Positions 1 to 64,000 of a DNA stretch of 64,000 nucleotides are shown one piece after another; the first letter of the stretch is position 1, and each line of letters opens with the position of its first letter. The notes under the pieces were generated by a model that saw only the letters and a program-made list of their open reading frames with translations, had not been told where the DNA came from and did no database searches. The translations under genes and the position numbers were made by a program. Source of the DNA: Alphaproteobacteria bacterium (GTDB taxonomy: Bacteria > Pseudomonadota > Alphaproteobacteria > UBA9219 > RFNS01); contig WGMR01000003.1 of NCBI GenBank assembly GCA_016124955.1, positions 62,001 through 126,000 on the forward strand, given 5' to 3'.

Positions 1-476
1 CCAAACAAGGCGGCAAAAGATGTGTATGTCCAATGCACGCCCGGGGGTTTGTGATCCCATAGAACGCTATAAAGCGGCCAGTGATCAAGCAACCGGTCTG
101 CTATGGACATATAGACCATCAGGTCGCGTTCGTAAGCCTCGGCATATGTGTGTGTGCGCACCAACAGAACGGCGAACATCATGGCCATGATATAGAGCGC
201 AATCTGTGTGCGTGAAATATTTATGGTCGGGGCCTGATTGAAGGCGAACGAGGCGGAAGCCTTCGCGCGCAGCATAAGCGCAAGCGATAGTAATGCGGCT
301 AAACAGCAGCTTGAAATTACAAGGCACAGTGCCGCTGTGCGGTAGCTGACTAAATAAGTTGTGCCAGCCATGCAGGATATAAGAAATGCAACGACCAGAG
401 CCGTGACCAGAGCGGCAGGCATCCAGGGCGTTGATAGGATGTGCGCGGCGCCTGATCGTATGCGGCTTAAGTTCAT
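1..476 (-). CDS. GT-C family membrane glycosyltransferase (ArnT/PMT-like), N-terminal part
   Basis: The gene starts at the ATG at 476-474 and runs off the left edge, so about 158 N-terminal residues are visible. Two hydrophobic segments near residues 18-35 and 40-60 are followed by a basic stretch, another hydrophobic helix and a loop with acidic YERD and the motif WDHKPPG. That loop pattern is typical of the first periplasmic loop of ArnT/PMT-type GT-C enzymes, which move sugars from polyprenyl phosphate carriers in the inner membrane. Its ATG overlaps the TGA of the upstream binding-protein gene (ATGA), so the two are probably translated together. The acceptor cannot be told from this fragment. 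Confidence 0.72.
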   Translation of the reverse strand, partial: MNLSRIRSGAAHILSTPWMPAALVTALVVAFLISCMAGTTYLVSYRTAALCLVISSCCLAALLSLALMLRAKASASFAFNQAPTINISRTQIALYIMAMMFAVLLVRTHTYAEAYERDLMVYMSIADRLLDHWPLYSVLWDHKPPGVHWTYTSFAALF

Positions 477-1588
477 TCCTGGCTTGGGCTGGTTTTTGTA
501 TCGACAAGAACGCCCTTGCCGTCTTGATAGACGGTAATATCAAATGCCGGGTCGTTCATGTCGCCCTTGGCGTCGAACTTGATGTCGCCGATTACGGTTT
601 TAAACGTGCCTTCATGTAAGGCGGCGATGATAGCGCCGGGATTTGTGCCGTGCTTGGCGAAGACTTGCGCTAAAATCTGTATGGCGGCGTAATTCTGGTA
701 AACATACATGTTGAGTGCGTTGTCTTTCAGGTTTAGCCGCTTGGGCAAATCGCCGATGCGTGCGGGGTCGAGCCGCGGCGCGGTCATATAGGCGCCGTTG
801 GCGGTCGAGCGCACGATGGCAATAAAATCCGGCATATTGAAAAGCACGGTGCCGACAAGGATGGGCTTATAGCCCTGGTCGGCCATTTGCCTGACCAGCA
901 GGCCGCCTTCGCGCATGTAAAGCGAAACGTAAAGGAGTTCTACGCCATCCTGTTTCATGCGGCTTATCAGCGCGCTGAAATCCTGATCCTTGGCGTTCAG
1001 CTCGTACATGGTCTGGTTGGTGATGCCCTTGGCCTTCAGGTCATCGAAAAACAAATCAGCCTGACCCTTGGCCCAGACAGTGTTATCGTGCACGAGGCCG
1101 ATTTTTTTGTCTTTAAAATGCGCAGCGGTATATTCCGCGGCCGCGCCGGCATCGTTATCGTCACGTATCGCGGGCCTGAACAGAGTTTTAAGGCCTTGTT
1201 TGGTAAGATCCGGGTTGGAGGCGAGGGATGCCAGATGCGGCATGCCTTCTTGTTCAAATACATCGCTGGCGGCCTTGGTGGCGCCGCTGCAGGTAAAGCC
1301 TATGGCAGCCACGGCTTCGCCCGATACAAGCTTGTTGGCGGCTGATACGGCTTGCTTGGGCTCACATTGGTCATCTTCGATCTGAAGTACCAGCTTTTCG
1401 CCGTTAACGCCGCCCTTGGCGTTGATATCCTCAACCGCCAGTTTCAGCCCGGGAAGCATAAGCTCGCCAAGGCTGCCATTCGGGCCCGTAATGGGGCCGT
1501 AAGCGCCGATCACAATGTCTGCACGGGCAGAGGCTGGTACAAGCATTGTGCAAGCAAGCAAAAGAGCGGAAATGTGCCTGGCCGTCAT
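473..1588 (-). CDS. ABC transporter periplasmic substrate-binding protein, LivJ/LivK-like
   Basis: This 371-residue protein has a signal peptide (hydrophobic residues 7-17, cleavage near ASARA-D) and the two-lobed type I periplasmic binding fold of branched-chain amino acid/amide receptors: IGAYGPITGP at the start of the mature protein, LAVEDINAKGG, and a C-terminal half with VYQNYAAIQIL. No permease or ATPase genes lie next to it; the next gene is a GT-C glycosyltransferase. It is divergent from ilvBNCD, so leucine, isoleucine or valine would be a natural ligand, but that is inference from position and family only. Receptors of this family also bind amides, urea or aromatic compounds. Confidence 0.85.
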   Translation of the reverse strand: MTARHISALLLACTMLVPASARADIVIGAYGPITGPNGSLGELMLPGLKLAVEDINAKGGVNGEKLVLQIEDDQCEPKQAVSAANKLVSGEAVAAIGFTCSGATKAASDVFEQEGMPHLASLASNPDLTKQGLKTLFRPAIRDDNDAGAAAEYTAAHFKDKKIGLVHDNTVWAKGQADLFFDDLKAKGITNQTMYELNAKDQDFSALISRMKQDGVELLYVSLYMREGGLLVRQMADQGYKPILVGTVLFNMPDFIAIVRSTANGAYMTAPRLDPARIGDLPKRLNLKDNALNMYVYQNYAAIQILAQVFAKHGTNPGAIIAALHEGTFKTVIGDIKFDAKGDMNDPAFDITVYQDGKGVLVDTKTSPSQE

Positions 1589-1640
1589 TGTTTGAAGCCT
1601 GTCATAAGGGTTTTGTATGGTTTAGCCTGTGGCGTTGCAT

Positions 1641-1788
1641 TTGGCCAAGGCCAATCTATTATTTAACATAATATATATTATGCAACAAATTGAGCAAGCT
1701 GTAGGTGGGTTACCCGTATCCCCTGCACAAAGTCAGTTCGTAATAAAATTAGCTGGAAAAGCAGTATTATTGGCTACATAACAGCCAA
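1641..1788. repeat. Cluster of inverted repeats in the ilvB upstream region
   Basis: Three dyad symmetries lie in the divergent region between the binding-protein gene and ilvB. They are TTGGCC-AA-GGCCAA at 1641-1654, a perfect 16-bp AT palindrome (CATAATATATATTATG) at 1667-1682, and TTGGCT-N7-AGCCAA at 1770-1788. The last ends 7 bp upstream of the predicted ilvB -35 box. They look like regulator sites; the regulator is not known. Confidence 0.5.
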
Positions 1789-1795
1789 CAGCGCA

Positions 1796-1825
1796 TTGAC
1801 ATATTTTCTTTATGCCAGTTAGTAT
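1796..1825 (+). promoter_or_regulatory. Predicted sigma-70 promoter of ilvBNCD
   Basis: A perfect -35 TTGACA (1796-1801) is followed after 18 bases by TAGTAT (1820-1825). Transcription would start near 1832, leaving a leader of about 30 nt before ilvB, which is too short for a classical leader-peptide attenuator. Confidence 0.55.
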
Positions 1826-1862
1826 CTTCCCCCTTTAACATCTTGATTTAGGTAGAAAAAGA

Positions 1863-3614
1863 ATGCCGACGGGCGCCGAGGCAACAATCAGGGCACTGCG
1901 TGATCAGGGCGTGGATACCATCTTCGGGTATCCCGGTGGCGCCGTGCTGCCCCTTTATGATGCGATTTTTCAGCAGAACGACATTCGCCACATCCTTGTT
2001 CGCCACGAACAGGGCGCAGTCCATGCCGCAGAAGGCTATGCACGTTCGACCGGCAAGGTCGGCGTGGTTTTGGTAACCCCCGGCCCCGGCGCGACCAACA
2101 CCGTGACCGGCCTTGCCGACGCGCTCATGGATTCGATCCCGATCGTGTGCCTGACCGGTCAGGTCCCTACCCATCTGATCGGCAACGATGCCTTTCAGGA
2201 ATGCGATACGGTCGGTATCACGCGGCCATGCACCAAGCATAATTACCTGGTGAAAGACGTGGACAAGCTGGCCTGGACGATCCACGAAGCTTTCCATATC
2301 GCGCGCACCGGTCGCCCGGGCCCCGTTCTGGTTGATATTCCGAAAGACATTCAATTTGCGGAAGCGCGCTATGTTTCCCCGGTCGATGTGACCGTGACAT
2401 CGTACCAGCCGAAAACGCAGCCCGATATGGATGCGGTCGAAAAGGCCGTGGACCTGATCGCGGATGCCGAACGCCCCATTTTTTACACGGGCGGCGGCGT
2501 CATCAATGCCGGTGCGCAGGCCGCCGAGCTTTTAACCGAATTCGTACGGCTGACCGGTTTTCCGTGCACCAGCACGCTGATGGGGCTTGGCGCCTTCCCG
2601 ATGTCGGACCCCCTCTTCCTTGGCATGCTCGGCATGCACGGCACCTATGAGGCCAACCTTGCAATGCGCAATTGCGACGTGATGATCAATATCGGCGCAC
2701 GCTTCGATGACCGCGTGACCGGGAAGCTGAGCGAATTTTCGCCGGGTTCCACCAAAATCCATGTCGATATCGACCCGAGCTCGATCAACAAAAGCGTTCT
2801 GGTTGACCTGCCTATCGTCGGCGATGCCGGTATCGTGCTGCAACACATGTTGCGCATCTGGAAGGAGCGCAAGCACAAGGCCGATGCCGAAGCGCTGGCC
2901 AAGTGGTGGAAGCAGATAAACGAGTGGCGCGCCCGCGATTGCCTGAAGTACAAGCAAGGCAGCACGATCATCAAGCCGCAATATGCGCTGGAGCGTCTGC
3001 GCGAGCTGACCAAGGACAAAAAAACCTATATCACCACCGAAGTCGGCCAGCATCAGATGTGGGCGGCGCAATTTCTCCGCTTCGAAGAGCCGCACCGCTG
3101 GATGACATCGGGCGGGCTCGGCACCATGGGTTATGGGTTGCCGGCAGCGATCGGCGCACAAATGGCGCATCCGGATGCGCTCGTTGTCGATGTGGCCGGC
3201 GAAGCATCCATCCTGATGAATATTCAGGAAATGTCCACGGCGGTGCAGTGCAAGCTGCCCGTGAAAGTTTTTATTCTCAACAACCAGTGGATGGGCATGG
3301 TGCGCCAGTGGCAGGAATTGCTGCATGGCGGGCGCTATTCGCACAGCTACACAGATTCCCTGCCCGATTTCGTCAAGTTGGCGGACGCCTATGGTGGCGT
3401 GGGCTTGCGTGCTGACAAGCCATCGGACGTGGACAAGGTGATCAAGGAAATGATGAAAGTGACCGACAGGCCGACGATTGTCGATGTGCGGGTGGACCCG
3501 AAGGAAAACTGCTTCCCCATGATTCCCGGCGGCAAGGGTCACCATGAAATGCTGCTCGGGCCCAACGAAAGCATCTCCGACGCCACGCCGGAAGACGGCA
3601 TGGTTCTTGTTTGA
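1863..3614 (+). CDS. ilvB: Acetolactate synthase large subunit
   Basis: This thiamine-diphosphate enzyme condenses two pyruvates to acetolactate, or pyruvate with 2-ketobutyrate to acetohydroxybutyrate: the first common step of valine, leucine and isoleucine synthesis. At 583 residues it has the normal length. Visible marks are FGYPGGAVLPLYD, the catalytic Glu in RHEQGA (about residue 49), TPGPGATN, the middle FAD/cofactor domain and the C-terminal cofactor region MNIQEMSTA with ILNNQWMGMVRQWQ. The chosen ATG gives the standard N-terminus, and an in-frame stop lies 27 bp upstream. It leads the operon and is 13 bp from ilvN, which encodes its regulatory subunit. Confidence 0.97.
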   Translation: MPTGAEATIRALRDQGVDTIFGYPGGAVLPLYDAIFQQNDIRHILVRHEQGAVHAAEGYARSTGKVGVVLVTPGPGATNTVTGLADALMDSIPIVCLTGQVPTHLIGNDAFQECDTVGITRPCTKHNYLVKDVDKLAWTIHEAFHIARTGRPGPVLVDIPKDIQFAEARYVSPVDVTVTSYQPKTQPDMDAVEKAVDLIADAERPIFYTGGGVINAGAQAAELLTEFVRLTGFPCTSTLMGLGAFPMSDPLFLGMLGMHGTYEANLAMRNCDVMINIGARFDDRVTGKLSEFSPGSTKIHVDIDPSSINKSVLVDLPIVGDAGIVLQHMLRIWKERKHKADAEALAKWWKQINEWRARDCLKYKQGSTIIKPQYALERLRELTKDKKTYITTEVGQHQMWAAQFLRFEEPHRWMTSGGLGTMGYGLPAAIGAQMAHPDALVVDVAGEASILMNIQEMSTAVQCKLPVKVFILNNQWMGMVRQWQELLHGGRYSHSYTDSLPDFVKLADAYGGVGLRADKPSDVDKVIKEMMKVTDRPTIVDVRVDPKENCFPMIPGGKGHHEMLLGPNESISDATPEDGMVLV

Positions 3615-3627
3615 TCGGAGATGAATT

Positions 3628-4143
3628 GTGACCAACCCTGAACAAAAGCTTGGGCGTTATGTGTTCGCCGTTCTGGTCAAGGACGAGCCGGGCGTTCTGG
3701 CGCGCGTCGTCGGGTTGTTTTCCGGCCGCGGCTACAATATCGAGAGCCTGACGGTCGCCCCGGTCGATCCGGAAAAGAGCATGTCGCGCATTCATATCGT
3801 CACAACCGGTACGCGCCAGATCATTGACCAGATCAAAGCGCAGCTTGAACGGCTTGTGCCGATTTACAAGGCGGTTAACCTGACAGACAGCGGCACCGTG
3901 ATCGAGCGTGAAATGGCGCTTGTCAAACTGGCCGGTACCGGCGATAAACGCACCGAAGCGATGAGGTTGGCCACGATTTTCCGAGCCCGCGTGGTCGATA
4001 CCACCCTTGAATCGCTGGTGTTCGAGATCACGGGCCCGGCCGACAAGGTTGATAACTTTATCGCACTGATGCGTGAACTTGGCATAGTCGAACTGGTCCG
4101 CACCGGCGTTGCCGCTATTACACGTGGCGGCGAAGCGCTTTAA
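3628..4143 (+). CDS. ilvN: Acetolactate synthase small (regulatory) subunit
   Basis: The 171-residue product is the ACT-domain subunit that binds the large subunit and gives valine feedback inhibition. The N-terminal ACT domain is plain: FAVLVKDEPGVLARVVGLFSGRGYNIESLTV. The second half (LVKLAGTG onward) matches the C-terminal ACT-like domain of long IlvN/IlvH proteins. The start is a GTG after GGAG. It lies between ilvB and ilvC and is surely cotranscribed with both. Confidence 0.96.
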   Translation: MTNPEQKLGRYVFAVLVKDEPGVLARVVGLFSGRGYNIESLTVAPVDPEKSMSRIHIVTTGTRQIIDQIKAQLERLVPIYKAVNLTDSGTVIEREMALVKLAGTGDKRTEAMRLATIFRARVVDTTLESLVFEITGPADKVDNFIALMRELGIVELVRTGVAAITRGGEAL

Positions 4144-5177
<1,034 letters not shown>

Positions 5178-5178
<1 letters not shown>

Positions 5179-6902
5179 TGCCGCAGGCAAAATGGGATAA
5201 ATCTCGCCTGCCCAGCCGTCATGTGACGGAAGGGCCGGCGCGCGCGCCGCATCGCTCCTACTACTATGCGATGGGCATGACGGAGGAAGAAATCCACCAG
5301 CCGCTGGTGGGCGTCGCCACGTGCTGGAACGAAGCCGCGCCCTGCAACATATCGTTGAGCCGTCAGGCGCAGGCGGTGAAAAAGGGCGTCAAGGCCGCGC
5401 ACGGAAGCCCGCGTGAATTCACAACCATAACGGTAACAGACGGCATCGCCATGGGCCATCAGGGGATGAAATCATCCCTTGTCAGCCGCGAAGTGATCGC
5501 GGATTCGGTTGAATTGACGATGCGCGGTCATTGCTATGACGCGCTTGTCGGCATCGCCGGTTGTGATAAAAGCCTGCCCGGGCTGATGATGGCAATGCTG
5601 CGTCTGAATGTGCCTTCGGTTTTCATGTATGGCGGCTCGATCTTGCCGGGCAAATTTCGCGGCTGTGATGTAACCGTGCAGGATGTGTTCGAAGCCGTCG
5701 GCACGCATGCGGTCGGCAAGATAAGCGATGGCGATCTGGCCGAACTGGAAGCCGTTGCCTGCCCCAGCGCGGGTTCGTGTGGCGGTCAATTCACGGCTAA
5801 CACCATGGCATGCGTTTCGGAAGCGATCGGCCTCGCGCTGCCCGGTTCTGCCGGCGCCCCTGCCCCTTACGAAGACCGCGACAGGTTCGCCGTGCAATCG
5901 GGCGAAGTTATTATGCGGTTGCTGCAGAAGAAAATTCGTCCGCGCGATATCGTTACGCGCAAGGCGCTTGAAAACGCCGCCGTGGTCGTGGCGGCTTCCG
6001 GCGGGTCCACCAATGCCGCGCTGCATTTGCCCGCGATGGCGCACGAAGCGGGCATCGATTTCGATATCCATGCCGTTGCGGAAATTTTCAAGAAAACACC
6101 CTATATCGCCGACCTCAAGCCCGGCGGCAAATATGTGGCCAAGGATTTGTATGAAGTTGGCGGCGTGCCTGTGCTGATGAAGGCGCTGCTCGATGGTGGT
6201 TTCCTGCACGGAGATTGCATCACGGTTACGGGCAAAACAATCGCCGAAAACCTGCGCGATGTGAAACTGCCGCCAGACCAAAAGGTTATTTATCCGACCG
6301 ACAAGCCCCTTTCGCCCACCGGCGGCGTGGTTGGGTTGCACGGCAATCTTGCGCCGCAAGGCGCGATCGTGAAGGTCGCTGGCATGAAGGATCTGACCTT
6401 CAGCGGCCCGGCCCGCTGTTTCGATAGCGAGGAAGAGGCTTTCGCAGCCGTACGCGACCGCAAATATAAAACCGGCGATGTTATCGTTATTCGCTACGAA
6501 GGGCCGCGCGGCGGCCCGGGCATGCGCGAAATGCTCTCTACCACCGCGGCACTATACGGTCAGGGAACCGGCGGCCAGGTCGCGCTTATCACCGATGGGC
6601 GCTTTTCCGGCGCCACGCGCGGCATGTGCATCGGCCATGTAGGGCCGGAAGCGGCCGTCGGCGGGCCGATCGGCCTTGTGCATGATGGCGATATCATCAC
6701 GATCGATGCCAATAAGGGCACCTTGGAAATTGATGTGAGCGACGACGAACTTGCAAAGCGTAAGGCTGCATGGAAACCTCGCACGCATGATTTTCAGTCC
6801 GGCGCACTGTGGAAATACGCGCAGCAGGTAGGCGACGCCGAAAAGGGCGCGGTCACCCACCCGGGCGGGAAGGCCGAAACCCACACCTATGCCGATATCT
6901 GA
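5178..6902 (+). CDS. ilvD: Dihydroxy-acid dehydratase
   Basis: The third common enzyme of branched-chain amino acid synthesis is an iron-sulfur dehydratase that forms the 2-keto acids. At 574 residues it has normal length. The three cluster-binding cysteines are in [17 protein letters not shown] and [16 protein letters not shown], and the C-terminal part has [10 protein letters not shown]. The ATG shares one base with the ilvC stop codon, implying tight coupling, so all four common enzymes come from one transcript. Its 3' end overlaps mazG by 14 bases. Confidence 0.96.
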
Positions 6903-7770
6903 CAAAGACAGCGACGGGGCCATCGCGCGCCTTCTGGCTGTGATGGCGAAGCTGCGTGACCCGAACGGCGGTTGCCCTTGGGATATCGAGCAGGATTTTA
7001 AAAGCATTGCACCGCATACGGTCGAAGAGACCTATGAAGTCGTGCAGGCTATCGAAAACGGCGATTTTGACGAGCTGAAAGACGAGCTGGGCGATTTGCT
7101 CTTTCAGATCGTGTTTTACGCGCAAATGGCCAAGGAACGCGGCCTGTTCGATTTTTACCAGATAGCCGGCCATGTGGCCGGCAAAATGGTCAGCCGCCAT
7201 CCCCATGTGTTCGGCGATACCAAGGGTATCGACAGCGCCGGGGCGGTCGTGGATCTGTGGGAAACCAACAAGGCCAAGGAACGCAGCAAAGCGGGCAAGG
7301 ATACATCGGCGCAACCCGCCAGCGCGCTCGATGGCGTTATCAATGCCCTTCCGGCCATGCAGCGATCTGTCAAATTGCAGAAGCGGGCTGCGCGCGTGGG
7401 TTTTGACTGGATCGAAGCCGATGACATCCTCGATAAGGTCGAGGAGGAAATAGGCGAGTTGCGGGTCGAAATAGAGGCCAAAAAGCCAAAAGACTCGGGC
7501 GAATCTATAGAATCGGTTCAGGAAGAGCTGGGTGACCTGCTTTTTGCCCTCACAAATCTGGCTAGAAGGCTCGAAATCGACCCTGAAGTGGCTTTGAGAG
7601 GGGCAAATCGGAAGTTTGAGACCCGTTTCAGGGGTATGGAAGCCATTTTGAGGTCAAAAAACGAAAAAATGACCGAAAAAACCCTCGAAGAGCTAGAGAA
7701 TCTGTGGATAGAAGTAAAACGTTATGAAACCAAAACAAACGATTCTTCTATAAAGAAAAACCACTCTTAA
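6889..7770 (+). CDS. mazG: Nucleoside triphosphate pyrophosphohydrolase MazG
   Basis: MazG hydrolyses (d)NTPs, including damaged ones, to monophosphates and pyrophosphate. The 293-residue protein shows two MazG domains: the first has [15 protein letters not shown] and [15 protein letters not shown]; the second has EVEEEIGEL-type acidic helices and [14 protein letters not shown]. The start lies inside the ilvD 3' end. The last third is unlike its surroundings in base use: A-rich, with rare-looking codons such as AGA and AGG, and it ends in a lysine/asparagine-rich tail ([12 protein letters not shown]) beyond the usual family end. The reading frame is intact. Confidence 0.94.
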
Positions 7771-7791
7771 CTTAATGCATCACTTTAAGTT
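7769..7791. terminator. Weak AT-rich hairpin between convergent mazG and the IMPase gene
   Basis: AACTTAA (7769-7775) pairs with TTAAGTT (7785-7791) around a 9-base loop and is followed by T/C-rich sequence on the plus strand. The stem is AT-only, so it would be a weak terminator for either direction. Confidence 0.35.
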
Positions 7792-7804
7792 TGTTCTCTT
7801 TCTA

Positions 7805-8647
7805 TTACGTATATCTAGATCTTAGCTCATCAAAATGCAGTTTTATGGCAACGAGGGAATCGTCATCGGGCGCCGCGATAACCCCTTCGTTCAGCATAGC
7901 GGGGCTATAGGGTTTTCCGGCCCAATTGGCGGCTTTCCCGCCTGCTTCGGTATAGGCTAGCAAGCCAGCGGCATCGTCCCATGGCTTGGATTTTTCGAGC
8001 AAAACGAGGTAATGGGCTTGCGGCTCTTCTTTCCCGCCGAGCACCAGGTTGTTCAATAACTGAACGTAATGAAAGCATGCGGGATATGAATCGCTGATGA
8101 TTTTTGCCCGTACGGCACCGGGCGGCAGGTCTTTTAGTCTTTTTTTGAGCGCAGACCATGTTAACCCGCGCATCTCTTCCAGCGGTGCAGACGGCAAGGT
8201 TTCAAGCCTTTTGCCTCTGAACCATGCGCCACCGCCGCGCTCAACGGACATGGTTTCACCCAGCGCCGGCAGGTGAATCCATCCGCCAACGGTCTGCCCC
8301 TTATAGGTAAGGGCTACAATGGTGCCAAAATGTTCATTGCCATGCGCGAAGGAAAGCGTGCCGTCGATTGGGTCGATGATCCAGACGGGGTTGTCGCCCG
8401 ATATGCGCGCAATGATGGTTGGGTCGGCATGGTAGCTTTCTTCCCCTACCACGACGGAGCCAGGCAGCAAGGCCGCGAGGCGCGGTGAAAGCGCCTGCTC
8501 GGCTTCTATATCGGCCACCGTAACGAGATCGCGCGGCCCGGTTTTTTCCTTGATGTCGCCGGCACCAAGGGAACGGAAGCGCGGCATGATTTGTTCCGCC
8601 GTAACTTCGCGGATGATTGTATCAACTTCTGCGGGATTGACCTTCAC
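7805..8647 (-). CDS. Inositol-monophosphatase-family phosphatase
   Basis: This 280-residue Mg2+-dependent sugar/polyol phosphatase carries the metal-site motifs VVGEES (Glu) and WIIDPIDGTLSFAHG (DPIDGT), plus the C-terminal site KPWDDAAGLLAYTEAGG. Family members hydrolyse myo-inositol phosphate, histidinol phosphate (HisN) or 3'-phosphoadenosine 5'-phosphate; the substrate cannot be settled from sequence. The GTG start overlaps the hflX 3' end by 26 bases, so it is the last gene of the dusB-to-hflX operon and is coupled to hflX. Confidence 0.88.
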   Translation of the reverse strand: MKVNPAEVDTIIREVTAEQIMPRFRSLGAGDIKEKTGPRDLVTVADIEAEQALSPRLAALLPGSVVVGEESYHADPTIIARISGDNPVWIIDPIDGTLSFAHGNEHFGTIVALTYKGQTVGGWIHLPALGETMSVERGGGAWFRGKRLETLPSAPLEEMRGLTWSALKKRLKDLPPGAVRAKIISDSYPACFHYVQLLNNLVLGGKEEPQAHYLVLLEKSKPWDDAAGLLAYTEAGGKAANWAGKPYSPAMLNEGVIAAPDDDSLVAIKLHFDELRSRYT

Positions 8648-10013
8648 TTTTGCTGTCTTTCACAAACTTTTGCACGAAACGTCCGTAGTCTGCCTCATTC
8701 AGGCTGAGCTGCAAATGGGCCATTTCATCATCGTCATTGCGCCTGATGATATGGCCGTGCGCATAAATCCACGCAAGCGCTGCGCCGTCACTGAGCGGGA
8801 TGGATGCGTCGATGACCCTCCCGCGGCCTTGTAGCGCCACATCCATGCGCACGAGCAGCGCCGCAATCCCCTCCCCCGTCATGGCTGAAACGGCGGCCAT
8901 GCCTGCTGGCGCGTGATTTTGCTGGTCCGGCACATCGGCGGCGCCGGTCGCATCCTTGCTGGCCTTGTCGGCAAAAACCGCAAGTTCTTCGCGGGCGGCA
9001 TCATCAAGCCGGTCGATCTTGTTCATAACCTCAATGATACGCTTGTCATCCGGTTCGATGCCGAGTTCCGTAAGAACGGTTTCAACATCCTGTTTCTGTG
9101 CGCGGGTGTCCGGGTGCGATATGTCGCGCACATGCAGGATGAGATCCGCCAGCTGCACTTCCTCAAGCGTGGCACGGAAGGCTTCGACAAGATGCGTCGG
9201 CAGATCGGCGATAAAACCGACCGTGTCGGAAAGCACGGCTTCTTTCCCGGAAGGCAGCTTGATCCCGCGAATGGTCGGATCCAGCGTCGCGAACAGCATA
9301 TCTTTCACAAGCACGTCTGCGGCCGTCAGCCGGTTGAACAGGGTGGATTTTCCCGCGTTGGTGTAGCCGACAAGGGCGATGGTGGGATGCTCGGCCCGTT
9401 TACGGGCCTGCCGTTGCAGATCGCGCGTGCGGCGAACATCCTTCAGCTCACCCTTTATCTTGCTGATGCGGTTGGTAATCAGACGCCTGTCGATCTGTAG
9501 CTGGGTTTCGCCTGGCCCGCCAAGGAAGCCGAAGCCGCCGCGTTGCCGCTCGAGATGGGTCCATGACCGCACGAGGCGCGATTTCTGGTAGTTCAGTGCC
9601 GCAAGCTCGACCTGCAGCTGTCCTTCCCGTGTCTTGGCGCGTTCCCCGAATATTTCAAGGATCAGCCCGGTGCGGTCGATGACCTTGCAAAGCAACGCTT
9701 CTTCTAGGTTGCGTTGCTGAATGGGTGAAAGATGGTGGTCGAAAATAATCAGATTTATTTTTTCAGCTTTAACCCGCTCGGCCAGTTTTTCAACCCACCC
9801 CTTGCCAAGTAAATGCGACGGGCTTGGCGCCGTGACCTTGGCGATAACCGCCTCGATGACCCGGAGGCCGATGGCTTCGGCCAGGCCTTGTGCTTCCTCG
9901 AGAATGGCTGCCGCATCGCGGTTGTTTTCCAGCGGTGTGCGGTTAAGCCATGGTTTGATCACGAGCGCACGCTCGCCGCGCCGCACGTCCTCGACGTTAT
10001 CGGTTTCCTTCAT
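8622..10013 (-). CDS. hflX: Ribosome-associated GTPase HflX
   Basis: HflX is a GTPase that binds and splits stalled or stress-inactivated 70S ribosomes. The 463-residue protein has the HflX N-terminal domain, a coiled linker with GGFGFLGGPGETQ, the G domain with Walker A GYTNAGKST, the DTVGF G3 motif and NKID for guanine recognition, and a C-terminal domain. It lies 31 bp after hfq, the conserved hfq-hflX pair of proteobacteria. Confidence 0.96.
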   Translation of the reverse strand: MKETDNVEDVRRGERALVIKPWLNRTPLENNRDAAAILEEAQGLAEAIGLRVIEAVIAKVTAPSPSHLLGKGWVEKLAERVKAEKINLIIFDHHLSPIQQRNLEEALLCKVIDRTGLILEIFGERAKTREGQLQVELAALNYQKSRLVRSWTHLERQRGGFGFLGGPGETQLQIDRRLITNRISKIKGELKDVRRTRDLQRQARKRAEHPTIALVGYTNAGKSTLFNRLTAADVLVKDMLFATLDPTIRGIKLPSGKEAVLSDTVGFIADLPTHLVEAFRATLEEVQLADLILHVRDISHPDTRAQKQDVETVLTELGIEPDDKRIIEVMNKIDRLDDAAREELAVFADKASKDATGAADVPDQQNHAPAGMAAVSAMTGEGIAALLVRMDVALQGRGRVIDASIPLSDGAALAWIYAHGHIIRRNDDDEMAHLQLSLNEADYGRFVQKFVKDSKSEGQSRRS

Positions 10014-10044
10014 GCGGGTTCAGCCGTGAAACGGTGGGGCTGGT

Positions 10045-10299
10045 TCAATGTGCCTGGCCGCTTTCTTCCTCGCCCTGCTCGAACAACTGCACCGGGCCCG
10101 ACGGCATGACCGTTGAAATGGCATGCTTGTACACGAGCTGCGAGTGCGATTCACGTTTCAGCAGCATGGAAAAATTATCGAACCATGTGATGATGCCCTG
10201 GAGTTTAACGCCGTTCACGAGGAATACGGTCACGGGCATTTTGGTTTTACGGAGATTATTCAGGAATACATCCTGCACGTTTTCTTTTTTGTCCGACAC
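10045..10299 (-). CDS. hfq: RNA chaperone Hfq
   Basis: Hfq forms a hexameric Sm-like ring that pairs small RNAs with mRNAs. The 84-residue protein has the Sm1 motif ([19 protein letters not shown]) and the Sm2 motif ([10 protein letters not shown]). The start is a GTG with GGAGA 6 bases before it. An acidic C-terminal tail (EQGEEESGQ) takes the place of the long tail of E. coli Hfq. It sits between a HAD phosphatase gene and hflX. Confidence 0.97.
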
Positions 10300-10380
10300 G
10301 GGGGCTCTCCTTTTTATTATTTTACCCGGCTATGGTTTTAGTGGATTAAGTGCGCGGCGCAAAGCGGCATTTCTGTGACA

Positions 10381-11019
10381 TCAGCCGATGCCCTTTAAAT
10401 ATGCCAATAATGCCAAGCAGTTATCAAATTGCGGCGCTGCAAATTTTTGTTGGTCATTGACCATGATAGGCTGACACCCGCACGCTTGGGCAAATTCCAG
10501 GTCGCTGGCCATATCGCCGATGTACCATACGCTTGCATCGACGTTGATCCCCGCTTGTCTGCGCGTCAAGGCCATAGGGTCCGGCGCCGGTTTATCGCGC
10601 GGGGCATCCCCCGCCCCGACGACAGAGCGGAAATACTTATTCCAACCCAATATCTCAACTTCACGCCGCAAATACTTGTTTGTTTTATTACTTATTATTG
10701 CTGCCGGTTGGGATTTTATCAGCAGGTAATCAAGAAGATCGGCGGCGCTTGGCATAATTTTCAGGGTTTGCTCATGCACGGCGGCGAATCCGGCATAGAA
10801 AATCTCGCGCGCCGCTTGCCAATCTGCGCCGAACCATTCGGGAAAGCTGTCGCGCAGCGAACGGTAGGCGGATGCCTTGGCTTGCTCAAGCGACCATTGC
10901 GGCTTGTTATAGGCCTTGAAGGCTTCGTTCAGCCCATGCGTAATTGCCGCCCAGTTATCAACGAGCGTATTATCCCAATCGAAGGCGATTAGGGCGGGCA
11001 GTTTTTCGGGAAGAAGCAC
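10381..11019 (-). CDS. HAD-superfamily phosphatase (phosphoglycolate-phosphatase-like)
   Basis: This 212-residue HAD hydrolase has motif I FDWDNTLVD (nucleophile and acid/base aspartates at about residues 14 and 16), a helical cap, motif II (IISNKTNKYL), and motif III/IV with KPAPDPMAL and IGDMASDLEFA. The start is GTG, 4 bp after ntrX, so it belongs to the ntrYX-hfq operon. In many relatives hfq follows ntrX directly or after a trk gene, which makes this phosphatase an unusual insertion in the block. Substrate unknown. Confidence 0.85.
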   Translation of the reverse strand: MLLPEKLPALIAFDWDNTLVDNWAAITHGLNEAFKAYNKPQWSLEQAKASAYRSLRDSFPEWFGADWQAAREIFYAGFAAVHEQTLKIMPSAADLLDYLLIKSQPAAIISNKTNKYLRREVEILGWNKYFRSVVGAGDAPRDKPAPDPMALTRRQAGINVDASVWYIGDMASDLEFAQACGCQPIMVNDQQKFAAPQFDNCLALLAYLKGIG

Positions 11020-11023
11020 CGGC

Positions 11024-12460
11024 TCAATTGACCTGTTCAGTCCCTTGATGGGTGGGGACCATCTTTACATGGTCTGCGCCATGGACGCCGAGCAGCTTCA
11101 GTTTGCGATGCAGTGCCGAGCGTTCCATGCCGATAAAGGTGGCGGTGCGGGAAATATTGCCGCCAAAGCGCGTGACCTGAGCCAGTAAATATTCGCGTTC
11201 GAACATTTCACGCGCATCCCGCAATGGCAGCGCCATGATCTCCCCGCCCTTTTCCCAGCGCAGCACGTTGGGGGTCGTAGCGGTGATGTCTGGCGGCAGC
11301 ATATCCGCCCTGATTTGCTCAGCCGTATCGCCGTTGGCCATGATAAGCAGCCATTCCATGGCGTTGCGCAACTGGCGCACGTTGCCGGGCCATGCATAGG
11401 CCTGTAGGGCGGCAAGCGCATCTTCGCCAAGCTCGCGTTGCGATAACCCGGAAACTTCTGCCGCGCGGGTCAGGAAATGTCGTGAAAGCATGGGGATATC
11501 GTCCCTGCGCTCGGTCAGGGGTGGGATTTTGAGCGGTACGACGCTTAGACGGTAATAAAGATCCTGCCGCAAGCGGCCCGCTTCCATTTCGGTTTGCAGA
11601 TCGCGGTTGCTGGCCGTGATGACGCGGACGTCAACTTCAACCTTGCTGTTGCCGCCGACGCGGGTGAAAACCTGTTCATGCAGGACGCGGACAATCTTGC
11701 CTTGCGTTTCCGCCGGCATGTCCGCCACTTCGTCCAGGAAAAGCGTGCCGCCATGCGCTTGCTCGAACATGCCGGTCTTGCGCGGGGTCTGGCTGTTGCC
11801 TTCACAGCCAAAAAGTTCGTCTTCAAACTGTTCCGGGCGCAGTGTTGCGCAGTTCACGACCACAAACGGGCCTTCGGCGCGCTTTGATTTTTCGTGGATT
11901 AAGCGCGCGACAACTTCCTTGCCCGAGCCGGCGGGGCCGGTGATCAGAACGCGGCTGCTGGTGGGCGCGACGCGGTCGATCATTTGCCTGATCTGGCTGA
12001 TGGGCAGGGATTTACCGATAAGCTGCTGATCGCCGCCTGCCTTAATGCGCAGTTCCTGGTTTTCGCGGCGCAGTCTGGCGGCTTCGAGCGCACGCTTAAC
12101 GAGCAAAATGAGCCTATCGGCCTTGAACGGCTTTTCGATGAAATCGTAGGCGCCCTTTTTAATGGCGGCGACGGCGGTTTCAATATTGCCATGGCCGCTG
12201 ATCATGATGATCGGAATATCATCGTAGTCGCGGCGCAGCGTATCAAGGATCTGCATGCCGTCCATGCGGCTGCCCTGCAGCCAGATATCGAGCACGATAA
12301 GGTTCGGGCGGCGCGCGGCTATGGCGGCCAGCGCATCGTCCGCATTTGCGGCTTCGCGGGTCTTGAGGCCTTCATCGTTCAGGATGCCGGCGATCAGCAG
12401 GCGGATATCCACTTCGTCGTCAACGATCAGGATATCCTGCGAAAGACTTTTTTCTTTCAT
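11024..12460 (-). CDS. ntrX: Sigma-54-family response regulator NtrX
   Basis: NtrX is the partner of the NtrY sensor, with roles in nitrogen, redox and envelope control in alphaproteobacteria. The 478-residue protein has a receiver domain (DD at residues 14-15, phospho-acceptor Asp 58 in VLDIW, conserved Lys in IEKPF), an AAA+ domain with Walker A GPAGSGKE and DEVADMP, and a Fis-type HTH with NISRTATFIGMERSALHRKLK. The GAFTGA loop that contacts sigma-54 is absent (the segment reads EGNSQTPRKTG), as is usual for NtrX, so it probably does not act as a classical sigma-54 activator. Confidence 0.95.
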   Translation of the reverse strand: MKEKSLSQDILIVDDEVDIRLLIAGILNDEGLKTREAANADDALAAIAARRPNLIVLDIWLQGSRMDGMQILDTLRRDYDDIPIIMISGHGNIETAVAAIKKGAYDFIEKPFKADRLILLVKRALEAARLRRENQELRIKAGGDQQLIGKSLPISQIRQMIDRVAPTSSRVLITGPAGSGKEVVARLIHEKSKRAEGPFVVVNCATLRPEQFEDELFGCEGNSQTPRKTGMFEQAHGGTLFLDEVADMPAETQGKIVRVLHEQVFTRVGGNSKVEVDVRVITASNRDLQTEMEAGRLRQDLYYRLSVVPLKIPPLTERRDDIPMLSRHFLTRAAEVSGLSQRELGEDALAALQAYAWPGNVRQLRNAMEWLLIMANGDTAEQIRADMLPPDITATTPNVLRWEKGGEIMALPLRDAREMFEREYLLAQVTRFGGNISRTATFIGMERSALHRKLKLLGVHGADHVKMVPTHQGTEQVN

Positions 12461-12465
12461 ATATG

Positions 12466-14781
12466 CTACCCACCTGTTGCTTGTTTGGATGCCGGCGGCG
12501 TGTCATGGAGAATCAACTGGTCTTCATCAGTATGACCAATTTCCTCCATTCTTGCCAGCAGGTTTTTCTTCGTGTCCGTTTCGACGCGCGCAAAGGACAA
12601 TGTCACGACCGCGCCGCCAGCTTCGCTATCGCTCAAGGTCAGTGTGCCGCGATGGTCTTCCATGATCTTTTTCACGATCGCGAGGCCAAGGCCGGTGCCT
12701 TTGCTGCGGGTTGTCACATAGGGTTCCGTCAAACGGTTACGCTCTTCGACCGGCAGGCCCTTACCGTTATCGGCGACTGTAACGGTTGCGAACGTTTCGT
12801 CGGCTTCAAGCCGTACCGTAACGCGCCCCATGGGTAATGGCTGTCCTTCTTCTGCTTTACGGCCTTCGATCGCTTCCATCGCGTTCTTGATGATATTGGT
12901 CAGCGCCTGTGAAACCTGCCTGCCGTCGATATCGAGCCTGACGGGCCGCGCAGGCATTTCCTGAACGAATTCGATATCCGTTCTTCCGGTGCTTTGCATG
13001 AAGACGGCGTCGCGGCACAGATCGCGCAAATCCTGGCTTTTCATGATGGGCGAAGGCATGCGCGCGAAAGCCGAGAATTCATCGACCATGTTGCCGATAT
13101 CGTCCACCTGCCGGATGATCGTGTCCGTGCAGGAAACAAAAGTTTCGGGGTCGCTGGTGACCTCGGCGGCATATTTACGGCGCAAGCGTTCGGCCGAAAG
13201 GCGAATGGGCGTAAGCGGGTTTTTGATCTCATGTGCGATACGGCGCGCCACATCGGCCCATGCCGCTTTGCGCTGCGCGCTTACAAGATCGGAAACGTCA
13301 TCGAAGGTCACGACATAGCCGCGCGTTTCGTTATCCTGGATATCGGCCGCAATGCGCACCAGCATGGTGCGGGCTGGCTGGCCGGGGCGACGCAATTCGA
13401 TTTGCCCATCCGTTATGCGTGCGGTCGGCGAAAGGTTGTCCATCAGCTCTTCCATTTCGGGAATGATGGCGCTGATATGCTTGCCTTCATTTTCCTTTGG
13501 CGCATCGATCTTGAAGAATTCTGCGGCCGAAATATTGGTCAGGGTGATGTTGCCTTGTTGATCGAGGCCGATAACGCCTGCCGGCACCGTGGCCAACACG
13601 GCTTCGGTGAAACGCCGGCGGCTATCGATCAGGCGGTTGGCCTGAATAAGTTCCTTGCGTTGGGTATCAAGCTGGCCGGTCATGCGGTTGAACGAGCGGC
13701 TCAGGATGCTGATTTCGTCATCGGATTCGTCGTCATCGCTTTCGGAAACGCGGGTTGTGAGGTCCCCTGCCCTGACCCGCTCGGAAGCGCCGATAAGTTC
13801 ACTGATCGGTTTCACCAGTCTTGTCGCGAAATTGAGGCCGAACCACACCGCAGCCATGAGCAATAACAACGCGACGACAATAAAGATCATGGTGATCGTG
13901 ATTTGCAGCCCCGAACGCTTGCCTTCAAGCTGAGCGTATTCCCGCACGGCATCCTGCGTCGTGGCCATGTGTGCCAGCACATCCGGGTCAACCAGCCTGC
14001 CGACAAACAGATAGGCATCGACAAAATTTTCAAGCCGCACCAGCGCGCGAATGCGGTCATCATTATCGCTGACGACAAGCACGACATCGCCCTTGCGGGC
14101 GCGCTGCATCATGTCTTCGGTAATCGGCTCGAAGCTGAGCGAGAATGTCAGGCCCGAGCGCGCAAGGATACGGCCTGTGCCATCAAAAACCACGGCTTCC
14201 GTCAGCGAGCGAATAGCGGCCTGCGCCGTGACCAATTGGGAAAAGCGGCTGGGGGTATCGCCGATACGGAGCGCTTCGCGGTTCAGATCGTTCGCCATCG
14301 CAAGCACATCGGCCCGGATCACCTGTTGATGTTCCTTGAGGTACGATTGCGCCACGACCAGCGATTCATTGATCGCGGTACGGACCCGGTCCGAAAACCA
14401 TGCCTGAACGCCAAAATAGAAAAATACGGCAGCAAAGCTGGCGACGATAAGCGAGGGCAAAACTGCGAGCAGTGTAAAGACCGTGACCATGCGCACATGC
14501 AGCCGCGAACCGGCCTGGTTGCGCCTGCGCGTCGCGAATATGCCGAGGATACGATGGAATACGAGCGCGCTGAGCAGAAGCAGCAGAACGAGATCAAGTG
14601 TGAGTAAAAGCGTGATGGTGGTCGGGTCCGTTCCGAAGGGTGTCGTTTCCGTCATCGCTGCATAGGTGGCGATCCCGGCCGCCAGCGATGCAAGCGTGAG
14701 CCCGATGGCCATGCGGCTGCGCAGATGGACCTTGCGCGCCCATGCGGCCATACGCGTTTGCCATGTGGATGCGGCGGCCAT
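12466..14781 (-). CDS. ntrY: Membrane sensor histidine kinase NtrY
   Basis: The 771-residue kinase begins with several transmembrane helices (about residues 25-115), then a periplasmic sensing region, a further helix, a HAMP domain, a PAS domain (ATVPAGVIGLDQQGNIT), HisKA with the phospho-acceptor His 517 in AHEIKNPLTPI, and a HATPase domain with NIIKNAMEA, DNGKGLP and GTGLGLAIV. It lies 5 bp upstream of ntrX. Its ATG overlaps the stop codon of the Fis-like gene by one base, so translation of the kinase is coupled to that small DNA-binding protein. Confidence 0.95.
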   Translation of the reverse strand: MAAASTWQTRMAAWARKVHLRSRMAIGLTLASLAAGIATYAAMTETTPFGTDPTTITLLLTLDLVLLLLLSALVFHRILGIFATRRRNQAGSRLHVRMVTVFTLLAVLPSLIVASFAAVFFYFGVQAWFSDRVRTAINESLVVAQSYLKEHQQVIRADVLAMANDLNREALRIGDTPSRFSQLVTAQAAIRSLTEAVVFDGTGRILARSGLTFSLSFEPITEDMMQRARKGDVVLVVSDNDDRIRALVRLENFVDAYLFVGRLVDPDVLAHMATTQDAVREYAQLEGKRSGLQITITMIFIVVALLLLMAAVWFGLNFATRLVKPISELIGASERVRAGDLTTRVSESDDDESDDEISILSRSFNRMTGQLDTQRKELIQANRLIDSRRRFTEAVLATVPAGVIGLDQQGNITLTNISAAEFFKIDAPKENEGKHISAIIPEMEELMDNLSPTARITDGQIELRRPGQPARTMLVRIAADIQDNETRGYVVTFDDVSDLVSAQRKAAWADVARRIAHEIKNPLTPIRLSAERLRRKYAAEVTSDPETFVSCTDTIIRQVDDIGNMVDEFSAFARMPSPIMKSQDLRDLCRDAVFMQSTGRTDIEFVQEMPARPVRLDIDGRQVSQALTNIIKNAMEAIEGRKAEEGQPLPMGRVTVRLEADETFATVTVADNGKGLPVEERNRLTEPYVTTRSKGTGLGLAIVKKIMEDHRGTLTLSDSEAGGAVVTLSFARVETDTKKNLLARMEEIGHTDEDQLILHDTPPASKQATGG

Positions 14782-15047
14782 CAGCTTTTCCCCTTCTTGA
14801 CGGGGGTGATGCCAAGCATCTTCAGCTTTTTGCGAAGCGTATTGCGGTTGAGACCAAGCAAGGCTGCCGCCTTGATCTGGTTGCCCTTACAGCGCTCGAG
14901 CGTCAGGATAAGCAACGGGCGTTCGATCTGGTGCAAAACCCTGTCATACAAATCCGATCCGGCGGCTTGCCCGGCCTGCATGGCGAAATAATGCCGCAGG
15001 TGGCGCTCGACGCTCATGGAAAGGTTGTGCTGGGTTTGCTCGTTCAT
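14781..15047 (-). CDS. Stand-alone Fis/NtrC-tail DNA-binding protein
   Basis: This 88-residue protein aligns along almost its whole length with E. coli Fis and with the last 80 or so residues of alphaproteobacterial NtrC: HYFA near residue 18, [15 protein letters not shown], then the [23 protein letters not shown]. The NRNTLRKK form is that of NtrC; E. coli Fis has NRGTLRKK. There is no receiver or AAA+ domain and no room for one, because the ATG overlaps the dusB stop (ATGA). The dusB-fis order is the gammaproteobacterial one, whereas the following ntrYX is alphaproteobacterial. Either a DNA-bending Fis protein or an NtrC remnant that still binds NtrC operators would fit. Confidence 0.88.
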
Positions 15048-16072
15048 GCCGCCATCGCTTCGCGCTCAAGCTGCGGCGCATAGAATTCTTCGATAAAGCT
15101 GCGGACGACGCCCGGGTCGTCCATGCTGTTGACGGCGGCCCGGAACTCGGCCGAGCGCGGCAAGCCCTTGCTGTACCAGCTGATATGTTTGCGCGCGATG
15201 CGTATCCCGGTCGTTACGCCGTAATGCGAAAGCATGTCTTCAAGGTGGCGCAACATAAGCCCGAGCTGCTGCGTCAGCGTGGGCGGTGCGGGTATGCTGC
15301 CGGTGCGGAGGTATTCGATCGCCTGCCGGATAAACCATGGGCGGCCATAGCAGCCGCGGCCGATCATAACGCCATCGGCGCCCGAAGCATCAATGGCGTT
15401 ATCTATATCAGAAAAATCGTTGATGTCGCCGTTGGCAATCACGGGGATGCTCACGGCTTCCTTGACGCTGCGGATGAAGTTCCAATCCGCCGCACCTTCG
15501 TAGAACTGGCAGCGGGTGCGGCCATGTATGGTAACCATCTTGATCCCGCATTCTTCGGCGACGCGCGCAAGCTTGGGGGCGTTCAAACAGTTATGGTCCC
15601 ATCCCATGCGCATCTTCAACGTAACGGGGATCTTGACCGCCTTGACGACCGCTTCAAGAATTTGCGCAGCCTTAGCCTCTTCACGCATCAGCGCGGAACC
15701 GGCATAGCCGTTCACGACCTTCTTGGCAGGGCAGCCGAAGTTGATGTCGATGATTTGTACGCCGCGGTCTTCGTTCAGCTTCGCGGCTTCGGCCATCACC
15801 GCAGGTTCGCACCCGGCGAGCTGTACGGCCATCGGAAATTCTTCGGGCGTGTACTGGGCCATTTGCAGGGTTTTCACATTTTCCCTGATCATTGCCTGGC
15901 TGGCGATCATTTCAGACACCACAAGCCCTGCCCCGTAGCTTTTCACGAGCCTTCGGAACGGCATATCGCTTACCCCCGACATGGGTGCCAGAAAGACCGG
16001 TTCGTCGATCCGGATGGGCCCGATGTGGATAGGTTTAAGACGCGATGCGGTATGTGCTGTATCTTCTTGCAT
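15044..16072 (-). CDS. dusB: tRNA-dihydrouridine synthase DusB/NifR3
   Basis: DusB is an FMN enzyme that reduces uridines in the tRNA D-loop. The 342-residue TIM-barrel has [12 protein letters not shown] at the N-terminus, QLAGCEP, the catalytic Cys in [27 protein letters not shown], and the FMN-phosphate site NGDI with [17 protein letters not shown] precedes the ATG chosen here. In alphaproteobacteria this gene (nifR3) usually begins the nifR3-ntrB-ntrC operon; here a Fis-like gene follows instead. The promoter carries a perfect NtrC-type operator. Confidence 0.96.
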
Positions 16073-16093
16073 CAATGGCTTGCGATCTTACAA

Positions 16094-16112
16094 TTGCACA
16101 AAATTTGTGCAA
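16094..16112. promoter_or_regulatory. Perfect NtrC-type operator upstream of dusB
   Basis: TTGCACAAA-A-TTTGTGCAA is an uninterrupted dyad with 9-bp arms. Its core TGCAC-N7-GTGCA (16095-16111) has exactly the half-sites and spacing of NtrC binding sites such as those at E. coli glnA. It lies 22 bp upstream of the dusB ATG and would cover about -6 to +11 of the predicted promoter, a position that suits repression. Confidence 0.75.
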
Positions 16113-16140
16113 ATCTAGGCATGATCTGCCGGAAATGCAA
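16112..16140 (-). promoter_or_regulatory. Predicted sigma-70 promoter of the dusB-fis-ntrYX operon
   Basis: On the minus strand TTGCAT (16140-16135) is followed after 17 bases by TAGATT (16117-16112). The start point would be near 16105, inside the NtrC-type dyad. Confidence 0.55.
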
Positions 16141-16194
16141 GCAAAGTCCTTGCTTTAGTTTATCAGAACGCTACTTTCCCGCGTTCGCATCTGG

Positions 16195-17361
16195 ATGGGT
16201 TTAATGGGCGGTACGACAGCAATAATCGTTGCAGGAGGCGCGGGAGAGCGTTTTGGCGGCGCTTTACCGAAGCAGTATCAGGATCTTGGCGGGATGCCGA
16301 TCCTGCGCCGCAGTATCCTTGCCTTCATTAACCACCCGCTTATCGATGACGTGCAGGTCGTTATTAACCAAGCGCATCGCGCGCTGTACGATAAGGCCGT
16401 AGAAGGCATTCCACTGCTGGAACCCGTTAAGGGCGGTGCAACGCGGCAGGAATCTGTTCGGCGCGGTCTGGAAGCGCTGGAGGCTAAAGCGCCAAAACAT
16501 GTGCTTATCCACGATGCTGCGCGCCCGCTGATCGATGCCGCGACCATCACATCCGTTTGCAAGGTGCTTGAAAACGCCAAGGGCGCGATCGCGGCCAAGC
16601 CGCTGGTTGATACGTTGAAGCGCGGTACCAACGATATTATTGATACCACTATCGACCGCAGCAATCTATGGCAGGCGCATACCCCGCAAGGTTTTCATTT
16701 TAGTGCTATACTCGCAGCCCATCGCTCGGCCGTCGCGCACGAATTGACGGACGATGCGGCGGTAGCAGAGAAAGCCGGTATTCCCGTAACCCTCGTTCCT
16801 TCAAACCCGGATAACATGAAAATCACGAACCCTGATGATCTTGGCCGCGCCGCCCGCCTGCTTGGCACCCCGATTGACGATGTGCGCACCGGCTTCGGTT
16901 TTGATGTGCATCGGCTTATCCCGGGTGATGGCGTTATTCTGTGCGGTATCAAGATCGCGCACGATAAAAAGCTTGAAGGTCATTCCGACGCCGATGTCGC
17001 GCTTCATGCGATCACGGATGCAATTCTGGGCGCACTCGGTGCCGGGGATATCGGCTACCACTTCCCCAACACTGATCCGCAATGGAAGGGCAAGGAAAGC
17101 GGCCACTTCCTGCGTCACGCCGTGAATATGGTGCGGCAGCGCGGCGGCATCATCGGCCATATCGACGCGACAATCCTGTGTGAGGAGCCAAAAATTAATC
17201 CGCACCGGGATGCGATGGTTGCAAGGCTGGCCGATTTGATGGAAATCACGCCCGACCGCATTGGCCTTAAGGCCACGACCACGGAAAAGCTTGGCTTTAC
17301 CGGGCGCGGCGAAGGCATTGCTGCGCAAGCTGTCGCCACCATCCGCCTGCCGCCGAACTAG
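16195..17361 (+). CDS. ispDF: Bifunctional IspD-IspF (MEP isoprenoid pathway)
   Basis: Two enzymes of the methylerythritol phosphate route are fused in 388 residues. The N-terminal part (about 1-225) is CDP-ME synthase: AIIVAGGAGERFGG, LPKQYQ, HDAARPL and the late Lys-containing NMKITNPDDL. The C-terminal part (about 230-388) is MECDP synthase: GFGFDVHRL with metal-binding Asp/His, LEGHSDADV, and the GLKATTTEKLGFTGRGEGIAA end. The fusion is common in alphaproteobacteria. A second ATG 9 bases in (16204) is an equally good start. It is divergent from dusB and followed 3 bp later by pncC. Confidence 0.95.
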   Translation: MGLMGGTTAIIVAGGAGERFGGALPKQYQDLGGMPILRRSILAFINHPLIDDVQVVINQAHRALYDKAVEGIPLLEPVKGGATRQESVRRGLEALEAKAPKHVLIHDAARPLIDAATITSVCKVLENAKGAIAAKPLVDTLKRGTNDIIDTTIDRSNLWQAHTPQGFHFSAILAAHRSAVAHELTDDAAVAEKAGIPVTLVPSNPDNMKITNPDDLGRAARLLGTPIDDVRTGFGFDVHRLIPGDGVILCGIKIAHDKKLEGHSDADVALHAITDAILGALGAGDIGYHFPNTDPQWKGKESGHFLRHAVNMVRQRGGIIGHIDATILCEEPKINPHRDAMVARLADLMEITPDRIGLKATTTEKLGFTGRGEGIAAQAVATIRLPPN

Positions 17362-17364
17362 CCC

Positions 17365-17850
17365 ATGTTTGCACCCGATCTCATCAAGCTCGCAACCGAT
17401 CTGCTGGATAAATGCCAGCAGCGCGGCGCCAGGCTTGCCGTCGCCGAATCCTGCACCGGCGGTCTGATCAGCGGTTTGCTGACCGAAGTACCTGGCTCGT
17501 CGAAGGTTCTGGATCGCGGTTTCGTGACCTATGCCAACGATGCCAAGATCGCGATGCTGGGCATCCCCGGCCTTTTGATCGAAAACCACGGGGCTGTGAG
17601 CAGCGAAGTGGCCGGCGCCATGGCCAAGGGCGCGCTGGAGCGTTCCAAAGCGAATTACAGCGTGGCTGTAACCGGCATTGCGGGGCCCGATGGAGCTACG
17701 CAGGGCAAGCAGGTCGGGCTGGTATATGTGGCTGCCGCGCAGCAGCAAGGCCCGATCAAGATCGAAAAATACCAGTTCAAAGGCAACCGCGATGCCGTGC
17801 GGCTCGCGAGTGTCGAGGCCGCGCTCAGGCTGCTTCAGCAGGTGCTTTGA
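17365..17850 (+). CDS. pncC: Nicotinamide-nucleotide amidase (CinA C-terminal domain)
   Basis: The 161-residue protein consists only of the CinA C-terminal domain, which deamidates NMN to NaMN in NAD salvage. Landmarks are the catalytic Ser in AESCTGGLISGLLT, VLDRGFVTYANDAK, and VTGIAGPDGAT. No N-terminal MoCF-like domain is present. It follows ispDF closely and ends 6 bp from the convergent secD gene. Confidence 0.92.
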   Translation: MFAPDLIKLATDLLDKCQQRGARLAVAESCTGGLISGLLTEVPGSSKVLDRGFVTYANDAKIAMLGIPGLLIENHGAVSSEVAGAMAKGALERSKANYSVAVTGIAGPDGATQGKQVGLVYVAAAQQQGPIKIEKYQFKGNRDAVRLASVEAALRLLQQVL

Positions 17851-17856
17851 TTTACC

Positions 17857-19434
17857 CTAGATTGGTATGGTCTTCGGCTTCGTCCCGCGCAGCCATTTGA
17901 TCACCATCAGCCGCGTCATCATGATCGCCGAGAACATAGAGGTTACGATGCCGATCGATAGCGTAACGGCGAAGCCCTTGATCGTACCCGAACCGAACGT
18001 GTAAAGCAGGACCGATGCGATCAACGTCGTCAGGTTGGCATCGATAATCGCGGACATCGCGCGGCTGTACCCGGCATCAACCGCCGCTATAGGGGTGCGG
18101 CCCAAACGCACCTCTTCCCTTATGCGCTCGAAGATCAAGACGTTGGCATCAACCGCCGTGCCGACCGTAAGCACGATCCCGGCGATACCCGGTAGCGTCA
18201 GCGTGGCTTGCAGGGCCGAAAGAACCGCAAAGATCATCGCGACGTTGAATATAAGCGCGACATTCGCGAATACGCCAAACAGGCCATAGCTGAGCAGCAT
18301 GAATATAACGACAAGCAAGGTGCCGATAACGGTCGCGAGCGTGCCCGCTCTGATTGAATCCGCGCCAAGACCGGGGCCGACCGTGCGTTCTTCCAGAATA
18401 TGTATGGGCGCGGGCAATGCGCCCGCACGCAACAAGATCGCCAGCTCGTTAGCGGTTGCGGTTGTAAAGCTGCCGGAAATCACGCCGCTGCCGCCCAAAA
18501 TGGGTTCGCGGATCACGGGCGCGCTGATGACCTTGTTATCGAGCACAATCGCGAACAGGCGGCCGACATTCTCCCGCGTCGCGTCACCGAATTTTTTGGC
18601 GCCGACACTGTCGAAGCGGAAAGAAACCACGGGTTCGCCGCCCTGTTGGAAGGTCGCTTGCGCATCCACAAGCGTATCGCCGGACAAAATCACGCGCTTT
18701 TGCACCACAACCATCTCGCCAGGCCGGTCGGCCGACGGCATGGCTTCGGTTCCCGGCGGGATACGGCCGGCAACGATATCTGCCGGCTGTACGTCGGCAT
18801 CGACGAAGCGGAAGCTTAATTTCGCCGTCTGGCCTAAAAGACTTTTGATCTGTTCAGGGTTATCGACGCCGGGAAGTTGCACGAGGATGCGGTTATCGCC
18901 CTGCCGCTGGATCGAAGGTTCGCGCGTTCCGGTCTGGTCTATGCGGCGGCGGACGATTTCGATGGATTGTTCAAGTGCCTTGAGCTTGCGATCGCGCACA
19001 TAATCTTCGCCCATGCCAACAAACACGTAACCTTCGCCGTTCGCGGTTACCGCAAGATCGCGGTTGTTTTCATGCAAAAGGGTGCGCGCCTGGTCTAGCT
19101 GGCTGCGGTCAATGACGCGCAGCGAAACCTTGCCATCCGTGACGCCGAGTTCGGTGTATCCGATTTTTTCCTTGCGCAGGTCACCGCGCACCTGATCCAC
19201 CAGCCCGTTCAGCGTTTCCTGGATGACGACATCGGTTTCTACTTCGAGCAGCAAGTGGGATCCGCCGCGCAGATCGAGCCCGAGATTAACGGTCTGGCTT
19301 GGCAGCCAGCGCGGCAGATGTGCCTGTGCCCAGTTGACCGCCGCGGGCGGCAGCGTGTTCGGCAACGCGTACACGATCGCCAGAAAGGCGACGATCAGGA
19401 TAAGGATAACTTTCCAGCGTTCGATATAAACCAT
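17857..19434 (-). CDS. secD: Protein translocase subunit SecD
   Basis: SecD drives late steps of Sec export using the proton gradient, with SecF. The 525-residue protein has an N-terminal membrane helix, LGLDLRGGSHLLLEV, a large periplasmic P1 domain (IVRRRIDQTGTREPSIQRQG), and the C-terminal five-helix bundle (GTAVDANVLIFERIREE). It lies 5 bp after yajC. The expected secF is not downstream; the next gene is pncC on the other strand, and SecD itself is not a SecDF fusion. Confidence 0.96.
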   Translation of the reverse strand: MVYIERWKVILILIVAFLAIVYALPNTLPPAAVNWAQAHLPRWLPSQTVNLGLDLRGGSHLLLEVETDVVIQETLNGLVDQVRGDLRKEKIGYTELGVTDGKVSLRVIDRSQLDQARTLLHENNRDLAVTANGEGYVFVGMGEDYVRDRKLKALEQSIEIVRRRIDQTGTREPSIQRQGDNRILVQLPGVDNPEQIKSLLGQTAKLSFRFVDADVQPADIVAGRIPPGTEAMPSADRPGEMVVVQKRVILSGDTLVDAQATFQQGGEPVVSFRFDSVGAKKFGDATRENVGRLFAIVLDNKVISAPVIREPILGGSGVISGSFTTATANELAILLRAGALPAPIHILEERTVGPGLGADSIRAGTLATVIGTLLVVIFMLLSYGLFGVFANVALIFNVAMIFAVLSALQATLTLPGIAGIVLTVGTAVDANVLIFERIREEVRLGRTPIAAVDAGYSRAMSAIIDANLTTLIASVLLYTFGSGTIKGFAVTLSIGIVTSMFSAIMMTRLMVIKWLRGTKPKTIPI

Positions 19435-19439
19435 AGCGG

Positions 19440-19841
19440 TCAGGAGGCCTTGCCGGCTTCGCCCTTTTCGCTGCTGTTGGCGTTGGCCGGTTCCGGCTTG
19501 GCCACGAGACTTTGCACGGTATTGCGCAAAACCTTGACCTTCACACCCTCGGCGATTTCGATAACAAGGTGATCGTCGCCTTCAAGCTTTGCGATGCTGC
19601 CGATGATGCCGCCGCCGGTCACGACCTTGTCGCCGCGGCGCAACGCATTGAGCATGGTTTTATGCTCGTTAAACTTCTTTTGCTGTGGCCGGATCAGGAT
19701 AAAATAGAAAACTACAAAAATAAGCAGCAGCGGCAGAAATTGCATGAAGGCGCCGCCGGCGCTGGTTGGCGCTACGCCTGCAGCCGGAGCGACGTCTTGT
19801 GCGAATGCGGTGCCGATAAGGCTAAGATGGTCAAGAATCAT
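19440..19841 (-). CDS. yajC: Sec translocon accessory subunit YajC
   Basis: YajC is a small inner-membrane partner of SecDF-YidC. The 133-residue protein has an N-terminal leader-like region, one membrane helix (FLPLLLIFVVFYFILIRPQQK) and the cytoplasmic domain with GDKVVTGGGIIGSIAKLEGD. The C-terminus is Ala/Glu/Lys rich. It forms the usual pair with secD. Confidence 0.94.
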   Translation of the reverse strand: MILDHLSLIGTAFAQDVAPAAGVAPTSAGGAFMQFLPLLLIFVVFYFILIRPQQKKFNEHKTMLNALRRGDKVVTGGGIIGSIAKLEGDDHLVIEIAEGVKVKVLRNTVQSLVAKPEPANANSSEKGEAGKAS

Positions 19842-19906
19842 GGGTGTATATCCTCAGATGTGTTTCCGGGCGGACTATAACGGCTTTGAGCCCCGTGGCA
19901 ACCGCG

Positions 19907-20239
19907 CTAGGGTGTTTTGGCGGTGCCGAGCGGGGCTTTTTGAACCGGCGTAGCCGGGTGGGGCTTCATCATGGCATCGTATTGTTCCGGCGTCAGCGGG
20001 CGCTGGGATACGGGGTCAACGTTGATCAGGCGATCTTTCGGCACATCTTGCGGGCCCGTATAGCAATCGGGCTCGCCGATGGTTTCATAGCACCAGCTTT
20101 GATGCGGCTGTTCGCCTTCAATGGGCTTGATATTCTGGCCCGGATAGAAAAATTCGGTTATCCGGTCATACTCTTCGTTCAGCCTTTCAATACAACCTGT
20201 AAGGCTTAGCAGGACAAGAATTGTCAGGAGTTTACGCAT
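19907..20239 (-). CDS. Small predicted lipoprotein, function unknown
   Basis: The 110-residue product has a lipoprotein signal with lipobox LTGC (Cys 16), so it should be lipid-anchored. The mature part is Pro- and Asp/Glu-rich, with two further cysteines (WCYETIGEPDC) that could form a disulfide and a YTGPQ stretch. It lies upstream of yajC-secD on the same strand. I recognise no family with confidence. Confidence 0.75.
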   Translation of the reverse strand: MRKLLTILVLLSLTGCIERLNEEYDRITEFFYPGQNIKPIEGEQPHQSWCYETIGEPDCYTGPQDVPKDRLINVDPVSQRPLTPEQYDAMMKPHPATPVQKAPLGTAKTP

Positions 20240-20329
20240 GATTTCTCATCTATGTTGGCAATTAAACAGGCCGCAGTGTATGACAGAGCCGATGCCGCGT
20301 CCAGCCTGCCCAGAGCGAACCTGACCATT

Positions 20330-21148
20330 ATGAAAGCCGTTTATTTAGCCCACCGCAGCGTTGCCGGACTGGCCGGGCCGGATGCCTGCGGGTTCCTGCA
20401 AGGGTTGGTCAGCAACGATGTGACGCTGGCCATGCCAGGCAAGGCCGTATATGCCGCGCTGCTCACGCCGCAGGGCAAGTTTTTGTACGATATGTTCATC
20501 ACCGGCACGGGCGAACGCTACTTGCTGGATATAGAAGCCGGACGCGCACATGAACTGATCGCGCTTTTGTCGCGTTACAAACTGCGCAGCAAAATCCAGA
20601 TCAATAGCCTAGAAGCGACGCATAAAGTGTTTGCCTATCCTTTAGGCGGCGCAAAGAGTATTCCCGATCCGCGCCATCCGGATTTGTGGGCGCGCGCGAT
20701 CGTGGAAAACGATACACAGAATAACGATGCAGGGAACTTGATTGAATATGACCGCGCCCGCCTTCAGCTCGGAGTCGGTGATGGGGCCCGCGACATCGAT
20801 GCCGGTAGCGATGTTTTGCTTGAAGCGAACTTCGATCTTCTAAACGGCATAAGCTTTGAAAAGGGTTGCTATATGGGTCAAGAGCTGACCGCACGCACAC
20901 ATTATCGCGGGCTTGTTAAAAAGCGCCTGTTCCCCGTGCAAATGGAAGGCAACGCCCCTCCCCGCGGCGCACCTATAACGCTTGATGGCAAGGATATCGG
21001 CGATATGCGCAGCAGCGTTCCGGGCATCGGGCTTGCGATGCTGCGCATCAGGGAAACGCTTGAAATGATCGAAAGCAACGGCGCGTTTATATGCGATGGC
21101 GTGCCGCTCAAGCCATTCAAGCCTGCATGGATGCAGTTGCCGGGCTAG
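20330..21148 (+). CDS. ygfZ: Folate-binding Fe-S cluster repair protein YgfZ
   Basis: This GcvT-like tetrahydrofolate-binding protein (273 residues) helps keep iron-sulfur enzymes active, especially under oxidative stress. It has FLQGLVSNDV near the N-terminus, LTPQGKFLYD, and the signature KGCYMGQELTARTHYRGLVKKRL. The frame is open further upstream, but the ATG at 20330 gives the family N-terminus (MKAVYLAHRSV). Its 3' end overlaps the convergent ppdK end by 4 bases. Confidence 0.92.
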   Translation: MKAVYLAHRSVAGLAGPDACGFLQGLVSNDVTLAMPGKAVYAALLTPQGKFLYDMFITGTGERYLLDIEAGRAHELIALLSRYKLRSKIQINSLEATHKVFAYPLGGAKSIPDPRHPDLWARAIVENDTQNNDAGNLIEYDRARLQLGVGDGARDIDAGSDVLLEANFDLLNGISFEKGCYMGQELTARTHYRGLVKKRLFPVQMEGNAPPRGAPITLDGKDIGDMRSSVPGIGLAMLRIRETLEMIESNGAFICDGVPLKPFKPAWMQLPG

Positions 21149-23841
21149 GCAGCCTGCTTGGTCTTTGCCTGTTTGCTGGCCTCGATAGCTGCCTGCGCCG
21201 CTGCAAGGCGTGCGATAGGAACCCGGTAGGGGGAACAGGAAACGTAATCCAGCCCCGTGCGGTCGCAGAATTTCACTGAAGCCGGGTCCCCGCCATGCTC
21301 GCCGCATATGCCGAGCTTGATATCCTTGCGGGTTGCGCGGCCGCGCTCGGCTGCGATTTTAATCAATTCGCCCACACCTTGCTGATCGATGGTGACAAAC
21401 GGGTCGTGCTCGAAAATTCCGGCCCTCTGGTAATCGGGCAGGAAAGTCGCCGCGTCGTCGCGGCTGATGCCGAAGGTTGTCTGTGTCAGATCGTTGGTGC
21501 CGAAGCTGAAGAATTCTGCGGTTTCGGCAATAATACCGGCGCGGAGCGCCGCGCGCGGCAGCTCAATCATCGTGCCGGTAAGATAGGTGAATTCGATGTC
21601 GAATTTTTTACGCACATCCATTGCCACCTGATCGACCATTGCCTTCAGGATATCCAGTTCCTTTTTCGTGGCGATCAGCGGGATCATGATTTCCGGTACA
21701 ACCGGCTTGCCGTTCTTTTTCATGACCTCGATCACGGCCGTGAAAACAGCCCGCACCTGCATTTCATATATTTCCGGATAAGAAATACCGAGGCGGCAGC
21801 CGCGATGTCCAAGCATGGGGTTCGCTTCATGCAGTTCATGCGCCCGCTGACGGATTTTGTCGGCGCTGACGCCGGATGCTTTCGCAACCTCGTCGATTTC
21901 CTTATCGGTTTTGGGTAAAAATTCGTGCAAGGGCGGATCGAGCAGCCGGATCGTAACAGGCAGGCCGCCCATAATCTCGAACAGCTCCACGAAATCCTGG
22001 CGTTGCATCGGCTCAAGCTTCGCAAGTGCGGCGCGCCTGCCCGCCTCATCCTCGGCGACGATCATTTCGCGCACCGCGATAATACGTTCTGCGTCGAAGA
22101 ACATATGCTCGGTGCGGCAAAGGCCGATACCCTCTGCCCCGAATTTACGCGCCGTGCGGGCATCGAGCGGGGTTTCGGCGTTGGCACGCACGCGCAGGCG
22201 GCGCGTTTGGTCGGCCCAATCCATCACCGTGCCGAAATCGCCGGAAAGTTCCGGCTGGATGGTCGGCACCTCGCCCAGCATCACTTCGCCGGTCGAACCA
22301 TTGATGGTAATCATCTCGCCATGCTTTACGGTGATGTTTCTGGTCGTAATTGTTTTTGCCTTGCTGTCGATGCGCAGATCGCCCGCGCCCGCGACGCAAG
22401 GCCGGCCCATGCCGCGCGCAACCACGGCCGCGTGGCTGGTCATGCCGCCGCGGCTGGTTAGAATGCCTTTTGCGGCATGCATGCCATGGATGTCTTCGGG
22501 GCTGGTCTCGACGCGGCACAGAATAACCTTTTCGCCTTTTGCGGCCCTGTCTTCGGCTTCGTCGGCCGTAAACACGGCGGCGCCCGATGCCGCGCCCGGT
22601 GATGCGGGCAAACCCTTGCCGATGACATCGCATGTCGCCTTGGGGTCGAGCGAAGGGTGCAAAAGCTGATCAAGCGCGCGCGCTTCAAGACGCATCAACG
22701 CTTCTTCGCGGGTAATAAACCCTTCGCCGACCATATCGACAGCAATCTTGAGCGCGGCGGCGGCGGTGCGCTTGCCGTTGCGGGTTTGCAGCATGTAAAG
22801 CTTGCCCTGCTGCACCGTGAATTCGATATCCTGCATATCGCGGTAATGCTTTTCGAGCTTGAGGCGCACATCCGCGAGCTGGCCGAACACTTCGGGCATG
22901 ACTTCTTCCATCGCCGGCAGGTCGGAATTGTTGGCTTGCTTTCCCTTAATGGTAATCTGCTGTGGCGTGCGAATGCCGGCGACCACATCTTCGCCTTGCG
23001 CGTTCACAAGATATTCGCCGTAAAACAAATTCTCGCCGGTCGAAGGGTTGCGGGTAAAGGCCACGCCGGTGCAACAATCGTTGCCCATATTGCCGAACAC
23101 CATGGCTTGCACATTGACGGCGGTGCCCCAATCGCTCGGAATTTCGTTCAAGCGACGATAGGTGATTGCACGCTGGTTCATCCATGAACCGAAAACGGCG
23201 CCGACAGCGCCCCAAAGCTGCTCCTGCGGGTCTTGCGGGAACGGGCGCTTGATGCGCCGTTCGACCACCTTCAGATATTCGCCGATCGCCTCTTTCCAAT
23301 CCTCGGCCTTCAGATCGGTGTCGTTTCTATAATCCTTGGTGCGCTTGATATCATCGAGCACCTCTTCAAAATTGTGGTGATCGATCCCGAGCACGACATT
23401 GCTGTACATCTGGATAAAGCGTCGATAGCTGTCATAGGCAAAACGCGCATCGCCGCTACGCCTGGCAAGCCCTTCCACGGTCGTGCTGTTGAGGCCGAGG
23501 TTTAAAACCGTGTCCATCATCCCGGGCATGGAAGCGCGCGCGCCTGAACGCACCGAAACCAGCAGCGGGTTTGCCGCGTCACCGAATTTGGCGCCGACAA
23601 TTTTTTCCACCTGCGCCAGCGCCTTTTCGACCTGCGCCGCCAATTCTGGCGGGTAGCTTTTGCCGTTGGCATAGTAATAGGTGCAAACCTCGGTCGTAAC
23701 CGTGAAGCCGGGCGGCACAGGAAGGCCAAGGTTGGACATTTCGGCCAGCCCTGCGCCCTTGCCGCCCAGAAGCTCCTTCATGCCACCTTTGCCGTCGGCC
23801 TTGCCATCGCCAAAGCTGTAAACCCATGCCGTCGTCGTCAT
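21145..23841 (-). CDS. ppdK: Pyruvate, phosphate dikinase
   Basis: PPDK reversibly converts pyruvate, ATP and phosphate to phosphoenolpyruvate, AMP and pyrophosphate. The 898-residue length is standard. The N-terminal ATP-grasp domain begins with LLGGKGAGLAEM. The swivelling phosphohistidine domain carries the catalytic His in GGMTSHAAVVARGMG, and the C-terminal PEP-binding barrel includes GLCRTEHMFF and the Cys-containing GICGEHGGDP. It lies directly after the glycyl-tRNA synthetase gene, as in many alphaproteobacteria. Confidence 0.97.
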   Translation of the reverse strand: MTTTAWVYSFGDGKADGKGGMKELLGGKGAGLAEMSNLGLPVPPGFTVTTEVCTYYYANGKSYPPELAAQVEKALAQVEKIVGAKFGDAANPLLVSVRSGARASMPGMMDTVLNLGLNSTTVEGLARRSGDARFAYDSYRRFIQMYSNVVLGIDHHNFEEVLDDIKRTKDYRNDTDLKAEDWKEAIGEYLKVVERRIKRPFPQDPQEQLWGAVGAVFGSWMNQRAITYRRLNEIPSDWGTAVNVQAMVFGNMGNDCCTGVAFTRNPSTGENLFYGEYLVNAQGEDVVAGIRTPQQITIKGKQANNSDLPAMEEVMPEVFGQLADVRLKLEKHYRDMQDIEFTVQQGKLYMLQTRNGKRTAAAALKIAVDMVGEGFITREEALMRLEARALDQLLHPSLDPKATCDVIGKGLPASPGAASGAAVFTADEAEDRAAKGEKVILCRVETSPEDIHGMHAAKGILTSRGGMTSHAAVVARGMGRPCVAGAGDLRIDSKAKTITTRNITVKHGEMITINGSTGEVMLGEVPTIQPELSGDFGTVMDWADQTRRLRVRANAETPLDARTARKFGAEGIGLCRTEHMFFDAERIIAVREMIVAEDEAGRRAALAKLEPMQRQDFVELFEIMGGLPVTIRLLDPPLHEFLPKTDKEIDEVAKASGVSADKIRQRAHELHEANPMLGHRGCRLGISYPEIYEMQVRAVFTAVIEVMKKNGKPVVPEIMIPLIATKKELDILKAMVDQVAMDVRKKFDIEFTYLTGTMIELPRAALRAGIIAETAEFFSFGTNDLTQTTFGISRDDAATFLPDYQRAGIFEHDPFVTIDQQGVGELIKIAAERGRATRKDIKLGICGEHGGDPASVKFCDRTGLDYVSCSPYRVPIARLAAAQAAIEASKQAKTKQAA

Positions 23842-23849
23842 TGCAATCC

Positions 23850-25424
23850 TCAGCTGATTTTCTGTTGGATGTATGTTTTGACCTTATCAATCTGGACCTT
23901 TTCCTGCTGCGCCGTATCGCGGATGCGGATGGTTACATTCTGGTCCTTCAACGTATCGCCATCGACGGTGATGCAGAAAGGCGTTCCGGCCTCGTCCATA
24001 CGGGCATAGCGCTTGCCGATCGATTGCTTGGCGTCATACTGGCACGGGAAAGCCTTGCGGAGATCGAGGTAAAGTTTTTCCGCCACTTCCGGCATGCCAT
24101 CTTTGTTCACGAGCGGAAAGATGCCTGCCTTTACGGGCGCAAGCGCGGGCTTCAGCTTCAGCCATTCGGGCGAAGCGCGGCTTTCGTCATACTGATAGGC
24201 TTCGCACAAAAGCGCGAGCACGCCGCGCGTCAGCCCGCTTGCGGGCTCGATCACATGCGGCAGGTATGATTTACTGTTTTCCTGATCGAAATATTCCAGC
24301 TTGGTTTTGCTGTGGGCTTGATGCTGGGTCAGGTCGAAATCGCCGCGATGGGCAATGCCTTCAAGCTCGCCGAAATCGGGGGCCGTGAAGGGATATAGGT
24401 ATTCGACGTCTGCGGTCGCGGTGGAATAGTGTGAAAGCTCGTCTTTTTCGTGGTCGCGGCGCAGCAGGTTGCCGGGCGAAAGCCCCTGCTCTTTCCACCA
24501 ACCGAGCCGCGTGCAGACCCAGAATTCGAACCATGTGGCGGACTCTTCGGGCGGGCAGAAAAATTCCATTTCCATCTGCTCGAACTCGCGCGTGCGGAAA
24601 ATGAAGTTGCGCGGCGTAACTTCGTTGCGGAACGCCTTGCCGACCTGCGCGATGCCGAAGGGCGGGCGCACGCGCGTGCTGTCGAGCACGCTTTTGTAAT
24701 TCAGGAATATGCCCTGCGCCGTTTCGGGGCGCAGATAGACCTTGCTGTCTTCGTTCTGGAAAACGCCGACATAGCTTTCGAACATCAGGTTGAACGGGCG
24801 CGGCTCGGTCAGTGTGCCGGGTTCGGAAGCGTCTGGGCCATAGACGCTTTTTTGGTCTTCATCAGATAGAGAGCTAAATGGACGAACGTTAAATGCCTTG
24901 TAATATATTTCCGCTACGTCATTTTCGTTGTCGGTACAGATCGTGCCGCCACCATTTTTCTGAAGAACCTTCTTTGCCTTTTTAAGCACGCCATGCAGTA
25001 CATCATCTCCATCAATACTACCGATCAGTAAAGTTTCTATTGTCCCCTTCTTGTCCTCATATAGGACGTTAAAAACCATCACATGGTCCGCGCGGTAACG
25101 TAGCTTGGTTTCCCTGCAATCGGTCATCAGATCGTTGAAGCCGCCGACATGGCCCGAAGAAACCCATGTTTGCGGATGCTGGATGATCGAGCTGTCGAGC
25201 CCGACGATGGAAAGCGGTTTGCCGTCCGGCCCTATGGGCGGGCACAGCACCATATCGCGCCACCATGCGTCACGCAGGTTGTTTTTCAGCTGCACGCCGA
25301 GCGGGCCGAAATCCCAGAAGCCGTTAAGGCCGCCATAGATTTCCGATGCGGGAAAAATAAAGCCGCGGCGCTTGCACAGCGCCACGATGCGGCTCATGAC
25401 GGATGTTTCGGGCTGGTTGCTCAT
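23850..25424 (-). CDS. glyS: Glycyl-tRNA synthetase, single-chain (alpha2) type
   Basis: The 524-residue class II synthetase is of the homodimeric type seen in archaea, eukaryotes and Gram-positives, not the alpha2-beta2 GlyQ/GlyS of most proteobacteria. Motifs include GGLNGFWDFGPLG, YLRPETAQG, the motif 2 arginine in FRTREFEQMEMEFF, ELEGIAHRGDFDL and the C-terminal anticodon-binding domain (LAPVKAGIFPL). Residues about 116-200 (24839-25079), between RYRADH and FNLMF, are a long insert rich in Lys/Asp and encoded by noticeably AT-richer DNA than the rest. It lies upstream of ppdK, where glyQ-glyS would be expected. Confidence 0.95.
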   Translation of the reverse strand: MSNQPETSVMSRIVALCKRRGFIFPASEIYGGLNGFWDFGPLGVQLKNNLRDAWWRDMVLCPPIGPDGKPLSIVGLDSSIIQHPQTWVSSGHVGGFNDLMTDCRETKLRYRADHVMVFNVLYEDKKGTIETLLIGSIDGDDVLHGVLKKAKKVLQKNGGGTICTDNENDVAEIYYKAFNVRPFSSLSDEDQKSVYGPDASEPGTLTEPRPFNLMFESYVGVFQNEDSKVYLRPETAQGIFLNYKSVLDSTRVRPPFGIAQVGKAFRNEVTPRNFIFRTREFEQMEMEFFCPPEESATWFEFWVCTRLGWWKEQGLSPGNLLRRDHEKDELSHYSTATADVEYLYPFTAPDFGELEGIAHRGDFDLTQHQAHSKTKLEYFDQENSKSYLPHVIEPASGLTRGVLALLCEAYQYDESRASPEWLKLKPALAPVKAGIFPLVNKDGMPEVAEKLYLDLRKAFPCQYDAKQSIGKRYARMDEAGTPFCITVDGDTLKDQNVTIRIRDTAQQEKVQIDKVKTYIQQKIS

Positions 25425-25473
25425 ATATATAAGGTGCCGTTATTGCCTGTTTCCGGGCCGAACAGTAACGGCA

Positions 25474-26313
25474 TCAGGCGGCTTTGGCGAGGGCATTTTT
25501 GCGGGCTTTTGTTTCCTTGGCCCACCATACGGCCTTGCTGACAACGCCATGCAACGCGGTGTGTGGCTTAAGCCCGCATGCCTTGAAAAGCATGGCTACC
25601 ACGCGATCGACATGGTGCGGGTGGTAGAATTTATAGGCGCGCCCCAGATATTCGATATTGTACTTCTTGCGCGCATAGGTTTCGTCCAAAGGGGCGTTGG
25701 CGGCATAGAAAGCGTAAGCGAGTTCATCGTCTTCCGATTCCCACATGCGGCCGACCGCGATCCTCAACCGTTCTATCCGGTTGAGGCTTTCTTGTTGCAG
25801 ATACCGCTTCAGAAAATCGTAAAACAATTTGTAGTGACGCAGTTCGTCGGCCGCGATGCGGCGGCATATGGCCTTCAGAACCGGTTCATCCACCGCATCG
25901 CCGATCGCCGTGTAATAGGAGCTCGTGCCGGTCTCCACGATGCAGCGTGCGATCAGCTCCCCCGATTGCGAGCCGCGCACGGATTCATTGGCGGCGAAGT
26001 GGCTGACCTTATAGCCTGTGGTGAAACGCCTGAAAGCGGCTTCAAAATCGAAATCCGGGTCGGCCATGCAAGCCCATCGGGCAAGCGCCGCGCCATGCTG
26101 GACTTCTTCGTCCGCCCAGCTTTCAGCCGAGCTTTGGAACGCCGGGTCGTTTGCGAATATGCCGCGCATGTAGCGGGCATAGTCGTGGGCGTTGTATTCG
26201 ACCAGCGCTGCGGCCTTGATCAGCTTGAGCAGATCAGGGTTTACCTTGCTCCGGTCGAACTGCCCCCACGGCAGATCATCGATTTTCCAGTGTGTATAGC
26301 GCGTGTTTGTCAT
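25474..26313 (-). CDS. Ferritin-like diiron protein, function unknown
   Basis: The 279-residue soluble protein is mostly helical and shows two Glu...Glu-x-x-His pairs expected of a four-helix diiron site: Glu in ALVEYNAHDY and DEEVQH in the first half, and ETGTSSYY with ADELRHYKLFYDF in the second. The layout resembles acyl-ACP-desaturase/ferritin-like proteins. It ends in a Lys/Ala-rich tail. It precedes the glycyl-tRNA synthetase gene by about 50 bp. Substrate and partner are unknown. Confidence 0.75.
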   Translation of the reverse strand: MTNTRYTHWKIDDLPWGQFDRSKVNPDLLKLIKAAALVEYNAHDYARYMRGIFANDPAFQSSAESWADEEVQHGAALARWACMADPDFDFEAAFRRFTTGYKVSHFAANESVRGSQSGELIARCIVETGTSSYYTAIGDAVDEPVLKAICRRIAADELRHYKLFYDFLKRYLQQESLNRIERLRIAVGRMWESEDDELAYAFYAANAPLDETYARKKYNIEYLGRAYKFYHPHHVDRVVAMLFKACGLKPHTALHGVVSKAVWWAKETKARKNALAKAA

Positions 26314-26411
26314 GGCTTCATGAATTGGGCGTGAAATATGGCCTTAGCATGGTAGCTATTTAACAATATAATTCAAAAAGATCACGCACTTTCTTGAAGT
26401 TGTATAGCCGC

Positions 26412-27293
26412 TTATTGGCTGCTTTTGCGCGCCCTTAACGCCCTAGCAGCCCGCTTCCCGTAAGCCAGCCCCATCTTGGCGATAAAACGGCCAACCAACG
26501 CGATATCAAGCAGCCACAGGAACAGAATGTGGTGCGTATCACCGAAATGCTTGTGGAAGTACTGAACGAAGCTTTTGGTTTTATGCCATTCCACGAAACT
26601 GCCGGGAACATCGCTCGTTTGCCCTTCGTGATAGACTACAATATCCGGCACGAACCATATATGCCCGCCCTGCCGGTTGAAGCGGTAGCAAAGGTCCATA
26701 TCCTCGACATGCAAGAAATAATCTTCGTCAAAACCATCGACGCGCCAGAAATCCTCACGGGGCATAAACATGCATGCGCCGCTTATGGCAGGGATGCGGG
26801 TCATATGTCCGGGGAGCGGTTCATTCATAAGATTGACCTTGTCGGTGCCGACGCCGAAAGCTTCGTTGAAAGCGGTTGTAGGCGTCAGCAACGCACGGCG
26901 ACAGCCGCGCTGTTCGGTGCCGTCGCGGTGCGTGATGCGCGGCCCAAGCATATAGGGACGTTGCAGGCCATTTGTGTGATTGATGAATTGTTCGATGACA
27001 TTTACGCCAAGCACGCTATCCGGGTTGAGAAACAGTAAAAATTCCCCCTTGGCTTTTTTGGCGCCAAGATTACAGGCGCGGCCGAAGCCAATATTGCCGT
27101 GGCCGGAGATCAGGCAAAAATTTTCATGCTGCCCCGTCATGCCTTCCAGCGCTTGCAGAACATTCGGCGGGTTGCCGTTGTTTACGACAATAAGTTCGAC
27201 CGGCGCGCTCTGCTTCAGGATCGATTCAAGCGCCTGCATCAGGATCGGGCCCGTCCGGTAGCTGACGATGATCACGCTAGTCAACGTTAACAT
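26412..27293 (-). CDS. Family 2 glycosyltransferase (rhamnosyltransferase-like)
   Basis: The 293-residue GT-A enzyme begins with SVIIVSYRTGPIL and has VVNNGNPP, a FLNPDS (DxD-type) motif, SGACMFMPREDFWRVDGFDEDYFLHVEDMDLCYR, and a C-terminal hydrophobic segment. This pattern is typical of WbbL-like rhamnosyltransferases. It lies divergently next to rfbCBDA, which make dTDP-L-rhamnose, so transfer of rhamnose to a surface polysaccharide is the natural inference. Confidence 0.88.
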   Translation of the reverse strand: MLTLTSVIIVSYRTGPILMQALESILKQSAPVELIVVNNGNPPNVLQALEGMTGQHENFCLISGHGNIGFGRACNLGAKKAKGEFLLFLNPDSVLGVNVIEQFINHTNGLQRPYMLGPRITHRDGTEQRGCRRALLTPTTAFNEAFGVGTDKVNLMNEPLPGHMTRIPAISGACMFMPREDFWRVDGFDEDYFLHVEDMDLCYRFNRQGGHIWFVPDIVVYHEGQTSDVPGSFVEWHKTKSFVQYFHKHFGDTHHILFLWLLDIALVGRFIAKMGLAYGKRAARALRARKSSQ

Positions 27294-27420
27294 ACTGATA
27301 TCACTTATATTCTGGTTTGGGCTGGCTTGGTTTTGTGTGGTCTGATAGTAAGTTCAGAACATTCTGCCTGTTTCGTTCGCATAAGTTTAGGCAAAACCGG
27401 TGCGTTACGAAAGGAAGGAT

Positions 27421-27450
27421 TTGTTTGACCTTTGTGCCCGAAACTATAGC
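27421..27450 (+). promoter_or_regulatory. Predicted promoter of rfbCBDA
   Basis: TTGTTT (27421-27426), an 18-base spacer, then TATAGC (27445-27450). A start near 27457 leaves a leader of about 48 nt before the rfbC ATG at 27505 and argues against the more upstream in-frame ATGs. Confidence 0.4.
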
Positions 27451-27504
27451 AATATGACAACCATGCTTATTGAAAAACCCGATACAGGAACGGCAGCGAA
27501 TTCC

Positions 27505-28083
27505 ATGCCAATTAACCTGACCATTGAATCGCTCGCTATCCCCGAGATCAAACTCATCAAGCCGAAAATCCATCGCGATCATCGCGGCTTCGTGTGCGAA
27601 ACCATGAACAACGCGCATTTGCAGGAAATGGGCATCAACCCCGCTTTCGTTCAGGAAAATCTTTCTGTGAACGCCAAGGCGGGCACGGTGCGCGGCCTGC
27701 ATTTCCAGACCCCGCCGCACGCGCAGGCGAAGTTTATCCGCGTGACGCGCGGCAAGATCTATGATGTCGCGGTTGATATGCGCCACGGCTCCCCTACTTT
27801 CGGGCGCTTCATTGGCGTTACGCTTTCGTCAGACGAACCGGCGCAGCTCTATATCCCGGCGGGTTTCGCGCACGGTTTCTGTTCGCTCGTGGACGATACC
27901 GAGGTGCTGTATAAAATGTCGGTCAACTATGCCCCCGGCTATGAGGCTGGCATTATCTGGAACGATCCTGACCTTAACATTCCGTGGCCGGTCGATACGA
28001 GCCGGGCGATCTTGTCGTCCAAGGATCAGGATCTTCCCGCCTTCGGCTCGCTGCAGCCATACTTCAGATACTCCGACAGCTAG
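27505..28083 (+). CDS. rfbC: dTDP-4-dehydrorhamnose 3,5-epimerase
   Basis: The third enzyme of dTDP-L-rhamnose synthesis, a cupin of 192 residues. Catalytic and substrate-binding marks are DHRGFVCET, the His in RGLHFQTPP, DVAVDMRHGSPTFG, IPAGFAHGF and YKMSVNYAPGYE. The frame is open upstream to 27400 with in-frame ATGs at 27400, 27454 and 27463. The ATG at 27505 gives the usual family length and lies downstream of the predicted promoter. Confidence 0.93.
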   Translation: MPINLTIESLAIPEIKLIKPKIHRDHRGFVCETMNNAHLQEMGINPAFVQENLSVNAKAGTVRGLHFQTPPHAQAKFIRVTRGKIYDVAVDMRHGSPTFGRFIGVTLSSDEPAQLYIPAGFAHGFCSLVDDTEVLYKMSVNYAPGYEAGIIWNDPDLNIPWPVDTSRAILSSKDQDLPAFGSLQPYFRYSDS

Positions 28084-28094
28084 GCGGAGGTTGC

Positions 28095-29168
28095 GTGAAA
28101 AAAATACTGGTTACGGGCGCTGTAGGCTTTATCGGTTCCGCTTTTTGCCGCTACGTCTTGCAAAACAATCTGGCCGAGATTGTCGGCGTCGATAAAATGA
28201 CCTATGCGGCAAGCCCGCGTACGCTGGAAGACCTGCAGAAATTTCCCGGCTTCCAGTTCTGCAAGCTCGATATTACGGATGCGGCCATCGTGAATGTCAT
28301 GGAAACAACGGCGCCGGACGCTGTTATCCATTTTGCCGCAGAAACGCACGTCGATCGTTCCATCGATAGTTCAGGCGCTTTTATCCATACCAACCTGATC
28401 GGCACCTATGTGCTGCTTGAAGCCAGCCGCGTATATTTGGCCAGTCTGCCGCCAGAAAAGCAGGAAAGATTCCGCTTCCATAATGTTTCGACCGACGAAG
28501 TTTACGGTTCGCTCGGGAAGGATGGCGCTTTCAGCGAAACGACCCCCTATGCGCCGAATTCTCCTTATTCCGCCAGCAAAGCGGGCGCCGATCATCTCGT
28601 GCGCGCCTGGTACCAGACCTATGGCTTGCCGACCATAATCAGCAATTGTTCCAACAATTACGGGCCCTACCAGTTCCCGGAAAAGCTGATCCCCAACATG
28701 ATCACCAAGGCGCTGCGGGGCGAAAAGCTTCCCGTGTACGGCAAGGGCGATAATGTGCGTGACTGGCTTTATGTCGATGACCATGCCGAAGCACTGTGGC
28801 TCGTGCTGACGCGCGGCAGACTTGGCGAGAAATATATGATCGGCGGCGACGGGGAAAAAACAAACCTCGATCTGGTGAAGCAGCTTTGCACGCTTTTGGA
28901 TGAAAAGCTGCCGGACGCAGCGCATCGCCCGCACGAAGGATTGATCGAATTCGTGACCGACCGGCCGGGCCACGACAAGCGCTATGCGACCGATATCACC
29001 AAGATGAACAACGAACTGGGCTGGAAGCCCAAGATCATGCTGCCTGAAGGGCTTGCAAAAACGGTCGATTGGTATCTCGGTAACCGCATATGGTGGGAAG
29101 ATATCCATGGCCGGCAGTATGCCGGCGAACGTTTGGGTCAGACCGCAGCAGCGACCTCGGCCAGCTAA
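28095..29168 (+). CDS. rfbB: dTDP-glucose 4,6-dehydratase
   Basis: The second enzyme of the dTDP-rhamnose pathway is an extended short-chain dehydrogenase of 357 residues. It shows the NAD-binding GAVGFIGSAF, HFAAETHVDRSI, STDEVYGSLG, the catalytic YSASK and NNYGPYQFPEKLIP. The GTG at 28095, preceded by GGAGG, is the start, although the frame is open further upstream within rfbC. It ends in TAATG, shared with rfbD. Confidence 0.96.
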   Translation: MKKILVTGAVGFIGSAFCRYVLQNNLAEIVGVDKMTYAASPRTLEDLQKFPGFQFCKLDITDAAIVNVMETTAPDAVIHFAAETHVDRSIDSSGAFIHTNLIGTYVLLEASRVYLASLPPEKQERFRFHNVSTDEVYGSLGKDGAFSETTPYAPNSPYSASKAGADHLVRAWYQTYGLPTIISNCSNNYGPYQFPEKLIPNMITKALRGEKLPVYGKGDNVRDWLYVDDHAEALWLVLTRGRLGEKYMIGGDGEKTNLDLVKQLCTLLDEKLPDAAHRPHEGLIEFVTDRPGHDKRYATDITKMNNELGWKPKIMLPEGLAKTVDWYLGNRIWWEDIHGRQYAGERLGQTAAATSAS

Positions 29169-30082
29169 TGGCCGAGCTTCGTAAAAGCGTTTTGCTTCTG
29201 GGCGCCAATGGCCAGACCGGGCAAGCTGTACGCAACGCCCCGATACCCAAAGATTGGCAGCTGCATAGCTGGGGCCGTAGTGAACTTGATATCGCCAAGG
29301 AAAAAGATGTCTTTGCCCGTATTCCCGAACTTCGCCCGGATATCGTGATCAACTGTGCCGCCATGACGAATGTCGATGCCTGCGAACGGGACGAAGAAAG
29401 CGCGCGTGAAGTTAATTTTCTCGGGCCCGCAAATATCGCCGTGGCATGCGCCGCGAACGACATACCCGTCATCCATATTTCAACCGATTATGTTTTTGAT
29501 GGCACAAAACAGACGCCTTATGTGGAAACCGATGAGCCGCATGCGATCAACACTTACGGCTTTAATAAAATGCTTGGCGAGGATGCCGTGCGCGGCGAGC
29601 TGGCGTGGCACGTGATTTTGCGCGTTTCATGGGTCATGAGCGCGTACGGCGAAAATGTGCTTACGAAGCTGTTTGGTATTTTGCAAAAGCAGCCGGAAGT
29701 GAAAATGGTGGCCGATCAATCCACCTGTCCTACCCCGGCTGATAGCCTGGCGCGGGCGATTATCCATATCGGGCAGCAAATATTTTCGGGCAAAAGTAAT
29801 GGCTTCGGTACATTCCATTTCGCCGGAACGCCTGCGATTTCCCGCTTTGAGTTTGCCCGGTATGTTGCTGGGTTACTTGAAGCCACGCATGGCATCAAGA
29901 TGCCGCCGATTCTGCCCTGCAAGAGCGATGAATTTCCATCCCCGGCCAAAAGACCGCCCATGACGGCGCTGGATTGCAGCAAGATTGAAAAAGTCTATGG
30001 CATTGCCGCTCCCGCATGGCAGAATGAAGTTGCCAGCGCGGTAGCATCGCTCGTTAAAAACCAACCGAAACAGGTGGCATGA
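29168..30082 (+). CDS. rfbD: dTDP-4-dehydrorhamnose reductase
   Basis: The last enzyme of the pathway reduces the keto sugar to dTDP-L-rhamnose with NAD(P)H. The 304-residue protein has [35 protein letters not shown], the catalytic Tyr/Lys in YGFNKMLGE, and [13 protein letters not shown]. The ATG shares a base with the rfbB stop codon; the open frame upstream lies inside rfbB and is not used. Confidence 0.94.
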
Positions 30083-30083
30083 T

Positions 30084-30956
30084 ATGAAGGGCATCATTCT
30101 TGCGGGCGGCAGCGGCACGCGCCTCTATCCCGCCACGAAGGCAATCAGCAAACAGCTGATGCCGGTTTATGACAAGCCCATGATCTACTACCCGGTTTCA
30201 ACCATGATGCTCGCGGGTATTCGCGATATCATGATTATCAGCACGCCGCGCGATGTGCCATTGTTCCAAGGTTTGCTGGGTGACGGGAACCAGTGGGGCG
30301 TAAACTTCAGCTATGCAGTGCAAGAACAACCGCGCGGGCTGGCCGATGCCTTTATTATCGGTAAAAAATTTATCGGCGGCAGCAACGTCGCCATGATCCT
30401 CGGCGATAATCTGTATTACGGTCAGGGTCTTGGCGAGCTAGTAAAAAGGGCGGCATCGCGCCCAACCGGCGCGACCGTTTTCGGGTACCGCGTTTCGGAC
30501 CCTGAACGTTACGGCGTGGTTGCCTACAACAAGCAGCGCGAACCGATCGACATCATAGAAAAGCCGAAAAACCCGCCTTCGAACTGGGCAGTCACCGGCA
30601 TGTATTTCTATGACAACAATGTTATTAATGTTGCCGAAAATCTTAAACCTTCGCCGCGCGGTGAAATCGAAATTACGGACGTGAACAAACACTACCTTGC
30701 GAAGAAGCAGCTTGATGTCATCCAGCTTGGCCGCGGTTATGCATGGCTCGATACCGGCACGCATGAATCGCTTGATAATGCGGCGGAATTTGTACGCATC
30801 GTGGAACAGCGGCAAGGCCTTAAAATCGGTTGCCCTGAGGAAATCGCCTTTAATCTTGACTATATCGGCACGAAGGAAATCCTGAAGATTGCCGATGAAA
30901 TGGGCAAAACCGGCTACGGCGATTATCTGCGCCGTTTGGCTGAGTCAGAGCGCTAG
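30084..30956 (+). CDS. rfbA: Glucose-1-phosphate thymidylyltransferase
   Basis: The first enzyme of dTDP-rhamnose synthesis makes dTDP-glucose. The 290-residue nucleotidyltransferase begins with [18 protein letters not shown], followed by [15 protein letters not shown], the metal-binding GDNLYYGQG and the C-terminal [13 protein letters not shown]. It follows rfbD by one base, completing the compact rfbC-B-D-A order. Confidence 0.97.
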
Positions 30957-30961
30957 CGAAC

Positions 30962-32002
30962 ATGGCCGGGCTTTTTAGCATCGTCCCTGCGTGGGATGCG
31001 GGCCTGTTTCTTGTGCTCGGGTTTTTTGTGTCATTTCTGATTTCATGGAAATTGATCGAAGTGCTGCGCAAGCATGGTGCGGTCGATAAGCCGGGAGAAC
31101 GCAGCATGCATACCGCCCCCGTGCCGCGCGGCGCGGGGATCGCGATTGTCACCGTGATGGTCGCTGCCCTTATATGGATGGTTTTCAAATCCGGCTACGA
31201 TACCGTGGCCATTTGCTTGCTGGCCGGCACGTCGCTTGTTGCCGTTGTTTCGCTGCTTGATGATATTAAAACATTGCCGCCCGCGCTGCGCCTTGCCGCT
31301 CACATTACAGCGACCGCGGCTGTTGTTTATGTGATACCGCCGGATCAAAGCATAACCGGCGGCATGCTTCATCTGGCGCTGGAACGCACGCTGATCGTCA
31401 TCATCTGGGCCGGTTACATGAACATATACAATTTTATGGATGGAATTGACGGCATAACGGGCGTTGAGACAATCACCATAGCGCTCGGGACCTTGCTGTT
31501 GCTTGGCGGCATGGCGTTTAACGATCACGGATTGCTTGCCGTTGTGTGTCTGGCGCTGATTGGTTCTTGCTTCGGATTTCTTTGTCTTAACTGGCATCCG
31601 GCAAAAATATTCATGGGTGATGTGGGCAGTGTGTCGTGTGGCTATATCACCGGCTATTTTCTCCTTGTTTTATTGCATACATCGCACTGGTATGTGGCGG
31701 CGATCCTGCCGCTCTATTACCTTGCCGATGGCGGCATCACGCTTGTGCGCCGCTTGCTGCGCGGCGAAAAAATCTGGCTTCCGCACCGCCAGCACTTTTA
31801 TCAAAAGGCCGCGCTGGCCGTTGGCCATGACACGGTCGTGAAATGGATCATGACGGCGAATATTCTGCTGGTTTTATCTGCGGTTCTTGTGGTTTTGCAT
31901 GGTCCGTGGGCTGCCTTGCTGGCCGCTGCTGTTGTGGCTACATTGTTGTGGAAAATGCATAGCGCCGCAAAGCAGCCGGCAACACACCAAAACAAGGCGT
32001 AA
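30962..32002 (+). CDS. Polyprenyl-phosphate glycosyl-1-phosphate transferase (WecA/WbpL-like)
   Basis: This 346-residue polytopic membrane enzyme with about ten helices begins O-antigen or related glycan assembly by placing a sugar-1-phosphate on undecaprenyl phosphate. Marks are VDKPGERSMHTAPVPRGAGI, the metal-binding DDIKTLPP, NIYNFMDGIDGITG, KIFMGDVGS and the cytoplasmic HRQHFYQKA. It follows rfbA by 5 bp and precedes a WbpM/PglF-like dehydratase; WbpL and WbpM work together in Pseudomonas, so the first sugar may be a 6-deoxy amino sugar. That substrate is inferred. Confidence 0.9.
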   Translation: MAGLFSIVPAWDAGLFLVLGFFVSFLISWKLIEVLRKHGAVDKPGERSMHTAPVPRGAGIAIVTVMVAALIWMVFKSGYDTVAICLLAGTSLVAVVSLLDDIKTLPPALRLAAHITATAAVVYVIPPDQSITGGMLHLALERTLIVIIWAGYMNIYNFMDGIDGITGVETITIALGTLLLLGGMAFNDHGLLAVVCLALIGSCFGFLCLNWHPAKIFMGDVGSVSCGYITGYFLLVLLHTSHWYVAAILPLYYLADGGITLVRRLLRGEKIWLPHRQHFYQKAALAVGHDTVVKWIMTANILLVLSAVLVVLHGPWAALLAAAVVATLLWKMHSAAKQPATHQNKA

Positions 32003-32011
32003 ACCGGGCCC

Positions 32012-33919
32012 ATGCCACGTTGGACCAAAACTTTATTTGCCTTCAGCCACGATCTGGCAGCATCCTGCGTAGCCTTTTGTGTTGCGCTTTACCTGCGCCT
32101 TGGCGATCTTGCGCTCGACCTGCCGCGCGAAATGTTGATCGCAAACCTCGCGCTTTTCGTCGCGACTTGCGGCGTGGTATTTCTGGCCAGCGGCTTGTAC
32201 CGTGGCATATGGGCCTATGCTTCGGTGCGCGATCTGGGGGCCATCCTGCGCGCCGCCACTATTGCCACAGCGTTGTATATGGCCGCATCCTTTCTGCTCA
32301 CCCGCCTTGAATCCATTCCGCGCTCGACGCCCGTTATCACATGGTTTGTTTTGCTGGCCTTTCTGTGCGGTTCCCGGCTTTTTTACCGCATGCTGCGCGA
32401 AGGCAGGCTTATATCGCTCTGGAACAATGCAGGAGGCGGGCGCACGCCCGTGCTCTTGCTTGGCGCGGGCGACGAGGCGGATTTGTTCATGCGCGCGCTG
32501 GCTTCGAACCCCTATGCCGCATATGAAGTTGTCGGTGTGATCGCGGAAAACGAAAAACGCGTTGGGCGCGAGCTGCATTCCGTCAGCATTATGGGGACGG
32601 CGCGCGACTTGCCGGATATTATGAACCGTCTTCGCGCCAGAGGGCGTGCACCGACGCGGCTGATCATGACGCGGCCGCGCGCCAGCCTTGATGCCGTATT
32701 CGCCGAAAATCTTCTGGAACAAGCCAGCGCGCTTGGGCTTAGCATTTCGCGGCTGCCCGCCATGACCAATCTGCATGAAAACATTCTTGAAAACGGCGGA
32801 CAGGTGAAGGATCAGCCTATTGCGATCGAAGACCTGCTCGGCCGCCCGGAAACGGTTCTGAACCGGGAGGCGATCGAAGCCCTGGTGAAAGGCAAGCGCG
32901 CGCTGGTGACCGGTGCGGGCGGAACCATAGGTTCCGAACTTGCCCGGCAAATTGCCGCACTTGGGCCAAGCCACCTTACGCTCGTGGAGTTAGGGGAATT
33001 CAACCTCTACACCATTACGATGGAGATGCGGGAAAGGTTCCCCGACCTTAAATTCACGCCGCTGCTTGCCGATATACGCGACCAGGTTCGCATCAAGCAG
33101 GTTTTCCAGCAGGAAAAGCCGGAAATCGTGTTCCACGCGGCCGCGCTCAAGCACGTGCCGATCGCAGAGGAAAATGTACGGGAAACCGTGCTGACCAACG
33201 TGCACGGCACGCGCGTGGTGGCAGATTGCGCCGCCGAGGCCGGCGTTTCGGCGATGGTCCTGATATCGACCGACAAAGCGGTCAACCCCACCAGCGTGAT
33301 GGGGGCAACCAAGCGTGCCGCCGAAATTTATGCGCAAACGCTGGAATTGGCTAACAGCCCAACGCGCTATCTCGCGGTGCGTTTCGGCAATGTGCTTGGT
33401 TCAACGGGTTCCGTTGTTCCGCGTTTCAAGGAACAGCTTGGCAAGGGCGGCCCGCTTACGGTCACCCACCCTGACATGACACGCTATTTTATGACCGTGC
33501 GTGAAGCGGTTGAACTTGTGCTGCAGGCATCGGCAATGGCCATGCTGCCGGGCGGCGAGCGCGGTAATATTCTGGTGCTGGATATGGGCAAGCCGGTGAA
33601 AATCGTGGATCTTGCGCGGCAAATGATCCGCCTTGCCGGCTTGCGGCCCGAAATGGATATCAAGATTGTCTATACCGGCCTGCGTCCCGGCGAAAAGATG
33701 CATGAGGAGCTTTATTCGCAGCAAGAACAGCTTCGTCCCTCCGCCGCCGATGGCGTTAACCTGCTTGCTCCGCAGGCGCAGGATATCGGGGCCGTGAATG
33801 CCGCGGTTACCGAACTTGTCCGCGCTGCGCAGGCGGGCGGAGAGGAAGCCTCGTTGCGCGGCATGATAAGCCGTCTGGTACCCGAATTTAACCATGACAA
33901 AAAGAGCACGGCGGCGTAG
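32012..33919 (+). CDS. UDP-sugar 4,6-dehydratase, WbpM/PglF/CapD family
   Basis: The 635-residue protein has four N-terminal membrane helices (about residues 10-115), a CoA-binding-like Rossmann region (PVLLLGAGDEADL), and a C-terminal SDR dehydratase domain with VTGAGGTIGSELARQI, HAAALKHVPIAEEN and the Ser-Met-Lys style active site (STDK, then VMGATKR), where Met replaces the usual Tyr. Family members convert UDP-GlcNAc to its 4-keto-6-deoxy form. It is the last gene of the rhamnose/polysaccharide operon. Confidence 0.92.
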   Translation: MPRWTKTLFAFSHDLAASCVAFCVALYLRLGDLALDLPREMLIANLALFVATCGVVFLASGLYRGIWAYASVRDLGAILRAATIATALYMAASFLLTRLESIPRSTPVITWFVLLAFLCGSRLFYRMLREGRLISLWNNAGGGRTPVLLLGAGDEADLFMRALASNPYAAYEVVGVIAENEKRVGRELHSVSIMGTARDLPDIMNRLRARGRAPTRLIMTRPRASLDAVFAENLLEQASALGLSISRLPAMTNLHENILENGGQVKDQPIAIEDLLGRPETVLNREAIEALVKGKRALVTGAGGTIGSELARQIAALGPSHLTLVELGEFNLYTITMEMRERFPDLKFTPLLADIRDQVRIKQVFQQEKPEIVFHAAALKHVPIAEENVRETVLTNVHGTRVVADCAAEAGVSAMVLISTDKAVNPTSVMGATKRAAEIYAQTLELANSPTRYLAVRFGNVLGSTGSVVPRFKEQLGKGGPLTVTHPDMTRYFMTVREAVELVLQASAMAMLPGGERGNILVLDMGKPVKIVDLARQMIRLAGLRPEMDIKIVYTGLRPGEKMHEELYSQQEQLRPSAADGVNLLAPQAQDIGAVNAAVTELVRAAQAGGEEASLRGMISRLVPEFNHDKKSTAA

Positions 33920-33960
33920 AAGCACTCGTCAAACATTTAATTTCTAGATTTATCCGGGCT

Positions 33961-33966
33961 TATAAT
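33961..33966 (+). promoter_or_regulatory. Consensus -10 box before a small ORF
   Basis: TATAAT lies 5 bases before the ATG at 33972, with only an AT-rich -35 region (near 33938). Transcription would begin at about the first base of that ORF, so it is either leaderless or translated from the later ATG at 34113. Confidence 0.35.
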
Positions 33967-33971
33967 TTTCG

Positions 33972-34208
33972 ATGTCATATATCGCGCAACAATTTTTTCG
34001 TGCCGGTCGCACCACAAACGCCAAATTTGGTGAAGGGCCGCTTGATCCAACGACTATATTTGGAAAGGGCTCCAGGATCGTTTCAGCGAACGCAACCAAT
34101 GGCCGCGTAAGCATGAAAATATGGGTGCCTGCGCTCGGTTTCGTTATACTTATCTTTGGAGCAACGGCTGCACTTGCGGGCGTGCCAATACCGTTCGTTC
34201 CACACTAG
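33972..34208 (+). CDS. Small single-span membrane or exported protein, unknown
   Basis: The open frame encodes 78 residues. The last 31 (from the ATG at 34113) form a leader-like peptide: MKIWVPALGFVILIFG followed by ATAALAG and a short tail, which could be a signal peptide or membrane helix. The first part is polar and matches nothing I know. The TAG stop is shared with the convergent nlpD-like gene (CTAG). Low certainty: no good ribosome binding site at either start. Confidence 0.4.
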   Translation: MSYIAQQFFRAGRTTNAKFGEGPLDPTTIFGKGSRIVSANATNGRVSMKIWVPALGFVILIFGATAALAGVPIPFVPH

Positions 34209-35251
34209 CGCCCACGCAGGTACGGTTCCGGGTCGATGGGTTTGCCGCCCTGCCTGATCTCGAAATGCAGCTGGGGCGAGCTGACACCGCCGCTGGTGCC
34301 CACGGTGCCGATCATATCGCCCTGCGCCACCACGGCATCGCGCTCAACCAGCATGCGCTCCAGATGGGCATAGGCGGTGATCCAGCCACCTTCATGTCGA
34401 ATAAGAACAAGGTTCCCGAACCCCTTCATTTCATTGCCGGCATAGACAACTGTTCCATTGGCGGCAGCCGTCACGGGCGCACTGCGCGGCGCAGCTATAT
34501 TGATGCCGTCATTGTTAAGCCCCTGCCCCTTCGGGCCGTAACCTGAAAGCACAGGGCCGCTGACGGGCCATGTAAAGCTGGGCGCGCCGCTGGGCAGCGC
34601 CACGGCCTGGGAAGGGGGCGCAATGCTGGCCACCTGCTGCTGATCGGCCTGATATTGGGAATAGCTGGGCGGCGATATTTCTTGCGCTGAAATGCCAAGC
34701 TTGGAAGCTTCGGGTGAAGGCGTGCCATTCGCGTAGCTGTTCGCGTAATAGCCGGTGTTGGCCGGCGGCGGGACCGAAGGGTTATAGCCTTGGCCATAGG
34801 CCGGATCCTGGAGATATTGCCCGGCCTGCGGTGAGCCATAAACATAATTCGGCGCGGCAGGTTGTTGCGGTTGCGGCGCGTAGTAGCCCTCATACCCGCC
34901 CGGTTGTTGCTGCAGTTGCTGAACGGAAACCACATCCACCGGAGCGGCGCCAATTGTCTGGCCATCGTTGGCCGAACGGCTTCCTGCGGGCATGGTCAGC
35001 TGCTGGCCCGCCGTAAGCCGATAGGGTGGCTGCAGCGTGTTAAGCGCGATCACCTCGCGCATCGGCACGTTATATTCGCGCGCGATGCTATAGACCGTAT
35101 CGCCTTTATCGACCGTTACGCTCTGGCCCGGGATGATGAGCGAGGTATCGTAATAATGCACCGGCGTACCGCGGCTGCAGGCGCCGAGCGCGATAACGGC
35201 AGCCGTTGCAAGCAACAGTGTGGCGGGGGAATGGGTGTTCCGTCTGGTCAT
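34205..35251 (-). CDS. LysM/M23 peptidase lipoprotein (NlpD-like)
   Basis: The 348-residue envelope protein has a lipoprotein signal (LGACS, Cys at about residue 25), a LysM domain (VDKGDTVYSIAREYNVP, about 47-90), a long Gln/Pro/Tyr-rich linker (about 110-210), and a C-terminal M23 domain with GYGPKGQGLNNDGINI and LHFEIRQGG. The motif order (N rather than H before DGINI) suggests a degenerate metalloendopeptidase that would activate an amidase, as E. coli NlpD does. It follows serS; surE and pcm, which often lie between, are absent. Confidence 0.9.
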   Translation of the reverse strand: MTRRNTHSPATLLLATAAVIALGACSRGTPVHYYDTSLIIPGQSVTVDKGDTVYSIAREYNVPMREVIALNTLQPPYRLTAGQQLTMPAGSRSANDGQTIGAAPVDVVSVQQLQQQPGGYEGYYAPQPQQPAAPNYVYGSPQAGQYLQDPAYGQGYNPSVPPPANTGYYANSYANGTPSPEASKLGISAQEISPPSYSQYQADQQQVASIAPPSQAVALPSGAPSFTWPVSGPVLSGYGPKGQGLNNDGINIAAPRSAPVTAAANGTVVYAGNEMKGFGNLVLIRHEGGWITAYAHLERMLVERDAVVAQGDMIGTVGTSGGVSSPQLHFEIRQGGKPIDPEPYLRGR

Positions 35252-35253
35252 GT

Positions 35254-36522
35254 TTATCCCGTGATTTTCTGGAGGCCATTCATGTAGGGCTGCAACGCCT
35301 TGGGAATCTCTATGCTGCCGTCAGCTTGCTGGTAATTTTCCATAATGGCAATAAGGCAGCGCCCGATGGCGACGCCGGAGCCATTAAGCGTATGCAGGAA
35401 TTGTGTCGATTTTTCGCCCTTGGCACGATAGCGCGCCTTCATGCGCCGCGCCTGGAAATCCCCGCAATTCGAACAGCTTGAGATTTCGCGGTACGCATCC
35501 TGCCCCGGCAGCCAAACCTCGATATCGTAGGTTTTGCGTGAAGCAAAGCCCATATCGCCGCTGCAAAGCACCATGGTACGGAACGGAAGTTCGAGCCGCT
35601 TCAGGATCGTTTCGGCGCATTCGGTCATGCGTTCATGTTCTTCTTCCGATTGGTCCGGCGTCGTGATGCTCACCATCTCAACCTTATAGAATTGATGCTG
35701 GCGCAGCATGCCGCGCGTATCCTTGCCCGCGGCACCCGCCTCGGCCCTGAAGCAGGGCGTCCGGGCCGTGACACGTACCGGCATATCGGCGGCATCGAAA
35801 ATTTTATCGTAGGCAATGTTGGTGAGCGGCACTTCGGCCGTTGGAATAAGCCAAAGCCCGGTTGTGGTTTTAAACTGGTCGTCAGCGAATTTCGGCAGCT
35901 GCGCTGTTCCGAACATGATTTCGTCGCGCACCATCAGCGGCGGCGAAATTTCGGTGTAACCGAATTCCTGCGTGTGAATATCGAGCATAAAGTTGCCGAG
36001 TGCGCGCTCGAGCAACGCCAGCACACCCTTCAGCATCGTGAACCGCGATCCGGATAGGGTCGCAGCCGTATCGAAGTCCATCAGCTTTAGCGCTTCGCCG
36101 ATTTCATAATGCTGCTTGCTGCCCTTCGCATTGGGCGGTTCGCCAAAGCGCCGGATCTCTTTATTATCCTTCTCATCCTTGCCGTCCGGCACATCGTCAA
36201 AAGGCATGTTGGGCAGGGTTGCGCACAGCTCTTCCAGCTTCGCACCCGCCTGCTTTTCCTGTTCTTCCAAGGCAGAGGCTTTTTCCTTAATGGCGGTAAC
36301 CTCTGCCATCAGCGCTTCGGCCCCCTCGCCCTTGCGCTTGGCCTCGCCAACTTGCTTCGATATTTCGTTGCGCCTGGATTGCAGTTCCTGCAATTCGGTT
36401 TGCAGCTTGCGGCGATCGGTGTCGAGCGCGAGGATATCGCCAGACGCGGGCGGCATGCCACGACGCTTCAGCGCCTTGTCAAAGACAGCGGGATTTTCGC
36501 GGATAAACTTCAAATCGAACAT
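35254..36522 (-). CDS. serS: Seryl-tRNA synthetase
   Basis: The 422-residue class II synthetase charges tRNA-Ser. It has the N-terminal coiled-coil arm (about residues 30-105, [20 protein letters not shown]), the motif 2 region [25 protein letters not shown], and motif 3 [19 protein letters not shown]. It follows tatC by about 50 bp and precedes the NlpD-like gene, the usual alphaproteobacterial order. Confidence 0.97.
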
Positions 36523-36574
36523 GAATCGGCCCCGGATGGTGTTATTTGCTTATATCGAAGCTTGGGCAGGCGGT

Positions 36575-37354
36575 CTAGGTTGGCGCGCCGGGTTCGCTTT
36601 CACTGCGTGACTTTTCAACCAGCCGGGAAGCGATGATGGCAATTTCATAGAGCAGAAGCAAAGGCACCGCCAGCATGAACTGGCTCAGTATATCCGGGGG
36701 CGTTAGCACGGCGCCCACACAAAACGCCCCCACAATCGCATAGCGCCGTGCCCGGACAAGTGAAGCCACTGTCAGCACGCCCGCGCGGACCAGCAAGACC
36801 AGCAGCACGGGCAGCTGGAAGGAAAGTCCGAAAGCCAGCATGAAGGTCATGGCCAGCGAAAGATATTCATCAACCCTTGCTTCAAGCTGTATCGGTAATC
36901 CGCCATTTATGCCCGGCGTTTCGAAGGACAGAAAGAAATGCCAGGCAACGGGAATAACGAAAAAATAAGCCATCGCCACGCCTGCAATGAACAAAACCGG
37001 TGTCGCGAACATAAAAGGCATAAACGCCTTGCGTTCATGCGCATAAAGCCCGGGCGCGACGAACAGCCATATCTGCATGGCGATAAAGGGAAAGGCGACC
37101 ATGACCGCGACCCAGAGCGCGAGTTTAACGTATGCCATGAAGGCTTCGGCAAGGCCGGTATATATCAGCCGATGCGTATCGCCCGTTTGCTGCGCCAGGG
37201 GTTCTACCAGAAAGGCATAGATATCCTCGGCGAAGTAATAGCTGGCCAGAAAGGCAACGAGTACAGCAAGCAAGGCCCAGACAAGCCGGTTGCGCAGCTC
37301 TATCAGGTGCGCGAGCAATGGTTGCCGCGTGCTATCGACATTATCCCCGTGCAT
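36575..37354 (-). CDS. tatC: Twin-arginine translocase subunit TatC
   Basis: The membrane receptor for twin-arginine signal peptides has 259 residues and six helices. It starts with LLAHLIELRNRLVWALLAV and has the conserved Glu in the first periplasmic loop region and a cytoplasmic FYV-type segment. The ATG at 37354 shares a base with the tatB stop (TGATG); a TTG just before it is ignored. Confidence 0.95.
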   Translation of the reverse strand: MHGDNVDSTRQPLLAHLIELRNRLVWALLAVLVAFLASYYFAEDIYAFLVEPLAQQTGDTHRLIYTGLAEAFMAYVKLALWVAVMVAFPFIAMQIWLFVAPGLYAHERKAFMPFMFATPVLFIAGVAMAYFFVIPVAWHFFLSFETPGINGGLPIQLEARVDEYLSLAMTFMLAFGLSFQLPVLLVLLVRAGVLTVASLVRARRYAIVGAFCVGAVLTPPDILSQFMLAVPLLLLYEIAIIASRLVEKSRSESEPGAPT

Positions 37355-37605
37355 CAAGCGCCATCCGGCGGTTTGGGCGCACTGTCCTGATCTGGCTTGG
37401 GTTTGCGGCCGGGTTTGTCTTCGAGGCCAAGGTCCGCCTCATAGGCCAGCCGGTCAAGCGCACTGCGCCACGTATTGCGCATTGCCTTGAAACGCCCGGC
37501 CATGCGGCCAAGCTTGTGCATGGCTTCGGGCAACTGCTGCGGGCCTATTGCGACAAGCGCTACGGCCGCGACGATGAACAGCTCAGGCCAACCTATGTTG
37601 AACAT
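37354..37605 (-). CDS. tatB: Twin-arginine translocase subunit TatB
   Basis: The short TatB of 83 residues has an N-terminal helix (MFNIGWPELFIVAAVALVAIGP), the conserved Glu at position 8 and Gly-Pro hinge, then an amphipathic helix and a Pro/Lys/Asp-rich tail. It lies between tatA (15 bp upstream) and tatC. It is shorter than the E. coli protein but normal for alphaproteobacteria. Confidence 0.93.
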   Translation of the reverse strand: MFNIGWPELFIVAAVALVAIGPQQLPEAMHKLGRMAGRFKAMRNTWRSALDRLAYEADLGLEDKPGRKPKPDQDSAPKPPDGA

Positions 37606-37620
37606 GGCGGGCCAGCCGGC

Positions 37621-37803
37621 CTATTTATCTTTGTCGGAAGGCGGCAGGTTCTTGGCGGCTTCGTCATCCTTGGCATCGAGCCCGGATTTGAAGCTGCGTA
37701 TGCCCTTGCCGAGGTCACCCATGACGCGCGGCAGCTTGCCCGCGCCGAAAATGATCAGCACGATCGCCAGAACGATAAGGAGTTGCCAGATGCTAATGCC
37801 CAT
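37621..37803 (-). CDS. tatA: Twin-arginine translocase subunit TatA
   Basis: The pore-forming TatA has 60 residues: a single helix ([17 protein letters not shown]), the hinge with [19 protein letters not shown] and an acidic tail. It is the first gene of tatABC-serS. Two small unknown genes lie upstream on the same strand. Confidence 0.95.
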
Positions 37804-37872
37804 GAACTTTCCCCCAAGAAACCTTGTGCCGGAAAGTTAATATAGTTTCAGTGGGTTGGCAAATCGCCTGCG

Positions 37873-38109
37873 TTACCGCGGAGAGGCGTGTTCTATGTAC
37901 ACCAGCCTGCCTGCCGCATTGGTGTCATATTGAACGGTCATCGGCTGAAACTTGGTGATGCCCATTACCGCCGCCTGTAATCCGGCGGGCACAAGCATGG
38001 TCGTTGGGTTCGGATCGGTTCCTGACGCGCTGGTGGCGCGTAAGGTCAATTCGTTACCTGCAAAGTTCACGAACCTGAAATGACCCGTGTCAAATTTTGG
38101 CGCTGACAT
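37873..38109 (-). CDS. Small protein of unknown function
   Basis: The 78-residue product starts at an ATG (38109) preceded by AGGGAGA, a good ribosome binding site; the open frame extends a little upstream. No signal peptide or membrane helix is seen. The sequence alternates hydrophobic and polar residues (HFRFVNFAGNELTLRATSA, QYDTNAAGRLVYIEH), suggesting beta strands. It lies 25 bp after another small gene and about 70 bp before tatA. I do not recognise the family. Confidence 0.6.
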   Translation of the reverse strand: MSAPKFDTGHFRFVNFAGNELTLRATSASGTDPNPTTMLVPAGLQAAVMGITKFQPMTVQYDTNAAGRLVYIEHASPR

Positions 38110-38134
38110 TACAATATTCTCCCTGAACGATTGT

Positions 38135-38347
38135 CTATGGATGCGGGGCAATTTTTGCTACGCCGGCTGTAACGGTAATGACCGTTTCGCCCTTCGCGGC
38201 CAGCAACGCACGCATCTCTGTATAGCTGAGATCAATTTGCGCTCTTTTATTGCCGGTGATCTCAACGGTGGCGTGCGTCATTCGCGGGCCTGCGTGGCCC
38301 CATTTGATCACGCCGGTAACTGTGTGCGTGCCATTTTCTATTGTCAT
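38135..38347 (-). CDS. Small protein of unknown function
   Basis: The 70-residue product begins at the ATG at 38347 with AGGGA upstream. It is soluble and looks beta-rich (THTVTGVIKWG, THATVEITGNK, ETVITVTAGVAKI) with one central helix (YTEMRALLAAKG). It forms a tandem pair with the next small gene. No family recognised. Confidence 0.58.
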   Translation of the reverse strand: MTIENGTHTVTGVIKWGHAGPRMTHATVEITGNKRAQIDLSYTEMRALLAAKGETVITVTAGVAKIAPHP

Positions 38348-38508
38348 TTTACGTCCCTGGATATGTTTGTTTGCCCGGCATTTGATTATGGTTTTTGCGC
38401 CGTGGCAAAGGAGCCTATATTTCCGCCCGCTCAAGAAGCAAGGAAAAAGCATGCTGCAGCGCATCAATAATGATGCCATAAAGTATGGTAAATGCAGGCA
38501 ATGCGAAC

Positions 38509-39468
38509 ATGACGTCAGCAACGAAGATATATCTTGTCGCCGGGCCAACGGCTTCCGGGAAATCCATGCTGGCCGTGGCGCTGGCCCGGAAGACAAACGG
38601 CGTTATCGTTAACGCGGATTCCATGCAGCTCTATAGCGGCCTGCCGGTGCTGACCGCCCAGCCCGGCGAAACGGAGATGCGGGAAGTGCCGCACAGCTTG
38701 TACGGCTTCATCGATCCCGCTCAACGTTTTTCAACCGGAAAATGGCTGACGGCGGCCCAGGCGGAAATAAAGCGCATACAGGCAGAAGGTAAAACACCGG
38801 TTATCGTCGGCGGCACCGGGCTTTATTTCCGTGTGCTTACAAGCGGGCTGGCTGATATTCCGGACATCCCCGCTTCCGCGCATGAAATGGCGCAAAAACT
38901 TTATGAGGCGAACGGCGGTGAAACGTTCCGGGAAAAATTGCACTCGTATGATCCTGCGAGCGCCGAGCGGCTCCATCCGTCGGACCGGCAAAGGCTTATT
39001 CGCGCCTACGAAGTCGTCATTCATACGGGCAAGCCGCTTGGTGATTGGCAAGCAGAAACCACGAAAAACGGTGCCACAGGTATTGACTGGATTCCTGCCC
39101 TGTTCATGCCGCCGCGCGATCTGCTCTATGAGCAATGCGACAACCGTTTCAAGGTTATGCTGGAAGCCGGTGCTTTAGAAGAAGCCAAGGCATTTCTGGC
39201 GCGCGGGCTTGCGGCCGATTTGCCGGCGATGAAAACGCTAGGCCTGCGCGAGCTGGCGGCTCATCTTGAAGGAAGGCTTGGCCTGAAGGAGGCGACGCAA
39301 AAGGCCCAGCAGATGACCCGTAACTATGCCAAGCGCCAGCTGACATGGTTCAGGAACCAGTGGCTTGGCCCCAAGCGGCCATTTAGCCGTGATGTGCTGG
39401 TGTGCGATAAGCCATTTGAGCGTAGTTTTATTAATAAGTTAGTTGAGCAAATAGCTTCAATCGGCTGA
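38509..39468 (+). CDS. miaA: tRNA dimethylallyltransferase
   Basis: MiaA adds an isopentenyl group to A37 of tRNAs that read codons starting with U. The protein of 319 residues has the P-loop VAGPTASGKSMLA, NADSMQLYSGL with the catalytic Asp, GGTGLYFRVL, and the C-terminal QQMTRNYAKRQLTWFRNQ. An ATG 24 bases upstream (38485) is also possible. It converges on prfB, ending 5 bases away. Confidence 0.95.
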   Translation: MTSATKIYLVAGPTASGKSMLAVALARKTNGVIVNADSMQLYSGLPVLTAQPGETEMREVPHSLYGFIDPAQRFSTGKWLTAAQAEIKRIQAEGKTPVIVGGTGLYFRVLTSGLADIPDIPASAHEMAQKLYEANGGETFREKLHSYDPASAERLHPSDRQRLIRAYEVVIHTGKPLGDWQAETTKNGATGIDWIPALFMPPRDLLYEQCDNRFKVMLEAGALEEAKAFLARGLAADLPAMKTLGLRELAAHLEGRLGLKEATQKAQQMTRNYAKRQLTWFRNQWLGPKRPFSRDVLVCDKPFERSFINKLVEQIASIG

Positions 39469-39473
39469 TATAT

Positions 39474-40587
39474 TTAATCGCTATGCATACCCTTGATGCG
39501 GGAAGCCAGCGAAGCCTGCAGGAAAATATCGATATCGCCATCGAGCACAGCCTGGCTCTGACTGGTTTCCGTTCCGGTGCGGACATCCTTCACCATCTGG
39601 TAGGGCTGTAGAACGTATGAGCGTATCTGATGGCCCCAGCCGATATCCGATTTTTCGGCTTCGATCGCCGAAGCCGCCTCTTCCTGCTTTTTCAGCTCCA
39701 TTTCGTACATGCGGGCACGCAGCATCTCCATCGCCTTGTCGCGGTTCTTGTGCTGGGAGCGCTGCGCCTGACAGGTGACGACAATACCGGTAGGTAAATG
39801 GGTGATGCGAATGGCGCTGTCGGTTGTATTGACGTGCTGCCCGCCCGCGCCTGATGAACGGTAGGTATCGACCTTCAGGTCCTTATCGAGGATCTCGATA
39901 TTGATGGTGTCATCGATAACCGGGCTGACATGTATGCTCGCGAAGCTGGTATGGCGGCGCGCGTTGGAATCGTATGGGCTGATGCGCACAAGCCGGTGCA
40001 CGCCGCTTTCGGTCTTGAGCCAGCCATAGGCATTTTGCCCTTTGATCTGGATGGAGGATGATTTGATCCCGGCTTCTTCGCCGCGGGATTCTTCCAGCCA
40101 ATCGACCTTATAGCCGTGCTGTTCGGCCCATCGCACATACATGCGCAAAAGCATTTGCGCCCAATCCTGCGCTTCGGTGCCGCCGGCTCCGGCATTGACT
40201 TCAAGATAGCAATCGTTCTTGTCGGCTTCGCCGGAAAGCAGGCTTTCAAGCTCGGCCTGCGCGGCCCGGTCGCGCAGCGCAAAAATGTTCTTTTCGGCTT
40301 CCTGTACGAGCGCCTTGTCGTTTTCGGCGCCGGCGAGGCCGATCATGTCGATATTGTCTTTCAGCTCGCGCTCAAGCCTGCGATAGCCGTTTACGGCATC
40401 ATCAAGATGTGTGCGTTCGCGCATGATCGCTTGCGCGTTCCTCGGGCTGTCCCACAGATTGGGGTCTTCGGCGAGCGCATTCAGCTCGTCAAGGCGGATG
40501 ACGGCTTTATCGAAGTCAAAGATGCCTCCTCAGCAGGCCGAGCGACTTATTGATCGCATCGACGGCTGCCTGGATTTCTGCGCGCAT
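39474..40587 (-). CDS. prfB: Peptide chain release factor 2, with programmed +1 frameshift
   Basis: RF2 ends translation at UGA and UAA. The main frame (from 40517) encodes 347 residues with the GGQ motif in [15 protein letters not shown] and the rest of domains 2-4 ([23 protein letters not shown]). The true start is the ATG at 40587: 23 codons are read in the first frame, then an in-frame TGA (40518-40516) is met at CTT TGA C, and a +1 shift gives the full 370-residue protein. An AGGAGG stands three bases before CTT. This is the classical autoregulatory device, not a damaged gene. Confidence 0.95.
40515..40530 (-). other. RF2 programmed +1 frameshift site
   Basis: The string AGGAGG-CAT-CTT-TGA-C holds the stimulatory internal Shine-Dalgarno (40530-40525), the slippery CTT (40521-40519), the stop TGA and the following C, in the arrangement known from E. 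coli prfB. Low RF2 slows termination at UGA and favours the shift. Confidence 0.93.
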
Positions 40588-40648
40588 GGCGTGTCCCTAT
40601 TTCGTTGTTAAGGCAGGAATAATGGTGTTGGCTTTAAATGTCCAGCCG

Positions 40649-43093
40649 TCAATACAGCCCGCCGGTACCGGTTGTCGGCGGCGCGGCTGGACCCGCTACG
40701 TTGGCGGCTGCCGGGGCTGTTGCGCTGCCCGGCGTTCCGTCATAGCTGCCATCCAGAATGCTGACGGCCCCACCGGCAACAGGCTCGCTGCCGGGAATAA
40801 AGGCTTCCCAGATTGCGCCTTCAGTGCCGAAGGAAGCGAGCGCGCCGGTGTGCGGATCAACGCGCACGAGCTTGATGCCCGGCGGGACGCGGAATGGTGT
40901 GCCCGGCGTATCCTTCAAGGTGTCTTCCATAAAACCCTGAAAAATTGGCAAAGCGACGCTGGACCCGGTTTCGCGTGAACCAAGCGGTTTGGGATCGTCA
41001 AAGCCAACATAGACCCCGACGGCAAGATCGGGCGTGAAGCCGACAAACCACGCATCCTTGCTGTCGTTCGTCGTCCCGGTTTTGCCGGCGATGGGTTTGC
41101 CGAGCGAGCGGAGCTTTGCCGCTGTTCCCCGTTGCGCCACACCTTCAAGCATGGAAACAACCTGATAGGCCGTACGAGGGTCCGCAATTTGCTCGCGCAT
41201 ATCCGGCAGTTCGGGCGGCGCCATCTGTGGCGCCCAGCCGGGTGATTGGCAATCTTCGCACGCCAGGCCATCGCGCCGCCATATCGTCTTGCCGTCCCTG
41301 TCCTGCACGCGGTCGATCAGGGACGGCGTGATTTTCTTGCCGCCGTTGACCAGCATGGCATAGGCGGTCGTTAGCCGCTCGACCGTCGTTTCCTTGGCCC
41401 CGAGCGCGAACGACAAAAGCGTGGGCATATCGTCCACGATGCCGAAGCGTTTTGCGTATTCGACAATGATAGGCATGCCGATGCTGTTTGCGAGCCGGAC
41501 CGTCATGACGTTGCGGGATTTTTCAAGCCCGACGCGAAGCGGGGTGGGGCCGTAAAATTCGGATGAATAGTTTTCCGGCCGCCAGAGCGGCAAGCCCGGA
41601 CCCTGATTATAGACGAACAGGGCATCGAGCACGAGGCTGGAAGGCGTAAAACCGTGATCGAGCGCGGCAAGGTACACGAACGGCTTGAAGGCCGAGCCGG
41701 GCTGGCGGTAGGCTTGCACGGCCCGGTTGAACTGGCTCATGTCCGTACTAAAGCCGCCCTGCATCGCGTAAACGCGGCCCGTATGCGGGTCCATCGCGAT
41801 CAGCGCGCCCTCCACCTGCGGTATTTGCCGTAGCGTATATTGTTCCTTCCCGATTTCTTCGACCAGCACGACATCGCCCGTTTTCAGTACATCAGCGGGC
41901 TTGCTGATGGCGGGCCCGAAGCTGTTGTTAGGCAATTCCTTGCGCGCCCAGGACATTTCCTCCCACGGTATTCTCGCCGTTTCGCCGTCGATGAGGCCGA
42001 TGGCAACATGATCGGATTTAACTTCAAGCACGACCGCGAGCGGCCAATCTCCGCTGCCCGGCGGGTGCGTGACTTTTGGCAAAAGTTCCTGCCAATTATC
42101 CGTTGACGGCATGCTTGCCACAGGTCCGCGCCAGCCGCGCTGCCGCCGGTCAAAACTGATCAAACCTTCGCGCAGCACGCGCGTCGCGATTTTTTGCATG
42201 GCGGGGTCAAGGCTGGTGCGAACCGCAAGCCCGTCTTCCAGTACGCGTTCCTCGCCGAAACGCTCCACCAGCTCGCGCCGGACTTCTTCGGAATAATAAT
42301 CGGCGGTAATATATTCGGCGTCGTCACGTTCATGGGTTTCAAGCGGCTGATCCTGCGCCATCGTCATTTCTTCGGCGCTTAGATAGCCGTCCTCATGCAT
42401 GCGCTGAATGACCCAGTTGCGACGCGCAAGCGCGGCATCATGGTTGCGGACCGGATGATAGTTGTTCGGCGCTTTCGGCAAGGCCGCGAGATAGGCGGCT
42501 TCGGCCACCGTCAACTCATCGAGCGATTTGTTGAAATAGTTAAGCGCGGCGGCGGCAATGCCGTAAGAGCGGCGCCCGAGGAATATTTCGTTCATGTACA
42601 GTTCAAGGATGCGGTCCTTTGGCAGCGCTTCCTCGATACGGGTCGCGAGAATGGCTTCGCGTACCTTGCGGGTGATTGAAACCTCGTTCGTCAAAAGAAA
42701 ATTCTTGGCCACCTGCTGCGTGATGGTGGATGCGCCGACAGGCCTGCGGTCCGTGGCCATGTTTTGCACGTTCGTAAAGATCGCGCGCATGATGCCGCTG
42801 AAATCTATGCCTTGATGAATATAAAAATCCTTGTCTTCGGCGGACAGAAACGCATCAATAACCCGCTTGGGTATCACGTCGATCGGCACGAAGATGCGTT
42901 GCTCGGCCGCAATGGTGGCCATCAGTTTTCCGTCGCCTGCATAGATGCGGGACAGGATTGGCGGCTTGTAATCCTTCAGCATGGAATAGTCCGGCAGATT
43001 GCTGCTGAAGGCGTTATACAAAAGGAACGCGGCCACCACGACAGCGATGAGCCCGAAGGTGGCGATTGAGAAAAGATTAGCTAACCAGCGCAT
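40649..43093 (-). CDS. mrcA: Penicillin-binding protein 1A (bifunctional)
   Basis: The 814-residue class A PBP polymerises and cross-links peptidoglycan. After one N-terminal membrane helix (about residues 10-30) comes the GT51 domain (AEDKDFYIHQGIDF, GASTITQQVAKN, RILELYMNEIFLG), an OB-like insert (about 320-420), and the transpeptidase domain with Ser in GSAFKPF, SRN and KTGTT. A Pro/Ala/Gly-rich tail ends it. In many relatives amiC lies between rne and this gene; here there is only a non-coding gap. Confidence 0.96.
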   Translation of the reverse strand: MRWLANLFSIATFGLIAVVVAAFLLYNAFSSNLPDYSMLKDYKPPILSRIYAGDGKLMATIAAEQRIFVPIDVIPKRVIDAFLSAEDKDFYIHQGIDFSGIMRAIFTNVQNMATDRRPVGASTITQQVAKNFLLTNEVSITRKVREAILATRIEEALPKDRILELYMNEIFLGRRSYGIAAAALNYFNKSLDELTVAEAAYLAALPKAPNNYHPVRNHDAALARRNWVIQRMHEDGYLSAEEMTMAQDQPLETHERDDAEYITADYYSEEVRRELVERFGEERVLEDGLAVRTSLDPAMQKIATRVLREGLISFDRRQRGWRGPVASMPSTDNWQELLPKVTHPPGSGDWPLAVVLEVKSDHVAIGLIDGETARIPWEEMSWARKELPNNSFGPAISKPADVLKTGDVVLVEEIGKEQYTLRQIPQVEGALIAMDPHTGRVYAMQGGFSTDMSQFNRAVQAYRQPGSAFKPFVYLAALDHGFTPSSLVLDALFVYNQGPGLPLWRPENYSSEFYGPTPLRVGLEKSRNVMTVRLANSIGMPIIVEYAKRFGIVDDMPTLLSFALGAKETTVERLTTAYAMLVNGGKKITPSLIDRVQDRDGKTIWRRDGLACEDCQSPGWAPQMAPPELPDMREQIADPRTAYQVVSMLEGVAQRGTAAKLRSLGKPIAGKTGTTNDSKDAWFVGFTPDLAVGVYVGFDDPKPLGSRETGSSVALPIFQGFMEDTLKDTPGTPFRVPPGIKLVRVDPHTGALASFGTEGAIWEAFIPGSEPVAGGAVSILDGSYDGTPGSATAPAAANVAGPAAPPTTGTGGLY

Positions 43094-43127
43094 GCGGGGA
43101 ACACTCAGGATGCCAGGGCAGGGATTC

Positions 43128-43142
43128 TTAAGCTACTGTTAA
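43128..43142. promoter_or_regulatory. Possible CtrA binding site upstream of mrcA
   Basis: TTAA-GCTACTG-TTAA followed by C is a full match to the CtrA consensus TTAA-N7-TTAAC, 35 bp from the mrcA start codon. CtrA is the alphaproteobacterial cell-cycle regulator. A match by chance in 64 kb is possible, so this rests on consensus and position only. Confidence 0.4.
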
Positions 43143-43150
43143 CAGGAAAC

Positions 43151-43170
43151 CGGGCTATTTTCCTAGCCCG
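43151..43170. repeat. Hairpin in the mrcA upstream region
   Basis: CGGGCTA and TAGCCCG form a perfect 7-bp stem with a 6-base loop. There is no T-run on either strand, so it is not a clear terminator; it may be an mRNA leader structure or a protein site. Confidence 0.35.
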
Positions 43171-43217
43171 TTGGAAAGACTTATAAAACAGGCTGGTTTT
43201 CCGGCCTAAAACTTTGA

Positions 43218-43247
43218 TTGTTAATGTCGTGATTTTCAGTATATGAT
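43218..43247 (+). promoter_or_regulatory. Predicted rne promoter with long leader
   Basis: TTGTTA (43218-43223), an 18-base spacer and TATGAT (43242-43247). A start near 43254 gives a leader of about 345 nt, similar to the long autoregulated leader of E. coli rne. Confidence 0.45.
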
Positions 43248-43598
43248 CTCGATGCGACATGTGTGCCGCTGGTACAAATGCTTCGCTGTGTGGCATTGCA
43301 AGTTTCAGAAGGCCGCCTAAGACGCTGATCCATCTGGATTGTTTTAGACCTTCGCACGAGTTTCTCCCGCAGCAGCAATAATCCGGCAGCATTGAACATT
43401 GTCTGGCAAGGCAGCCCGGGCCCAGGCAGCCCGCCCCCAGCCAGACAGCTCAAGCGCCGTTGCCGCCAACCGTCGCGCTGGCAGCATAGGCGAAGCGCCG
43501 GCTGGTCTGTGGTTGATCAGCAGCAATGAACGAATTTGCCGGTTACGGCGCCAGAAGCGATTGCTTCAGAGCGACGTGTCGGCGGGAGAATTGATGTT

Positions 43599-46142
43599 AT
43601 GGCAAAGCGTATGCTTGTTGACGCAACGCATCCGGAAGAAACCCGCGTTGCAATTGTAAACAATAACCGGCTGGAAGACCTCGATTTCGAGTTGACCAAC
43701 CGTAAAATGCTGAAGGGCAATATCTACCTTGCGAAGGTTATACGGGTAGAGCCCTCGCTACAGGCGGCGTTTGTGGAATATGGCGGCAACCGCCACGGCT
43801 TTCTCGCCTTTTCCGAAATCCACCCCGATTACTACCGCATCCCCGTTGGCGACCGTCCGAACGACGAGCCGCTTGATGAGGATATGGATGACGAGGCCGA
43901 GGGCGAAGAAGACGATGCCATTTTGGCCGAACAGGTCGAAGCCCATCTCGAGGAACCGGAAGACAGCGACGGCGATGACGATGAGCCGGAGCAAGACGAA
44001 GGCCCGGCGATCGAGGTGGTCGAAGACGCGCCAAAACCAGTCGAATCCGTTGTCGTACAAGCTGAACAGCAGACGGCCCCCGCTTGGTCAACCGAGCCCG
44101 GATCCGGCACGCTGGAAGATCTTATCCCCGGTTATACGCCGCCGGAAAATTCATCCCTGATCACAGGCTTTACCCCGGCTGCAACCGACGAGGTTGCATC
44201 CGACCAAAGCGTCGATGTTGTCGGGGGCGAAAACGCGGAGCCGGTGCGGGAGCGTCCGCGCCGCCAGCACCGCCAGCGCTATAAAATTCAGGAAGTCATC
44301 AAGCGCCGCCAGGTCATGCTTATTCAGGTGGTCAAGGAAGAACGTGGCAACAAGGGTGCCGCGCTGACCAGCTTTCTTTCGCTTGCCGGCCGTTATTGCG
44401 TGCTGATGCCGAACACCGCCCATGGCGGCGGCGTTTCGCGCAAGATCACGAACCATCAGGACCGGCGTCGCATGAAAGAAATCATGGATCAGCTGGAAAT
44501 CCCCGATGGCATGGCCGTGATCCTGCGTACTGCGGGTATGCAGCAATCGGTTGCCGAAATTCAGCGCGATCTCGATTACCTTGTAAGGCTTTGGAACAAT
44601 ATTCGTGAAGAAACGCTTCAATCGAATGCGCCCGCGCTTATCTATGAAGAAGCCAACCTGCTTAAACGCGCGCTGCGCGATCTGTACAGTCACGATGTTC
44701 AGGAAATTCTGGTAGCGGGCAGCGAAGGTTATGAGCTGGCTTCAAGCTTCATGAAAACGCTGGTACCCGATGCTGTTGAAAAGGTGAAGCAGTACGAGGA
44801 TCAAATTCCCCTCTTCTTCCGCTACAACATCGAAAAGCAGATCGATACGCTGCACAGCCCCGTCGTGAACCTGCGTTCGGGCGGTTACCTTGTGATCAAC
44901 CCGACGGAAGCGCTGGTATCCATCGACGTTAACTCGGGCCGTGCCACCCGCGAGCGGCATATCGAAGAAACCGCGCTGAAAACCAACCTGGAAGCGTCGG
45001 ATGAAATCGCACGCCAGCTTCGCTTGCGCGATCTTGCCGGGCTTGTGGTCATCGATTTCATCGACATGGAAGATGGCAGGCATAATGCGGCGGTCGAACG
45101 CCGCATGAAGGATGCGATGCGGAACGATCGCGCACGCCTCCAGCTTGGCCGCATATCGCATTTCGGCCTGATGGAGCTTTCACGCCAGCGTCTGCGTCCG
45201 AGCCTTTTGGAGACCAGCTTCGATAAATGCCCGCATTGCGGCGGCCTCGGGCATATTCGTTCGGTCGATTCAGCGGCGCTTTCCATTTTGCGGGCCATAG
45301 AAGAAGAAGGCCTTAAGCAGGGCGGAGGCAGCGTAGTCGTCCATGCCCCCGATCGCGTGGCCTTCTATGTGCTGAACAAGAAACGTCATTCGCTGACGAT
45401 GATCGAACGCACATATGATCTGCATGTCCAGTTCCATAGCGATGAATCGCCTGAAGCGATGAATGGCCGGATCGAGCGCACAAAATCGCGCGGCGGACCG
45501 CGCATCGCCATCCCAGCCGTCGATAATGACGAAGTGCTGGCGGATACGGATGGTGCGTTTACGCAACCCGAGAACACAACCAGCGAAGGCGAAGAAGCTT
45601 TCGCGGGCGGTAGCTATGAAGGCAGGCAGGACCGTGACCGGCAAGGCCGTGGTCGTGGCCGCCGGCGTGGCGGACGCAACCAGAACAAGCGCGACCGCGA
45701 AGATCGCGGCGATCGCCCTGATGGCAACCGTGAAGAAGCCTCGCCACAGGAAGTGAACGGCAATGTTGACAGCAATGCCGCACCCAACCCGAATAAGGAC
45801 GGCGAACAGCAAGCCGATGGTGCAAAGGGCGAAGGTCAGCGTCGCCGCAGGCGCGGACGTCGCGGCGGGCGCAGGCGCAACCGTGACCGCGAGGGCGGAC
45901 ACAACGCCCAGGGACAAGGCGGCAATGTACGGGATGATAATCAGGGTAACCGCAACCTTGAACAGGCAAGCAACGATACGCTTGACACCACCCCGCGTAG
46001 CCAGACCCATGCGGTGCATGCGGACAGCCGGCAGGATTTCGCCGTCAATGCCGGCCCGCGTTCATCCATGCCGTATGAGGTCGTCGATCAGTCTTCCGAC
46101 AAGCCCAAGGGCGGATGGTGGCGGAAGCTTACCGGGCAATAG
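43599..46142 (+). CDS. rne: Ribonuclease E
   Basis: RNase E is the endonuclease that starts mRNA decay and scaffolds the degradosome. I take the ATG at 43599 (MAKRMLVDATHPEETRVAI), giving 847 residues, although the frame is open upstream. The S1 domain is split by a highly acidic insert (about residues 84-226, rich in Asp/Glu), a feature of alphaproteobacterial RNase E. The DNase-I-like catalytic part follows with SIDVNSGRATRER, VVIDFIDMED and the zinc link CPHCGGLG. The C-terminal part is disordered with Arg/Gly-rich patches (RGRGRRRGGR), likely for RNA binding, and ends in a short conserved-looking WWRKL segment. Confidence 0.96.
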   Translation: MAKRMLVDATHPEETRVAIVNNNRLEDLDFELTNRKMLKGNIYLAKVIRVEPSLQAAFVEYGGNRHGFLAFSEIHPDYYRIPVGDRPNDEPLDEDMDDEAEGEEDDAILAEQVEAHLEEPEDSDGDDDEPEQDEGPAIEVVEDAPKPVESVVVQAEQQTAPAWSTEPGSGTLEDLIPGYTPPENSSLITGFTPAATDEVASDQSVDVVGGENAEPVRERPRRQHRQRYKIQEVIKRRQVMLIQVVKEERGNKGAALTSFLSLAGRYCVLMPNTAHGGGVSRKITNHQDRRRMKEIMDQLEIPDGMAVILRTAGMQQSVAEIQRDLDYLVRLWNNIREETLQSNAPALIYEEANLLKRALRDLYSHDVQEILVAGSEGYELASSFMKTLVPDAVEKVKQYEDQIPLFFRYNIEKQIDTLHSPVVNLRSGGYLVINPTEALVSIDVNSGRATRERHIEETALKTNLEASDEIARQLRLRDLAGLVVIDFIDMEDGRHNAAVERRMKDAMRNDRARLQLGRISHFGLMELSRQRLRPSLLETSFDKCPHCGGLGHIRSVDSAALSILRAIEEEGLKQGGGSVVVHAPDRVAFYVLNKKRHSLTMIERTYDLHVQFHSDESPEAMNGRIERTKSRGGPRIAIPAVDNDEVLADTDGAFTQPENTTSEGEEAFAGGSYEGRQDRDRQGRGRGRRRGGRNQNKRDREDRGDRPDGNREEASPQEVNGNVDSNAAPNPNKDGEQQADGAKGEGQRRRRRGRRGGRRRNRDREGGHNAQGQGGNVRDDNQGNRNLEQASNDTLDTTPRSQTHAVHADSRQDFAVNAGPRSSMPYEVVDQSSDKPKGGWWRKLTGQ

Positions 46143-46171
46143 CGGCAAAAGCGGCTGCGCAATTTTGCCGC
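46142..46171. terminator. Hairpin immediately after the rne stop codon
   Basis: GCGGCAAAA (46142-46150) and TTTTGCCGC (46163-46171) pair perfectly over 9 bp around a 12-base loop. The arms carry A4/T4, but the T-run is inside the stem, so termination may be partial. A TATAAT (46180-46185) follows and may drive the peptidase gene. Confidence 0.45.
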
Positions 46172-46217
46172 ATTGTCGTTATAATATGTATGGCTTGATG
46201 CAACCGCGATTCTTGGC

Positions 46218-47615
46218 ATGAACAAACGCGTCCGTAACAGATTTTCGCTCCTGCGCAGTTTGGCATACGGTTTTACAGTTCTGTGCCTTTCTTCCGCAGT
46301 TTCGCTGCCTGCGGCAGCGTCGCGTCAATCCCCCAACTTTATCCGCGATGCGGAGATCGAGCATACGCTACGCACCTATGCAACGCCGCTGTTTCACGCG
46401 GCCGCTATCGACCCCTCCTCGGTCAGCATTGTTTTGATTCAGGATAACGAGCTGAACGCCTTCGTGGCCGGAGGCATGAACATTTTTATTTATACGGGCT
46501 TGCTTCAAAGCACGGATAATGCCGGACAGGTGATTGGCGTGATAGCGCACGAACTCGGGCATATTGCTGGCGGTCATCTGGTGCGCGGGGCCGAGGCGAT
46601 GAAGAATGCTTCGGCGCAGGCTGTGCTTGGAACGATCATAGGCATAGCCGCAGGTGCCTTGGCGCGCGATACGGGCGCCGCTGCCGCTACCATCGGCGGT
46701 TCAGCCGGCCTGGCGGAACGCAATTTTCTTAGTTTTAGCCGCACGCAGGAAGCTTCCGCGGATTCCGCCGGGCTCAATTACCTTGATCGCGCCGGGTTTT
46801 CTGCAAGCGGGATGCTGGAATTCCTAGATAAGCTTGCGGATCAGGAATTGCTTCCCTATGACCGCAAAAGCGAGTTTGTTCGCACGCACCCCCTTACCCA
46901 TGATCGCGTTGAAATCGTAAGGCATCATGTCGAAGAATCGCCATTCAAGGATAAAAAGTTTCCCGAAGAGTTCAACGATATGCACGAACGCATGAAGGCA
47001 AAACTTATGGGCTATATCCAGCCCGATGTTGCGTTGCTTCGCTACACCGATAAGGATAAAAAGATCACGACGCGCTATGCGCGCGCAATAGCACTTTATC
47101 GCACCAGCCAACTTGACCGGGCGCTGCCGCTTGTCGATGGGCTTATCAAAGAAGAGCCGGACAACCCGTTCTTTTACGAATTACGCGGGCAGATGTTATA
47201 TGAAAACAGCCGCGTTGAAGAAGCGGTCGGCTCTTACGCCAAGGCGGTCGAGCTGCTGGGTGATTCAGCCCTGCTCCGCACCGCTTACGCGCAGGCCTTG
47301 CTGGAAAGCAAAGATAAGTCGTTGCCCGTGACAGACAAGGCCATCGATCAGCTGCAGGAATCGTTGCGGCTGGAGCCGCGTGAACCGCTTGCCTGGCGCC
47401 TGATGGCCACGGCATGGGGCCGCAAGGGTCAAATAACGGAAAATAAAGAATATGACGGCATGGTGGTCTATGCCCTTGCCGAGGAAGCCGTGGCGCGCGG
47501 TGCCGATAAAGAAGCTAACCAATTGGCCGAGCGGGCAATTGCGCTTTTGCCAAAAGATTCAACCTATTGGATTCGCGCGCAGGACATCCGCCTAAGCACC
47601 AAGGAAGACGAATAA
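46218..47615 (+). CDS. M48-family periplasmic metalloprotease with TPR region (BepA/YfgC-like)
   Basis: The 465-residue protein has a signal peptide (about residues 10-35), then an M48 zinc peptidase domain with HELGHIAGGH and the third ligand in QEASADSAGLNYL, and a C-terminal helical TPR-like half (RTSQLDRALPLVDGLI, EEAVGSYAKAVELLG). BepA-type enzymes help outer-membrane protein assembly and degrade misassembled LptD. It lies about 75 bp after rne and is followed by a DsbA-like gene, which fits an envelope quality-control role. Confidence 0.92.
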   Translation: MNKRVRNRFSLLRSLAYGFTVLCLSSAVSLPAAASRQSPNFIRDAEIEHTLRTYATPLFHAAAIDPSSVSIVLIQDNELNAFVAGGMNIFIYTGLLQSTDNAGQVIGVIAHELGHIAGGHLVRGAEAMKNASAQAVLGTIIGIAAGALARDTGAAAATIGGSAGLAERNFLSFSRTQEASADSAGLNYLDRAGFSASGMLEFLDKLADQELLPYDRKSEFVRTHPLTHDRVEIVRHHVEESPFKDKKFPEEFNDMHERMKAKLMGYIQPDVALLRYTDKDKKITTRYARAIALYRTSQLDRALPLVDGLIKEEPDNPFFYELRGQMLYENSRVEEAVGSYAKAVELLGDSALLRTAYAQALLESKDKSLPVTDKAIDQLQESLRLEPREPLAWRLMATAWGRKGQITENKEYDGMVVYALAEEAVARGADKEANQLAERAIALLPKDSTYWIRAQDIRLSTKEDE

Positions 47616-47687
47616 ATTGACTTGTTTGTTAAAACTTGTTGTTGTCACCCTTACCAGCCAAAGTCGGCCAACCAGAAGAGGTCAAAC

Positions 47688-48443
47688 ATGTTGTTTCTCA
47701 GATATCTAGCAGCCGCGGTTTTTGCGATTACCCTCGGCATAGGCCACGCGCAAGCGGCGGACGATACGACGCTCAGCGCCAAGGAAAAGGCCGCAATCGA
47801 AGCGCTCGTTGAAGAACTTCTGGTCAACAAAAAACCTGAAATCGTCATGCAGGCGCTGCAAGAAGTGCAGGCCCGTCATGAAAAGGAAGAAGCGCAGAAA
47901 TCTGCCGCCGCAATGCAAGAGCACACTGGCAAAATCTTTGATGACCCGAACTCCCCCGTGGGCGGCAACCCGAAGGGCGATGTAACGGTCGTCGAATTTT
48001 TTGATTACCAGTGCGGCTACTGCAAGATGGCACACACAGCCATTGACGATCTGCTTAAGGCTGACAAGAATGTCCGCTTTATTTACAAGAACCTTCCGAT
48101 CCTCGGAGAGGCTTCCGTGGTTGCGGCCCATGCCGCCCTGGCTTCCGTGCATCAGGGCAAGTTTGAAGTCTTTCACAACGCGCTGATGGAAAACAAGGAA
48201 AGGCTCGATGAAGCCAACATTATGAAAATCGCCAAAAGCGCAGGTCTTGATACGACCAAGCTGAAAGCGGACATGGAAAGTGACAAGGTGAAGGCGCAGG
48301 TTCAGACCGAGCTTGACCTTGGTCAGAGCCTTGGCGTGCGCGGCACGCCTATGTTTATCATCGGCGATGAACAGTTCCCAGGCGCCCTGAACCTCGACCA
48401 GCTCAAGAAGGCGGTTGCTGACGCCCGCGCCAAGAAGGGCTAA
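47688..48443 (+). CDS. DsbA-family periplasmic thiol:disulfide oxidoreductase
   Basis: The 251-residue protein has a signal peptide ending at AQA-ADD, a helical N-terminal extension (residues 25-75, of the ScsC/Com1 kind), and a thioredoxin fold with the active site CGYC in FFDYQCGYCKMAH and the cis-Pro loop GVRGTPMFIIGD. The chosen ATG (47688) follows AGAGG and gives a proper signal peptide; the upstream frame does not. It lies between an M48 peptidase gene and aroQ. Confidence 0.92.
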   Translation: MLFLRYLAAAVFAITLGIGHAQAADDTTLSAKEKAAIEALVEELLVNKKPEIVMQALQEVQARHEKEEAQKSAAAMQEHTGKIFDDPNSPVGGNPKGDVTVVEFFDYQCGYCKMAHTAIDDLLKADKNVRFIYKNLPILGEASVVAAHAALASVHQGKFEVFHNALMENKERLDEANIMKIAKSAGLDTTKLKADMESDKVKAQVQTELDLGQSLGVRGTPMFIIGDEQFPGALNLDQLKKAVADARAKKG

Positions 48444-48455
48444 CCGGCTCCGGCC

Positions 48456-48929
48456 ATGCCTGTAAAAAAGCGCCCAAGCAGGAAGCCGCGGGTTCTGGTC
48501 CTGAACGGACCGAACCTCAATCTTGTCGGCAAGGGTGAACCCGCCATCTATGGCCGCATAACCTATGCGGACATGATGGCGGCTTGCGTCAAGCATGGCG
48601 CGGCGTTGGGGATCGAGGTTATCCATAAGCAAAGCAATCATGAAGGCGCGCTGATCGAAGCGCTCCATGACGCACGCAAGGATTGCCGTGCCGTTATCAT
48701 AAACGCCGGCGGCTTCACCCATACTTCGGTTGCACTCATGGACGCTATTCGCCTGACGGATTTGCCGGTTGTCGAGGTCCATCTCAGCAACATCTATCAG
48801 CGCGAAAAATTCCGCCACCATTCGCTGATTTCCGGGGTCGCCGCCGGGGTGATTTGCGGGTTTGGCGGCCAAGGGTATATATTTGCGCTCGATGCATTGG
48901 CGCCCCGCCTCAAATCCAGAAAAAAATAG
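48456..48929 (+). CDS. aroQ: 3-dehydroquinate dehydratase, type II
   Basis: This shikimate-pathway enzyme forms dodecamers. The 157-residue protein has NGPNLNLVGKGEPAIYG with the catalytic Tyr, KQSNHEGALIEALHDA, NAGGFTHTSVALMDA, and EVHLSNIYQREKFRHHS. A basic N-terminal extension (KKRPSRKPR) precedes the domain. It starts the conserved aroQ-accB-accC group. Confidence 0.96.
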   Translation: MPVKKRPSRKPRVLVLNGPNLNLVGKGEPAIYGRITYADMMAACVKHGAALGIEVIHKQSNHEGALIEALHDARKDCRAVIINAGGFTHTSVALMDAIRLTDLPVVEVHLSNIYQREKFRHHSLISGVAAGVICGFGGQGYIFALDALAPRLKSRKK

Positions 48930-48938
48930 GGTAAAGTG

Positions 48939-49382
48939 ATGCCGAAGTTTGATGTTGATGCAGACATGGTCCGCAAGCTTGCTACATTGCTTGAGGAAAC
49001 AGGTTTGAACGAAATCGAGTTTGCGGAAGGGGAAAAGCGCATCCGCCTCACACGTGCTGCAGCGCAGGCCGCGCTTCACCATATGCCGGCAGCCTCAGCC
49101 CCGGTCGTACCGCAGCCCGCCGCGCAGGAAACAGCCGAACAGCTTAAGGGAACCCCCGTGACCTCCCCCATGGTGGGTACGGTCTATCTTTCACCCGAAC
49201 CCAGCGCGCCGACCTTTGTAAAGGTTGGTGACAAGGTCAAGCAGGGCGATACGCTTCTTATTATCGAAGCGATGAAGGTCATGAACCCCATCAAGGCGCC
49301 CACCGGCGGGACCGTGGCGCGGATCATGGCGGCTGACGCCAAGCCTGTGGAATTCGGCGAAACGCTGCTGACCATCGAATAG
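48939..49382 (+). CDS. accB: Biotin carboxyl carrier protein of acetyl-CoA carboxylase
   Basis: The 147-residue subunit carries biotin in the first step of fatty acid synthesis. The N-terminal helix binds AccC; an Ala/Pro-rich linker (about residues 50-72) leads to the biotinyl domain with the modified Lys in EAMKVMNP. A GTG precedes the ATG chosen. It lies 9 bp after aroQ. Confidence 0.95.
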   Translation: MPKFDVDADMVRKLATLLEETGLNEIEFAEGEKRIRLTRAAAQAALHHMPAASAPVVPQPAAQETAEQLKGTPVTSPMVGTVYLSPEPSAPTFVKVGDKVKQGDTLLIIEAMKVMNPIKAPTGGTVARIMAADAKPVEFGETLLTIE

Positions 49383-49390
49383 GAACGGCT

Positions 49391-50731
49391 TTGTTCGAAA
49401 AAATCCTCATTGCCAACAGGGGCGAAATTGCCCTGCGCATCCATCGCGCTTGCCGCGAAATGGGTATTCGCACGGTTGCCGTTCATTCGGTTGCCGATGC
49501 CGATGCCATGCATGTGCGGCTGGCTGATGAAAGCGTATGCATCGGCCCCGCTCCTGCGCGTGAAAGCTATTTGAATATCCCCGCCATCCTGACGGCGGCC
49601 GCCATCACGGGTGCGGATGCTATCCATCCCGGCATCGGCTTTATGTCGGAAAATGCGCAATTTGCCGAAATGGTGGAGCAGCATGGCTTTACATGGATTG
49701 GACCATCCCCGGAACATATCCGGATCATGGGCGACAAGGTCACGGCCAAGAAAACTGCACAGGACCTTGGGCTGCCATGTGTCCCAGGCTCAGATGGTGG
49801 TTTAAAGACGGTCGATGATGCCATGAAAGCGGCCAAGAAAATCGGCTTTCCGGTTTTGATCAAGGCGGCTGCAGGCGGCGGCGGTAAGGGCATGAAGATT
49901 GCTGCGAGCGCCGAGGATCTGAAAGAAGCCTATCAACTTGCGCGCGGTGAGGCCAAGGCGGCATTCGGTAACGATGAAGTCTATATGGAAAAGTGCTTGC
50001 AAAACCCGCGGCATATAGAAATTCAGCTTTTGGGCGATACGCACGGCACGGTTTTGCATTTTGGAGAACGGGATTGTTCGATCCAGCGCCGTCACCAGAA
50101 GGTGATCGAAGAAGCGCCCTCACCCGCCCTGAACGCCGATCAACGGCAACATATTGGTACGCTGGCAGCCAAGGCGCTAACCAAGCTTGGTTACTGCAGC
50201 GCCGGGACCGTTGAATTTCTCTATGAAAACAACGAATTCTATTTCATCGAAATGAACACCCGCCTGCAAATAGAGCATACGATCACGGAAATGATCACGG
50301 GCATCGATCTTGTCCGTGAACAGATCCGCGTCGCGGCCGGGCTGCCCGTCAGCTTCAAGCAAAAGGAAATCACCTTCGACGGGCATGCGATCGAATGCCG
50401 TATCAACGCCGAAAATCCCGAAACCTTTACGCCATCCCCCGGCAAAATAAACGGCTTTCACCAGCCGGGCGGCCTTGGTGTACGGGTCGATAGCGCATTG
50501 TATGACGGGTACCGCATACCGCCGCATTATGACAGCATGATCGCGAAGCTGATCGTGCACGGAACGTCCCGTAATGAATGTCTTTTACGGTTGCGCCGCT
50601 GCCTTGAAGAGTTTGTCGTTGGCGGCATCGACACCACGCTGCCGTTACACCAGCGTATCATAAGCCAGCAGGATTTCATTAACGGTGAATACGATATCCA
50701 CTGGCTGGAAAAGTTTCTGGGCAAGAATTAG
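49391..50731 (+). CDS. accC: Biotin carboxylase subunit of acetyl-CoA carboxylase
   Basis: AccC carboxylates biotin on AccB with ATP and bicarbonate. At 446 residues it is standard in length: ILIANRGEIALRI, HPGIGFMSENAQFAE, the ATP-grasp glycine loop KAAAGGGGKGMKI, ERDCSIQRRHQKVIEEAPSP and EMNTRLQIEH. The start is a TTG after AGGAACGG, since no ATG is available before the conserved FEKILIANRG. Confidence 0.97.
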   Translation: MFEKILIANRGEIALRIHRACREMGIRTVAVHSVADADAMHVRLADESVCIGPAPARESYLNIPAILTAAAITGADAIHPGIGFMSENAQFAEMVEQHGFTWIGPSPEHIRIMGDKVTAKKTAQDLGLPCVPGSDGGLKTVDDAMKAAKKIGFPVLIKAAAGGGGKGMKIAASAEDLKEAYQLARGEAKAAFGNDEVYMEKCLQNPRHIEIQLLGDTHGTVLHFGERDCSIQRRHQKVIEEAPSPALNADQRQHIGTLAAKALTKLGYCSAGTVEFLYENNEFYFIEMNTRLQIEHTITEMITGIDLVREQIRVAAGLPVSFKQKEITFDGHAIECRINAENPETFTPSPGKINGFHQPGGLGVRVDSALYDGYRIPPHYDSMIAKLIVHGTSRNECLLRLRRCLEEFVVGGIDTTLPLHQRIISQQDFINGEYDIHWLEKFLGKN

Positions 50732-50763
50732 CCCGCTTCATTCTGCAGGGTGCCACGCGGTCA

Positions 50764-51426
50764 ATGCAGGACATCACACCGGATATTTTGCTGCGGGCCT
50801 ACGCCGCCGGCATCTTCCCTATGGCCGAAGATGCGAGCGCGAAGGAACTGTTCTGGTTCGATCCACCCATCCGTGCCATTCTTCCGCTCGATGCCGTGCA
50901 TGTGCCGCAAAGACTGCGCCGCACGGTAAAAAATCATCCCTATCAGGTCCGCATAGACACGGCCTTTGCCGAGGTGATTGCAGCCTGCGCCGAAGCGACC
51001 CCTGCGCGCAAAAAGACGTGGATCAACCGGCAGGTACGCGAGCTATATGGCGCTTTGCATGAAATGGGTCATGCCCATAGCCTTGAGGTTTGGTCGGGAC
51101 TTGAGCTGGTCGGCGGCCTATATGGTGTGCATCTCGGTGGCGCGTTTTTCGGTGAAAGCATGTTCAGCCGTGAACGCGATACCAGCAAGATCGCGTTCGT
51201 CTATCTGGCCGCGCTGATGCGGCATAACGGGTTTACCTTGCTGGATTGTCAGTTCATGACGCGGCATCTCGCGCGCTTCGGCGTGCACGATATCAGCCGT
51301 GCCGATTACCATGAAAGACTTTCCGGGGCGCTTAAACAACCCGCTCAGTTCTCGGTCGAAGGCGACTCTTCCTCGCTCGATGGCATAGCTTTATCGTTTT
51401 TGCAGGAAGTCAGCCAAATATCATAG
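50764..51426 (+). CDS. aat: Leucyl/phenylalanyl-tRNA-protein transferase
   Basis: Aat adds Leu or Phe to N-terminal Lys/Arg of proteins, marking them for ClpAP (N-degron pathway). The 220-residue protein has LLRAYAAGIFPMAED, FWFDPPIRAILPL, TWINRQVRELYGALHEMGHAHSLEVW, and GGAFFGESMFSR. The last 82 bases overlap the convergent DUF2155 gene, and the Ser/Glu-rich end is an extra tail beyond the domain. Confidence 0.95.
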   Translation: MQDITPDILLRAYAAGIFPMAEDASAKELFWFDPPIRAILPLDAVHVPQRLRRTVKNHPYQVRIDTAFAEVIAACAEATPARKKTWINRQVRELYGALHEMGHAHSLEVWSGLELVGGLYGVHLGGAFFGESMFSRERDTSKIAFVYLAALMRHNGFTLLDCQFMTRHLARFGVHDISRADYHERLSGALKQPAQFSVEGDSSSLDGIALSFLQEVSQIS

Positions 51427-51764
51427 ACCGGGTGCTCAAGCGCAGAAAGCGCGGGGTTCGAAGCGAACATCCAGCCTTGAAACCACGCCTTTCCGATCTC
51501 GCCCGGTTTGAATTCGCTGATCTCGATATAGGCGGCCGATTCCGGCATTTCTTCCGGCGGGGTCTGGCGGCATGCTCGCACCGTTACCTGCAGCGTGCCG
51601 AATAGAACCGGATCGTTCAACTTAACTTCCCGCACTTCCACACGCGCGGTTACTTTGTCCAGCATGCGCAGCACGGCGGTTGTGTATTCGCCCATGGCGC
51701 GGGCATGCGCAGGCTGCTGCCAGAAAACAGCGATCGCCAAAATTATCAGGAAAAGCCGTTCCAC
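51345..51764 (-). CDS. DUF2155 exported protein
   Basis: The 139-residue protein starts at a GTG and has a signal peptide (about residues 1-21, ending AHA). The domain is recognisable from VLRMLDKVTARVEV, FGTLQVTVRACRQTPPEE, the GWMFASNPALSALEHPVYDIWL end and two conserved cysteines. DUF2155 proteins are found next to aat in alphaproteobacteria; function unknown, probably periplasmic. Its end overlaps aat on the other strand. Confidence 0.9.
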   Translation of the reverse strand: MERLFLIILAIAVFWQQPAHARAMGEYTTAVLRMLDKVTARVEVREVKLNDPVLFGTLQVTVRACRQTPPEEMPESAAYIEISEFKPGEIGKAWFQGWMFASNPALSALEHPVYDIWLTSCKNDKAMPSSEEESPSTEN

Positions 51765-51767
51765 AGA

Positions 51768-52301
51768 TCAGGGGTGGCTGGAGGCCAGGTTCTGGTTGCT
51801 CGGGATGATTTGCCCGGCATCACCCTGCTTGTCTTTCTTTTCTTCCTTGCTGCCGTAAATCATCTGGCCAATCAGGTCATCAAGCCGCATGGGCGCTTGC
51901 GTACGGAATAGCTGGCCCTTGCCATCCGTGCTCACGGTTTCTTCATCGACCCCGACCTCGAGCGACATGTACTTGCCGCCCAAAAGACTTTCGCTGGCGA
52001 TCATGGCGATGGAATCCATCGGCAGCTTGACGGTCGGATCGACCGTGAGCTTGACCTGCACGAGGAACTGGTCCTTACCCATATCGGTAATCAGGCTTTG
52101 CCCAACCACGGACCCGACCTTATAGCCGTTGACCTTCACGTCACTGCCTATCTTGAGGCCGTCAACGCTCGGAAAGTTCGCGGTCACAATATAGCCGGAT
52201 GCCTTGTTCAGATCCGCGCTGCTGTATGCGAAGAACATGAAATAAGCCGCTACGGCAAGCACCACGGCGCCCAGGATTGTTTCAATGACGTTGCGTCCCA
52301 T
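51768..52301 (-). CDS. mlaD: MlaD-family lipid transport protein
   Basis: The 177-residue inner-membrane protein has one N-terminal helix (IETILGAVVLAVAAYFMFFAY) and an MCE domain (FPSVDGLKIGSDVKVNGYKVGSV, about residues 40-125), followed by a charged tail. MlaD hexamers form part of the Mla system that moves phospholipids between the two membranes. The other mla genes are not nearby. It lies between NDUFA12 and the DUF2155 gene. Confidence 0.92.
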   Translation of the reverse strand: MGRNVIETILGAVVLAVAAYFMFFAYSSADLNKASGYIVTANFPSVDGLKIGSDVKVNGYKVGSVVGQSLITDMGKDQFLVQVKLTVDPTVKLPMDSIAMIASESLLGGKYMSLEVGVDEETVSTDGKGQLFRTQAPMRLDDLIGQMIYGSKEEKKDKQGDAGQIIPSNQNLASSHP

Positions 52302-52313
52302 TTTATTGCTCCA

Positions 52314-52703
52314 TTACTCCGGCTTCCAGGCCTGATAATCCCCGGTTGCCTTAGCACGTTTGCCACCTTTCATGCTATGGCCCGGTGGATAGTAGGCCGA
52401 TTGCGTCCCCGTCAGGTTCGGCATATGCGGTTTCTGCCAGGTACGGTGATATTCGCTGCTTTCCTGCATTGGTGCGGGCAAGGTGTAATGCAGCCAGCCA
52501 TGCCATTCGGGCGGCACTGTGCTTGCTTCCGGTTCGTTGGTGTAAAGCACCCACCGCCGCTCGCGCCGGCCTTTTACCGCCCTGCGTTCCTTGAAATAGC
52601 GGTTGCCAAAATCATCGATGCCGACTTTTTTGCCGTGCAGCAACGTAAAGAACCATGTTCCCATCTGGGATATGGATCGGATGAAGGATATGCGTTTGGT
52701 CAT
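52314..52703 (-). CDS. NADH:ubiquinone oxidoreductase 17.2 kDa accessory subunit (NDUFA12)
   Basis: The 129-residue protein is the bacterial form of the complex I supernumerary subunit B17.2, found in alphaproteobacteria and mitochondria. The family pattern is clear: GTWFFTLLHGKKVGIDDFGNRYF, RRWVLYTNEPEAS, VPPEWHGWLHYT, W-x-KPHMPNLTGT-x-x-AY-x-PPG. The ATG at 52703 matches the family start; the open frame continues upstream. It lies upstream of mlaD. Confidence 0.94.
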   Translation of the reverse strand: MTKRISFIRSISQMGTWFFTLLHGKKVGIDDFGNRYFKERRAVKGRRERRWVLYTNEPEASTVPPEWHGWLHYTLPAPMQESSEYHRTWQKPHMPNLTGTQSAYYPPGHSMKGGKRAKATGDYQAWKPE

Positions 52704-52870
52704 GGCAAGAATCGGCCTATAACGGCGGAATAGACAGGAAAAATCTGGCAATTAGCGCAGATAGTCAAGTTTTGAGTCTAGCAAGAGATCCGTATGCTTG
52801 GGGATAAGTTTTTCCTTCATGCATCCAACATTTTGTGTCAGTCTTTCAGCTGGTTACATGATCTTGTGGT

Positions 52871-52892
52871 TTGGCCCCGGTCCTGCGGCCAA
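52871..52892. repeat. Inverted repeat before the NrdJ-like gene
   Basis: TTGGCC and GGCCAA, 10 bases apart, 18 bp upstream of the ATG. The same arms occur upstream of ilvB. It may be an operator or an mRNA hairpin close to the start codon. Confidence 0.35.
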
Positions 52893-52910
52893 GAATAGCG
52901 AAAATCGCCA

Positions 52911-55900
52911 ATGCGCCTGCAACGTTTCTATACAGCCGAGCATGAAGACGTCTATTCGGCGCTGGATTTTCGCCGCCTTGATTTCGATTATCTGGATGAA
53001 TCCGGCGATACCGAAAAAACATTGAAGGGTATCGAGGTCCCGGCTGACTGGGATTTTCAATCCATCCAGATTTTGTGCACGCAGGTTCTCTGTCAAAGCG
53101 GCATTCCTGCCAAGCTGAAGATCGCGCGCGAACCCAAGGTGCCGGAATGGCTGCGCAGCAGGATTGCCGATGATGATGCCGTCGTCGCATTGCCTGAAGA
53201 CGAACGCTACGGCCATGAAACCAGCGCAAAACAAATATTCGATCGCATCGCGGGGGCGTGGGTTCATGCCGGTTGGGCCGCCGGCTATTTTGATGGCGAA
53301 GAAGATGCACGGATCTTTTATGACGAAGTGCGCTACATGCTGGCATCGCAACTGATCAGCCCTTCGCTGCCGCAATGGAAAAAAACCGGCCTGAGCTGGG
53401 CCTATGGCATGGAGGGCGCAAGCCTTGATGGCTACAGGGTTGTGGCGGCCGCTGACGGCGTCGCGCCCGTAAAGACCGATCTCGCTTTTCCCGATATCGC
53501 GACATTAAATAAATCAAATTCATACGGCCACGCACATGGCCTGATGAACGCAGTGCGCAAACTCGATCAGCGTTTGGGTATCGAGGCCGAAACACCCGAA
53601 CCGCCCGCGCCGCGCCCCATCACGGTCGATCTTATGCATGCCGAAGCAGAGCCTTATATTAACTGGCAGCAGGACGAACAATTCAAGCTCGTCGCCATGG
53701 CGGCGGGTACGCGTATGCTGCGCGCGCAACTTGAAAATATCAGGCATGCGGCACAAGCCGAAGATGGCGGCGCCGGCCTTGCGCGCGCCATCAAAATTGC
53801 GCGCGCGATCGGCGTGCCCGAAAACATGATCGATCTGGCCCGCAGGGGCGGCGATTTTAGCAATATCACGGCCCCGGAAACGGATTGGCTCGGTGAAACG
53901 CTGCATACTTCGGGTAACAATGTCGCGCCCTATGTTGAATTGCCGCACGCCACGATGCGCGGGCTGAATGGGCACGATCAGGAAATCGCCCATCGCTGGC
54001 ACCAGCTTGAATCTTCCATCTGGCGCACGGGCAAGCCGGGCGCAATGTATTTGACGAATATCGCCGAATGGCTGACGTGCAAAAAGCCGCATGCGCAGCT
54101 TTCCTTCAGCCAGCAGAACGGCTTTTTGTTTCACGCTGATACGGCCTGTATGGATGCGAGCCTGAACGCACTACTGTTCCGCAAACAGGATGGCAGCTTC
54201 GATCTTCAGGGTTTCGAACACACCACCCGCTTGCTTACCATTGCGCTTGATATCGCGCTCGGTGTCGCCGGGTATGCCGGCGAAGACATCGCGCGCAACA
54301 CGGGTGAATATCGCCCGCTTAACCTTTCGCTCGCGAACCTGCACCCGCTTTTGCTGAGCCAGGCGATCGCCTATGACAGCGAAGCCGGTCGTGCCTATGC
54401 GGCGGCCGTCACTGCAATCATGACCGCGCAGGCCTTCGTGACATCAAGCGAACTTGCCGCAAAACTGGGAGCGTTCACCGCCTTCGCGCATGACCGCGAC
54501 AATATGCTCCGCGTTATCCGAAACAATCGGCGCGCCGTTTACGGCGAAACCACGGCATACGAAAATATCAGCGCCCAGCCCCTTCCCCTTAATCTTGGCG
54601 CCTGCCCCGATGGCACGCTTGTTGCTGCCGCGCGCACGCAATGGGATCAGGCGCTTGAGCTTGGGCATACATACGGCTATCGCAACGCCCATATTAGCAG
54701 CGTGGCAGCGGCCAGCATGCGCCCGAACCTTCTTGGCGCCGATACGGCTGGTATCGAACCCCTATCCCAGCTCGTGCAAATCAAGCAAAGCGGCACGGAA
54801 ACCTTCAGGCGCGAGCTTCATGGCGCGGTGATTGACGGCCTCGGGCAACTTGGTTATGACCCGGCCGAAGTAAAATTACTTCATGATTATACGCTCGGGG
54901 TGCTCACATTGCGCGGTGCGCCCTGTATCAACCATGCGACCTTGCTCGAACACGGCTTGACGTACGATGCGATCGACAGGGTCGAAGACGCGCTGCTTGA
55001 AAGCAACGACATACGCTTCGCCATCACGCCGTGGCAAATCGGGGTGGATTATTGCACCGAAAAGCTTGGCTTTGATGCCGAACAGCTCGAAGACCCGGCT
55101 TTTGATCTTCTTGGCGCACTCGGGTTTGCAGAAGCCGATATAATGGTAGCCAACGCATATTGCTATGGCCATGGCACGCTGGCGGATGCGCCGGAACTGA
55201 AACCCGAACATCGCCCGGTTTTTGCATGCGCGCCCGAAGGCATTGCTGACCATGATGACGGCATCAGCGCAGAAGGCATGCTATGCATGGCCGCGCAGGT
55301 GCAGCCTTTCGTAACCGGCAATGCTTGCTGCCACATTATTCTGCCGCAAGAAGCGGGCCAGCAACGCGTGCACGCGCTGTTGCAGGATGCCTGGCGCTAT
55401 GGGCTTAAGTTGTTGCAAATTACGCGTGACGCTACGTGGCTTGATCGCCCGGCTGAGCTTGAAATGGAAGCAGGCGAAGCTATGGAGGCCGCTGCGCCCG
55501 CTAACGACGATGCCCGCCCGCCCGCGCCCGAAGCGGCCACACCGATTTCTGCGGTCCAGGAAAACGCGAAAAAAATCCGCGCCATGCGCGCCCGTATGCC
55601 CGACAGGCGCAAGGGCTATACGCAAAAAGCGATCATCGGCGGCCATAAGGTTTATCTTCGTACCGGCGAATATGAAGAAGGCGGGATCGGCGAAATATTT
55701 ATCGACATGCACAAGGAAGGCGCCGCTTTCCGTTCCTTGATGAATAATTTTGCAATCGCGGTTTCGCTTGGGTTGCAATATGGCGTTCCGCTCGAAGATT
55801 TTGTGGAAGCCTTCACCTTCACGCGTTTTGAACCCGCAGGCGTCGTCGAAGGCAACGAAACCATCAAGATGGCCACATCGGTGCTTGATTACGTCTTCCG

Positions 55901-56168
55901 GGAACTGGCTATATCCTATCTCGGCCGACAGGATCTGGCGAACGTCAAGCCGCACGACTTGTTGCCCGATGCCTTGGGCCGCGGCCACAGGGAGGGTGAT
56001 TTGCCTTCCGGCGAAACTCTGGCGGAGGTCAGGCGGCTGGCCAGTACGGGCTATATGCGCGCCAATTTGCGGCTTTTGCCTACGGGCGGCAGCGCGGCGG
56101 CGGATGGCGCGCGGCTGAAGGTTCGTATCAGCGATGGCGTGCCCCCATCTTCCGATAAAATCAACTAA
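52911..56168 (+). CDS. Class II ribonucleotide reductase (NrdJ) relative lacking catalytic cysteines
   Basis: The 1085-residue protein follows alphaproteobacterial B12-dependent NrdJ from end to end: IEVPADWDF, YFDGEEDARIFYDEVRYMLA, PSLPQW, EPYINW, GVPEN, DTACMDASLN, GYRNA, DTAGIEP, GAPCINHATL, EDPAFDLLGALGF, and a very well kept C-terminal TSCPD-type domain (GYTQKAIIGGHKVYLRTGEYE; FTFTRFEP). But the radical-cysteine motif NPCSE is replaced by FSQQN (about residues 399-403). The PTGT phosphate loop reads AAASM, about 75 residues holding an N-terminal redox Cys and substrate loops are gone (around residue 190-235), and the C-terminal CxxC tail is absent. There is no internal stop. Probably a non-catalytic protein; role unknown. 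Confidence 0.88.
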   Translation: MRLQRFYTAEHEDVYSALDFRRLDFDYLDESGDTEKTLKGIEVPADWDFQSIQILCTQVLCQSGIPAKLKIAREPKVPEWLRSRIADDDAVVALPEDERYGHETSAKQIFDRIAGAWVHAGWAAGYFDGEEDARIFYDEVRYMLASQLISPSLPQWKKTGLSWAYGMEGASLDGYRVVAAADGVAPVKTDLAFPDIATLNKSNSYGHAHGLMNAVRKLDQRLGIEAETPEPPAPRPITVDLMHAEAEPYINWQQDEQFKLVAMAAGTRMLRAQLENIRHAAQAEDGGAGLARAIKIARAIGVPENMIDLARRGGDFSNITAPETDWLGETLHTSGNNVAPYVELPHATMRGLNGHDQEIAHRWHQLESSIWRTGKPGAMYLTNIAEWLTCKKPHAQLSFSQQNGFLFHADTACMDASLNALLFRKQDGSFDLQGFEHTTRLLTIALDIALGVAGYAGEDIARNTGEYRPLNLSLANLHPLLLSQAIAYDSEAGRAYAAAVTAIMTAQAFVTSSELAAKLGAFTAFAHDRDNMLRVIRNNRRAVYGETTAYENISAQPLPLNLGACPDGTLVAAARTQWDQALELGHTYGYRNAHISSVAAASMRPNLLGADTAGIEPLSQLVQIKQSGTETFRRELHGAVIDGLGQLGYDPAEVKLLHDYTLGVLTLRGAPCINHATLLEHGLTYDAIDRVEDALLESNDIRFAITPWQIGVDYCTEKLGFDAEQLEDPAFDLLGALGFAEADIMVANAYCYGHGTLADAPELKPEHRPVFACAPEGIADHDDGISAEGMLCMAAQVQPFVTGNACCHIILPQEAGQQRVHALLQDAWRYGLKLLQITRDATWLDRPAELEMEAGEAMEAAAPANDDARPPAPEAATPISAVQENAKKIRAMRARMPDRRKGYTQKAIIGGHKVYLRTGEYEEGGIGEIFIDMHKEGAAFRSLMNNFAIAVSLGLQYGVPLEDFVEAFTFTRFEPAGVVEGNETIKMATSVLDYVFRELAISYLGRQDLANVKPHDLLPDALGRGHREGDLPSGETLAEVRRLASTGYMRANLRLLPTGGSAAADGARLKVRISDGVPPSSDKIN

Positions 56169-56224
56169 AATCCTTATATATTAAAGCGTTGCAGCGTGGC
56201 ATTGCCGTGTTACCGGCATTTTCC

Positions 56225-56252
56225 TTGCATTACAGCCCCTGCCCGCTATATT
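56225..56252 (+). promoter_or_regulatory. Predicted promoter of the rpsF-rpsR operon
   Basis: TTGCAT (56225-56230), a 16-base spacer and TATATT (56247-56252). Transcription near 56259 gives a leader of about 108 nt. Confidence 0.55.
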
Positions 56253-56274
56253 CCGCCCCACTTTACTCCTTGCT

Positions 56275-56309
56275 GGCCCTATGGGCCGGCTAGATCCAGC
56301 AGGTTGCTG
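56275..56309 (+). promoter_or_regulatory. Structured leader of the rpsF operon, possible S6:S18 binding region
   Basis: Two tight hairpins lie in the leader: GGCCC-TAT-GGGCC (56275-56287) and CAGCA-GGT-TGCTG (56297-56309), followed by GTGCCGGG with a CCG. S6:S18 complexes repress their own operon in many bacteria through a leader hairpin with a CCG bulge; the match here is only suggestive. Confidence 0.35.
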
Positions 56310-56366
56310 TGCCGGGTGGTCCGGGGCCAACTCTGGGTCGCCTTTATCCAAAGGGAGTGTGCATAT

Positions 56367-56810
56367 ATGGCATACTACGAGTCTATCTTCATCGTGCGGC
56401 AGGATATCACCGCGGCACAGGTCGAAGCGTTAACCGTCAACTTCGCAGACATCATTCGCAACGGCGGTGGCCAGGTCACCAAGACCGAGCAATGGGGCCT
56501 GCGTACCCTCGCATACAAAATCCGCAAGAACCGCAAGGGGCACTATGTGCTGTTCAACCTTGATGCGCCTTCCGCGGCCGTTCTTGAAATGGAACGCAAC
56601 ATGCGCATCAACGAAGACGTGCTGCGCTTCATGACCGTCCGCGTGGACGAGCTGGAAGCCGGCCCTTCGGCGATCATGCGCCGGGAAGAACGCGACGAAC
56701 GCGGTGGCCGCGATGATCGTGGCGGTCGCGGCGGTTTTGACCGCAGCAGCAGCGGCCGTCCGCCCCGTCGTTACAACGAAGAAACCACAGAAGCATCGGA
56801 GAATGCATAA
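56367..56810 (+). CDS. rpsF: 30S ribosomal protein S6
   Basis: S6 binds S18 on the 30S platform. The 147-residue protein has [53 protein letters not shown], and an Arg/Gly/Asp-rich C-terminal tail (about residues 110-147). The ATG at 56367 has GGGAG upstream; the open frame before it is not used. The TAA overlaps the rpsR ATG. Confidence 0.97.
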
Positions 56811-57076
56811 TGAACGCCACAGCACAAGCCGGCGGCCAGCGCCGCACCTTCTTCCGTCGCCGTAAAAGCTGCCCCTTCAGCGGCAACGACGCCCCGAAGA
56901 TCGATTACAAGAACGTACGCCAGCTTTCCCGCTTCATCTCGGAGCGCGGCAAGATCGTACCCAGCCGCATTTCGGCCGTTTCCACGGCGAAGCAGCGCGA
57001 ACTTGCGACAGCTATCAAGCGCGCCCGCTTCCTCGCTCTGCTGCCGTACTGCGACCAGCGTGCGGGCGACCGGTAA
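56810..57076 (+). CDS. rpsR: 30S ribosomal protein S18
   Basis: The 88-residue protein has [39 protein letters not shown]-type S18 sequence and ends with [13 protein letters not shown]. The ATG shares a base with the rpsF stop, so the two partners are translationally coupled. Confidence 0.97.
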
Positions 57077-57098
57077 GGGATAAGGCAAAGGACGTTCC

Positions 57099-58136
57099 AT
57101 GCTTCCAGCCCTGCCATCGCGCGGTTTTTACGGTATAGGCGGCGCAATACTTGCCGGTGCTATCAGCGCCGGCCTGTATGCGCTTGCCTTTGCCGATTTC
57201 CCGATGGCGCGTTTGCTGGTTATCCTGACGCCTTTGCCGATTTTCTTTATCTGTCTCGGTGCGGGGATTATCCCTGGCATCATCACAACGCTTTGCGCCA
57301 TCGCGGGCGTTGCAATGGTGAACGGGGCCGGGTTCCTGGAATTTCTTTTTGTCGGCGCCGTACCCGCTTTTCTGTTTTCCATCCTTGCGCTGCGTTACCG
57401 CAGGGATGAAAGCGGAAATCTGTATTGGTACCCGAGCGGACGTCTGCTTACGGCCCTTACGCTCTATCCTTGTGTGTTCTTTGTTGCGCTCACGCTCGCC
57501 AATTTTGGGGAAAACAAGGATACCCCCTACTTCGCCATGCAGCCGGAAGCGATTGAGCGCGTACAACAGAAACTTGAAGAGCAGACCCGGCAAAGCCTTG
57601 AAGCGGGCGCTCTGACAGCCGGTATGAGCGAAGAAGATAAATGGCAGGTCGAAGCCAATATGGCGGGCACGCAAGCCCAGATGGTTGAGCTCATCAAAAC
57701 GGTTAACCGTATCGCCCCCGGTATTGCCATCGCTTCATGGTGCTTCCAGATGCTGGTCTATCTTTTCGTGGCGCAAAAGATGTTGGCCAATCAGGGCTGG
57801 GCGCTGCGCGCCACCCCTTCATGGCATGATTTTGATCTGCCGCACTGGTTTCTGGGCCTTGCCACGCTTTCCGGGTTAATGGGTTATTTTGCGAATGGCA
57901 TGGCCGCCTATATCGGCATAAACCTGTTTATAGCCCTTCTTATGCCTTATCTGCTTTTGGGGATCAGCACCGTGCATGTTTGGGCGGGGCAGCGCAAAAG
58001 CAAGCTTTTGTGGCTGATCATTTTCTATCTGTTGCTCATGTTCGGATGGCCCATGCTGCTCGTTACCGCGCTTGGCATTGCGGAACAGTTCGCGGATTTC
58101 CGCAAACGTATCACAACACCATCACAAACGGCTTAA
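57099..58136 (+). CDS. DUF2232 polytopic membrane protein
   Basis: The 345-residue protein has about seven hydrophobic segments, in two groups (residues 12-100 and 115-135, then 210-325), with a charged helical stretch (170-205) between. It matches the DUF2232/YybS-like family of alphaproteobacteria that sits between rpsR and rplI. Family function is unknown. It is 22 bp after rpsR and 18 bp before rplI. Confidence 0.85.
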   Translation: MLPALPSRGFYGIGGAILAGAISAGLYALAFADFPMARLLVILTPLPIFFICLGAGIIPGIITTLCAIAGVAMVNGAGFLEFLFVGAVPAFLFSILALRYRRDESGNLYWYPSGRLLTALTLYPCVFFVALTLANFGENKDTPYFAMQPEAIERVQQKLEEQTRQSLEAGALTAGMSEEDKWQVEANMAGTQAQMVELIKTVNRIAPGIAIASWCFQMLVYLFVAQKMLANQGWALRATPSWHDFDLPHWFLGLATLSGLMGYFANGMAAYIGINLFIALLMPYLLLGISTVHVWAGQRKSKLLWLIIFYLLLMFGWPMLLVTALGIAEQFADFRKRITTPSQTA

Positions 58137-58154
58137 TCAAAAAGGAGAAGTAAG

Positions 58155-58799
58155 ATGATTGAAGTAATTCTGCTGGAGCGCGTTGAACAGCTCGGCATGC
58201 TTGGTTCGGTGGTCAAGGTACGCCCCGGCTATGCGCGCAACTACCTGTTGCCGCAAAAAAAGGCGCTGCGGGCGACCAAGGCGAACCTTGAATATTTCGA
58301 AAAGCAGCGCAACCAGCTCGAAGCCCATAACGCGGAAATGCGTTCGGGTGCCGAAGCCGATGCCAAGAAGATCTCCGGCATCAACATTGTCGTGATCCGT
58401 CAGGCCAGCGAAATGGGCGCACTTTACGGCTCCGTCAGCAGCCGCGATATCGCGGAAGCCGCAAAGGAACAAGGTACGAAGCTTGAACGCAACAAGATCG
58501 ATATCGGCGAGCCGATCAAGACGCTTGGCCTGTTCAAGGTTAAGGTCAAGCTGCATCCCGAAGTGATCGTTGACATCACCGTCAACGTCGCCCGCACCGA
58601 AGAAGAAGCCAAGGTGCAGGCCGAAAAGAAGGCCGCACCTGCGCAAAAAGCTGCACCCGAAGCGGTTGCGGAACCCGAAGCTTTTGTTGCTGAAGCCGGT
58701 GAAGAAACTGCGGCGGAAGAAAAGCCCGCTAAAAAAGCCAGGGCCCCCAAGAAAAAGGCTGCGAAGGCTGAAGGCGAAGAAGAAGCCGTCGCCGGCTAA
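58155..58799 (+). CDS. rplI: 50S ribosomal protein L9
   Basis: L9 has an N-terminal rRNA-binding domain (EVILLERVEQLGMLGSVVKVRPGYARNYLLP), a connecting helix and a C-terminal domain (ASEMGALYGSVSSRDIA, LFKVKVKLHPEVIVDITVNV). At 214 residues it is longer than usual because of an Ala/Glu/Lys-rich tail (about residues 150-214). GGAG precedes the ATG. It ends the operon just before a strong terminator. Confidence 0.96.
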   Translation: MIEVILLERVEQLGMLGSVVKVRPGYARNYLLPQKKALRATKANLEYFEKQRNQLEAHNAEMRSGAEADAKKISGINIVVIRQASEMGALYGSVSSRDIAEAAKEQGTKLERNKIDIGEPIKTLGLFKVKVKLHPEVIVDITVNVARTEEEAKVQAEKKAAPAQKAAPEAVAEPEAFVAEAGEETAAEEKPAKKARAPKKKAAKAEGEEEAVAG

Positions 58800-58849
58800 C
58801 TTTGCCCCCGCGTTTGCGGGGCTGGTTGCGCAGATTAAGCCGAATATGA

Positions 58850-58877
58850 AAAGGCCCCGGCGATCCGGGGCCTTTTT
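58850..58877 (+). terminator. Rho-independent terminator of the rpsF-rplI operon
   Basis: GGCCCCGG (58853-58860) and CCGGGGCC (58865-58872) form a perfect 8-bp GC stem with a CGAT loop, preceded by AAAA and followed by TTTTT. A second GC hairpin (CCCCGC-GTTT-GCGGGG, 58806-58821) sits just after the rplI stop. Confidence 0.93.
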
Positions 58878-58962
58878 CTTTGTCGGTTGTTTCGGTCCGT
58901 ATGTAATTTCATGCAAATCTGCAACACAGAATGGCTGCTTGTTAAGATAAGTGAAAAAAGAA

Positions 58963-58988
58963 TTAACTTTATCTCCAAATAAGGTTAA
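58963..58988. repeat. AT-rich hairpin before the unknown gene at 59022
   Basis: TTAACTTTAT and ATAAGGTTAA pair over 10 bp (one G-U) around CTCCAA. It ends 33 bp before the GTG start and could be an operator or a leader structure. Confidence 0.4.
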
Positions 58989-59021
58989 AAGGTCTGTGGA
59001 TAAGTAACTCAGGTCATTCCG

Positions 59022-60056
59022 GTGGTGCCTTTGGATACGACCGACACCCAACAAAATGGTTTTGATCTCGTGATCGCACGGGGCGATGAGCAATCGCCCC
59101 CGGTCAAGCCGGTGTCGCTGGTTCTACAAAAACAAACCGAACTGACCGATCTGAGCACGGCGCCGCATATGCCGTGGGAACCAAAGGACAGGATCCTGAA
59201 TTGGCTGTTCCGGATCACGCAAACAGAGCTCCCCATTACCAAGGCCGATGATCAGGCCGCCCTTGTCTGGCACATAGCCAAGGAACGCTTGGTGGCGGCC
59301 AGCCAGGATGACGATTGGAAGATCGTTCAGGCCCTTTGTTGCCATGACCACGATGATTTTATGGCCGCACAGGCCGAATTGCCGGTCACCGCTGCTGAAA
59401 TCAATCATTTTCGCCGCAATCACAGAGGGATCGACACCTCCCTCGCCAGCCGCTTCAAGACCCCGGCTGAACAATTGCCTGACCCGTTAGCGGCGCTCTA
59501 TAGCCTGTATCTCAATCAGGCCCGCGCCGATACGGAAGCAACCCTGTTTATTGCCCAGGCCAGCGGTTCGACCCGGGTCGCCCGCGTAGTGGCTGATCTG
59601 CTTGCCATGGCGGGCTTTGCGGGCGGGCATAAATCCATAAGCTATCTGACAGCCGTGTATTCCGTCCCTGCTGCCTTCGATACATCCGCCCTTATCGACC
59701 TTGCCAACCATGAAGCGGCACGCAGGCTGGCGGTCCAGATTGACCACCCTACCCATCTTTTGAAGCTCAGCCCCGACGATATAAGCATGCTGGCCGCCCG
59801 TATCATTGAGCAAAATGCCCTTAATTCAGCGGCTTTTCTGCAAAAAGCACAAACTCTGGCCGAAGCGCGGCAGGACGTAAACCGCTTCCAGCCCGCCCAG
59901 CGTTTTCGCACTGCGGTAAGTGAGCGGGATTTACCGATTGAGGCGCAATGGGTGCAACGTATTTGCGCGGCCTATGGCCGCATATTGACCGCATGGGTTG
60001 CCGACATGCCCGAACTAGCGATGGTTGGCGGTGGCCGCCGTGTGGTTTCCGCGTAA
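59022..60056 (+). CDS. Protein of unknown function, 344 residues
   Basis: The frame starts with GTG GTG; either may be used. The product is soluble and mostly alpha-helical. Hydrophobic patterns at about 150-300 (LYSLYLNQARADTEATLFIAQ; ALIDLANHEAARRLAVQI) suggest paired helices. Histidines and a CCHDHDD cluster occur near residue 105. No signal peptide, no membrane segment and no motif I recognise. Codon use matches its neighbours and the frame is long, so I take it as real. It follows a strong terminator, so it has its own promoter. Confidence 0.7.
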   Translation: MVPLDTTDTQQNGFDLVIARGDEQSPPVKPVSLVLQKQTELTDLSTAPHMPWEPKDRILNWLFRITQTELPITKADDQAALVWHIAKERLVAASQDDDWKIVQALCCHDHDDFMAAQAELPVTAAEINHFRRNHRGIDTSLASRFKTPAEQLPDPLAALYSLYLNQARADTEATLFIAQASGSTRVARVVADLLAMAGFAGGHKSISYLTAVYSVPAAFDTSALIDLANHEAARRLAVQIDHPTHLLKLSPDDISMLAARIIEQNALNSAAFLQKAQTLAEARQDVNRFQPAQRFRTAVSERDLPIEAQWVQRICAAYGRILTAWVADMPELAMVGGGRRVVSA

Positions 60057-60196
60057 CACAGCCCGGAACCTTTTGCACAAACCAAAAAATTTTCGCGGCA
60101 TTTAACCGATTGTCAAAATATTACCATCATTCTGTCGTCAATAAGACGAACTGGCTGGCTTTACTGGCAGCGTAACGAGAATAAACGGAGACAGAA

Positions 60197-60388
60197 ATGA
60201 CGACGACTGCCGCATCCACGGGCCTTCTGCCCTCCAATTGGGCCTTAGCCAGCCTGCTGATCGCCCGCTATAACGACCTGGCCCTCACCCACGCCGCCAG
60301 CCGCGCCACGCAGGCTGAAAGCTCGGGCGATCGGGAACTGGCCGTTATCTGGCACGACGTGGTGAATTATCTGCGCCACAGCCGCTAG
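60197..60388 (+). CDS. Small helical protein of unknown function
   Basis: The 63-residue product has GGAG 8 bases before the ATG. It is Ala/Leu-rich (NWALASLLIARYNDLALTHAASRA) and ends with WHDVVNYLRHSR; two helices are likely. It lies between the unknown 344-residue gene and putA. No family recognised. Confidence 0.6.
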   Translation: MTTTAASTGLLPSNWALASLLIARYNDLALTHAASRATQAESSGDRELAVIWHDVVNYLRHSR

Positions 60389-60431
60389 GCTTTCGTAAAA
60401 CCCCGTAACCGGGTGCTTTCCGGCCCTGTGC

Positions 60432-60462
60432 TTGCCTGTTAGGCTTGTTGCATGACAGGCAA
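60432..60462. repeat. Inverted repeat spanning the putA start codon
   Basis: TTGCCTGT (60432-60439) and ACAGGCAA (60455-60462) are perfect complements with the putA ATG (60452) in the loop. In the mRNA this could present or hide the start; in DNA it could be an operator. Confidence 0.4.
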
Positions 60463-63400
60463 AAAGGACCTTCTGGCCCAAAAACTGCGCGATGATTTCC
60501 ACGGCCTTTATAGGGCCGACGAGGAAGCATGCGTCCGCGCCCTTCTGCATACCGCAAGCTTAAGCCCCGAGGCCATGGCCGCAGCGCAAGCACGCGCTGC
60601 CGATTGGGCCCGCAAAATACGTGCGGAACGCAGAACGCTTCCGGGCGTCAATGACCTGCTGGGGCATTTTGGCCTTTCGACGCAGGAAGGTATTGCACTT
60701 ATGTGCCTTGCCGAGGCGCTTTTGCGCATCCCCGACCGCGCGACGGCGGACACATTGATCCGTGACAAACTTTCGGCGGCAGAATGGGATGACGCCATAG
60801 GCGGCGATGACCGGTGGCTTATGAATGCCACGGGCTGGACCCTTTCGATTACCGGCAAAATATCGAACTTCGAATACAAGACAAAGTCGTCGCCCGGGCA
60901 TGCGCTTGGCGCGCTTGTTACACGGCTGGGCCAGCCCGTGATCCGGGAAGCCATAAGGGCCGCCATGCACCTTCTGGCCAACCAGTTTGTGCTTGGCAGC
61001 ACGATCGAAACGGCCATTGAACGCGGCAATAAGGAAGCGGACGCCCGCATGCGCTATTCCTTCGATATGCTGGGCGAAGGCGCGCGCACGATGACGGACG
61101 CCGATACATACACCGAAGCCTATGTCAGCGCGATCAAGGCGGTTGGCGCGGCCAACAGAACCAATACCGGCGTCGCGCCTTCGGGCATTTCCGTCAAGCT
61201 TTCAGCGCTGCATCCACGCTACGAAGCGGTGCAATACAGCCGGGTGATGAGTGAGATGGTCCCTCGCCTTGCTCATCTGGCCGAACTGGCGGCGGCGGAA
61301 AACGTATTCATGCTGGTCGATGCCGAGGAAGCCGACAGGCTTGCGCTTTCGCTTGATGTCATCGATGCCGTCATGGGCACCGCCAAGATCAAGGGATGGG
61401 AAGGTTTCGGCGCCGCCGTACAGGCCTACCAAAAACGTACCCCCGCAACCATCGATATGCTTGCAAGCCTTTCGGAACTTCACAGACAAAGGCTTGTCGT
61501 GCGGCTTATCAAAGGTGCCTATTGGGATACGGAAATCAAGCGCGCACAGGAACGCGGCTGGAGCGATTTCCCGGTTTTTACCCGCAAGGTTACGACCGAT
61601 GTTTCCTATCTTGCCTGCGCCGCTAGGCTGCTTGAACAAGGGGCGTGGCTGCAACCGGTGTTCGGTTCGCACAACGCCCTGACGGTCGCCAGCATCATTG
61701 AAATGGCCCCGGAACCGCAAAAGGTGGAATTCCAGCGGCTGCACGGCATGGGCGATGCCTTGTACGATCTTTTGCACAAAGAAGGTTATCAGTGCTGCGT
61801 CTATGCGCCCGTGGGCGGGCACGAAACGCTTTTAAGCTACCTTGTGCGCAGGCTTCTTGAAAACGGCGCCAACAGTTCCTTCGTACATCGCATACATGAC
61901 CCGAAGGTCAGTATCGATGAACTGACAACCGACCCGGTCGCGCAACTGGCGGCTGCCAAGCCTGTTCGCCACCCGGTTGTGAAGATGCCGGAGACCTTGT
62001 ACGAACCCGACCGCAGGAATTCGGCGGGAATTGATCTTACAGACCCTGTTGAAACCGCGCCGCTGCTTGCAGACATGGCCAAAGTTTGGGCAAAAACGGA
62101 AACCGCAAGCAAGATAACCCCCGAACAATTGGAAAACGCCATATCCGAAGCCCAAAAAGGCTACGGAGTTTGGTCAAACAAACCGGTGGCGGAGCGTGCG
62201 CAATGCCTTGAGCGGCTGGCCGACCTGCTTGAAAAGAACCGCGCGATGCTTATGGCCGTGCTGGTGCGCGAAGGCGGAAAGACCATAAACGATGCATTGG
62301 CCGAATTGCGCGAAGCCGCCGATTTTTGCCGTTACTATGCCGTGCGTGCGGTGGCAGATTTCAAGCCGCGCGAATTGCCCGGCCCTACAGGCGAACGAAA
62401 TGTGCTTTCGCTGCATGGGAGGGGCGTATTTGTCTGCATAAGCCCTTGGAACTTCCCGCTCGCGATCTTCATTGGACAGGTTGTGGCGGCACTTGCGGCC
62501 GGAAACAGCGTGCTCGCCAAGCCGGCCTCCCAAACGCCGCTGATCGCGCGCCATGCCGTCAGGCTGACGCATGATGCAGGCGTTCCGCAAAATGTACTGC
62601 AGCTTATTATCGGCAGCGGCGAGGTGGGCACACAATTGGTGAATGCGCCGGTTACGGCTGGCGTTGCCTTTACGGGTTCGGTCGCCACCGCGCGCAAGAT
62701 CAACCGCACGCTTGCCGCCAAGGATGCGCCCATTGTACCGCTTATCGCGGAGACCGGGGGGCAAAACGCCATGATCGTCGATACCTCCGCCCTGCCCGAA
62801 CAGGTTGTGGACGATATCATCACAAGCGCATTTCGTTCCGCCGGGCAGCGCTGCTCTGCCTTGCGCGTGCTGTTCCTGCCCGAACCGACCGCCGATGGCA
62901 TTTTGACGATGCTGAAAGGCGCGATGCAGGCATTGGTCATAGGCGACCCCGGTCTGCTTTCCACGGATATCGGCCCCGTGATCGATAGCGCCGCGCAAGA
63001 AGGCTTGCTTAAACATGTAGAACGGTTAAGGCATGAAGCGCATGAAATTTTTACCTGCGCCTTGCCCCCCGCCTGCGCGGGCGGTAATTTTGTCGCGCCG
63101 CAAGCATGGCTTATCAAGGATATCACATGGCTGAAGGATGAAGTTTTCGGGCCAATCCTGCATGTCGTGCGCTACAACCCCGTAAAGCTTGCCAAGGTGG
63201 TGGCCGGTATCAATGCCACAGGCTTTGGCCTTACCGGCGGTATCCACAGCCGGATCGAGCAGACCGTCAGCGAGGTTGCCGGAACGCTCCGTGCCGGCAA
63301 CCTATACGTCAACCGGTCTATGATCGGGGCTATTGTTGGCTCCCAGCCGTTCGGCGGCGAAGGGCTTTCCGGCACCGGCCCGAAGGCCGGCGGACCGCAT

Positions 63401-63496
63401 TATTTGCCCCGTTTTGCGCTCGAAAGGGTGACATCCATCAACACCACGGCGGCGGGCGGAAACGCCAGCCTGCTGGCCGCAATGGGGGATGGATAA
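60452..63496 (+). CDS. putA: Bifunctional proline dehydrogenase / L-glutamate-gamma-semialdehyde dehydrogenase
   Basis: PutA oxidises proline to glutamate in two steps. The 1014-residue protein has no N-terminal ribbon-helix-helix DNA-binding domain, so it is not itself a repressor. The FAD-binding PRODH barrel (about residues 180-480) includes GVAPSGISVKLSALHPRYE and RLIKGAYWDTEIKRAQ. The ALDH domain (about 540-1000) includes SPWNFPLAIFIGQ, the general base Glu in AETGGQNAMIV and the catalytic Cys in SAGQRCSALR. Gene neighbours are unrelated; pyrB follows within about 45 bp. Confidence 0.96.
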   Translation: MTGKKDLLAQKLRDDFHGLYRADEEACVRALLHTASLSPEAMAAAQARAADWARKIRAERRTLPGVNDLLGHFGLSTQEGIALMCLAEALLRIPDRATADTLIRDKLSAAEWDDAIGGDDRWLMNATGWTLSITGKISNFEYKTKSSPGHALGALVTRLGQPVIREAIRAAMHLLANQFVLGSTIETAIERGNKEADARMRYSFDMLGEGARTMTDADTYTEAYVSAIKAVGAANRTNTGVAPSGISVKLSALHPRYEAVQYSRVMSEMVPRLAHLAELAAAENVFMLVDAEEADRLALSLDVIDAVMGTAKIKGWEGFGAAVQAYQKRTPATIDMLASLSELHRQRLVVRLIKGAYWDTEIKRAQERGWSDFPVFTRKVTTDVSYLACAARLLEQGAWLQPVFGSHNALTVASIIEMAPEPQKVEFQRLHGMGDALYDLLHKEGYQCCVYAPVGGHETLLSYLVRRLLENGANSSFVHRIHDPKVSIDELTTDPVAQLAAAKPVRHPVVKMPETLYEPDRRNSAGIDLTDPVETAPLLADMAKVWAKTETASKITPEQLENAISEAQKGYGVWSNKPVAERAQCLERLADLLEKNRAMLMAVLVREGGKTINDALAELREAADFCRYYAVRAVADFKPRELPGPTGERNVLSLHGRGVFVCISPWNFPLAIFIGQVVAALAAGNSVLAKPASQTPLIARHAVRLTHDAGVPQNVLQLIIGSGEVGTQLVNAPVTAGVAFTGSVATARKINRTLAAKDAPIVPLIAETGGQNAMIVDTSALPEQVVDDIITSAFRSAGQRCSALRVLFLPEPTADGILTMLKGAMQALVIGDPGLLSTDIGPVIDSAAQEGLLKHVERLRHEAHEIFTCALPPACAGGNFVAPQAWLIKDITWLKDEVFGPILHVVRYNPVKLAKVVAGINATGFGLTGGIHSRIEQTVSEVAGTLRAGNLYVNRSMIGAIVGSQPFGGEGLSGTGPKAGGPHYLPRFALERVTSINTTAAGGNASLLAAMGDG

Positions 63497-63538
63497 AGTG
63501 CTGGAATGCCCGCCCAAAATGTTGGAATATGCGCCCCC

Positions 63539-64000
63539 ATGAGGACAGACCCGGTTAAAGAACTTACCAAGGTCCGCGCAGGGCGGGACGTCAGTTTCTT
63601 CGATCTTTATTCCATGGATCAGGTCAGCGCCAAGGACCTCGATCTCATCATTGCCCTCGCTCGCCGCTTCCGCGAATACCGGACCCACAAATTTTCGCTC
63701 AGCGCAGGCTGTAGCCTGATCAACGCCTTTTTTGAAAACTCCACCCGCACGATGGCCAGCTTTGATCTTTCGGGCAAGCATCTGGGCATGGACACCACAA
63801 GCCTGAGCGGCGCGAATTCGACATCGAAGGGCGAAAGCTACCTCGATACTGCGCTGACGCTTGATGCCTATAACCCGAAAATCATCGTGATACGCGCGCG
63901 CGAATCCGGCGTGCCTGAAATGCTGGCGCGGCATGTGAACGCGAGCATCGTCAATGCGGGCGATGGCTGGCACGAACACCCGACGCAGGGCCTGCTCGAT
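63539..64000 (+). CDS. pyrB: Aspartate carbamoyltransferase catalytic subunit, N-terminal part
   Basis: The gene runs off the right edge; 154 codons are visible. The carbamoyl-phosphate site FFENSTRTMASFDLSGKHLG (S-T-R-T) is clear, as are the SLSGANSTSKGESYLDT loop and the HEHPTQGLLD motif, so this is the pyrimidine-pathway enzyme. The start is uncertain: the ATG at 63539 gives the usual N-terminus; an in-frame ATG at 63506, 9 bp after the putA stop, would add 11 residues. Confidence 0.93.
   Translation, partial: MRTDPVKELTKVRAGRDVSFFDLYSMDQVSAKDLDLIIALARRFREYRTHKFSLSAGCSLINAFFENSTRTMASFDLSGKHLGMDTTSLSGANSTSKGESYLDTALTLDAYNPKIIVIRARESGVPEMLARHVNASIVNAGDGWHEHPTQGLLD

Follow-up and report, generated by a model that had tools for sequence, protein, structure and literature searches.

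The palindrome that lies in front of dusB at this locus raises the question of which protein reads it and with what effect on the genes behind it. The window, that is, the whole 64-kb stretch of DNA that was analysed, carries a 19-bp perfect dyad, TTGCACAAAATTTGTGCAA, at 16094..16112 (no strand), in the 119-bp intergenic gap that separates dusB on the minus strand from the divergent ispDF on the plus strand. Its core, TGCAC-N7-GTGCA, was read directly from the sequence at 16095-16111, and at the same positions the NtrC box TGC-N11-GCA with an A/T-rich centre is present as TGC-ACAAAATTTGT-GCA. The half-sites and the spacing were thus exactly those that had been given for this dyad in the preliminary description. 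From the direct sequence, the chance estimates and the frame conserved in relatives, we classified it as an NtrC/Fis-type operator (TGC-N11-GCA).

The core occurs without mismatch once in the 64-kb window, and TTGCACAAAATTTGTGCAA is the only perfect 9-1-9 dyad found there, compared with a mean of 0.43 in shuffled windows. When the dusB/ispDF intergenic region (119 bp) was subjected to dinucleotide shuffling, any perfect 9-1-9 dyad appeared in 19 of 20,000 shuffles and TGCAC-N7-GTGCA in 4 of 20,000. Across the 1.93-Mb genome, three exact TGCAC-N7-GTGCA sites were detected and none for the reversed-pattern control. One of them (C7:166906) lies within an amidase-like ORF and was taken as chance. 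Another copy of the core, GTGCACAAATTTTGTGCAC (C8:15548; L191:3548-3566), is located just past a TadE/G-like gene and about 280 bp upstream of a gene for a 370-aa repetitive, probably secreted protein. A terminator role for the dyad was ruled out, as it sits between two divergent 5' ends; the sole terminator-like hairpin found is weak and separate from it, formed by GCAAGCAAAGTCCTTGC then TTTAGTTTAT at 16137-16153 on the plus strand, between the dyad and ispDF. Since ispDF (16195..17361, plus strand; Pfam IspD and YgbB) starts 83 bp from the dyad, an effect of the dyad on ispDF may also be possible.

On the minus strand, the ORFs gave the order dusB-fis(88 aa)-ntrY-ntrX-HAD phosphatase-hfq-hflX, and Pfam matches backed the first four genes; this order agrees with the dusB-fis-ntrYX operon with Hfq and HflX downstream that had been proposed. 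The gene for tRNA-dihydrouridine synthase B, dusB (15044..16072, minus; Pfam Dus, 3e-102), has its ATG at 16072, while the ORF list begins at a TTG at 16075. The gene for the 88-residue protein, a stand-alone NtrC-type DNA-binding domain or Fis-like protein (14781..15047, minus; HTH_8, 1.4e-14), overlaps the stop of dusB, so that fis directly follows dusB, as in the E. coli order. It is followed by the sensor kinase gene ntrY (12466..14781, minus; NtrY_N, 1.3e-44) and a full-length response regulator gene ntrX (11024..12460, minus; 725 bits against the NCBIfam NtrX equivalog, cut-off 600). Downstream in the same direction lie hfq (10045..10299, minus) and hflX (8622..10013, minus), which, like the HAD-type hydrolase, were named from the sequence only.

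HTH_8 was the sole domain above its curated cut-off in the 88-residue protein, and the receiver and sigma-54 AAA+ domains of NtrC are absent. The protein scored 53.8 bits against NCBIfam ntrC (cut-off 558.6), and 79.5 and 77.3 bits against the NCBIfam Fis equivalogs (cut-offs 122 and 99), below the cut-off in each case. In the PDB search E. coli Fis was closest (1.6e-16, aligned residues 3-80), and the NtrC domain 1NTC was far weaker (0.0017). The protein is 46% identical to E. coli Fis, a figure that alphaproteobacterial NtrC domains also approach in the best cases (about 46%). Its AlphaFold model (pLDDT 78) had E. coli and Pseudomonas Fis as the first structure matches (E 6.7e-4, TM ~0.6, probability 1.00) and predicts a small, stand-alone, four-helix Fis fold. 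The dimer-forming helices are retained. The N-terminal beta-hairpin of Fis was not found: the alignment begins at E. coli residue 21, and the model shows no strand there. In Fis this hairpin serves the stimulation of Hin and Gin. The recognition helix NRNTLRKK, in turn, is common to nearly all alphaproteobacterial NtrC proteins, and in the domain tree the protein grouped with alphaproteobacterial NtrC domains at modest support (84% SH-aLRT). Because the helix is NtrC-like, the fold is that of Fis and the identities are similar, the protein counts as both: Fis itself amounts to an NtrC-type DNA-binding domain on its own, and so does this protein. With HTH_8 and an NtrC-type recognition helix as all that is left, the proposal that the operon has lost the regulatory domains of NtrC and kept an NtrC-type helix-turn-helix was borne out. 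The short protein is as much a Fis homologue as an NtrC remnant, and the truncation of NtrC in the order is old, order-wide and predates the window's genome.

The short Fis is encoded by 28 of the 33 genomes of the order, directly after dusB in most, and it also follows dusB in several other small-genome alphaproteobacterial lineages, while larger-genome relatives carry dusB-ntrB-ntrC-ntrY-ntrX. Across the order, the regions upstream of dusB share the same 19-bp frame, mostly as TTGCCTAWWWWWTAGGCAA / TTGCCTATTTTTTAGGCAA. For counting, we built a symmetric matrix, nearly all of whose seed sites came from the order, and ran it over the 170 bp in front of dusB at about 150 loci; a site was counted where its score beat all 60 shuffles of the locus. 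The TTGC-N11-GCAA frame was present in the dusB promoter at 18 of 21 scored order loci with the short Fis and at 81 of 92 dusB-ntrB-ntrC-ntrYX loci with full-length NtrC across Alphaproteobacteria. It was found at 8 of 26 short-Fis loci outside the order and at 1 of 15 loci where dusB directly precedes ntrYX (no NtrC/Fis). The association of domain and site gave a Fisher p of ~1e-7 with relatedness ignored; the DusB tree offers only 6-7 independent contrasts, consistent in direction and not significant in a sign test (median p 0.5). The counts thus speak strongly for the association, and the test of independent events speaks for it weakly. The rebuilt matrix had the consensus TGCCTAWWWWWTAGGCA, with its information in TGC...GCA and an A/T centre, that is, TGC-N11-GCA. 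Conservation of the dyad upstream of dusB among relatives that share the gene order, which had been set as the point at which the reading could fail, therefore held in 18 of 21 order loci. The idea of an NtrC-type operator at dusB likewise stood; what did not is its picture as a lone perfect match, since the usual class-wide form of the element is TGCCT-N7-AGGCA and the window's TGCAC form is one variant of it.

Individual genomes bear on this pattern in both directions. In G009, fis-ntrY has moved off dusB, and the dyad has gone along with it, ending some 70 bp ahead of the fis match (L178), with dusB left without one. In G026 the dyad lies further upstream, beyond the scanned 170 bp. Neither fis nor the dyad was found in G001, G007 and G011. 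Three genomes are exceptions: G006 has fis and no dyad, G017 has the dyad at dusB with fis elsewhere, and in G015 a perfect dyad, TTGCCCATTTTTTGGGCAA (L180:854-872), stands upstream of dusB-ntrYX although the genome yielded no fis. Nine loci from other alphaproteobacterial lineages (L230, L237, L238, L240, L250, L251, L262, L266 and L273) have the short Fis after dusB and no recognisable dyad, and their Fis proteins are more diverged. At L209, L072, L200, L247 and others with full NtrC, the best site (TGCC...AATGGGCAT) is at -17 and runs across the start codon of dusB, and coding constraint may account for part of the match; some of these loci have a second copy near -45. Strong copies of the dyad were also seen 60-130 bp upstream of uvrC in G004, G005 and G013 (L280, L281 and L282; sites 2459, 2529 and 2513), and uvrC is a possible second conserved target, in three genomes from two families of the order. 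G025 holds five more near-perfect copies away from dusB (L193-L196, L289), mostly with no clear downstream gene.

Alignment of 19 promoters of the order on the dyad placed the hexamer TTGCCT at dyad positions 1-6, followed by a 17-bp spacer and TGnTA (TGnTAnnn), with the A at dyad position 25 invariant (19/19) and an ATG 16 bases past the dyad in about half. This alignment shows that the dyad is embedded in the -35/spacer region of a conserved core promoter. In the window, the position of the conserved TTGCCT is taken by TTGCAC, a putative -35 hexamer formed by the dusB-distal dyad arm (16107..16112, minus), and the same alignment points to a putative -10 hexamer, TAAGAT (16085..16090, minus), after a 16-bp spacer and with a TG two bases before it. 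A sigma-70 consensus scan of the window's dusB upstream region gave no promoter at threshold, and for this reason the promoter assigned here rests on positional homology with the relatives. The dusB start codon lies about 12 bases past the putative -10, and the dusB mRNA is predicted to be nearly leaderless. An alternative promoter further upstream, TTGCAT (16140-16135), a 17-bp spacer and TAGATT (16117-16112), would bring the start point onto the dyad, as first described; a TATGCG-like element occurs in that position in some sphingomonads, and the alternative is not conserved in the order. Judged from the window's sequence, with no sigma-70 match at threshold, the earlier placing of the dyad over a predicted start point was weak; in the relatives the dyad overlies a conserved promoter, at its -35 and spacer.

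Taken with what is known of related systems, these features make it probable that the dyad is the operator at which the 88-residue protein represses its own operon, and that an ancestral NtrC feedback loop has been retained in this form. For Sinorhizobium meliloti the NtrC box is given as TGC-N11-GCA, and NtrC there binds PdusB and represses dusB-ntrBC (PMC10746234). In Caulobacter, NtrC is a repressor of the operon that encodes it, and ChIP-seq gave for it a motif resembling that of E. coli Fis (PMC10274813); Fis of Salmonella likewise represses dusB-fis, the operon in which it is encoded (PMC7482072). A Fis-type dimer would be expected to block the promoter here, and repression is the known sign both for NtrC at PdusB and for Fis at Salmonella dusB-fis. 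The ancestral alphaproteobacterial dusB-ntrBC-ntrYX operon would have been under negative feedback through the dyad. The present lineage would have lost ntrB and, from ntrC, the regions for the receiver and AAA+ domains, leaving the dimerising DNA-binding domain and the operator. A dimer of the 88-residue protein could then bind the two TGCAC arms that flank the A/T centre, and by covering the dusB promoter at its -35 hexamer and spacer it would shut out RNA polymerase (sigma-70 holoenzyme). With no phosphorylation input on the 88-residue protein, its amount alone would set repression, and the effect would presumably extend to the downstream genes for NtrYX, Hfq and HflX.

Other readings of the dyad were weighed against this one. 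That it is a chance palindrome without function is hardly credible: the roughly 0.4 perfect 9-1-9 dyads expected per shuffled 64-kb window leave some room for chance, but the dyad lies in the promoter and recurs at that very place throughout the order and the class, which speaks against it. More substance attaches to NtrX, encoded downstream, which in its phosphorylated form might bind the dyad and autoregulate ntrYX. The published NtrX motifs are CAAN2-5TTG (Brucella, Sinorhizobium) and GCAN9TGC (Rhodobacter sphaeroides) (PMC9223101), and the window's dyad holds both CAA-N3-TTG and GCA-N9-TGC, as CAAAATTTG and GCACAAAATTTGTGC; NtrX is also intact here. However, the form conserved in relatives (TTGCCT...AGGCAA) matches neither motif, and the dyad is missing at 14 of the 15 ntrYX-only loci, so that the site is not kept where NtrX stays; NtrX was confirmed to be present in G001, G007, G011, G206, G101, G186 and G110. 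The recognition helix of NtrX, GMERSALHRKLK, also differs from that of the 88-residue protein. Since the relatives' form lacks the NtrX motifs and the dyad is gone in genomes with NtrX only, the short protein is favoured, and we regard an NtrX operator as unlikely. As the motifs published for NtrC, for Fis and for NtrX are all matched by this one dyad, motif matching by itself does not identify the binder.

The two proteins might instead share the dyad, by competition or co-occupancy, in which case NtrYX signalling would still reach the operon. The TGCAC variant is rare among the relatives and is the very one that adds the NtrX-motif matches, but TGCAC half-sites also occur at loci with full NtrC (L079, L122, L263 and L269), so the variant needs no NtrX to explain it, and we give a shared site little chance. 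The dyad could also be a relic of an NtrC operator, kept through its overlap with the core promoter while the short protein acts elsewhere, as the dyad of G015 without any detected fis and the separation of dyad and fis in G017 would suggest. Against this, two-fold symmetry has been kept in the order, with the letters of the arms changing jointly (CT/AG to AC/GT and AT/AT), a change in both arms that the promoter hexamer alone does not require, and the site travelled with fis in G009. A relic is thus improbable in our judgement, and repression by the 88-residue protein through the dyad is the reading that we prefer.

The genomic setting also bears on how the short protein arose. The order's Fis domain occupies the exact place of ntrBC in the relatives. 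In G048, a class-level relative, one 299-aa ORF stands between dusB and ntrY (L214:5078-5977, minus), in which the N-terminal half of NtrB (PAS, HisKA) is joined in frame with the C-terminal end of NtrC (an AAA+ lid remnant and HTH_8); in every other match listed, residues 1-182 match NtrB ORFs and residues from about 175 to 299 match NtrC ORFs. This fusion was unique among the 386 class genomes searched. As the junction is in frame, it is plausibly a snapshot of an internal ntrBC deletion that leaves the DNA-binding domain, although, coming from a single MAG, it may have arisen through misassembly. RpoN is present in 33 of 33 order genomes, and we therefore rejected a loss of sigma-54 as the cause of the NtrC truncation. 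An origin of Fis from NtrC was proposed by Morett and Bork (1998, FEBS Lett 433:108, as cited in PMC7166090 and PMC7482072). In a smaller careful domain tree, a branch joined the order's Fis with beta/gamma Fis with support of 56/76; the domain trees comprise 80 columns, too few to settle a shared origin of the two. A bolder reading, less likely than not, is that an internal deletion of ntrB-ntrC in place gave rise to stand-alone Fis within Alphaproteobacteria, that the autorepression operator is older than Fis and was kept throughout, that the dusB-fis-ntrYX lineages and the G048 fusion are surviving stages, and that beta/gamma dusB-fis descends from such a locus.

The window shares with the autoregulated dusB(nifR3)-ntrB-ntrC operons of S. 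meliloti and Caulobacter (PMC10746234; PMC10274813) the promoter, the TGC-N11-GCA box, the DNA-binding domain and the operon position. It differs from them in having no NtrB, NtrC receiver or AAA+ domain, so that a binder free of phosphorylation and oligomerisation control would exert the repression. Like Enterobacteriaceae dusB-fis (PMC7482072), it has a small Fis-fold protein right after dusB and a promoter with an operator; unlike there, ntrYX and hfq-hflX come next, the operator is a specific TGC-N11-GCA box in place of degenerate sites, and the protein falls under the NCBIfam Fis cut-offs. The Morett and Bork scheme, as it is cited, likewise has a stand-alone NtrC DNA-binding domain beside dusB, and compared with that account the present case is an alphaproteobacterial one, sits precisely where ntrBC would be and retains the operator. 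As for the NtrX boxes (PMC9223101), both strings lie inside the window's dyad and are absent from the conserved form of the relatives.

Autorepression of a dusB operon is known; what stands out here, against the open-access PMC literature that was searched, is that operator and DNA-binding domain have been kept together through the loss of the rest of NtrC. A regulatory loop would here have outlived most of its regulator, with kinase, receiver and ATPase gone and the DNA-binding domain and its operator still in place. For work on promoters the locus would supply a natural, minimal autorepressor, and with living intermediates at hand the NtrC-to-Fis hypothesis becomes testable. It points to a route by which Fis-type regulators can arise.
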